Translations under genes and position numbers: made by a program
Origin: Actinomycetota bacterium
GTDB lineage: Bacteria > Actinomycetota > Thermoleophilia > Solirubrobacterales > Solirubrobacteraceae
Length of the DNA stretch: 33,649 nt
Direction: 5' to 3'
Assembly (NCBI GenBank): GCA_009699245.1
Contig: WLOQ01000011.1
Span: 1-33,649 of the forward strand
Shown: piece by piece, positions 1 to 33,649 of the stretch
Position numbering within the stretch: the stretch's first letter is position 1
Layout of the letters: the number at the start of each line of letters is the position of its first letter
Notes under the pieces: generated by a model
Told to the model about the DNA's origin: nothing
Seen by the model: the letters and a program-made list of their open reading frames with translations, nothing else
Databases searched by the model: none

Positions 1-867
1 GTCGCCCTCACCGCTGCGCTAGGCCTGATGTCGCTGGCTGCGGCTGTCGCTGGGGCGATCCCTCCGCCCCTGCCCACCGTGGAGTTCGCGGCCCCGCTCC
101 CGCCGAGCAACACGAGGGCCGACAACCTCACGATCAGCGCGACGGCCAGCGAGGCGGGGGGTCACATCACCAAGGTGGTCTTCAGCGTCCAGACGTTCCT
201 AGCGGGCCCGTCAGTTGCTGATGTGGGCGACGACAAGGGGACCTACAGCGCCACGATCGACATCTCCGGCCTGCTGGACGGCACCTATCTCATCACTGCC
301 GAGGCGTTCGACGGCATCGTGGACCACACGAGCTCGGTCACGCGCAACCTGATCATCGACCGCACTGCGCCGACGCTCACGCTGACACAGGGCCCCGTGG
401 AGGGCGAGGTCGTGGACCCGGATGTGGACTTCGGCTGGTCGGCTTCCGACCCGGCGCCTGCGTCCCCGCCGCTGACCGTCACCTGCGCGTGGGATGCGGC
501 AGCGCAGGGGCCCTGCCCGCCATCGGCGCTCGGGCCCAGCGACCTCGTCAACGGTGCGCACCGCTTCACGATCATCGCTTCCGATGCGCTCGGGAACCGC
601 ACGACGCTCGTGCGGCATTTCATGGTCACCGGCGGGTCCGGGGGCAGCTCGGTGCCGACGGTCCGCTGCCGTGTTCCGAAGCTGAAGGGCCTCAGCCTGG
701 CCAAGGCCAAAGCGCGCATCATGGCGGGGGGCTGCACCGTCGGCACGGTGCGACGTCTCGCCAACCCGCGGCGGCGACCCGTCGTCGTGCGCACCCAGTC
801 CCGGCGCGCCGGTCAGCGGTACGTGACGCGTGCGCGGATCAACCTCGTGCTCGGCCCGAAGGCCTGA
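1..867 (+). CDS. Secreted protein with Ig-like repeats and C-terminal PASTA-like domain (5' partial)
   Basis: The frame is already open at base 1, and its first residues (VALTAALGLMSLAAAVAGA) read as the hydrophobic core and AxA-type end of a signal peptide. The true start is therefore probably upstream of the window and the ATG at 28 is internal. Of 288 visible residues, roughly 20-115 and 120-210 look like two beta-rich Ig-like modules of the kind found in exported bacterial proteins (for example SATASEAGG and IIASDALGNRT). A GGSGGSS linker leads to about 70 residues resembling a PASTA module (VPKLKGLSLAKAKARI, then a basic stretch and INLVLG). PASTA modules are known from penicillin-binding proteins and Ser/Thr kinases, where some bind peptidoglycan. 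No catalytic domain is visible, so a cell-envelope binding or structural role is inference. It converges on arsR with a 9-base gap. Confidence 0.7.
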   Translation, partial: VALTAALGLMSLAAAVAGAIPPPLPTVEFAAPLPPSNTRADNLTISATASEAGGHITKVVFSVQTFLAGPSVADVGDDKGTYSATIDISGLLDGTYLITAEAFDGIVDHTSSVTRNLIIDRTAPTLTLTQGPVEGEVVDPDVDFGWSASDPAPASPPLTVTCAWDAAAQGPCPPSALGPSDLVNGAHRFTIIASDALGNRTTLVRHFMVTGGSGGSSVPTVRCRVPKLKGLSLAKAKARIMAGGCTVGTVRRLANPRRRPVVVRTQSRRAGQRYVTRARINLVLGPKA

Positions 868-876
868 CGCATCGGG

Positions 877-1227
877 TCAGCCGAGCCAGGCGGCGAGCTC
901 GCGCAGCGCCTCAGGGCGCACGTAGTAGTACGACCAGAGCCCTTGACGTTCGGCGTCGATGATCCCCGCCTCGCGCAGCTTCTTGAGGTGGTGCGAGAGC
1001 GTCGGCTGCGCGATCTCGAAGAGCGGCACGAGCTCGTAGACGCATACCTTGCCGGCGTGCTTGCGCAGGACGTCGACGACCTGCAGCCGGATCGGGTCCC
1101 CGAGCGCCTTCGCGATCTGCGCCATGCGCATCGCCTCGTCGTGTCCCACATCGGGGAAGACGACCGGCTCGCAGCACCGGTCGCCGGCCGGACGCTTGCG
1201 CTTCGGAGTGAGGGCGAGATCGGTCAC
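877..1227 (-). CDS. arsR: ArsR/SmtB-family metalloregulator, CgArsR-like cysteine pattern
   Basis: A 116-residue winged-helix repressor. The core has the ArsR signature (AKALGDPIRLQVVDVL) and the recognition helix region QPTLSHHLKKLREAGII, followed by a wing and a short C-terminal helix. The frame is open further upstream, but the GTG at 1227 gives the usual family length and starts beside the divergent promoter region. Cysteines 18 and 19 (DRCCEP) in the N-terminal arm and Cys62 (GKVCVYEL) near the DNA-binding domain match the spacing of Cys15/Cys16/Cys55 of Corynebacterium glutamicum CgArsR, which bind As(III). The second cysteine of the classic E. coli-type ELCVCDL motif is Tyr here. It is divergent from the GAPDH-arsJ pair, so it probably represses that pair and itself and is released by arsenite or antimonite. 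Family is firm; the ligand is inference. Confidence 0.88.
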   Translation of the reverse strand: MTDLALTPKRKRPAGDRCCEPVVFPDVGHDEAMRMAQIAKALGDPIRLQVVDVLRKHAGKVCVYELVPLFEIAQPTLSHHLKKLREAGIIDAERQGLWSYYYVRPEALRELAAWLG

Positions 1228-1237
1228 TATCTGTTTA

Positions 1238-1266
1238 CATCTATCGATTGAAACAGCATTTGTCAA
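1238..1266 (-). promoter_or_regulatory. Probable arsR promoter (minus strand)
   Basis: On the minus strand a perfect TTGACA (1266-1261) is followed after 17 bases by TAGATG (1243-1238), a weak -10 match. The GTG start lies 10 bases further on, so the transcript would have almost no leader. The area is noticeably AT-rich compared with its surroundings. Confidence 0.5.
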
Positions 1267-1267
1267 T
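1247..1267. promoter_or_regulatory. Candidate ArsR operator, ATTGA-N11-TCAAT
   Basis: Perfect inverted repeat with 5-base arms (1247-1251 and 1263-1267). It covers the -35 box of arsR and lies just upstream of the -10 hexamer of the GAPDH gene. A dimeric ArsR bound here could shut off both divergent promoters. The arms are short, so this is a candidate by position only. Confidence 0.4.
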
Positions 1268-1270
1268 GTA

Positions 1271-1276
1271 TAGGCT
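1271..1276 (+). promoter_or_regulatory. -10 hexamer TAGGCT for GAPDH-arsJ, leaderless type
   Basis: TAGGCT ends 6 bases before the ATG at 1283 and there is no Shine-Dalgarno sequence. The overlapping TATAGG at 1269-1274 is an alternative register. Confidence 0.5.
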
Positions 1277-1282
1277 CGCGAC

Positions 1283-2293
1283 ATGACCCGCATCGCGATC
1301 AACGGCTTCGGCCGCATGGGCCGCCTCGCAATGCGCGCCGCCTGGGGCAGTGACGATCTCGAGATCGTCCACATCAACGAGGTCGCCGGCGATGCCGCGA
1401 CCGGTGCGCACCTGCTGACGTTCGACTCCGTGCAGGGCCGCTGGGACCGCGACGCTCGCGGCGACGCAGACGGCCTGACCGTCGACGGCACGGCGATCGG
1501 CTGGAGCGCGCACAGCGCCCCCGGCGACGCGCCCTGGGCTGGGGCGGGCGCCGAGATCGTCCTCGAGTGCTCCGGCAAGTTCCGCTCGATCGACTCGCTC
1601 GCGCCGTACTTCGAGCAGGGGGTGCGGAAGGTCATCGTCGCCGCGCCCGTCAAGGACGCGCGCGCGCTCAACGTCGTGATCGGCGTCAACGACGACCGCT
1701 ACGACCCAGAGGTCCATGACGTCGTCACTGCGGCCTCGTGCACGACGAACTGCCTCGCCCCCGTCGTCAAGGTCGTCCACGAAGGCCTCGGGATCGCCCG
1801 TGGCTCGATCACCACGCTGCATGACCTGACGAACACGCAGACCGTCGTCGATGCACCCCACAAGGACCTGCGCCGTGCGCGCGCTGCGGGCATGTCGCTG
1901 GTCCCGACGACGACCGGGTCGGCGACAGCGATCGGTCTCATCTTCCCCGAGCTCGAGGGCAAGCTCGACGGGCTCGCCGTCCGCGTCCCGCTCCTCAACG
2001 CGTCGCTCACCGACTGCGTCTTCGAGGTGCAGCGGCCCACCACGGTGGACGAGGTCAACGGCCTGCTGCGCGCCGCCGCGGACGGTCCGCTCACGGGCAT
2101 CCTCGGTTATGAGACCCGCCCGCTCGTCTCGATCGACTTCAAGGGCGACCCGCGCTCGAGCATCGTCGATGCGCCGTCGACGATGGTCACCGACGGCACG
2201 CAGGTGAAGATCCTCAGCTGGTACGACAACGAGTGGGGCTATGCGAACCGCATGGTCGAGCTCGCCGGCATCGTCGCCGGGGCCCTGCGCTGA
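1283..2293 (+). CDS. Type I glyceraldehyde-3-phosphate dehydrogenase, ArsJ-associated
   Basis: A 336-residue GAPDH with the N-terminal Rossmann motif INGFGRMGR, the catalytic ASCTTNC motif at residues 151-157 (nucleophile Cys153), His180 in [10 protein letters not shown], and the C-terminal [13 protein letters not shown]. Canonical GAPDH oxidises glyceraldehyde-3-phosphate with phosphate and NAD. The paralogues linked to arsJ use arsenate in place of phosphate and form 1-arseno-3-phosphoglycerate. Position between arsR and arsJ, with only 7 bases to arsJ, argues for the arsenate role rather than central glycolysis. No other GAPDH or glycolytic neighbour such as pgk is in the window, so whether it also serves glycolysis cannot be told. 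The ATG is supported by the -10 hexamer just upstream. Confidence 0.93.
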
Positions 2294-2300
2294 CGCAGCG

Positions 2301-3521
2301 ATGACGTCGGCGACCGCCACCCGCCGGCCAGGGGATCTGCGCAACTACGCGCTCGTCACCGCCGCCTACTGGGCGGACACGATCGCCGACGGGGCGATCC
2401 GGCTGCTCGTCCTCTTCTTCTTCTACGAGCAGGGCTACACGCCGCTCCAGCTCGCGACGGTCTTCGTCTTCTATGAGGTCTTCGGGATCGTCACGAACCT
2501 CGTCGGCGGATTTTTGGCGGCGCGCTTCGGCCTGACGACGACACTCATCGCGGGCCTGCTCACGCAGACCGCGGCGCTGCTGATGCTGGGGCTCGCGCCC
2601 GATGCGTGGCTCGTCGTCGGGTACGTGATGGCGGCGCAGGCGCTCTCCGGGATCGCCAAGGACCTCACGAAGATGAGTTCGAAGAGCGCGGTGAAGCTCG
2701 TCGCCGGCGACCGGCCGGGCGCGCTCTACCGCTGGGTGGCGATCCTCACCGGGTCGAAGAACGCGCTCAAGGGCGTCGGGTTCTTCCTCGGCGGGCTGCT
2801 GCTGAGCGTGACGAGCTTCCAGACGTCGATGCTGCTGCTCGCCGCGCTCGTCTTCGGCACGCTCCTCGCGACCGTGCCGTTCATGACCGGCAGCCTCGGG
2901 CGGGCCGATGCGGGGGCGAAGTTCCGCCACATGTTCTCGAACGACCGCGCGGTCAATCTCCTCGCGGCGGCGCGCATCTTCCTCTTCGCCTCGCGTGACG
3001 TGTGGTTCGTCGTCGGCCTCCCCGTGTTCCTGCGCACCGTGCTGGGGTGGACCTTCTGGCAGGTCGGGACCTTCATGGCGGTGTGGGTGATCGGCTACGG
3101 CATCGTTCAAGCATCCGCGCCGCGCCTGATCCGGGCGCGCGGCACGGCGAAGGGCGCCCCGGACGGGGGTGTCGCGGCGCGGCTCGCGTTCGCGCTCGCC
3201 GTCCTGCCCGCGGGCATCGCGATCGCGCTCGGCGCCGGCCTCGATCCGACCGCCGTCCTCGTCGGCGGGCTGATCGTCTTCGGCGTCATCTTCGCCCTGA
3301 ACAGCGCGGTGCACTCGTACCTCATCCTCGCCTACGCCGACGGCGACAAGGTCGCGATGAACGTCGGCTTCTATTACATGGCCAACGCGGGTGGGCGGCT
3401 CGTGGGGACGATCCTGTCGGGCGTGCTCTACCAGTGGCAGGGGCTTGAAGCCTGCCTCTGGGCGTCGGCCGTCTTCGTCCTCGTCGCCGGCGGCATCTCG
3501 CTGCTGCTGCCGCGCCGGTAG
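2301..3521 (+). CDS. arsJ: ArsJ organoarsenical efflux permease (MFS)
   Basis: A 406-residue major facilitator with about 12 hydrophobic segments. The N-terminus (RNYALVTAAYWADTIADGA, then FFFYEQGYTPLQLA and FYEVFGIVTNLVGG) resembles ArsJ proteins as I know them. ArsJ exports 1-arseno-3-phosphoglycerate made by its partner GAPDH; the compound then breaks down outside the cell to arsenate. The gene starts 7 bases after the GAPDH stop and is surely cotranscribed. The ATG at 2301 was chosen over an upstream in-frame ATG at 2241 that lies inside the GAPDH gene. It ends 13 bases from the convergent acyltransferase gene. The MFS assignment is certain; the ArsJ assignment rests on sequence resemblance plus the arsR-GAPDH context. 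Confidence 0.88.
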   Translation: MTSATATRRPGDLRNYALVTAAYWADTIADGAIRLLVLFFFYEQGYTPLQLATVFVFYEVFGIVTNLVGGFLAARFGLTTTLIAGLLTQTAALLMLGLAPDAWLVVGYVMAAQALSGIAKDLTKMSSKSAVKLVAGDRPGALYRWVAILTGSKNALKGVGFFLGGLLLSVTSFQTSMLLLAALVFGTLLATVPFMTGSLGRADAGAKFRHMFSNDRAVNLLAAARIFLFASRDVWFVVGLPVFLRTVLGWTFWQVGTFMAVWVIGYGIVQASAPRLIRARGTAKGAPDGGVAARLAFALAVLPAGIAIALGAGLDPTAVLVGGLIVFGVIFALNSAVHSYLILAYADGDKVAMNVGFYYMANAGGRLVGTILSGVLYQWQGLEACLWASAVFVLVAGGISLLLPRR

Positions 3522-3534
3522 CGCGGCACACGGG

Positions 3535-4203
3535 TCACTCCCAGCGCAGCTGTGCCGGGGTGTCGCGCATGCGCAGGACGCGGGCGGGCGCGCCGCCGAC
3601 GACGGCGTCCGCCGGCACGTCGCGCGTGACGACCGCATTCGTCCCGACGATCGCGTTGTCGCCGACGTGCACGCCGCGCAGGAAGCACGCGCCGTACCCG
3701 ATCCACACGTTGTGGCCGACGCGCACATCGCGCTTGTAAATCCCCTGCTCGCGGATCGGCCGCTCGACCTCGACGACTCCATGATCGAAGTCGATGAGCA
3801 TCACGCGGTCGGCGAGGATGCACTCGCGCCCGATCGAGACATGCTGGAAGGCCGTGATCGTGCACTCCTGGCCGAGCACCGTCTTCGCTCCGATGCTCGC
3901 GCGGCCCTCGTGGACCCGCAGCTTGCAGCCGCGGCCGATCCAGGACCAGCGGCCGAGCTCGAGGACCGCGCCGCGGCCGATCTCGATGCGCACGTCGCGG
4001 TCGATGAAGCACAGGCCATCGGTACGCAGGCGCCCGCGCCAGCGCAGCCGCAGCCAGGCCCAGCGCGCGATCAGGCGCAGGTACTTCGGCCGCAGCATGC
4101 CGTGCGCGGCCATGAAGCGCAGCAGCGTCAGCGGGCCGCCGCGCAGCGGTGCCGGGGGGCGGCGCAGCCCTGGCGGGACCTCCGATACCGGGTGCTGATC
4201 CAC
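3535..4203 (-). CDS. Hexapeptide-repeat (LbH) acyltransferase, WbbJ/Maa type
   Basis: A 222-residue protein whose second half is a left-handed beta-helix of imperfect hexapeptide repeats (for example IGRGCKL, IGAKTVLG, IGRECILAD, VRVGHNVWIGYGACF, VHVGDNAIVG) closed by the usual TRDVPADAVVGGAPAR. His in LIDFDHG is the likely catalytic base. Such enzymes transfer acetyl or related groups from acyl-CoA to sugars of lipopolysaccharide, capsule or antibiotics. The first 70 residues are basic and do not form repeats. The start is GTG, supported by TAGGAT six bases upstream on the minus strand. No polysaccharide genes flank it, so the acceptor is unknown. Confidence 0.85.
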   Translation of the reverse strand: MDQHPVSEVPPGLRRPPAPLRGGPLTLLRFMAAHGMLRPKYLRLIARWAWLRLRWRGRLRTDGLCFIDRDVRIEIGRGAVLELGRWSWIGRGCKLRVHEGRASIGAKTVLGQECTITAFQHVSIGRECILADRVMLIDFDHGVVEVERPIREQGIYKRDVRVGHNVWIGYGACFLRGVHVGDNAIVGTNAVVTRDVPADAVVGGAPARVLRMRDTPAQLRWE

Positions 4204-4209
4204 GGGCGG

Positions 4210-4215
4210 ATCCTA
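4210..4215 (-). promoter_or_regulatory. -10 hexamer TAGGAT for the acyltransferase, leaderless type
   Basis: TAGGAT on the minus strand ends 6 bases before the GTG at 4203. The same hexamer at the same distance precedes pepA. Confidence 0.5.
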
Positions 4216-4244
4216 GAGGCCCGCCGCGCCGCTGACGCGCCCGC

Positions 4245-4250
4245 TACCCT
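4245..4250 (+). promoter_or_regulatory. -10 hexamer TACCCT for meaB, leaderless type
   Basis: TACCCT ends 9 bases before the GTG at 4260. No Shine-Dalgarno sequence is present in between. Confidence 0.48.
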
Positions 4251-4259
4251 CCGGCACCC

Positions 4260-5234
4260 GTGTCCGAGACGCCCGTCCGACAGTCCCTCACCGAGCGCCT
4301 GCTGGCAGGTGACCGCCGCGCCCTCGCCCGCGCGATCACGCTCGTGGAGTCGGACGACCCGCGCGGCTGGGAGCTCGTGCGCGAGGTCTATCCCCACACC
4401 GGGCGTGCAGCGATGATCGGGCTCACGGGCGCTCCGGGAGCGGGCAAGTCGACGCTCATCGGCGCGCTCGCCAAGCTCCGTCGCGAGCAGGAGCGCTCGG
4501 TCGCCGTGCTCTCGATCGACCCGTCGTCGCCCTTCACGCACGGTGCGCTGCTGGGTGATCGCATCCGCCTGACCGAGCACTTCCTCGATCCGGGCGTCTT
4601 CATCCGCTCGATGGCGAACCGCGGTGCACTCGGTGGGCTCAGCGAGGCGGCGCTGCAGGCGGCGCTGCTCATGGATGCCGCCGGCCGTGACGACGTCTTC
4701 CTCGAGACCGTCGGCGTCGGCCAAGCGGAGGTCGACATCATCGACCACGCCGACACGATCGTCCTGGTGCTGATGCCGGGCTCCGGCGATTCGATCCAGG
4801 CCCTGAAGGCCGGCGTGATGGAGATTCCGGACATCATCGTCGTCAACAAGGCCGACCATCCGCTGACCGACACGATGGTCCGCGAGATCAAGAGCGTGCT
4901 CGCGCTCGGCGCCGTCGGGCACGGGCACGACGACGCCTTCTGGTCGGTGCCCGTGATCAAGACGCAGGCGCACATCGGCGAGGGTGTCGCTGAACTCGTC
5001 GCCAAGCTCGATGAGCACCGGGCCTTTATCGAGGCACAGGGGACGCTCTCCGAGCGCCGCCGGCGCAACCTGCGCAGCGAGGTCCTGTCGATCTGCACCC
5101 ACCGCCTGCGCCGCCAGCTCGAGGCGCGGATCGAAGGCGATCCGCGCTTTCAGGAGCTGCTGGACGAGGTCGTCGCGCGGCGCCTTGATCCCGCCAGCGC
5201 GGCCGGCGAGATCCTCGGTCGTCTCGAGTCCTAA
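4260..5234 (+). CDS. meaB: MeaB/ArgK-family G3E GTPase, cobalamin mutase chaperone
   Basis: A 324-residue P-loop GTPase. Walker A is GAPGAGKST at residues 57-65; LSIDPSSPFTHGALLGDRIR, ETVGVGQAE and the guanine-specificity motif NKAD follow in family order. MeaB loads and protects adenosylcobalamin in methylmalonyl-CoA mutase and related mutases, and gates removal of inactivated cofactor. The C-terminal part is a helical dimerisation arm. The annotation ArgK (arginine/ornithine transport kinase) is an old misnomer for this family. The GTG start agrees with the nearby -10 hexamer. A separate cobalamin-binding mutase subunit lies at 10513, consistent with the role. Its stop overlaps the convergent membrane-protein gene by 4 bases. 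Confidence 0.92.
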   Translation: MSETPVRQSLTERLLAGDRRALARAITLVESDDPRGWELVREVYPHTGRAAMIGLTGAPGAGKSTLIGALAKLRREQERSVAVLSIDPSSPFTHGALLGDRIRLTEHFLDPGVFIRSMANRGALGGLSEAALQAALLMDAAGRDDVFLETVGVGQAEVDIIDHADTIVLVLMPGSGDSIQALKAGVMEIPDIIVVNKADHPLTDTMVREIKSVLALGAVGHGHDDAFWSVPVIKTQAHIGEGVAELVAKLDEHRAFIEAQGTLSERRRRNLRSEVLSICTHRLRRQLEARIEGDPRFQELLDEVVARRLDPASAAGEILGRLES

Positions 5235-6553
5235 CGCAGCATCGCCCAGGGGATTGAACCCCGCACCGGCGCGAGCCCGGCCCCGTCGTCGACCCGGGCC
5301 GCGATGAGGATCCACGCAGTCAGGACGACCCCGACGAGCGCGAGCGCGACGCCGACCCGCACCCAGCGTCGCATGGCCCACGCGGCGAGCCCCGCGGCGC
5401 ACGGCAGCGCCACCGCGAGCGTCTCGCCCGGCCAGCGCGCCCCGGTCGCGGGGATCAGCAGGACCGCGGTGATGAAGGCGGCGAGGCACACCGCGGCCAG
5501 CAAGCCGGCCGACACCTCGATGTCGGCCTCCTGCGGGAACGTCCGGGCGAGGCGGTCGCGTCGTGAGCGCCACAGCAGCCCGATCGATCCGGCGCAGAGG
5601 ATGAGCACCGGCGCGTAGAGCAGGATCCCGCCCGGCGGCGTCACCAGCAAGCGCCACAGCCGCGTGAGCCGCTCCGCGTAGTCGCCGATGTCCGCAGCCC
5701 CCGTCGGCGTGTGCGGGAGGACCGACGAGGCGTAGGCGGTGAGCCCGTCGTGCAGCCGGTCGTTGACCGTCACGTAGATGATCACCGACATCAGCAGGAT
5801 CTCCGTTGCGGCAATCCCGGTCCAGGTGCGCCGTCGGCGCCCGAGCCAGCGCACGAGCATCACCGCGACGACCGCGGCCGGGATCGTCGCCGGGCCGCTG
5901 AGCCAGATCACCGGGGCGAGCAGGAGCGCACACCCGACGGCCGGGCCGTGCAGCGGGTTGTCGCGGACGCGCAGCGCGAGCAGCGCGGCGGCCGCGATCA
6001 GCGTCGCGCACGTCATGACCGGAGCGATCGTCGTGGCGCCGATCACGGCGGGTGGGGAGAGGCCGACGGCGAGGGCCGTCCCGCTCGCCCACGGGTCCGG
6101 GACGAGGCGTCGTGCGAGCGCGGCGGCGATCGCGAAACCGATGGCCGCGATCAGCGCGAGGAAGAGCTCGACGCCGAGCCGACCGCCGACCGCGTACGCC
6201 GGAGCCAGCAGGGCGGGGAAGACCAAGCCGTGCGGCTCGGACAGCCGGCCGTCGACCGCGAGCGCGGTGGGCACCAGCGTCCCAGGGCGCAGATCGCGCC
6301 AGGAGCGCTGGCGATATTGGTTCGTCAGCTCCGCGTCGCCGTCGTGAACGATCGATTCGGTGGTCAGCAGGATGTGCGCCTCGGCGGCGCGCAGGTCCGA
6401 CCCGGGCTGCGCGTGCAGGCCGATGCCCGCGGCGTAGACGACGAAGAGGAGGAGCCCGACGAGGAGCCCCCGCCGACGGCCACTGACGCGACGGCCGCGG
6501 GCGATGCGTGCCGGGTCGAGCCGCAGGCGCGCACGCGGGACGGCGTCCGTCAC
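5231..6553 (-). CDS. Polytopic membrane protein, possibly GT-C glycosyltransferase-like
   Basis: A 440-residue protein with an arginine-rich cytoplasmic N-terminus (residues 1-28) and roughly ten hydrophobic segments. After the first segment (about 29-47) comes a polar loop containing EAHILLTTESIVHDGDAEL and NQYRQR, then EPHGLVFPALLAPAYAVGG. This arrangement resembles actinobacterial GT-C-like membrane proteins that use polyprenyl-phosphate sugars, but I recognise no conclusive catalytic motif, so function is unassigned. The GTG start overlaps the pepA stop (GTGA), so translation is probably coupled to pepA. Its stop codon overlaps the meaB stop on the other strand by 4 bases. Confidence 0.65.
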   Translation of the reverse strand: MTDAVPRARLRLDPARIARGRRVSGRRRGLLVGLLLFVVYAAGIGLHAQPGSDLRAAEAHILLTTESIVHDGDAELTNQYRQRSWRDLRPGTLVPTALAVDGRLSEPHGLVFPALLAPAYAVGGRLGVELFLALIAAIGFAIAAALARRLVPDPWASGTALAVGLSPPAVIGATTIAPVMTCATLIAAAALLALRVRDNPLHGPAVGCALLLAPVIWLSGPATIPAAVVAVMLVRWLGRRRRTWTGIAATEILLMSVIIYVTVNDRLHDGLTAYASSVLPHTPTGAADIGDYAERLTRLWRLLVTPPGGILLYAPVLILCAGSIGLLWRSRRDRLARTFPQEADIEVSAGLLAAVCLAAFITAVLLIPATGARWPGETLAVALPCAAGLAAWAMRRWVRVGVALALVGVVLTAWILIAARVDDGAGLAPVRGSIPWAMLR

Positions 6554-8004
6554 AGTGTGTCCGCGAGGTCCTCGGCGAGGGCGGTCAGCAGACGCACGCC
6601 GAAGCCGGTGCCGCCCTTGCCGAAGTAGGGGACGCCCACGTCATCCGACATCCCGGCGATGTCGAGGTGGCACCACGGCACGTCACCGGCGAAGTGGTGG
6701 AGGAACTCCGCGCCCATCGCCGGCTGCGCCTTGCGGTCGCGGCCCGTGTTCACGAGCTCGGCGTACGTGCCGCGAACCGCCTTCGCGTAGCGCTCGTGCA
6801 GCGGCATGCGCCAGAGGTTCTCGTCTGCACGCTCGGCGGCCGATGCGACACATGCCCACCACGCGTCGTCGCCGGCGAAGGCACCCGCATAGACCGAGCC
6901 GAGCGCGGTCACGATGCCGCCGGTGAGGGTCGCGACATCGACGAGGCGCTCGGCGCCGAGCTCGCGCGCGAGGAGCAGGCAGTCGGCGAGGACGAGCCGC
7001 CCTTCGGCATCGGTGTTGTCCACCTCGATCGAGGTCCCGTCCATCGCATGCACGATGTCGCCGGGCTTCACCGCGCGGCCCGAGGGCATGTTCTCGGTCG
7101 CGCCGATGACGGCGACGACGCGGACGGGAACGTCGAGCGCTGCGATCGCGCCCATCGCCTCGAGGACCGCTGCGCCGCCGGACATGTCGAACTTCATCTT
7201 CTGCATGCCCGCGGAGGGCTTGATCGAGATGCCGCCCGTGTCGAAGGTCACGGCCTTGCCGACCAGGCCGAGGACGGGGCCGCGCGCCGCCGGCGGCTCG
7301 TGGCGCACGATGATGATCCGCGGCTCCTGCGGGCTGCCCTGCGCCACGCACGCGAAGGCGCCCATCCCGCGGGCGGCGATCTCCTCGCGGCCCAGCAGCT
7401 CGAACGACAGCCCCGGCGCTGTGGCGACGAGCTCGGCCGCGCGGTCGGCGAGGGCGCTCGGCGTCAGATCGTTCGACGGGCGGTTCTGCAGGTCGCGGGC
7501 CGCATTCTGAGCGCGCGTGATGATCAGCGCGCGGTCAACGGCGGGCGCGACGTCGTGGTGGGCGCTGATGATGAGCTGCTCCGGGCCGGCCTGAGGGTCG
7601 TCCTCGTCGGCGCGCGGGCGAAAGCGGTCGAACCGGTAGCCGGAGAGCAGCGTCCCCTCGACGAGCGCGGCGGCGATCTCGTCGCCGACGTGGTGCGGGA
7701 GCTCCCAGCAGAGCGAGGTGGCGCCGAGGTCGGCTGCCCGCACGCGTACCCGATGGGCTGCGATGCGGGCCGCCTCGGGTGTGAAGGTCGCACGCTCGCC
7801 AAGGCCCGCGACGATCCAGCGCAGCCCGTCCGCGTGGGTGACGGCGAGGTGACCGGCGCGCGGTCGCGCCTCACCCGCTGCGACGAGCGCGGCGAGCGCT
7901 CCGTCCTGCGTGTCGTGCGCGATCCCCTCGTCGCGGAACAGCCCGACGACGACCGTGTCGGCCCCGGACTGCGCGGGAGGGTGGGTCGTCGCGATGGCGT
8001 CCAT
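6550..8004 (-). CDS. pepA: Leucyl aminopeptidase (M17 family)
   Basis: A 484-residue M17 aminopeptidase, normal family length. The C-terminal catalytic domain carries the dimetal and active-site residues in order: Lys250 and Asp255 (VGKAVTFDTGG), Asp273 (KFDMSGG), Asp332 and Glu334 in the signature NTDAEGRL (330-337), with Arg336. It removes N-terminal residues from peptides in the cytoplasm with two divalent metals. The N-terminal 160 residues are the less conserved regulatory domain. ATG at 8004 is preceded by TAGGAT six bases upstream. It is first in a two-gene operon with the downstream membrane protein and is divergent from the thiolase gene. Confidence 0.94.
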   Translation of the reverse strand: MDAIATTHPPAQSGADTVVVGLFRDEGIAHDTQDGALAALVAAGEARPRAGHLAVTHADGLRWIVAGLGERATFTPEAARIAAHRVRVRAADLGATSLCWELPHHVGDEIAAALVEGTLLSGYRFDRFRPRADEDDPQAGPEQLIISAHHDVAPAVDRALIITRAQNAARDLQNRPSNDLTPSALADRAAELVATAPGLSFELLGREEIAARGMGAFACVAQGSPQEPRIIIVRHEPPAARGPVLGLVGKAVTFDTGGISIKPSAGMQKMKFDMSGGAAVLEAMGAIAALDVPVRVVAVIGATENMPSGRAVKPGDIVHAMDGTSIEVDNTDAEGRLVLADCLLLARELGAERLVDVATLTGGIVTALGSVYAGAFAGDDAWWACVASAAERADENLWRMPLHERYAKAVRGTYAELVNTGRDRKAQPAMGAEFLHHFAGDVPWCHLDIAGMSDDVGVPYFGKGGTGFGVRLLTALAEDLADTL

Positions 8005-8010
8005 CGCGCG

Positions 8011-8016
8011 ATCCTA
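8011..8016 (-). promoter_or_regulatory. -10 hexamer TAGGAT for pepA, leaderless type
   Basis: TAGGAT on the minus strand, 6 bases before the ATG at 8004. It lies 17 bases from the divergent thiolase hexamer, so the two promoters share one short region. Confidence 0.5.
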
Positions 8017-8033
8017 CGTCGCGACCCCCCGAC

Positions 8034-8039
8034 TACCAT
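8034..8039 (+). promoter_or_regulatory. -10 hexamer TACCAT for the thiolase, with short leader
   Basis: TACCAT is followed by about 30 bases containing GGAG (8061-8064) five bases before the ATG. Unlike most promoters here it would give a short leader with a ribosome binding site. Confidence 0.4.
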
Positions 8040-8069
8040 GGCCCCGCCAACCCACGCACCGGAGACTCC

Positions 8070-9250
<1,181 letters not shown>

Positions 9251-9254
<4 letters not shown>

Positions 9255-10036
9255 TCACGACCGCCGAGAGCGGCGGGGGGATCCCCGCCGCATTCTTCGA
9301 TCTGGACCGCACCCTCGTCGCGGGTTCGTCCGGCGTCTTCTGGGCGCGGGCGGCACGCGACGCGGGGCTGATCACGACGCGCCAGCTGCTCGGGTTCGCC
9401 GGTCAGAACCTGCGCTTTCGCCTGCGTGGTTCGACCGATGCGTGGACCGAGCAGATGCGCGCCGAAGTGGCGACCGTCGTCACCGGCCGCAGCGCCGTCG
9501 AGTTGCGACGCATGCTCCCGGAGGTCCTCGTCGGCGTGCTCGCGCGACTGCAGCCCGAGGTCCTCGAGGTCGCCTACGAGCACCAGGACGCCGGCCACCG
9601 CGTGTACATCGCGACCGCGAGCGGGCAGGCACTCGCCGACCTCCTCAGCACCGTGCTCGGCTTCGACGGTGGCATCGGCGCCCGCAGCGAGGTCGTCGAC
9701 GGCCTCCTCACCGGGCGCGACGATGGGCCGTTCACCTACCGCGAAGGCAAGGCGCAGCGCGTGCGCGAACTCGCCGCCGCTGAGGGCATCGACCTCGGCG
9801 CGTCCTGGGCCTACTCCGACTCGGAGTCTGACCTGCCGATGCTGCGCCTCGTCCGCCATCCCGTCGCGGTCAACCCCGATGCCGCGCTCGCGCGCATCGC
9901 GGACGCGGAAGGGTGGGAGGTGATCCACGCCGAGCGCCTGGGTCGCCGCCTGAGCGGCGTCGCCGCGGTCACCGCGATGGCGCTGGCGGGCGCCGCCGCG
10001 ACCGCCGCCCGGGCCCGCGCGCGCAGCCGCCCCTGA
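9251..10036 (+). CDS. HAD-IB family hydrolase (SerB-like) with apparent CTG start
   Basis: A haloacid dehalogenase phosphatase of subfamily IB. The nucleophile motif FFDLDRTL (Asp17 and Asp19 in this numbering), IATASG (motif II), Lys in the EGKAQR region (motif III) and YSDSESDLPML (motif IV) are all present and in order. A hydrophobic C-terminus (VAAVTAMALAGAAATAA) may be a membrane tail. Related proteins dephosphorylate phosphoserine, sugar phosphates or lipids; the substrate here is unknown. The first in-frame ATG (9455) would delete motif I, and no ATG, GTG or TTG lies in frame between the thiolase end and motif I. The best candidate is CTG at 9251, overlapping the thiolase stop as CTGA and giving 261 residues. 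ATC at 9254 or an indel error is possible. Confidence 0.8.
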
Positions 10037-10069
10037 CGCCGAACCCTCGCGCATGGGCGTGCGCTCTGG

Positions 10070-10075
10070 CAGGCT
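10070..10075 (+). promoter_or_regulatory. Weak -10-like CAGGCT before the cupredoxin-like gene
   Basis: CAGGCT, one base off the TAGGCT seen elsewhere, ends 7 bases before the ATG at 10083. It mildly supports that ATG over the one at 10053. Confidence 0.25.
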
Positions 10076-10082
10076 GTGCGCC

Positions 10083-10439
10083 ATGGCCCGCCTCGCCGTC
10101 GTCGTCATCGCCGCCCTCGCAGCAGCGGCGCTCGCGCTCCCAGCCGCCGCTCCCGCCGCTCCCGCCGCTCCCACTGCCGCTGCCGCCGCCACGACGACGG
10201 TGCAGCTCGAGGACTCGATCTTCGCCCCGGCGACACTCTCGCTCCGCCGTGGCGCCCGCCTGCGCTTCGTCTGGGCCGGGACCTTCGCCCACAACCTCAC
10301 GGGCCGCGGGGTGCCGCGGTCCTACGCGACTCCACGGGTGCGAGCGCGCACGCTGACGCTCACGTTGCGGCGCGCCGGGACGTTCAAGTACCTCTGCACG
10401 CTGCATTCGGGCATGGCCCTGCGCGTGCGCGTGCGCTGA
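10083..10439 (+). CDS. Exported cupredoxin-like (plastocyanin/azurin fold) protein
   Basis: A 118-residue protein with a signal peptide (MARLAVVVIAALAAAALA) followed by an Ala/Pro-rich stretch and a single cupredoxin domain from about residue 38. The type 1 copper ligands are in place: His70 (FAHNLTG), Cys105, His108 and Met111 (CTLHSGM). Such proteins carry electrons or bind copper outside the membrane. The in-frame ATG at 10053 would add ten residues ahead of the signal peptide; I prefer 10083 because the signal peptide begins there and a -10-like hexamer lies just upstream. It has no obvious redox partner among its neighbours. Confidence 0.8.
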   Translation: MARLAVVVIAALAAAALALPAAAPAAPAAPTAAAAATTTVQLEDSIFAPATLSLRRGARLRFVWAGTFAHNLTGRGVPRSYATPRVRARTLTLTLRRAGTFKYLCTLHSGMALRVRVR

Positions 10440-10462
10440 CGCCGGCGTCACCGCAAAGCCTT

Positions 10463-10495
10463 CCGCGCGCTTGAGGGACTACGCTTGACGCGCGG
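10463..10495. repeat. Dyad CCGCGCG-N19-CGCGCGG around the -10 of the cobalamin-binding subunit gene
   Basis: Seven-base perfect arms (10463-10469 and 10489-10495) flank TACGCT at 10480-10485. It could be an operator, but GC-only arms of this size can arise by chance in such GC-rich DNA. Confidence 0.25.
10480..10485 (+). promoter_or_regulatory. -10 hexamer TACGCT for the cobalamin-binding subunit gene
   Basis: TACGCT is 27 bases before the ATG at 10513, leaving a leader of about 20 bases. No clear -35 box or Shine-Dalgarno sequence. Confidence 0.35.
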
Positions 10496-10512
10496 CGAGT
10501 GCCGTCCATCCC

Positions 10513-10935
10513 ATGACCAGCGCACCCAGTCAGCAGAAGATCCGCGTCGTCGTCGCCAAGCCCGGCCTCGACGGCCATGACCGCGGCGCGAAGATCATCG
10601 CGCGCGCCCTGCGCGACGCAGGCATGGAGGTGATCTACACCGGCCTCCATCAGACGCCGGAGCAGATCGTCGAAACCGTCATTCAGGAGGACGCCGACGC
10701 CGTCGGCCTCTCGATCCTCTCCGGCGCGCACATGACCCTCGTGCCGCGCATCGTCGATCTGCTGCGCGCCGAGGGCATCGACGACGTCGTCGTCACCGTC
10801 GGCGGCACCATCCCCGCGGACGACATCCCTGAACTGAAGGCGCTCGGCGTCGCCGAGGTATTCACACCGGGCGCTCCGACGCAGGGAATCATCGACTTCA
10901 TCCAGGGCGCCGTACATCAGCGAGACTCGCGCTGA
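10513..10935 (+). CDS. Stand-alone cobalamin-binding subunit of a methylmalonyl-CoA mutase-type enzyme
   Basis: A 140-residue protein corresponding only to the C-terminal B12-binding Rossmann domain of acyl-CoA mutases. The base-off/His-on signature DxHxxG is Asp20-Gly-His22-Asp-Arg-Gly25 in [14 protein letters not shown], followed by GLSILSGAH and VTVGGTIP that line the nucleotide tail. His22 would be the lower axial cobalt ligand. In split mutases this small subunit pairs with a separate TIM-barrel catalytic subunit. No such large subunit lies in the window. MeaB at 4260 is the expected chaperone. It precedes etfB by 40 bases. Substrate (methylmalonyl-, isobutyryl-, ethylmalonyl- or 2-hydroxyisobutyryl-CoA) cannot be told from this half. 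Confidence 0.9.
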
Positions 10936-10961
10936 GCACGCGTCCCCGACCCGTAGGCCCT

Positions 10962-10969
10962 GAAGGAGG
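10962..10969 (+). promoter_or_regulatory. Strong Shine-Dalgarno GAAGGAGG for etfB
   Basis: GAAGGAGG ends 6 bases before the GTG at 10976 and decides that start. It is the strongest ribosome binding site I noticed in the window and contrasts with the leaderless genes. Confidence 0.8.
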
Positions 10970-10975
10970 ACTGAA

Positions 10976-11770
10976 GTGAAGATCTGCGTCCTGGTGAAAG
11001 AGGTGCCGGACGCCGCTGTCCAGAAGCGCATCGACCCGGCAACGGGTCGTATGGACCGCAGCGGCGAGAAGAACCTCAACCCGTATGACACACACGCGAT
11101 CGAGGCGGCCATGCAGCTCAAGGAGAGCGGCGCCCTTCCGATCGAGGAGATCGTCGCCGTCTCGATGGGCCCCGAGTCCGCCGTTCGCGCCCTCCATAAG
11201 GCCGTCTCGCTCGGCGCCGACCGCTCGGTCCACCTGACCGACGCCGCGCTCGCCGGCTCCGACGTCGCTGCAACGGGCTACGCGCTCGCGCAGACGCTCA
11301 AGCGCGAGAACCCCGACCTCGTCCTCCTCGGTCAGCAGTCGGATGACGGCGAGTGCTACACGATCGGTGCCGTCGTCGCCGACCATCTCGGCATGCCGTC
11401 GCTCACCCAGGTGATCAAGATGGACGTCGAGGGCGGCAACAGCCTGCGTGCCGAGCGTCAGGCCGAGTACGGCTACGACACCGTCCAGGTCTCGCTCCCC
11501 GCCGTCATCTCGGTCGGCGACGCGATCAACGAGCCGCGCTACCCGTCGCTCAAGGCGATCATGGGCGCGAAGAAGAAGCAGCTCGACACGGTCTCCGCCG
11601 CGGACGTCGCGATCGACGCCTCCAAGGTCGGCGGCGACCACTCCGCCGCGCAGTGGACCGGCTCCAAGGAGCCGCCGAAGAAGGCGCCTGGACGCATCAT
11701 CGAGGATGAGGACACCGCCCAGACGGTCGAGCAGATCGTCGCCTGGCTCGACGAGAGGAAGCTGATCTAG
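10976..11770 (+). CDS. etfB: Electron transfer flavoprotein beta subunit
   Basis: A 264-residue ETF beta chain (FixA family), beginning MKICVLVKEVPD as is typical, with NPYDTHAIEAA, the AMP/nucleotide-contacting LLGQQSDDGE region and the conserved VSLPAVISVGDAINEPRYP. Together with the alpha chain it carries electrons from acyl-CoA dehydrogenases to ETF:quinone oxidoreductase. It starts with GTG after a near-perfect Shine-Dalgarno sequence. The gene is followed by etfA with no spacer, the start codon coming directly after the stop codon, so subunits are made in step. No acyl-CoA dehydrogenase is in the window. Confidence 0.95.
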   Translation: MKICVLVKEVPDAAVQKRIDPATGRMDRSGEKNLNPYDTHAIEAAMQLKESGALPIEEIVAVSMGPESAVRALHKAVSLGADRSVHLTDAALAGSDVAATGYALAQTLKRENPDLVLLGQQSDDGECYTIGAVVADHLGMPSLTQVIKMDVEGGNSLRAERQAEYGYDTVQVSLPAVISVGDAINEPRYPSLKAIMGAKKKQLDTVSAADVAIDASKVGGDHSAAQWTGSKEPPKKAPGRIIEDEDTAQTVEQIVAWLDERKLI

Positions 11771-12745
11771 ATGGCGAACATCCTGGTCTACGCCCTGCAT
11801 TTCGACGGGGCCATCAACAAGAACTCGCTCGGCGCCGTCTCCGAGGCGTCGCGCCTGGCCGCTGAACTCGGCGGAGAGGCCCACGCGATCGTCGTCGGCG
11901 ACGTCTCCACCGACCTCGCCGCGACGCTCGGCGCCTACGGCGCCACGAAGGTCCTGCGGGCCGCCGGCCCTGAGGGCCTCGCCCAGCCGGTCGTCGACGC
12001 GATGGCCGCGGCCATCGACGGTGGCGACTACGGGTACGCGATCTTCGGCGGCGGTCTCCTCGGCTTCGAGGTCGGGGCCGGCCTCGCCGCGCGCCTCGGC
12101 GCCGGTGTCGCGATGGAGGTCACCGCGGTGCGTGCCGAGGGCGGCAAGCTCATCGCCGAGCGTCCGATCCTGGGCGACTCCGCGATCTCCGAGATCGCCT
12201 TCCGCAGCCCGGTGGGGATCATCATCGGCCGCCTCAACGCGTTCGAGATCAAGGAGACCGGCGGCAGCGCCGCGGTCGAGGACCTCGCGGTCACGTACTC
12301 GGACTTCTCGACGCAGGCCACGATGGTCACGCGCGGCGAGCAGCGCGGCGCCGACGTCGACATCGAGGGCGCAGACATCCTCGTCGCCGGTGGTCGCGGC
12401 CTCGGCACGGTGGAGGGCTTCGACCTCTGCAACGACCTCGCGGCCGCCTTCGGCGGGACCGCCGCGGTCGCCGCGACGCGCGCCGTCGTCGACGCGGGGT
12501 GGTTCCCGTACGCCGGCCAGATCGGCCAGACGGGCAAGACCGTCGCGCCGAAGCTCTACCTCGCCGCCGGCATCTCCGGCGCGATCCAGCACAAGGTCGG
12601 CATGCAGAACTCCGAGAACATCGTCGCGATCAACAAGGATGCGAACGCGCCGATCTTCGAGTTCAGCGACCTCGGGATCGTCGGTGATCTCAACAAGATC
12701 CTGCCGAAGCTGACCGAGGCCGTGAAGGCCAAGAAGGGCAGCTGA
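11771..12745 (+). CDS. etfA: Electron transfer flavoprotein alpha subunit
   Basis: A 324-residue ETF alpha chain (FixB family). The C-terminal FAD domain is clear: GRGLGTVEGFDL, GQTGKTVAPKLYLAAGISG, IQHKVGM and INKDANAPIFEFSDLGIVGD. The N-terminal domain packs with EtfB. FAD binds mainly to this subunit and passes single electrons. The ATG follows the etfB TAG directly and the ETF-quinone oxidoreductase gene begins 5 bases after its stop, so the three genes form one transcription unit. Confidence 0.95.
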   Translation: MANILVYALHFDGAINKNSLGAVSEASRLAAELGGEAHAIVVGDVSTDLAATLGAYGATKVLRAAGPEGLAQPVVDAMAAAIDGGDYGYAIFGGGLLGFEVGAGLAARLGAGVAMEVTAVRAEGGKLIAERPILGDSAISEIAFRSPVGIIIGRLNAFEIKETGGSAAVEDLAVTYSDFSTQATMVTRGEQRGADVDIEGADILVAGGRGLGTVEGFDLCNDLAAAFGGTAAVAATRAVVDAGWFPYAGQIGQTGKTVAPKLYLAAGISGAIQHKVGMQNSENIVAINKDANAPIFEFSDLGIVGDLNKILPKLTEAVKAKKGS

Positions 12746-12750
12746 TCGCA

Positions 12751-14490
12751 ATGGGCGGGTCGAACGGCAAGGGCGTGGTGCCGGCGGCGTATCCGCCGCC
12801 GGTCGACAGCCCAGGGGAGTTCATCAAGCGAGCGCTCGACCCCGAGGACGAGATCATCGAGGTCGGCATCGCGATCGTCGGCGGCGGCACCGCCGGCCTC
12901 GCCTGCGCCAACCGCATCCTCCAGCTCCTCGCCGACGACCCGGAGACGCTCGAGCGTCTCGGCGAGGTCCCGGTCGCGGTGATCGAGAAGGCGAAGACAT
13001 GCGGCGGACACAACCTGTCCGGCGCCGTCATGCGTCCCGGCCCGCTCGAGGAGCTCTTCCCGGACATGACGCGGGAGGAGTGGCGCACGGAGGGCTTCGC
13101 CTTCGGCGAGGTCAAGAAGGAGGCCGTCTACATGACGCCCTCCAAGAAGATCGCCCTGCGCATCCCGCCGCCCCCGCCGTTTAAGAACCACGGCAACGAG
13201 GTCATCTCGGTCGCCGCGCTCGCGCGCTTCCAGCAGCGGATCGCCGAGGAGATGGGCGCCTACGTCCTCACCGAGACGGCCGCCACGCAGCTCATCGTCG
13301 AGGACGGGCGCGTCGTCGGCGTGCGCTCCGGCGACAAGGGCCGCGGCAAGGACGGCGAGGAGCTCGGCAACTTCGAGCCCGGCACCGACATCAAGGCCCA
13401 GTTCGTGGTCCTCGCCGAGGGCTGCTGGGGCAACCTGACCGGCGCCGCGATCCGCGAGTTCGACCTCGGCGAGCATCGCGAGCCCCAGGTGTGGGAGCTC
13501 GGGGTCAAGGAGGTCTGGAAGGTTGCGAAGCCGCTCGACCGCCTGATCCACACGATCGGCCCGTGGCCGCTGAAGCTGTCGGCGAAGTACGGCCAGATCG
13601 GCGGCACCTGGATCTACCCGATGAAGGACGAGAAGACGGGGGACGACCTCGTCTCGATCGGCTTCGTCGTCGACCTCGAGTACGCCGACGCGACGACCTC
13701 CGCCCACGACCTGCTGCAGCTCTTCAAGACGCACCCGATGGTCCGCAAGATCCTCGAGGGCGGCGAGCGCGTCGCCTGGGGTGCCAAGGCGCTCCCCGGC
13801 GGCGGCTACTGGTCGGTGCCGAAGCTCACGATGCCGGGCGCGCTGCTCGTCGGCGACGCCGCCGGCCTCGTCGACACGGTCTCGCTGAAGGGCGTCCACC
13901 ACTCGGTCCTCTCCGGCAAGATCGCCGGCGAGACGATCTACGAGGCGATCGCCCGCGGTCAGACCTCGCTCGAGCCGTATGAGCAGCGGATCGAGGAGTC
14001 GCAGACGGGCCGTGAGCTCTACGAGGTGCGCAACACGCGCCAGCCGTTCCAGAAGGGCTTCATCAAGGGCGGTCCGCTCGTGAACCTCGCGATCGCGACC
14101 AAGGGCAAGCTTCCCCCGGGTCGCCTCGCTTGGCATCGCAACGACTCGCGTCCGATGTTCATCGGCAAGACGAGCAAGAGCTATCCGAAGCCCGACGGGA
14201 CGTACACGTTCGACAAGCTGTCGAGCGTCTACATCACCGGCAATCAGACGCGCGACGATGCGCCGAATCACATCCGCGTGCAGAAGCGCGTCCCGCGCGA
14301 GGTCGCCGAGACGTGGCGCTGGATGTGTCCGGCCGGGGTCTACGAGATCCCCGACGACGCGCCCGAGACAGGCGACGTCGACGTGACGGTGAACTACACG
14401 AACTGCGTGCAGTGCGGTGCGATCACCGCCAAGGGCGGACGCCTGACGACGCCTGAGGGCGGCGACGGCCCGCTCTACCAGATCACCTAG
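12751..14490 (+). CDS. Electron transfer flavoprotein:quinone oxidoreductase, missing one cluster cysteine
   Basis: A 579-residue ETF-QO. Residues about 38-56 hold the FAD dinucleotide-binding motif (AIVGGGTAGLACANRI); CGGHNLSGAVMRP, GGTWIYPM, LPGGGYWSVPKL and GDAAGLVDTVSLKG follow family order. It accepts electrons from ETF and reduces membrane quinone. In characterised ETF-QO a [4Fe-4S] cluster is held by one Cys followed by CxxCxxC. Here Cys526 (CPAGVYE), Cys552 and Cys555 (NCVQC) are present, but the fourth position is Ile558 (ATC at 14422). The tail PEGGDGPLY is normal, so the gene is not truncated. Length and context leave little doubt about the family; the state of the iron-sulphur cluster is the open point. 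Confidence 0.93.
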   Translation: MGGSNGKGVVPAAYPPPVDSPGEFIKRALDPEDEIIEVGIAIVGGGTAGLACANRILQLLADDPETLERLGEVPVAVIEKAKTCGGHNLSGAVMRPGPLEELFPDMTREEWRTEGFAFGEVKKEAVYMTPSKKIALRIPPPPPFKNHGNEVISVAALARFQQRIAEEMGAYVLTETAATQLIVEDGRVVGVRSGDKGRGKDGEELGNFEPGTDIKAQFVVLAEGCWGNLTGAAIREFDLGEHREPQVWELGVKEVWKVAKPLDRLIHTIGPWPLKLSAKYGQIGGTWIYPMKDEKTGDDLVSIGFVVDLEYADATTSAHDLLQLFKTHPMVRKILEGGERVAWGAKALPGGGYWSVPKLTMPGALLVGDAAGLVDTVSLKGVHHSVLSGKIAGETIYEAIARGQTSLEPYEQRIEESQTGRELYEVRNTRQPFQKGFIKGGPLVNLAIATKGKLPPGRLAWHRNDSRPMFIGKTSKSYPKPDGTYTFDKLSSVYITGNQTRDDAPNHIRVQKRVPREVAETWRWMCPAGVYEIPDDAPETGDVDVTVNYTNCVQCGAITAKGGRLTTPEGGDGPLYQIT

Positions 14491-14501
14491 GGAAGACGGC
14501 G

Positions 14502-14530
14502 ACGCGGGGCGCAACCATCGCGCCCCGCGT
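14502..14530 (+). terminator. Stem-loop after the ETF operon
   Basis: Perfect 11-base stem (14502-14512 with 14520-14530) and a 7-base loop, AACCATC, 11 bases after the ETF-QO stop. No T-tract follows, so it may act as an mRNA 3' stabiliser or a Rho-assisted or U-less terminator. Confidence 0.6.
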
Positions 14531-14546
14531 GTGTTCCCACAGTCGG

Positions 14547-15359
14547 ATGCCCAGTTCACGGACCCTCATTCCCGTCCTCCTCGCCGCCGCGGCGCTCACG
14601 TTGCCCGCGGCCGCCTCGGCCTCGGCGGCACATCCGTCGGCCACGCAGCGGTCCGTCGCCACGCAGGCCAAGGGCGGCGCGACCGTCGTCCTGCAGCGCT
14701 GCGCGACCGGCGGCGCCGGTCGGGCAGCGACCTTCCGCGGCTCGATGCCCGCCGCGCCCGCGCTCGGCGGGCGCATGTCGATGCGCTTCACGCTCTTCGA
14801 GCGCGGCGCGGCGGCGACCGCCTGGACCGAGGTTCCCGACGTCGACGCGATGGGCGCCTGGGACCGGGCGAGCACCGGCGTCGGGGCCTTCATCGTGCGC
14901 AAGCGCGTCGGCGGGCTCGAGCCCGGCTTCAGCTACCGCGTCGCCGTGAAGTTCCGCTGGACAGATACCGAGGGCGTCGTGCAGCGCACCGTGCGCCGCG
15001 TCTCACGCGCCTGTGTGCAGCCGAACCGCCTGCCGGACCTCGTCCTCGACGACCCGGCGATCGCGCTCAGCTCGACGCCGGACCTCGTGATCTACCGCGT
15101 CTTCGTGCGCAACAGCGGGCGCGCCGTCGCGGCGCCGTCCGAGCTGACGCTCACCGTCAACGGGGTGGAGTACGCGCCGCTCGAGATCGCGGCGGTCAAG
15201 ACCCGCGGTCGCGGCGTCCTCGCGACCTTCAAGGCTCCCCGCTGCGAGGCCGGCTCGATCGTGCGCTTCGTCGCTGATTCGGCTGGCGAGGTGACCGAGG
15301 GCGACGAGACGAACAACGTCCTCACCCGGCGCTGCGGTGCGGCAAAGCGGCCCGGCTAG
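14547..15359 (+). CDS. Secreted CARDB-domain protein
   Basis: A 270-residue exported protein. Residues 1-28 ([20 protein letters not shown] and an AxA end) form a signal peptide. The middle (about 45-155) is a beta-rich domain of no family I recognise, with cysteines near each end. The last 100 residues match a CARDB adhesion-like domain: [16 protein letters not shown] and the ending GDETNNV are characteristic. CARDB modules occur in bacterial surface and secreted proteins; the ligand is unknown. An in-frame GTG at 14529 lies inside the terminator-like stem, so ATG 14547 is preferred. Its TAG stop is part of the -10 hexamer of rpmE. Confidence 0.75.
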
Positions 15360-15362
15360 ACT
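15357..15362 (+). promoter_or_regulatory. -10 hexamer TAGACT for rpmE, overlapping the upstream stop codon
   Basis: TAGACT begins with the TAG stop of the CARDB gene and ends 10 bases before the rpmE ATG. No Shine-Dalgarno sequence. Confidence 0.45.
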
Positions 15363-15372
15363 TCATCCCGCC

Positions 15373-15591
15373 ATGAAGACCGAGATCCATCCCGAGTACA
15401 TCGAGTCGCACGTCACCTGCACCTGCGGCAACGACTTCACCACGCGTTCGACCACGCCCTCGATTCACGTCGAGATCTGCTCGAACTGCCATCCGTTCTA
15501 CACGGGCCGGCAGAAGCTCGTGGACACCGGTGGCCGGGTCGAGCGCTTCCGTCGGCGCGCCGCCAAGCGCGACGCCGGGGACAACAGCTAA
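15373..15591 (+). CDS. rpmE: Ribosomal protein bL31, zinc-binding form
   Basis: A 72-residue bL31 beginning MKTEIHPEY with the full zinc set: Cys16 and Cys18 (CTC) and Cys36 and Cys39 (CSNC), then HPFYTGRQK and [10 protein letters not shown]. It is a large-subunit protein that helps bridge to the small subunit. The four cysteines identify the C+ form, which in several bacteria is replaced by a cysteine-free paralogue under zinc starvation. The neighbouring DUF1385 gene and prfA form an arrangement common in Gram-positive bacteria. Position and the -10 hexamer fix the ATG. Confidence 0.96.
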
Positions 15592-15614
15592 GCGCACGAC
15601 GGCGCGGCGGACCG

Positions 15615-16661
15615 GTGGGCACGACTCCCCCCGAGCAGTCCGCCGCCGTAGCGGTCCCCGCGTTCGACGCGGAGCCCGCCGAGTGGATCGCGACGCGCGA
15701 CGCGCCCGTCGGCGGCCAGGCCGTCCTCGAAGGCGTGATGATGCGCGGCGTTCGCACGTGGGCCGTCGCCTGCCGCACGCCGGCGCCCGATCAGCTTGAC
15801 GAGGAGGGGGAGCGGTCCGACCTCAACGATCCTCCGCGCGGCGAGATCATCGTCGAGACGCACGAGATCGACTCGATCATGCGTCGGCACCGCATCCTGC
15901 GGCTGCCGATCATCCGTGGCGTCATCGCACTCGGGCAGTCGCTCGCCATCGGGTTCAAGGCGCTCGGCGTCGCCGCCAACGCCCAGGTCCCGGGCGAGGA
16001 GGAGGAGATCTCCGGCTGGCTCTGGACGCTCACGATCATCTTCTCGCTCGTGCTCGCGGTGGGCCTCTTCTTCATCGTCCCGGTCACGCTGACGAACCTC
16101 ATCAAGGACGAGCTCGGGTCCGCGGTCCTCTTCTGGATCGTCGAGGGCGTGCTGCGCACGGTCATCTTCCTCGCCTACCTAACGCTCATCTCAAAGCTGC
16201 GCGATCTGCGCCGCGTCTTCGAGTACCACGGGGCTGAGCACAAGACGATCTCGTGCTACGAGGCGGGGCTCCCGCTCACGCCCGAGAACGCGCAGCGCTT
16301 CTCGCGGCTCCACCCCCGCTGCGGCACGAGCTTCCTGCTGATCGTCATGGTCGTCGCGATCTTCGTCTTCTCGCCGCTCGGCCTCCTGCCGTGGTGGGCG
16401 CTGATCGTCTCGCGCATCGTCGGCGTGCCGCTGATCGCGGGCATCTCCTTCGAGATCATCAAGCTCGCCGGCAAGCACCGCGCCAAGAGCTGGGTGCGCG
16501 CGCTGATGTGGCCGGGCCTCAAGCTCCAGCTGCTGACGACGCGCGAGCCGGATCTCGACCAGCTCGCCGTCGCGATCGTCGCGATGAACGCCGTCCTCGA
16601 GCGCGAGACGCCCGGGTCGCTGACCGACGAGGATCTCGTCGGCGTCGAAATCGCCGCATAG
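15615..16661 (+). CDS. DUF1385 (YqhQ-like) membrane protein
   Basis: A 348-residue protein of the DUF1385 family. Signature stretches are VGGQAVLEGVMMRG near residue 32, YHGAEHKTISCYEAG and LHPRCGTSFLL. Hydrophobic segments lie around 133-157, 170-190, 240-265 and 268-282. The conserved His, Glu and Cys residues near the membrane suggest a metal site or enzyme activity, but no biochemical function is established to my knowledge. The start is a GTG 23 bases after rpmE, with no -10 hexamer of its own, so it is probably cotranscribed with rpmE. The family often sits beside rpmE and prfA. A stem-loop follows its stop. Confidence 0.88.
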   Translation: MGTTPPEQSAAVAVPAFDAEPAEWIATRDAPVGGQAVLEGVMMRGVRTWAVACRTPAPDQLDEEGERSDLNDPPRGEIIVETHEIDSIMRRHRILRLPIIRGVIALGQSLAIGFKALGVAANAQVPGEEEEISGWLWTLTIIFSLVLAVGLFFIVPVTLTNLIKDELGSAVLFWIVEGVLRTVIFLAYLTLISKLRDLRRVFEYHGAEHKTISCYEAGLPLTPENAQRFSRLHPRCGTSFLLIVMVVAIFVFSPLGLLPWWALIVSRIVGVPLIAGISFEIIKLAGKHRAKSWVRALMWPGLKLQLLTTREPDLDQLAVAIVAMNAVLERETPGSLTDEDLVGVEIAA

Positions 16662-16669
16662 GCGCTGAG

Positions 16670-16688
16670 CGCCGGAGAGGCTCCGGCG
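16670..16688 (+). terminator. Stem-loop between the DUF1385 gene and prfA
   Basis: Perfect 8-base stem CGCCGGAG/CTCCGGCG with loop AGG, starting 9 bases after the stop. No T-tract. It lies 9 bases upstream of the prfA -10 hexamer, so terminator and promoter are nested. Confidence 0.55.
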
Positions 16689-16697
16689 GCACGGCGG

Positions 16698-16703
16698 TAG
16701 GCT
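16698..16703 (+). promoter_or_regulatory. -10 hexamer TAGGCT for prfA-prmC, leaderless type
   Basis: TAGGCT ends 9 bases before the GTG at 16713. The hexamer is the same as that of the GAPDH-arsJ pair. Confidence 0.5.
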
Positions 16704-16712
16704 CGGGACGTC

Positions 16713-17762
16713 GTGATCGAGTCCCTGGTCGAACAGATCGAAGCCCGCTTCACCGAGGTCTCCGCCGCCGTGGTGGACCCGGTCGTGATCGGGGATCGCA
16801 ACCGCTACGCACAGGCGGGCCGTGACTATCGGCGCCTGGAGCCCGCGGTGAAGCTCGCGCAGGAGTGGCGCCACGCGGTCGACGACGCCGCCGGCGCGCA
16901 GGAGATGCTCGAAGAGGCCGACGATCCCGAGCTGCGCGAACTGCTCGCGTCGTCCCGCGCCCGGATCATCGAGCTCGAGGAGGAGATCCGCCTCGCGATG
17001 GTCGAGACGGACCCGAACGACGACAAGAACGTCATCGTCGAGATCCAGGGCGGCGCGGGCGGGGAGGAGGCCGGTCTGTGGGCGGGCGACCTCTACCGGA
17101 TGCTCACGCGCTACGCCGAGCGCCGCGGGTTTACGCCCGAGCCGCTCGAGGCGGGCGAGGGCAAGTACACGTTCGCGATCAAGGGCGACGGCGCCTTCTC
17201 GGTCTTCAAGTACGAGGGCGGCACGCATCGCGTCCAGCGCGTCCCGGTGACCGAGTCGCAGGGCCGGATCCACACGAGCACCGCCACGGTCGCGGTGCTC
17301 CCCGAGGCCGAGGACGTCGACGTCCACATCGACCAGAATGACCTCCAGATCGACGTCTATCGCTCGTCGGGCCCCGGTGGCCAGTCGGTCAACACGACCG
17401 ACTCCGCCGTGCGCATCACGCACCGGCCGACGGGCGTCGTGGTCTCGATGCAGGACGAGAAGAGCCAGCTCCAGAACCGTGAGAAGGCGCTGCGCGTCCT
17501 GCGCGCGCGCCTCTACGAGCGCGCTGTCGCCGAGCAGCAGGCCGAGCTCGCCGCGGACCGCCGGTCGCAGGTCGGCACCGGCGACCGCGCCGAGAAGATC
17601 CGCACCTACAACTACCCCGAGCGGCGGGTCACCGACCACCGGGTGAAGGTCACGGTCCATGACCTCGACGCGGTGCTCGAAGGCACGCTCGACGAGTTCA
17701 CCGCCGCGCTCGAAGCCGACGAGCGCCGCCGGCGGCTCGAGGACCAGGCCGCACAGTCCTGA
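16713..17762 (+). CDS. prfA: Peptide chain release factor 1
   Basis: A 349-residue class I release factor. The codon-recognition tripeptide is Pro-Val-Thr (178-180, RVPVTESQG), the PxT form of RF1, which reads UAA and UAG; RF2 would carry SPF. The universally conserved GGQ that triggers peptide release is at 222-224 (SSGPGGQSVNTTDS). The length is a little below that of E. coli RF1. GTG start, supported by the -10 hexamer. The stop overlaps the ATG of prmC, whose product methylates the GGQ glutamine. Confidence 0.96.
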   Translation: MIESLVEQIEARFTEVSAAVVDPVVIGDRNRYAQAGRDYRRLEPAVKLAQEWRHAVDDAAGAQEMLEEADDPELRELLASSRARIIELEEEIRLAMVETDPNDDKNVIVEIQGGAGGEEAGLWAGDLYRMLTRYAERRGFTPEPLEAGEGKYTFAIKGDGAFSVFKYEGGTHRVQRVPVTESQGRIHTSTATVAVLPEAEDVDVHIDQNDLQIDVYRSSGPGGQSVNTTDSAVRITHRPTGVVVSMQDEKSQLQNREKALRVLRARLYERAVAEQQAELAADRRSQVGTGDRAEKIRTYNYPERRVTDHRVKVTVHDLDAVLEGTLDEFTAALEADERRRRLEDQAAQS

Positions 17763-18598
17763 TGGTCGCCGCCGGAACGCCGGCGCGCGAGGCGGTCGAT
17801 TCGGCCGTCACCGCGATCGCGGCAGGAGGCAGCTCGAGCCCGCGCCTTGATGCCGAGCTGCTCGTCGCCCACGTGCTCGGCGTCGAGCGCACCGCGCTCT
17901 ACATCGACCGCGACCTCGTCGTCGCCGGCCCGGCCGTGCGCGCGCTCCAGGACCTCGTGCGGCGCCGCGCCGCCCTCGGCGAGCCGGTCGCCTACCTGCT
18001 CGGGCGTCGCGGCTTTCGCTACATCGAGCTCGACGTCGACCCGCGCGTGCTCATTCCCCGGCCCGAGACCGAGCTGCTCGTCGAGGCCGCGCTCGGGCTC
18101 GCAGACGGTGCCCGGGTCCTCGACGTCGGCACGGGCAGCGGCGCCGTCGCGCTCGCGCTCAAGCACGAGCGGCCCGGCCTGCTCGTCACCGGCAGCGACG
18201 TGCAGCCCGCGGCCCTCGACGTGGCGCGCGCCAACCGCGACCGCCTCGGCCTCGACGTCGAGTTCGTCGCCGCCGACCTGCTCACGGGTCTGGGGACGGG
18301 CTGGGACGCGATTCTCTCGAACCCGCCGTACATCCCGGAGGGCGACCGTGCGGGACTGCCCCGCGACGTCGTCGCCCATGAGCCCGCGTCGGCGCTCTTC
18401 GCGGGCGCCGACGGGCTCGACGTCATCCGCACGCTCATCACGCAGGCAGCGGCGACGCAGGCGCGGCTCGTCGCGCTCGAGGTGGGGCAGGGTCAGGCCG
18501 GCGACGTCGCCCGCCTGCTCGAGCTCACGGGGTTCACGAGCACCGGGGTGGTCCCCGATCTCGCGGGGATCGACCGCATCGTGACCGCCGCCCGGTAG
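17762..18598 (+). CDS. prmC: Release factor glutamine N5-methyltransferase
   Basis: A 278-residue class I methyltransferase. An N-terminal helical domain (1-90) is followed by the SAM-binding fold with DVGTGSGAVAL (GTGSG at 123-127) and the NPPY motif at 187-190 that holds the glutamine amide. It methylates the Gln of GGQ in release factors and raises termination efficiency. ATG overlaps the prfA stop by one base (TGATG), so the pair is translationally coupled. The TAG stop forms the start of the rpiB -10 hexamer. Confidence 0.95.
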   Translation: MVAAGTPAREAVDSAVTAIAAGGSSSPRLDAELLVAHVLGVERTALYIDRDLVVAGPAVRALQDLVRRRAALGEPVAYLLGRRGFRYIELDVDPRVLIPRPETELLVEAALGLADGARVLDVGTGSGAVALALKHERPGLLVTGSDVQPAALDVARANRDRLGLDVEFVAADLLTGLGTGWDAILSNPPYIPEGDRAGLPRDVVAHEPASALFAGADGLDVIRTLITQAAATQARLVALEVGQGQAGDVARLLELTGFTSTGVVPDLAGIDRIVTAAR

Positions 18599-18601
18599 CC
18601 T
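18596..18601 (+). promoter_or_regulatory. -10 hexamer TAGCCT for rpiB, overlapping the prmC stop codon
   Basis: TAGCCT starts with the prmC TAG and ends 7 bases before the GTG at 18609. Second case in the window where a stop codon is the start of the hexamer. Confidence 0.45.
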
Positions 18602-18608
18602 CGATGGC

Positions 18609-19049
18609 GTGAGGATCTCGATCGGTTCTGACCATGCCGGCTTCGCCATCAAGGAGCACGTCAAGGCGTATCTCCAGGCGGCGGGGCATGAGGTCGTCGA
18701 CGTCGGGACCACGAGTCCCGAGTCGACCGACTACCCGGCGTTCGCGGCGCACGGCGCCCGGCTCGTCGCCGACGGTGAGGTCGATCGCGGTGTGCTCGCG
18801 TGCGGGTCCGGCAACGGGGTCGCGATCGTCGCGAACAAGGTCCACGGCATCCGCGCGGTCAATGCGCATGACGTCGCCGAGGCCGAGATGGCGCGTCGCC
18901 ACAACGACATCAACGTCGTCACGCTGTCGGGAGCCCGCCTGACGACCGCGGAGGCCGACGCGATCGTCGCTGCCTTCCTGGAGACCGCCTTCGAGGGCGG
19001 CCGCCACGCGCGCCGCGTCGACCAGATCGAGGCTGCCGCCAAGGGCTGA
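18609..19049 (+). CDS. rpiB: Ribose-5-phosphate isomerase B
   Basis: A 146-residue RpiB/LacA-family isomerase. [10 protein letters not shown] (7-14 region) contributes phosphate and ring-opening residues; Cys65 in ACGSGNGV is the expected general base; RRHNDINV and SGARL complete the active site. It interconverts ribose-5-phosphate and ribulose-5-phosphate in the pentose phosphate pathway. The active-site loop reads CGSGNGV as in actinobacterial enzymes. Start is GTG. It ends 12 bases before a stem-loop that abuts the glyA promoter. Confidence 0.93.
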
Positions 19050-19060
19050 TCGGACCCCTC

Positions 19061-19080
19061 GCACCCGCCCCAGCGGGTGC
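19061..19080 (+). terminator. Stem-loop between rpiB and glyA
   Basis: Perfect 8-base stem GCACCCGC/GCGGGTGC with a 4-base loop. No T-tract. The glyA -10 hexamer follows with no gap, so the stem occupies the spacer region of that promoter. Confidence 0.55.
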
Positions 19081-19086
19081 TACCGT
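19081..19086 (+). promoter_or_regulatory. -10 hexamer TACCGT for glyA, leaderless type
   Basis: TACCGT ends 9 bases before the ATG at 19096 and directly abuts the preceding stem-loop. Confidence 0.45.
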
Positions 19087-19095
19087 CGGCGGACG

Positions 19096-20385
19096 ATGAC
19101 CGACCTGCCCAGCGATTTCTTCACGCGCCCGCTCGCCGACATCGACCCGGAGGTCGCCGTGGCCGTCGGGCACGAACTCGAGCGTCAGCAGCACACGCTC
19201 GAGATGATCGCGTCGGAGAACTTCGTCCCGCAGGCGATCCTCGAATGTCAGGGGAGCGTGCTGACGAACAAGTACGCGGAGGGCTATCCCGGCCGGCGCT
19301 ACTACGGCGGCTGCGAGCACGTCGACGTCATCGAGCAGCTCGCGATCGACCGCGCCAAGGCCCTCTTCGGCGCCGATCACGCCAACGTCCAGCCGCACTC
19401 CGGGGCCCAGGCCAACGCCGCCGTCTACCACGCGCTGCTGCAGCCGGGGGACACGCTCATGGGCCTCTCGCTCGCCCACGGCGGCCACCTCACGCACGGC
19501 ATGAAGATCAACCTCTCGGGGCGGCTCTACGACATCGCCCCCTATGAGGTCAGTCCCGAGACGAACCTCATCGACATGGACGCCGTGCGCGCGCTCGCGC
19601 TCGAGCGCCGGCCGCGGATGATCGTCGCCGGCTGGTCCGCCTACCCGCGCTTCCTCGACTTCGCCGCGTTCCGCGAGATCGCTGACGAGGTCGGCGCGCT
19701 GCTCTTCGTCGACATGGCCCACTTCTCCGGGCTCGTCGCAGCCGGGATCCACCCGAGTCCCGTGCCGCACGCGGACGTCGTCGCGACGACGATCCACAAG
19801 ACGCTAGGGGGCCCGCGCGGCGGCATGATCCTCTGCCGCGAGGAGCACCGCAAGGCGATCGACTCGGCCGTCTTCCCGGGGCAGCAGGGCGGCCCGCTCG
19901 AGCACGTCATCGCCGGCAAGGCGGTCGCGCTGAAGATCGCCGGGTCGCAGGCGTTCCGCGAGCGCCTTGAGCGCACGGTCGAGGGCGCACGCGAAGTCGC
20001 TGCGGCGCTGCTGGAGACCGGGCACGGCGTCACGGTCCTCACCGGCGGCACCGACGTCCACCTCGTGCTCGTCGATCTGCGCGAGTCGGAGCTCGACGGT
20101 CAGCAGGCCGAGGATCGCCTCCACGGCATCGGGATCACGGTCAACCGCAACGCCATCCCGTTCGACCCGCGTCCGCCGATGGTCACGAGCGGTCTGCGCA
20201 TCGGGACGCCGGCACTCGCGACCCGCGGCCTGCAGGCCGAGGACTTCGCCGAGGTCGGCCGGATCATCTCGACGGCGCTCACGCCGGAGTTCGAGGCGCG
20301 CCGCGCCGAGCTCGCGGCGCGCGTGACCGCGATCGCCGAGCGCTACCCGCTCTACGAGCAGCTCTCGTCGCCGGCAGCGGTCTGA
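19096..20385 (+). CDS. glyA: Serine hydroxymethyltransferase
   Basis: A 429-residue PLP enzyme of normal length. MIASENFVP and [15 protein letters not shown] near the N-terminus bind folate and substrate; [10 protein letters not shown] contains the PLP-stacking region, and Lys235 in [13 protein letters not shown] forms the Schiff base. It converts serine and tetrahydrofolate to glycine and methylene-tetrahydrofolate, the main source of one-carbon units. Its link with rpiB and an undecaprenyl-phosphate transferase gene ahead of the atp operon is an arrangement seen in other Gram-positive bacteria. ATG is set by the -10 hexamer and by homology. Confidence 0.96.
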
Positions 20386-20389
20386 GCGA

Positions 20390-20407
20390 GCCGCCCCGCC
20401 GGGCGGC
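20390..20407 (+). terminator. Stem-loop between glyA and the GlcNAc-1-P transferase gene
   Basis: Perfect 7-base stem GCCGCCC/GGGCGGC with loop CGCC, 4 bases after the glyA stop and 4 bases before the next -10 hexamer. No T-tract. Confidence 0.5.
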
Positions 20408-20411
20408 CGTC

Positions 20412-20417
20412 TAGCCT
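20412..20417 (+). promoter_or_regulatory. -10 hexamer TAGCCT for the GlcNAc-1-P transferase gene, leaderless type
   Basis: TAGCCT ends 8 bases before the ATG at 20426. Same hexamer as for rpiB. Confidence 0.48.
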
Positions 20418-20425
20418 GCGCGCCA

Positions 20426-21631
20426 ATGACGCAGCGCGATGCCATCTTCGCGTTCGTCGTCGCCTTCGCGGCCGCGGCGCTCCTCACGCCGCTCGCCGGC
20501 CGCTTCGCGACGCGGGTGGGAGCGATCGACCAGCCGCGTGACCGGGGCCTCGCCACGCGCGAGACGCCACTGCTCGGCGGGCTCGCGATGTTCGCGGCGC
20601 TCGTCATCGCCGGCCTCGCGTTCCTGAACCTCGACGGCGCCGTCGGCGATCGCATGGTCGGCGTGCTCTGGGGCGCAGCGCTGATCACGCTCGTGGGCGC
20701 GCTCGACGACCGCTTCGACCTGCCGCCGGTCGTGAAGTTCGCGGGCCAGGTGCTCGCGGCCGTCATTCCCGTCGCCGCCGGGGTCAAGGTCGACAACCTG
20801 ACGCTCCCCTTCGTCGGCGCGCTCGATCTCGGATCGGCGGGCGGCCCGATCACCGTCATCGGCCTCGTCTTCGTCATGAACGTCGTGAACTTCTCCGACG
20901 GCATCGACGGGCTCGCCGCGGGCGTCTGCGCGATCGCGGCCCTGACCTTCGCCGTGATCGCCTTTGACCTCGACCGCGGCACGGCGGGGACGCTCGCCGC
21001 GATCACGGCCGGCCTTGCGATGGGCTTCCTCGTCCACAACTTTCCGCCGGCCCGGATCTTCATGGGGGACTGCGGGTCGAATCTGCTCGGGCTGCTGCTC
21101 GGGTGCGTCGCCGTGGAGGGCGCCGTCAAGACGCAGGCGGTGCTCGCGCTCGTCTTTCCGCTGCTCGTGCTGGCGGTGCCGTTCCTCGACACGACCTTCG
21201 TCGTGCTCAAGCGGATGAAGTACCGGCGGCCGGTTTATGTGGCCGATCAGAACCACTTCCATCATCGGCTCAGCCGGATCGGCTTCAGCCAGCGGCGCAC
21301 GGTGCTCTACCTCTACGCCTGGACGGTGTGCGTCGGTGCGTTCGCGCTCGCCCTGCGGTTCGTGCCGTACTCCAACGAGGGCGGCACGCTGAACCTCGGC
21401 TGGGCGCTCGTGATGGTCGCGATCGGCGTGATCGTGCTCGCCGCGAGCGCGTACCTCGTCTACACCCTCGAGATCCTCAAGGTGCGCCGCCTCTCCGAGC
21501 GGCAGCTGCGCGGACGCGATCCGCTCGCGACGGTCGCCGACATCGACGCCGACGCCGCGCTGCGCCTGGAGACCGGGCAGTTCGACGCCGTGCGACTCGA
21601 AGACGTCGAGGCCTCGCGCCCTCAGCCGTAG
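20426..21631 (+). CDS. WecA/TagO-like undecaprenyl-phosphate N-acetylhexosamine-1-P transferase
   Basis: A 401-residue polytopic membrane enzyme of the MraY/WecA superfamily with about 11 hydrophobic segments. DDRFD at 94-98, NFSDGIDGLA at 155-164, FMGDCGSN and the DQNHFHHRL cytoplasmic loop are the conserved catalytic and Mg-binding stretches. The His-rich loop points to the WecA/TagO/Rv1302 branch rather than MraY. It would move a HexNAc-1-phosphate from its UDP form to undecaprenyl or decaprenyl phosphate, starting cell-wall linkage-unit or polysaccharide synthesis. The last 60 residues are a soluble tail. Mycobacterial wecA also lies just upstream of the atp operon. Its 3' end overlaps the convergent TetR gene by 10 bases. 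Confidence 0.9.
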   Translation: MTQRDAIFAFVVAFAAAALLTPLAGRFATRVGAIDQPRDRGLATRETPLLGGLAMFAALVIAGLAFLNLDGAVGDRMVGVLWGAALITLVGALDDRFDLPPVVKFAGQVLAAVIPVAAGVKVDNLTLPFVGALDLGSAGGPITVIGLVFVMNVVNFSDGIDGLAAGVCAIAALTFAVIAFDLDRGTAGTLAAITAGLAMGFLVHNFPPARIFMGDCGSNLLGLLLGCVAVEGAVKTQAVLALVFPLLVLAVPFLDTTFVVLKRMKYRRPVYVADQNHFHHRLSRIGFSQRRTVLYLYAWTVCVGAFALALRFVPYSNEGGTLNLGWALVMVAIGVIVLAASAYLVYTLEILKVRRLSERQLRGRDPLATVADIDADAALRLETGQFDAVRLEDVEASRPQP

Positions 21632-22233
21632 ATCGCCCGCGTCCAGATCGCGGCGAGCGCCTCGACGAGGGCGTCGTCGTCGACCGCGGGCTGGGGGCCC
21701 ACCTGCTCGTAGAGCGTGCGCTCGGTCATCCAGGTGAGCGCGACGGCGGTGGCATGCGGGTCGGCGCAGGTCGACGCGCCGCGCTGACGCTCGAGCTCGA
21801 TCCGGCGCTCGGCCGCGGCGGCGAGCTGCCCGACCGTCTCGCGCCAGAGCTGCGCGATCGCGTCGTCATACGCGGCGACCTCGACGATCGCGCGGACCAG
21901 CACCGCATGCTCGCGGAAGAGGTCGCGGGTACCGCGCAGCGCGCTGCGCAGCTGCGCCTGCGGATCTCCATCGCCTTCGAGCCAGCGCGCCGCCTGCTCG
22001 TGCACGAGGGCGTTGACCTCGCCCGTCAGCGCGCGAAGCAGGTCGCGCTTGTCGGCGAAGTGGAAGTAGAACGCGGTCCGCGAGATGCCCGCGCGCCCGG
22101 CGATCCGCTCGACGGCGAGGTCGGAGAACGCAGCGCCCTCGGCGAGGAGCTCCTCGGTTGCGCGCAGCACGGCCGCTTGGGCCGCCGCGCGCTTCGCGGT
22201 GGCCGGTGCGGCCCGCCGTTCCCCGGTCGACAT
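21622..22233 (-). CDS. TetR-family transcriptional regulator
   Basis: A 203-residue regulator. The N-terminal helix-turn-helix (residues about 20-65) reads FSDLAVERIAGRAGISRTAF, followed by FHFADKRDLLRAL, typical of TetR. The C-terminal ligand domain resembles EthR-like or lipid-responsive members (MTERTLYEQVG near the end), but no ligand can be named. ATG at 22233 was chosen over a GTG at 22251, which would sit almost against the divergent cupin gene. Start codons of the two divergent genes are only about 20 bases apart, so the regulator probably controls the cupin gene and itself. Confidence 0.85.
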   Translation of the reverse strand: MSTGERRAAPATAKRAAAQAAVLRATEELLAEGAAFSDLAVERIAGRAGISRTAFYFHFADKRDLLRALTGEVNALVHEQAARWLEGDGDPQAQLRSALRGTRDLFREHAVLVRAIVEVAAYDDAIAQLWRETVGQLAAAAERRIELERQRGASTCADPHATAVALTWMTERTLYEQVGPQPAVDDDALVEALAAIWTRAIYG

Positions 22234-22253
22234 CGCCTGCGAGTATCCCACCC

Positions 22254-22622
22254 GTGTTCCTCTCCGACCTTGACGAGCTCGAGCCGTTCACGACGCTCGA
22301 CGGCTCGACGATCCGCGAAATCGCAGGCCCGGCCTGGACGCCGGCCCAGCGCCAGAGCCTCGCCGAGGCGACCATTCCAGTCGGTGGAGCAACCGCCGCC
22401 CACTACCACGTCGAGACCGAAGAGCTCTATTTCTTCACGGCGGGGAAGGGACGGCTGCGCATCGGCGACGCGGAGCGCGACGTGCACGCAGGCCACTGCG
22501 CGGTGATCGAGCCCGGTGTCCCGCACAAGCTCTGGAACACCGGCGACGTGCCGCTCGTCCTGCTCTGTTGCTGCGCGCCGGCCTACCGGCACGAGGACAC
22601 GGTGCTGCTCGAGCCCTCGTGA
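22254..22622 (+). CDS. Small cupin-domain protein
   Basis: A 122-residue single-domain cupin. Motif 1 is AAHYHVETEELYFFTAGKG (two His and a Glu as metal ligands) and motif 2 is HAGHCAVIEPGVPHKLWN (third His). Small stand-alone cupins include sugar isomerases, dioxygenases and metal-storage proteins; nothing here distinguishes them. The cysteine cluster LCCCAP near the C-terminus is unusual. GTG at 22254 is preferred because the frame upstream runs into the divergent regulator gene. Very close divergent pairing with TetR suggests control by that regulator. The stop touches the repeat region upstream of the atp operon. Confidence 0.8.
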   Translation: MFLSDLDELEPFTTLDGSTIREIAGPAWTPAQRQSLAEATIPVGGATAAHYHVETEELYFFTAGKGRLRIGDAERDVHAGHCAVIEPGVPHKLWNTGDVPLVLLCCCAPAYRHEDTVLLEPS

Positions 22623-22627
22623 CACCC

Positions 22628-22658
22628 GTCACGAAGTGTCACAAAGGAGTCACAAAGT
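22628..22658 (+). repeat. Three tandem GTCACRAAGK repeats upstream of the atp operon
   Basis: Copies at 22628-22637, 22638-22647 and 22649-22658 start 10 and 11 bases apart, close to one helical turn, so they face the same side of DNA. An inverted GTGAC lies at 22619-22623. They end 12 bases before a -10-like TAGTGT. Probable binding sites for a regulator of ATP synthase expression. Confidence 0.55.
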
Positions 22659-22670
22659 CCGCCGATGCGA

Positions 22671-22676
22671 TAGTGT
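22671..22676 (+). promoter_or_regulatory. Probable -10 hexamer TAGTGT of the atp operon
   Basis: TAGTGT is the best TANNNT match between the cupin gene and atpI. A -35 box is not evident; the tandem repeats take its place, which suggests dependence on an activator. The start site would be about 22683, giving a leader of about 110 bases. Confidence 0.4.
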
Positions 22677-22696
22677 GCCGCGCTGCCGTCGTTGTG

Positions 22697-22726
22697 CTCC
22701 CCGCATCCGCGGGAGAGCTGCCTCTC
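22697..22726 (+). promoter_or_regulatory. Mutually exclusive hairpins in the atp operon leader
   Basis: One hairpin pairs 22697-22704 with 22709-22715 (one bulged base, loop ATCC). A second pairs GAGAG 22713-22717 with CTCTC 22722-22726. They share 22713-22715, so only one can form fully. The rest of the leader to 22794 is C-rich with no Shine-Dalgarno sequence seen. Confidence 0.3.
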
Positions 22727-22794
22727 TCAGACCCTGGGCTCCGGCCCGCCGGGTTCAACGCTTCGCCCGAAACCCACCTTCACGCCTGCCTCTG

Positions 22795-23163
22795 ATGCCC
22801 GTCCTCCGCCACATCGATCTCGCCGTGCTCGCCCTCGCGCTGCCGGTGTTCCTCGTTGCCGGCTGGCCGATGCTCGGGTACGGCGCCGGCGCAGTCGCCT
22901 GGCTCGGCCAGCGCGCGCTCCAGCACTGGACGACCGCGAAGGCCGACGCGACCGACGACCCGAAGAAGGTCGCCGGCATCATGACCGGCTCGCTGATCGG
23001 CCGCGGCTGGCTCGCCGCGCTGGTGATCTTCGGCGCCGGGATGATCGAGAACGACGCCGGTCTCGCCGCCGCCGTCCTCGTGGTCGTCCTCTTCACCGTG
23101 TATTTCACCGCGTCCATGATTCTTCGCCCGTTCGAGCGCACGACCCCCCGGCAGCTCTCCTGA
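22795..23163 (+). CDS. AtpI-like membrane protein at head of ATP synthase operon
   Basis: A 122-residue protein with four hydrophobic segments (about 8-25, 28-42, 65-83 and 88-110). AtpI-like proteins are poorly conserved; the assignment rests on size, topology and position just before atpB. In other bacteria AtpI helps assemble the c-ring or move magnesium. The stretch TTAKADATDDPKKVAG between segments two and three is a charged loop. ATG at 22795 gives the first membrane helix directly after the start. Its stop overlaps the atpB start by one base (TGATG). Confidence 0.65.
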   Translation: MPVLRHIDLAVLALALPVFLVAGWPMLGYGAGAVAWLGQRALQHWTTAKADATDDPKKVAGIMTGSLIGRGWLAALVIFGAGMIENDAGLAAAVLVVVLFTVYFTASMILRPFERTTPRQLS

Positions 23164-24071
23164 TGCGCTCACGCCTGCTCCTCTTCCTCATGCCGTTCGC
23201 CGCGCTGCTCGCGTCACCCGCGGGCGCGTTCGCGCTGAACATCAACGAGGAGTACAAGCCGCAGAACGAGTTCAAGCTCGACCCCTGGATCGAGATCAAG
23301 CTCGGGCCGATCGACTTCTCGATCCACAAGGCCGTCTTCTACGTCGCCGTGGCCTGCATCCTCACGATCATCACGATGGTGATGGTCGCGCGGCGCATGA
23401 CCCCGACGGGCCGCCCGAGCCGCGTTCAGGTCGTCGTCGAGGGCTACTACGGCCTGATCGAGACCATCACCAAGGGCAACATGAGCGGCGCGATGGTCCG
23501 CCGCTGGTTCCCGTTCCTGGCGACCGTCTTCCTCTTCATCTGGTTCTCGAACATGCTCGGGTACCTGCCGCTCCCGACCAACACGGAGCACAAGGTCGAC
23601 ATCTTCGGCGTCGCGGTGCCGTCGCTCGCGCTCTTCGCCGCCACGGCGAACATTTCGGTGCCGCTCGTCCTCACGCTGATCGTCGTCTTCGCCTACCACA
23701 TCGAGGGCATCAAGGCGAAGGGCCCGATCCGCTACCTCAGGGGCTGGGTCCCCGCCGGCGTCGAGGGCCCCGCAGCCGGGCCGATCTTCGTCATCGAGGC
23801 GATCTCGCACTTCGTGCGCATCATCAGCCTCTCGGTGCGACTGTTCGCGAACATCCTCGCGGGCCACCTCCTCATCCTCTTCATGGGCGGCGGCCTGGTC
23901 GTCCTGCTGAACCTCGCGATCGTCGGATCCGTCGTCCTGGGCGCCATCACCGGCGTCATGGCCGTCGCGTTCTTCATCTTCGAGGTGGGCCTCGTCGCCA
24001 CCCTTCAGGCCTTCATCTTCACCACACTTGCAGCGATCTATCTTGGCGGCGCGGTCGCCGAGGAACACTAA
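23163..24071 (+). CDS. atpB: F1Fo ATP synthase subunit a
   Basis: A 302-residue subunit a. The essential arginine of the proton path is Arg226 in SLSVRLFANILAGH; FLFIWFSNMLGYLPLP and the C-terminal FEVGLVATLQAFIFTTL are typical. It forms the two half-channels beside the c-ring in the membrane. The first 24 residues (MRSRLLLFLMPFAALLASPA, then AFA) look like a cleavable signal peptide, followed by about 25 polar residues before the first conserved helix. ATG overlaps the stop of the upstream gene by one base. The next gene, atpE, follows after 14 bases containing GGAG. Confidence 0.96.
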   Translation: MRSRLLLFLMPFAALLASPAGAFALNINEEYKPQNEFKLDPWIEIKLGPIDFSIHKAVFYVAVACILTIITMVMVARRMTPTGRPSRVQVVVEGYYGLIETITKGNMSGAMVRRWFPFLATVFLFIWFSNMLGYLPLPTNTEHKVDIFGVAVPSLALFAATANISVPLVLTLIVVFAYHIEGIKAKGPIRYLRGWVPAGVEGPAAGPIFVIEAISHFVRIISLSVRLFANILAGHLLILFMGGGLVVLLNLAIVGSVVLGAITGVMAVAFFIFEVGLVATLQAFIFTTLAAIYLGGAVAEEH

Positions 24072-24075
24072 GGAG
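24072..24075 (+). promoter_or_regulatory. Shine-Dalgarno GGAG for atpE
   Basis: GGAG immediately follows the atpB TAA and sits 10 bases before the GTG at 24086, supporting that start. Subunit c is needed in many copies per complex. Confidence 0.55.
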
Positions 24076-24085
24076 CACGGACACC

Positions 24086-24379
24086 GTGGATCTGCATCTC
24101 ATCAGCGAGTTCGCCCAGTCGGGCGTGACCACCGAGGTCGCCGGGGAGTACGGGCGCAAGGCCGGTAAGGCCATTGCACTCGGCATCGGCGCCGGTCTCG
24201 GCACCATCGGCCCGGGCGTCGGCGTGGGTTACATCTTCGGCAAGGTCATCGAGTCAGTGACCCGCCAGCCGGAGATGAAGGACGAGATCACCTCGATTCA
24301 GTGGCTGGGCTTCGCCCTCACCGAGGCAATCGTCTTCTACGCCTTCATCTTCGGCCTGATCGCCTTCTTCCTCGGCTAG
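24086..24379 (+). CDS. atpE: F1Fo ATP synthase subunit c
   Basis: A 97-residue two-helix hairpin. Helix 1 has the glycine repeat GIGAGLGTIGPGVGVG, the cytoplasmic loop is RQPE (60-63), and helix 2 carries the ion-binding Glu80 (FALTEAIVFYAF). The residue after Glu is Ala and the Gln and Ser/Thr ligands of sodium-type rings are absent, so proton coupling is expected. About 20 polar residues precede helix 1, making it somewhat longer than E. coli AtpE. Start is GTG. Confidence 0.96.
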   Translation: MDLHLISEFAQSGVTTEVAGEYGRKAGKAIALGIGAGLGTIGPGVGVGYIFGKVIESVTRQPEMKDEITSIQWLGFALTEAIVFYAFIFGLIAFFLG

Positions 24380-24383
24380 GTCG

Positions 24384-24950
24384 ATGCTCGCCGTCCTGCC
24401 ACTCGCGAACGCCGCTGAGGAGGAGAGCAGCAACTTCCTCGTGAGCCCGAATGTCGGGCTCATGATCTGGACGTTGATCGCTTTCTCCATCACGGTCTTC
24501 GTGCTGAACAAGTTCGCGTTCCCCAAGATCAAGGAGGCGCTCGACAAGCGCGCCACCGCGATCGAGGACTCCGTGCTGCTTGCCGAGAAGTCCAAGGCGG
24601 AGTCCGAGGCGCTGCTCGCCGAGTACCGGGAGCGGCTCACCGAGGCCCGTGCGCAGGCGGACGACATCGTCCTGCGTGCGCGCAAGAACGCCGAGGTCTA
24701 CGAGCGTGAGTCGCAGGACCAGGCGCGTCACAAGCGCGAGGAACTCCTCGAGCAGACGCGCAAGGACATCGACGCCGAGACGCGCCGTGCGATCGAGGAG
24801 ATCCGCACGGAGGTGGCCGATCTCACGATCCTCGCCACCGAGCGTGTCACCGGCAAGGTGCTGACCGGTGAGGACCAGAAGCGGCTCGTCGACGAGGCGC
24901 TCCGCGATCTGGACTTCTCGGCGATCAACGCCACGGAGCGGCGCAACTAG
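24384..24950 (+). CDS. atpF: F1Fo ATP synthase subunit b
   Basis: A 188-residue subunit b with one membrane helix (about 24-43, GLMIWTLIAFSITVFVLNKF) followed by a long charged coiled coil that forms the peripheral stalk and ends at subunit delta. An additional hydrophobic N-terminal stretch (MLAVLPLANAAEEE) ends in an ANA site and may be a short signal peptide. It is a stand-alone b, not the b-delta fusion found in mycobacteria. It starts 4 bases after atpE and ends 2 bases before atpH. Confidence 0.95.
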   Translation: MLAVLPLANAAEEESSNFLVSPNVGLMIWTLIAFSITVFVLNKFAFPKIKEALDKRATAIEDSVLLAEKSKAESEALLAEYRERLTEARAQADDIVLRARKNAEVYERESQDQARHKREELLEQTRKDIDAETRRAIEEIRTEVADLTILATERVTGKVLTGEDQKRLVDEALRDLDFSAINATERRN

Positions 24951-24952
24951 CC

Positions 24953-25483
24953 ATGGAACAGATCGCACGGGTCTACGCGCGTTCGCTCTTCGAGGCGGCC
25001 CAAGAGGCCGGCCGCCTCGACGTCGTGCGCGACCAGTTCGGGGAGGTCGCGGATGCGGTCGACTCGAGCGCGGACCTGCGTCTCTTCCTCTTCTCCCCGT
25101 ATTTCTCGACGGAGGAGAAGAAGGACGGGATCCGGCGCGCGATCGACGACGCAGACCCGCTCGTCGAGAACGCCCTCACCTTGCTCGCGGAGAACCATCG
25201 CCTTCCGGCGATCTTCCGCATCCGCAAGGAGCTGGACCGGCTCTGGGAGGACGCGAACGACCTCCTGTCGGTCACCGTCACCAGCGCCGTCGAACTCGAC
25301 GACGCCGTCGTCGAGCGCATCGGCAGCGAGATCGGCCGCCAGACCGGCCGGCAGGTCACGCTGACGAGGCAGATCGATCCGTCGATCGTCGGCGGATTCA
25401 TCGTCCGCGCGGGCAACGCCATCGTCGACGCCTCCATCCGTAACCGCCTCGAGAACCTTCGCAAGCAGGTCGCACGCGCCTAG
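24953..25483 (+). CDS. atpH: F1Fo ATP synthase subunit delta
   Basis: A 176-residue OSCP/delta subunit. The N-terminal helical bundle starts ARVYARSLFEAAQEAGR and the C-terminal part has IDPSIVGGFIVRAGNAIVDASI, the most conserved stretch of the family. It links the peripheral stalk to the top of the alpha3-beta3 head. ATG lies 2 bases after the atpF stop. A GC-rich stem-loop spans its stop codon before atpA. Confidence 0.95.
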   Translation: MEQIARVYARSLFEAAQEAGRLDVVRDQFGEVADAVDSSADLRLFLFSPYFSTEEKKDGIRRAIDDADPLVENALTLLAENHRLPAIFRIRKELDRLWEDANDLLSVTVTSAVELDDAVVERIGSEIGRQTGRQVTLTRQIDPSIVGGFIVRAGNAIVDASIRNRLENLRKQVARA

Positions 25484-25490
25484 GCGTGCG
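25471..25490 (+). repeat. Stem-loop across the atpH stop, between atpH and atpA
   Basis: Perfect 7-base stem CGCACGC/GCGTGCG with a 6-base loop that contains the atpH TAG. It is not followed by a T-tract, and the atpA ribosome binding site AAGGAG (25496-25501) follows after 5 bases. Likely an mRNA processing or stability element within the operon. Confidence 0.45.
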
Positions 25491-25495
25491 ATCCC

Positions 25496-25501
25496 AAGGA
25501 G
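25496..25501 (+). promoter_or_regulatory. Shine-Dalgarno AAGGAG for atpA
   Basis: AAGGAG ends 12 bases before the ATG at 25514, a slightly long spacing, and directly follows the intra-operon stem-loop. Confidence 0.55.
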
Positions 25502-25513
25502 CCTGAAACAGCC

Positions 25514-27124
<1,611 letters not shown>

Positions 27125-27146
27125 GGGCCGACGCCGGACGACCACC

Positions 27147-28052
27147 ATGGCGCAGCGCGACGTCAAACAGCGGATCGATTCGGTCAAGAACATCCGCAAG
27201 ATCACGAGTGCGATGCAGATGGTCGCCGCGGCGCGTCTGCGCCGGGCCGAGCTGCGCATCGCCGCGCTGCGGCCGTACGCCGGCGCGATCCGCCGGATGA
27301 CCCGCCAGGCGGCAGCCGCCGCCGGCGGTGAGATCGCCTCGATGCCGATCCTGCAGCAGCACGAGCAGGAGAACGTCGTCGCCGTGCTGCTCGTCACGGG
27401 TGACCGTGGCCTCGCAGGCGCGTTCAACTCCCAGATCATCCGTGCCGGCCTGCGCGCCGCCGCGGAGTACGAGGCTGAGGGCAAGACGGTCCGCTTCTAC
27501 GCCTCCGGGCGCCGCGGCGTCTCGTCGCTCGTCTTCCGCAACCTCGACCCCGCCGGGCGCTACATCGGGTTCACCGATCGCCCCTCGTACGCCGACGCGC
27601 GCGACATCGCGCAGGACCTCGTCCAGGCGTACGTCGACGGCGAGGTCGATCGCGTCGAAGTCTTCTACAACGGATACGTCTCGGCGCTGACGCAGGAGGT
27701 GCGCCGCGAGGTGCTCCTTCCGCTCCAGCGCGCGACCATCGACGAGGCGATCGCCGAGGCGGAGGCCGAGGACGGCCCCGAAACCGGTCATCACGCCCTC
27801 GTCGAGTACGAGCCGGACCCGGACGTCATCCTGGAGCGCCTCGTGCCCGACTACGTGGAGATCTCGATCTACCGCGCGCTGCTCGAGTCGACGGCCTCCG
27901 AGCACGGTGCTCGCATGACCGCCATGCGCAGCGCATCGGAGAACGCGGCCGAGGTCATCGAGGACCTCACGCTCGAGATGAACCGCGCGCGTCAGGCCGA
28001 GATCACGCAGGAGATCATGGAAGTCGTCGCGGGCGCCGAGTCGCTCACCTAG
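27147..28052 (+). CDS. atpG: F1Fo ATP synthase subunit gamma
   Basis: A 301-residue gamma subunit. The N-terminal helix MAQRDVKQRIDSVKNIRKI and the C-terminal ARQAEITQEIMEVVAGAESL form the coiled-coil rotor shaft; LLVTGDRGLAGAFNSQI is the conserved middle motif. An acidic segment at about 207-225 (EAEAEDGPETGHH) is an insert relative to E. coli gamma. An in-frame upstream start at 27057 lies inside atpA and gives an arginine-rich extension not seen in the family, so ATG 27147 is used. No clear Shine-Dalgarno sequence precedes it. Confidence 0.96.
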   Translation: MAQRDVKQRIDSVKNIRKITSAMQMVAAARLRRAELRIAALRPYAGAIRRMTRQAAAAAGGEIASMPILQQHEQENVVAVLLVTGDRGLAGAFNSQIIRAGLRAAAEYEAEGKTVRFYASGRRGVSSLVFRNLDPAGRYIGFTDRPSYADARDIAQDLVQAYVDGEVDRVEVFYNGYVSALTQEVRREVLLPLQRATIDEAIAEAEAEDGPETGHHALVEYEPDPDVILERLVPDYVEISIYRALLESTASEHGARMTAMRSASENAAEVIEDLTLEMNRARQAEITQEIMEVVAGAESLT

Positions 28053-29507
<1,455 letters not shown>

Positions 29508-29514
29508 CCCGGAC

Positions 29515-29937
29515 ATGGCCCGCACCACGTTCCAGGTCGAGGTGCTCACCCCGGAAGGGGCGATCTTCGACGAGCAGGTCGAGATGCTCTCCACCCGCAC
29601 CGAGGTGGGATCGCTCGGCATCCTGGCGAACCACACGCCGCTGCTCGGCATGCTCGCTCCGACCGAGCTGCGCCTCTACCGCAGCGAGACGGACATCGTC
29701 CGCTTCGCCCAGGGTGAGGGGTACATCCAGGTCGGTGAGAACCGCGCGCTCGTGCTCGTCGAGGACGCCGTGCGTCCCGAGGATCTCGACGTCGACGCAC
29801 TGCGCGAGAAGCTGAAGACCGCGGAGGCCGAGCTGGCCGCCGCAGCCCCCGGGACCGAGGCGCAGCGCCGCGCACAGCGCGACAAGCGTCGCTGCGAGGC
29901 GTTCCTCGAGGTCGCGGGCGTCGACACCGGCCACTAG
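29515..29937 (+). CDS. atpC: F1Fo ATP synthase subunit epsilon
   Basis: A 140-residue epsilon subunit. The N-terminal beta sandwich contains FQVEVLTPEGAIFDEQVEML, GSLGILANHTPLLGML and a conserved turn; the C-terminal two-helix part (from about residue 88) is present and Ala/Arg-rich. The N-domain couples gamma to the c-ring, while the C-terminal helices can inhibit ATP hydrolysis. It begins 7 bases after atpD and is the last gene of the operon. The next gene is convergent. Confidence 0.95.
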   Translation: MARTTFQVEVLTPEGAIFDEQVEMLSTRTEVGSLGILANHTPLLGMLAPTELRLYRSETDIVRFAQGEGYIQVGENRALVLVEDAVRPEDLDVDALREKLKTAEAELAAAAPGTEAQRRAQRDKRRCEAFLEVAGVDTGH

Positions 29938-29957
29938 CGGCCGGCTGCACCCACCCG

Positions 29958-31067
29958 TCAGGCCGCGCTGCGGATCAGCCCGCAGCGCGCCGCGCCGCGC
30001 TCGAACTCGTCGAGTCCGAAGGCCTCAGCCGGGCCGAGCGCCCCGGTGCCGGACAGGCCGCCCGCCGCTGCGCGCTCCGCGCCCCAGGCGAGGAACCCGG
30101 CCGTGAGGTCGTAGGCGTTCGGGCCGGTCAGGCGCACGCTCGCGAGCGTCCTGCCCGCGGCGTCCTGGGCGTGGGCGACGACGACCGACCCGGTCGCAGC
30201 GCGCGCCTCAGCATCCGGCCCACCGGTGGAGCCGGGGACCTTGGCGAGCGCGGCCTTCATGCCGTCGCGCACCGGCCCGATGCGCGTCACGGCCGCCGTG
30301 ACGGCTGAGAAGGCCTGGACGGCACGCGTCGCGGGCCCGAACCAGCCGAGGTACGTGTCGACCTCCTCCAGCGTGGCGTGGAGGCGCGGGAGGGTGAACT
30401 GCTCGCTCGCGCCGACCGACATCGCGCTCGCCCGCCTGCCGGGAGCCGTCTCGAACGACGCGACGCGCCGTGCGCCGCGCTCGGTGATGAGCGCCCCGTC
30501 GCGGAAGGTGTAGCTCGGCTCGCCCATCATCCCCGCGGCGCTCGCACGGGTGCCGCCGCTCATCGCGTCGGCGGATGCGGGCCCGGTGGTGAAGTACCCG
30601 ACGACGACGCGCACGGCATCAGGGCCCGCATCGCGCAGCGCCAGGGCGCCGGCGAGGTTCCCGGGCACCCAGTCGTAGCCCATCGCCGTCAGCAGGCCGA
30701 CGCCGGCCTGCGCGGCGCGCGGGCCGTACTCCTCGAAGATCTGGCGGATGAACGTCCCCTCGCCGGTGGAGTCGAGGTAGTGCGCGCCGGCCCCGATGGC
30801 CGCCTCGACGGCCGGGGCACCCCAGCGCGCGAACGGGCCGACGGTGGAGATGAGGACGTCGCCGGCGCCGACGAGCGCCGCGACGCTCTCCGGGTCGGCG
30901 ACGTCGGCGGTGCGGGTCTCCAGGCCGCCGAGCTCCTGCGCGAGCAGCGCGAGGCGGTGGGCATCGCGGCCCGCCAGCACGGGGCGCACGCCGCGGCTGA
31001 CGAGCTCGCGGGCGGTGAGGTCGCCGGTGAAGCCGGTGGCGCCGAAGAGCACGATCTGCGAAGTCAT
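29958..31067 (-). CDS. Saccharopine-dehydrogenase-like / trans-acting enoyl reductase-family oxidoreductase
   Basis: A 369-residue protein with an N-terminal NAD(P)-binding Rossmann fold: IVLFGATGFTGDLTARELV, LAGRD at the end of strand 2, ISTVGPFARWG and HYLDSTGE. This is the pattern of the large family annotated saccharopine dehydrogenase that in mycobacteria includes trans-acting enoyl reductases of lipid synthesis. True saccharopine dehydrogenase activity is not implied, since no lysine-pathway genes are nearby. The C-terminal domain (about 130-369) has no catalytic motif I recognise. ATG at 31067 is preceded by TAGGGT six bases upstream. It is divergent from the M20 hydrolase gene. Confidence 0.85.
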   Translation of the reverse strand: MTSQIVLFGATGFTGDLTARELVSRGVRPVLAGRDAHRLALLAQELGGLETRTADVADPESVAALVGAGDVLISTVGPFARWGAPAVEAAIGAGAHYLDSTGEGTFIRQIFEEYGPRAAQAGVGLLTAMGYDWVPGNLAGALALRDAGPDAVRVVVGYFTTGPASADAMSGGTRASAAGMMGEPSYTFRDGALITERGARRVASFETAPGRRASAMSVGASEQFTLPRLHATLEEVDTYLGWFGPATRAVQAFSAVTAAVTRIGPVRDGMKAALAKVPGSTGGPDAEARAATGSVVVAHAQDAAGRTLASVRLTGPNAYDLTAGFLAWGAERAAAGGLSGTGALGPAEAFGLDEFERGAARCGLIRSAA

Positions 31068-31073
31068 GAGTCC

Positions 31074-31079
31074 ACCCTA
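31074..31079 (-). promoter_or_regulatory. -10 hexamer TAGGGT for the reductase gene, leaderless type
   Basis: TAGGGT on the minus strand ends 6 bases before the ATG at 31067. It lies only 11 bases from the divergent hexamer of the M20 gene. Confidence 0.48.
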
Positions 31080-31090
31080 CGCGGCGCGGT

Positions 31091-31096
31091 TACCCT
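31091..31096 (+). promoter_or_regulatory. -10 hexamer TACCCT for the M20 hydrolase gene, leaderless type
   Basis: TACCCT ends 7 bases before the ATG at 31104. With the TAGGGT on the opposite strand it forms a tight divergent promoter pair. Confidence 0.48.
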
Positions 31097-31103
31097 GCGT
31101 GGA

Positions 31104-32189
31104 ATGGATGAGCAGGCCCTCGCCACGCGCCTCATGGCCTACGACACCTCCCGCCCGGAGGGCATCCGCGTCGCCGCCGAGTTCGTCCGCGGCTGGCTCG
31201 AGGCGCGCGACATCCCGGTCACCACGATCGATCACCACGGTCTGCCGGTCCTCATCGCGCAGGTCGGGCCGGATGCCGGCCCCGACGTGATCCTCCACGG
31301 CCACCTCGACGTGGTCCCGGCGTTCGATCACCAGTTCATTCCTCAGCTCGACGGCGACCGTCTCATCGGTCGCGGCGCGTACGACATGAAGGGCGGCCTC
31401 GCCGCGATGCTCTTCGCGCTCGTCGACGCGCAGGCGCAGGATGCGGTTCGCGTGCGCCTCGTCTGCGTGCCGGACGAGGAGAGCGAGGATGTCGACAACC
31501 GCGCCACCGACGTCCTCGTCGCCGACGGGACGCTCACGGCCGACTTCGCGATCACCGGCGAGCCGACCGATCTGCACATCGGCATCCAGGCGAAGGGCGT
31601 GCTCGCACTGCGCGTCGAGGTGACGGGGACGGCCGCCCACGGGTCAACGCCGTGGCTGGGCGACAACGCCATCCTCAAGGCGCACGACGTCTTCCGCAGG
31701 ATCGAGACGCTCCCCTTCAGCCGCGAGTCGTCGGACCTCTTCGACCGGCCGTCGATCAACCTCGCCCGCATCATGGGTGGCGACGCGTTCAACAAGGTCC
31801 CCGATCGCTGCGCGATGGACGTCGACATCCGCTATCTCCCGGGCCAGGACGCCGCCGCGATCCGCGAGCAGATCGAGGCGCTCCCGGACGCGACGATCGT
31901 GCGCTCGTTCCATCGGTCGCCGGCGCTCGTCGAGCGCACGAACCCCTATGTGCTCGCGCTGCGCGACGCCGTCAGCCGCTCGCTGGAGGGCGAGGCGCTC
32001 TCGATCGGGCGCGACGGCGCCTCCGACGCCATCGCCTTCCTCGAGGCCGGCATCCCCGCGGTCGAGTTCGGTCCCATCGGCGCTGGCCACCACGGGCCCG
32101 AGGAGTGGGTCTCCGCCGCGTCGCTCGTGCGCTACCGGCGCGCGCTGGGCGACTTCATCGCGCTCCTGCCCAAGCACCTCGGCGGCTGA
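31104..32189 (+). CDS. M20-family zinc amidohydrolase (ArgE/DapE-like)
   Basis: A 361-residue M20 enzyme. Metal ligands and catalytic residues are in order: His67 and catalytic Asp69 in HGHLDVVPA, bridging Asp94 in GRGAYDMKGG, catalytic Glu125 and ligand Glu126 in PDEESED, and the late GHHGPEEWV His. The insert domain (about 165-280) mediates dimerisation. The family removes acyl groups from acetylornithine or succinyl-diaminopimelate, or cleaves dipeptides. GASDAIAF and GPIGAGHHGPEE fit the DapE/ArgE branch, but with no lysine or arginine genes nearby I leave the substrate open. ATG is supported by the -10 hexamer. Confidence 0.9.
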   Translation: MDEQALATRLMAYDTSRPEGIRVAAEFVRGWLEARDIPVTTIDHHGLPVLIAQVGPDAGPDVILHGHLDVVPAFDHQFIPQLDGDRLIGRGAYDMKGGLAAMLFALVDAQAQDAVRVRLVCVPDEESEDVDNRATDVLVADGTLTADFAITGEPTDLHIGIQAKGVLALRVEVTGTAAHGSTPWLGDNAILKAHDVFRRIETLPFSRESSDLFDRPSINLARIMGGDAFNKVPDRCAMDVDIRYLPGQDAAAIREQIEALPDATIVRSFHRSPALVERTNPYVLALRDAVSRSLEGEALSIGRDGASDAIAFLEAGIPAVEFGPIGAGHHGPEEWVSAASLVRYRRALGDFIALLPKHLGG

Positions 32190-32195
32190 CCGGAT

Positions 32196-32209
32196 CGGCG
32201 GATCCGCCG
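32196..32209. repeat. 14-base perfect palindrome between the M20 and LCP genes
   Basis: CGGCGGATCCGCCG, 6 bases after the M20 stop and 11 bases before the TACCCT hexamer, so it covers the -35 area of the LCP promoter. It may be an operator or a short terminator stem. Confidence 0.4.
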
Positions 32210-32220
32210 GGATCGCCCGG

Positions 32221-32226
32221 TACCCT
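32221..32226 (+). promoter_or_regulatory. -10 hexamer TACCCT for the LCP gene, with leader
   Basis: TACCCT lies 56 bases before the ATG at 32283, giving a leader of about 50 bases. Confidence 0.4.
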
Positions 32227-32256
32227 GAGAAAACCTCGGGTCCTGCGCCCGCCTCG

Positions 32257-32273
32257 CCTGCTGCTGCAGCAGG
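32257..32273 (+). promoter_or_regulatory. Leader hairpin before the LCP gene
   Basis: Perfect 7-base inverted repeat CCTGCTG/CAGCAGG with loop CTG, ending 9 bases before the ATG where a ribosome binding site would be expected. It could limit translation initiation. Confidence 0.35.
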
Positions 32274-32282
32274 TTGTTGATC

Positions 32283-33649
32283 ATGAGTCCCGATCCCGAA
32301 AAACCACCCCGCCCAGGGCTCGGCGTCGTCAAGCGAGCGGCGCTCGCGAGCATCTTGATCATCCTCCTGACCGCGTCGACGGTCGCCTCGGCCGCGCTCC
32401 TCGAGGTCAAGACCCTCGTCGACATCGTCAAGAAGGAGGGGCAGGCGATTCCGGGGGTCGAGAATGCGCTCGACAGCGTCGACGGCGGCCAGCCGCAGAC
32501 GATCCTCGTCATCGGCTCCGACGTACGCTACGCCGACCGCAACGCGAAGGGCGCCGCGCGCTCGGACACCCTGATGCTCGTGCGGCTCGACCCGGACAAG
32601 GGCGCCACCGCGGTGCTCTCGATCCCCCGCGACCTGCGCGTGCAGATCCCCGGCTACCTGCCGCAGAAGATCAACGCCGCATACGCGCTCGGCGGCCCGA
32701 AGCTCACGCTCGAGACCGTCCGGCAGCTCCTCGGCGTGCCGATCAACCACATCGTCGAGACGAACTTCAGTGGCTTCCGCCGCGCCGTGGACCGGCTCGA
32801 CTGCGTCTACATCGACGTCGACCACCGCTACTACCACTCGAACATCGGCCTTCCGCCGTCGGCGCAGTACGCGGAGATCGACATCGCGCCCGGCTACCAG
32901 AAGCTCTGCGGGACGAAGGCGCTGCAGTTCGCGCGCTACCGACACGGCGACTCGGACTTCGTGCGCGCGGCACGCCAGCAGGAGTTCCTGCGCCAGGCGA
33001 AGGGGCAGATCTCGCTCTCGTCGGTGCTCGGCGACCGCCAGGAGCTCGTGCGGATCTTCGCGCGGTACACGCGCACCGACATGCGCTCGAACGACGCGAT
33101 CCTGCGCCTCCTCAAGCTCGGCTTCCTCGCCTCCAAGAACCCCCTCCAGGAGGTCAAGTTCCCGGCCCAACCCGGTGTCGGGAGCGACCTGACGATCAGC
33201 CCGCAGGCGATCCAGGCGATGATGGAGGAGTTCAGCAGCATCCGCGCGACCGCCGGGGAGCGCGAGACCGGCGATACGAGCACCGCTGGGAACAAGGCGC
33301 GCAAGAAGCTCAAGAAGAAGACGAGCCCCGCGCTGCCGCCCGGTGTCATCGCCGACAAGACGAATGGTGAGGCGCAGGCGATCCAGGCCGCCTCGAAGAC
33401 GCCCATGCCGGTGTACTTCGTGGCCGCCAGGCTCGCCAGCGGCGGGTATGCGTCGGGCAACCCGGCGTACAAGCCGACGCGGGCATACAAGATCCGCGAC
33501 CGCGCCGGCAAGCTTCACGATGCCTACCGGATGGTCCTCGGCACGGGGATCGCCGGCGCCTATTACGGCGTGCAAGGCACGAACTGGAAGGCCCCGCCGA
33601 TTCTTGACAGCCCGAGCGAGCGGCGCCGCATGCGCGGACGGAGCTATGA
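32283..33649 (+). CDS. LytR-CpsA-Psr (LCP) family cell-wall glycopolymer ligase (3' partial)
   Basis: The frame is still open at the window end (455 codons visible). A cytoplasmic N-terminus of about 18 residues precedes one membrane helix (about 19-40), then an LCP domain (about 68-240): TILVIGSD, RSDTLMLVRLDPDKG, LSIPRDLRVQIPG, KINAAYALGGP, and RYRHGDSDFVRAARQQ with the arginines that grip the polyprenyl-pyrophosphate head group. LCP enzymes move wall polymers from the lipid carrier to peptidoglycan. After residue 320 a lysine-rich linker (NKARKKLKKKT) leads to an extra C-terminal region I do not recognise (GIAGAYYGVQGTNWKAPP). It may act on the product begun by the WecA-like transferase at 20426; that link is inference. 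Confidence 0.9.
   Translation, partial: MSPDPEKPPRPGLGVVKRAALASILIILLTASTVASAALLEVKTLVDIVKKEGQAIPGVENALDSVDGGQPQTILVIGSDVRYADRNAKGAARSDTLMLVRLDPDKGATAVLSIPRDLRVQIPGYLPQKINAAYALGGPKLTLETVRQLLGVPINHIVETNFSGFRRAVDRLDCVYIDVDHRYYHSNIGLPPSAQYAEIDIAPGYQKLCGTKALQFARYRHGDSDFVRAARQQEFLRQAKGQISLSSVLGDRQELVRIFARYTRTDMRSNDAILRLLKLGFLASKNPLQEVKFPAQPGVGSDLTISPQAIQAMMEEFSSIRATAGERETGDTSTAGNKARKKLKKKTSPALPPGVIADKTNGEAQAIQAASKTPMPVYFVAARLASGGYASGNPAYKPTRAYKIRDRAGKLHDAYRMVLGTGIAGAYYGVQGTNWKAPPILDSPSERRRMRGRSY

What the first reader, a model, noticed from the sequence alone, without database searches (positions are those of the whole stretch)
22619..22676. Three helically phased GTCACRAAGK repeats upstream of the ATP synthase operon
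Near-identical 10-base direct repeats start at 22628, 22638 and 22649 with an inverted GTGAC at 22619, ending 12 bases before a TAGTGT hexamer. They take the place of a -35 box. Equal facing on the helix is typical of cooperative activator or repressor sites. Control of atp operons at this level is little described in Thermoleophilia, and the nearby TetR gene is a possible but unproven binder.
Basis: seen in the sequence. Interest (0 to 1): 0.52.

Follow-up and report, generated by a model that had tools for sequence, protein, structure and literature searches.

The report
Conserved repeat box at ATP synthase promoter
A set of short DNA repeats sits where a control protein would grip the promoter of the ATP synthase genes; it is kept in many related soil and freshwater bacteria and is found almost nowhere else in their genomes, but the protein that reads it is not known.

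Summary
The repeats are real. GTCACRAAG starts at 22628, 22638 and 22649, an inverted GTGAC starts at 22619, and TAGTGT at 22671-22676 follows 12 bases after the last 10-mer. In four genus relatives the conserved block covers almost exactly 22618-22677 and falls to background on both sides. The order-wide core is a 21-bp pair, TGTCACAAAG-N-YGTYACAAAG, with an 11-bp period. Of 299 genomes of the class, 35 carry it 0.45-1.0 kb upstream of atpB; only 24 further matches occur in the sample. A -10-like TAnnnT lies 12-15 nt downstream in 25 of 29 aligned sites. This matches the architecture of OmpR/PhoB-family response-regulator boxes (MtrA, PhoP, WalR, PhoB), placed over the -35 region. The upstream GTGRC-N4-GYYAC part is separable: nine genus relatives keep it and lose the pair. 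It resembles a Crp-type site. TetR is not supported: the nearest relative has the box without that gene beside it. No binder is shown. My first candidate regulator lacks a close orthologue in 5 of 22 box-bearing genomes. Verdict: a genuine, previously undescribed cis-element of a known kind; mechanism inferred.

The parts
22619..22632 (.). Imperfect-palindrome module GTGAC-ACCC-GTCAC (fits GTG-N6-GNCAC, Crp-like, motif recalled); its right half is repeat 1
   Evidence: Sequence. GTGRC at -19 in 8 of 29 aligned sites, GYCAC at -10 in 9 of 29, no other offset above 2. Kept in 9 genus relatives that lost repeats 2-3.
22628..22636 (+). Repeat 1, GTCACGAAG
22638..22646 (+). Repeat 2, GTCACAAAG (10 bp after repeat 1)
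22649..22657 (+). Repeat 3, GTCACAAAG (11 bp after repeat 2)
22637..22657 (+). Order-wide core box TGTCACAAAGGAGTCACAAAG, proposed response-regulator dimer site
   Evidence: 35 of 299 class genomes have a <=2-mismatch match upstream of atpB; 29 aligned sites
22671..22676 (+). TAGTGT, putative -10 hexamer, 13 nt after repeat 3
   Evidence: TAnnnT 12-15 nt after the core in 25 of 29 sites, 16 of them at 13
22795..23163 (+). atpI-like first gene of the atp operon (hydrophobic protein)
   Evidence: no Pfam family over cut-off; position before atpB
23163..24071 (+). atpB (F1Fo ATP synthase subunit a)
   Evidence: PF00119, 5.4e-49
24086..24379 (+). atpE (subunit c)
   Evidence: PF00137, 1.9e-12
21622..22251 (-). 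TetR-family gene (EthR_C type), neighbour, not supported as binder

Best explanation
The core pair (22637-22657) is a binding box for a tandem dimer of an OmpR/PhoB-family winged-helix response regulator. It overlaps the -35 region of the atp promoter and most likely activates transcription from the -10 at 22671 in the class II manner of PhoB. In this lineage repeat 1 extends the array to three units; repeat 1 also forms half of an upstream palindromic module that may take a second regulator. Shown: the repeats, their spacing, conservation, -10 placement and near-exclusive link to atp. Inferred: binder family, activation, the exact regulator, the signal.
For: 11-bp direct repeats of TGTCACA-type units match described boxes: M. 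tuberculosis MtrA, GTCACAgcg in 9-nt units spaced by 2 (PMC13189361 and PMC6265350 passages); PhoP, TCACAGC-N4 x2, with tri- and tetra-repeats bound more tightly (PMC4832192 abstract, passages and two sections); WalR, TGTWAH-N5-TGTWAH (PMC4168254 passages). Position is fixed before a -10. The -35 match is poor: no sigma-70 promoter found by the scan. The genome has 9 OmpR-type effector domains. One PrrA/PhoP-like gene (L046) had an orthologue in all 11 box-bearing genomes, own included, whose effector genes I read; of PhoP's base-contacting residues it keeps Asn212 and Glu215. Precedent: OmpR binds the atp promoter in Klebsiella (passages); PrrAB represses atp genes in M. smegmatis (passages).
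Against: No binding data. RR boxes usually occur at many promoters, but this one is nearly private to atp, and none of the 9 own-genome effector loci carries a site. The WalR/RegX3-like candidate L043 has no close match (E <= 1e-80) in 5 of 22 box-bearing genomes, and its recognition helix is essentially the same in genomes with intact and decayed boxes. Spacing is 10 then 11 bp, not strictly 11. In L061-L063 the box is conserved but no TAnnnT lies at 12-15 nt. The L046 result leans on a list truncated to best-scoring domains.
Confidence: 0.55

Rival explanations
1. The important element is the upstream palindrome (GTGAC-N4-GTCAC): a Crp/GlxR-like cAMP-receptor site that activates atp from about -57, with the downstream repeats secondary.
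For: Fits GTG-N6-GNCAC (recalled Streptomyces Crp motif; my search for it found no paper). GlxR activates the atp operon of C. glutamicum (PMC7026483 passages, citing Toyoda 2011). The own genome has one HTH_Crp_2 protein over cut-off. The module survives in 9 relatives that lost repeats 2-3. L006 carries a second GTGACACCAGTCACGA about 25 bp upstream.
Against: GTGRC is at the fixed place in only 8 of 29 sites, whereas the core pair is what is kept across families. L059 and L081 keep repeat 1 without the inverted half. The nine-locus set was anchored with a pattern for this very module.
Confidence: 0.2
2. A core promoter variant: repeat 3 is an unusual -35 read by the housekeeping sigma factor, and the repetition is incidental.
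For: In many relatives the hexamer is TTGTTA (4 of 6 to TTGACA) at about 18 nt from TAnnnT.
Against: The second unit 11 bp upstream has no -35 role, yet its T, G, T, A, C and the A at position 7 are invariant in 29 of 29 sites. These sites were chosen by score, so counts inside the core are inflated. The same sequence is rare at other promoters.
Confidence: 0.12
3. A DNA-binding protein outside the response-regulator family, perhaps dedicated to atp, reads the repeats.
For: One near-perfect site per genome suits a dedicated regulator better than a global response regulator.
Against: Head-to-tail 11-bp repeats are typical of OmpR/PhoB effectors; among the five window neighbours sought, none is a regulator constantly beside atp in the relatives read.
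Confidence: 0.1
4. The neighbouring TetR protein binds the repeats.
For: TetR lies between GT4 and the box in the window and in Conexibacter loci L064, L065, L068.
Against: Absent beside the box in the nearest relative L051, also L081 and others; present beside decayed boxes (L057, L058, L012). Direct repeats are unusual for TetR (recalled).
Confidence: 0.03

Closest known systems
MtrA box (M. tuberculosis; Streptomyces variant)
   Same: GTCACA-type units, 9 nt spaced by 2, 11-bp period
   Different: MtrA boxes occur at many cell-division and envelope promoters; here the site is nearly private to atp. No own effector gene passes NCBIfam's MtrA cut-off of 300 bits; the best is L043 at 240.
PhoP box of M. 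tuberculosis (TCACAGC-N4-TCACAGC)
   Same: TCACA core, 11-bp period, tri-repeats bound; own PrrA/PhoP-like proteins L044 and L046
   Different: Units end AAA, not AGC; first spacing is 10 bp
WalR/VicR box (TGTWAH-N5-TGTWAH)
   Same: Unit and spacing as in TGTCAC-N5-TGTTAC; the L043 effector domain is closest to WalR in the PDB
   Different: C or T, not A or T, at position 4; L043 not found in 5 of 22 box-bearing genomes
Pho box / PhoB class II activation (recalled)
   Same: Direct repeats about 10-12 bp upstream of a -10, standing in for the -35
   Different: No phosphate genes linked to the box here
Known atp-operon regulators: GlxR (C. glutamicum), PrrAB (M. smegmatis), OmpR (Klebsiella), SigH (C. 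glutamicum)
   Same: Transcriptional control of the same operon (SigH from the abstract listed)
   Different: Other lineages; the Klebsiella OmpR site is AT-rich and unlike this one

Membership tests
OmpR/PhoB-family response-regulator box | Head-to-tail repeats of a 5-7 bp motif with 10-11 bp period | tested here: met
   Period 10 and 11 in the window; the 11-bp pair in 29 aligned sites
OmpR/PhoB-family response-regulator box | Overlaps or abuts the -35 at a fixed distance from a -10 | tested here: met
   TAnnnT at 12-15 nt in 25 of 29 sites; start site itself not measured
OmpR/PhoB-family response-regulator box | Bound by a PF00486 protein | not testable with these tools
   Nine PF00486 domains exist; no binding assay possible
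OmpR/PhoB-family response-regulator box | Candidate regulator present wherever the box is present | tested here: inconclusive
   L043: 17 of 22, not met; L046: 11 of 11 genomes read, from a truncated list
MtrA regulon | MtrA orthologue by curated cut-off | tested here: not met
   Best 240.3 bits against 300
MtrA regulon | Many sites per genome | tested here: not met
   One strong site in the own genome; four others only at 3 mismatches
Crp/GlxR site (upstream module) | GTG-N6-GNCAC-type palindrome (motif recalled) | tested here: met
   GTG-ACACCC-GTCAC in the window; both halves in place in 7 of 29 sites, right half GCCAC in several
Crp/GlxR site (upstream module) | Bound by a Crp homologue with cAMP | not testable with these tools
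   One homologue over cut-off
TetR operator | Regulator gene kept next to the operator | tested here: not met
   Missing beside the box in L051

The most novel reading that the evidence does not exclude
ATP synthase in Solirubrobacterales has its own dedicated switch: a regulator whose only strong genomic target is the atp promoter, joined in some lineages by a second, separable palindromic input, giving a two-input control of ATP synthase level that has been gained and lost in modules.
Probability: 0.27. Interest if true: 0.62.

Novelty: new member of a known kind. Interest (0 to 1): 0.45.

Why it matters
How bacteria set the amount of ATP synthase at the level of transcription is little described outside a few model species. 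A box this conserved, at one operon, in a lineage with cultured members (Conexibacter, Paraconexibacter) makes the question testable with a short DNA bait. It also gives a natural experiment: nine genus relatives have lost the core pair and kept the rest.

Tried and rejected
TetR as binder: rejected on neighbourhood.

L043 (WalR/RegX3-like) as binder: first favourite from its effector domain; weakened because 5 of 22 box-bearing genomes lack a close match and its recognition helix does not differ between intact-box and decayed-box genomes.

Autoregulation: no core site at 8 bits or more in any of the 9 effector-gene loci.

Regulon: the relaxed own-genome search gave only four 3-mismatch places, which score 12.6 bits at most against 28.9 or more for atp sites. 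An exact TGTYAC-N5-TGTYAC-NA search of 11 genomes gave 8 hits, 6 at atp and 2 in G016 before related ORFs with hydrophobic stretches.

RNA reading: no Rfam family in the window; the strand does not fold better than shuffles, z 0.01 (DNA parameters).

Faults: the atpI query was out of frame by two bases, so its Pfam miss and its tblastn rows are not used; the right frame was read. Rows dropped: of 60 loci scored, 29 with at least 15 of 18 and non-duplicate were aligned (two duplicates removed); the rest scored 14 or less. Choosing sites by score inflates conservation inside the core but not at the -10 or the flanks. In 400 shuffles of one 1,100-nt stretch the best score was 14. Shuffles were first-order Markov samples.

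Other literature: one search gave only a search listing for PhoB; led to the WalR paper; one search added nothing beyond PMC6898941.

Full report
What is there. The window is contig C3 of a 1.95 Mb genome. Its nearest relative with a record title is L051, titled only 'Actinomycetota bacterium' (AtpB 95% identical); the next ones are titled Solirubrobacteraceae. Between the cupin ORF (stop 22620-22622) and atpI (22795) lie GTGAC (22619), GTCACGAAG (22628), GTCACAAAG (22638), GTCACAAAG (22649) and TAGTGT (22671). The motif GTCACRAAG occurs three times in the window against 0.31 expected, all here. As an unspecified triple repeat the array alone is not decisive: 32 of 300 shuffled windows hold one.

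Conservation. Aligned without gaps on repeat 2, four genus relatives (L051, L052, L053, L006) match the window at 6-10 of 10 bases per bin from 20 bases before to 40 bases after, and mostly 0-5 of 10 beyond; L051 stays similar for about 30 more bases downstream. That block is almost exactly the reported span. Beyond the genus the kept part is the 21-bp pair. The pattern TGTYACRAAGNYGTYACAAAG with up to two mismatches gave 14 hits in 12 of 41 relatives, 12 of the 14 upstream of atpB on the same strand, with no hit for the reversed pattern. In 299 genomes of the class it gave 59 hits: 35 in 35 genomes lie 449-1010 bases upstream of atpB; 12 lie elsewhere; 12 are in genomes whose AtpB place was not listed or not found. 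The reversed pattern gave 3 hits. By my reading of the table the 35 are 27 of 59 in family f1 and 8 of 13 in f2; 0 of 28 in f3, 0 of 3 in f4, and none placed at atp among 196 outside the order. The 24 other hits exceed the 3 control hits, so some may be real further targets or codon-driven matches. One (L096) is a four-unit 11-bp array just before an ORF whose start reads like RecA (identity recalled, not searched).

Anatomy. In 29 aligned sites T, G, T, A, C and the A at position 7 of the first unit, and A, C, A, A of the second, are invariant; information drops beside the core and rises again only at the -10. TAnnnT follows the core by 12-15 nt in 25 of 29 (16 at 13); the four without are L061-L063 and L026. 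Repeat 1 (GYCAC, 10 bp before repeat 2) is in place in 9 of 29 and the inverted GTGRC in 8 of 29, 7 with both. Nine loci of small-genome relatives keep GTGGCAGSCGWTACGA and the GATGC...TAC -10 context but not repeats 2-3 (these loci were anchored on the module itself). So the feature looks composite: an upstream palindromic module that includes repeat 1, and a direct-repeat pair at the -35.

How it probably works. The unit and spacing fit boxes of OmpR/PhoB-family response regulators: MtrA, PhoP, which also binds tri-repeats, and WalR. With the pair over the -35 and a poor -35 match, class II activation is the simplest reading; repression is not excluded. Nine such effector domains are in the genome. 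L043 is WalR/RegX3-like; L044 and L046 are closest to PrrA and PhoP; L045 and L042 to RegX3. L043 fails a presence test in 5 of 22 box-bearing genomes: G025, G140, G166, G172, G204 (strict threshold, and the congener G028 just passes at 5.8e-84). L046 orthologues were found in all 11 box-bearing genomes whose effector genes I read, own included, but also in seven with a decayed box, and the list was truncated. I therefore name no binder; L046-type is a slight favourite. PrrAB control of atp genes in M. smegmatis is a suggestive precedent, though there it represses.

Rivals. A Crp-type site explains the upstream module well: GlxR activates atp in C. glutamicum and a Crp homologue is present. 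It does not explain the order-wide pair. TetR is not coupled to the box in either direction. A sigma-factor-only reading does not explain the second unit.

Known or new. Control of atp operons by response regulators is known elsewhere: Klebsiella OmpR, PrrAB. I found no paper on this box or on atp control in Thermoleophilia in searches (open-access PMC only; listings seen). So: a new member of a known kind, unusual in being nearly private to one operon.

Noticed in passing
22680-22794; L052, L053, L064, L065, L067, L068, L074: Most relatives read have a short hydrophobic ORF between the box and atpI, weakly like ATPase_gene1/AtpZ (PF09527, 2.6e-5 in L067, just under cut-off; 0.12 in L064). The window and L051 lack it: the box sits directly before atpI.
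   Followed up: partly
L096:1490-1540 (G040:C33:58313): Four head-to-tail GTSAC units with 11-bp period, also an inverted TCCGTGAC/GTCACGGA pair, just upstream of an ORF that begins like RecA.
   Followed up: partly
L187, L191 (G016:C135:4523, G016:C239:710): Two copies of TGTCACAAGCTTGTTACAATGTGA before related ORFs with hydrophobic stretches, in one 5%-contaminated genome: a possible second target of the same regulator.
   Followed up: partly
L006, upstream of its box: A second palindrome GTGACACCAGTCACGA about 25 bp upstream of the first, hinting at module duplication.
   Followed up: no
L061, L062, L063: Core pair intact but no TAnnnT at the usual place; TGATAGAAC lies about 24-26 nt away. 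Two box-bearing genomes whose core sequences match L061 and L062 (G166, G140) also lack a close L043 match.
   Followed up: no
L073, L075, L079: Shortened variant with a 10-bp period (such as TTGTCACAAGTTGTCAC), followed by GGTACTGT or TGTACTGT, upstream of atp.
   Followed up: no
L057 record title: The record titled 'Bifidobacterium breve isolate ZH-03apr19-287' carries a Solirubrobacterales-like atp locus, so the title looks mislabelled.
   Followed up: no
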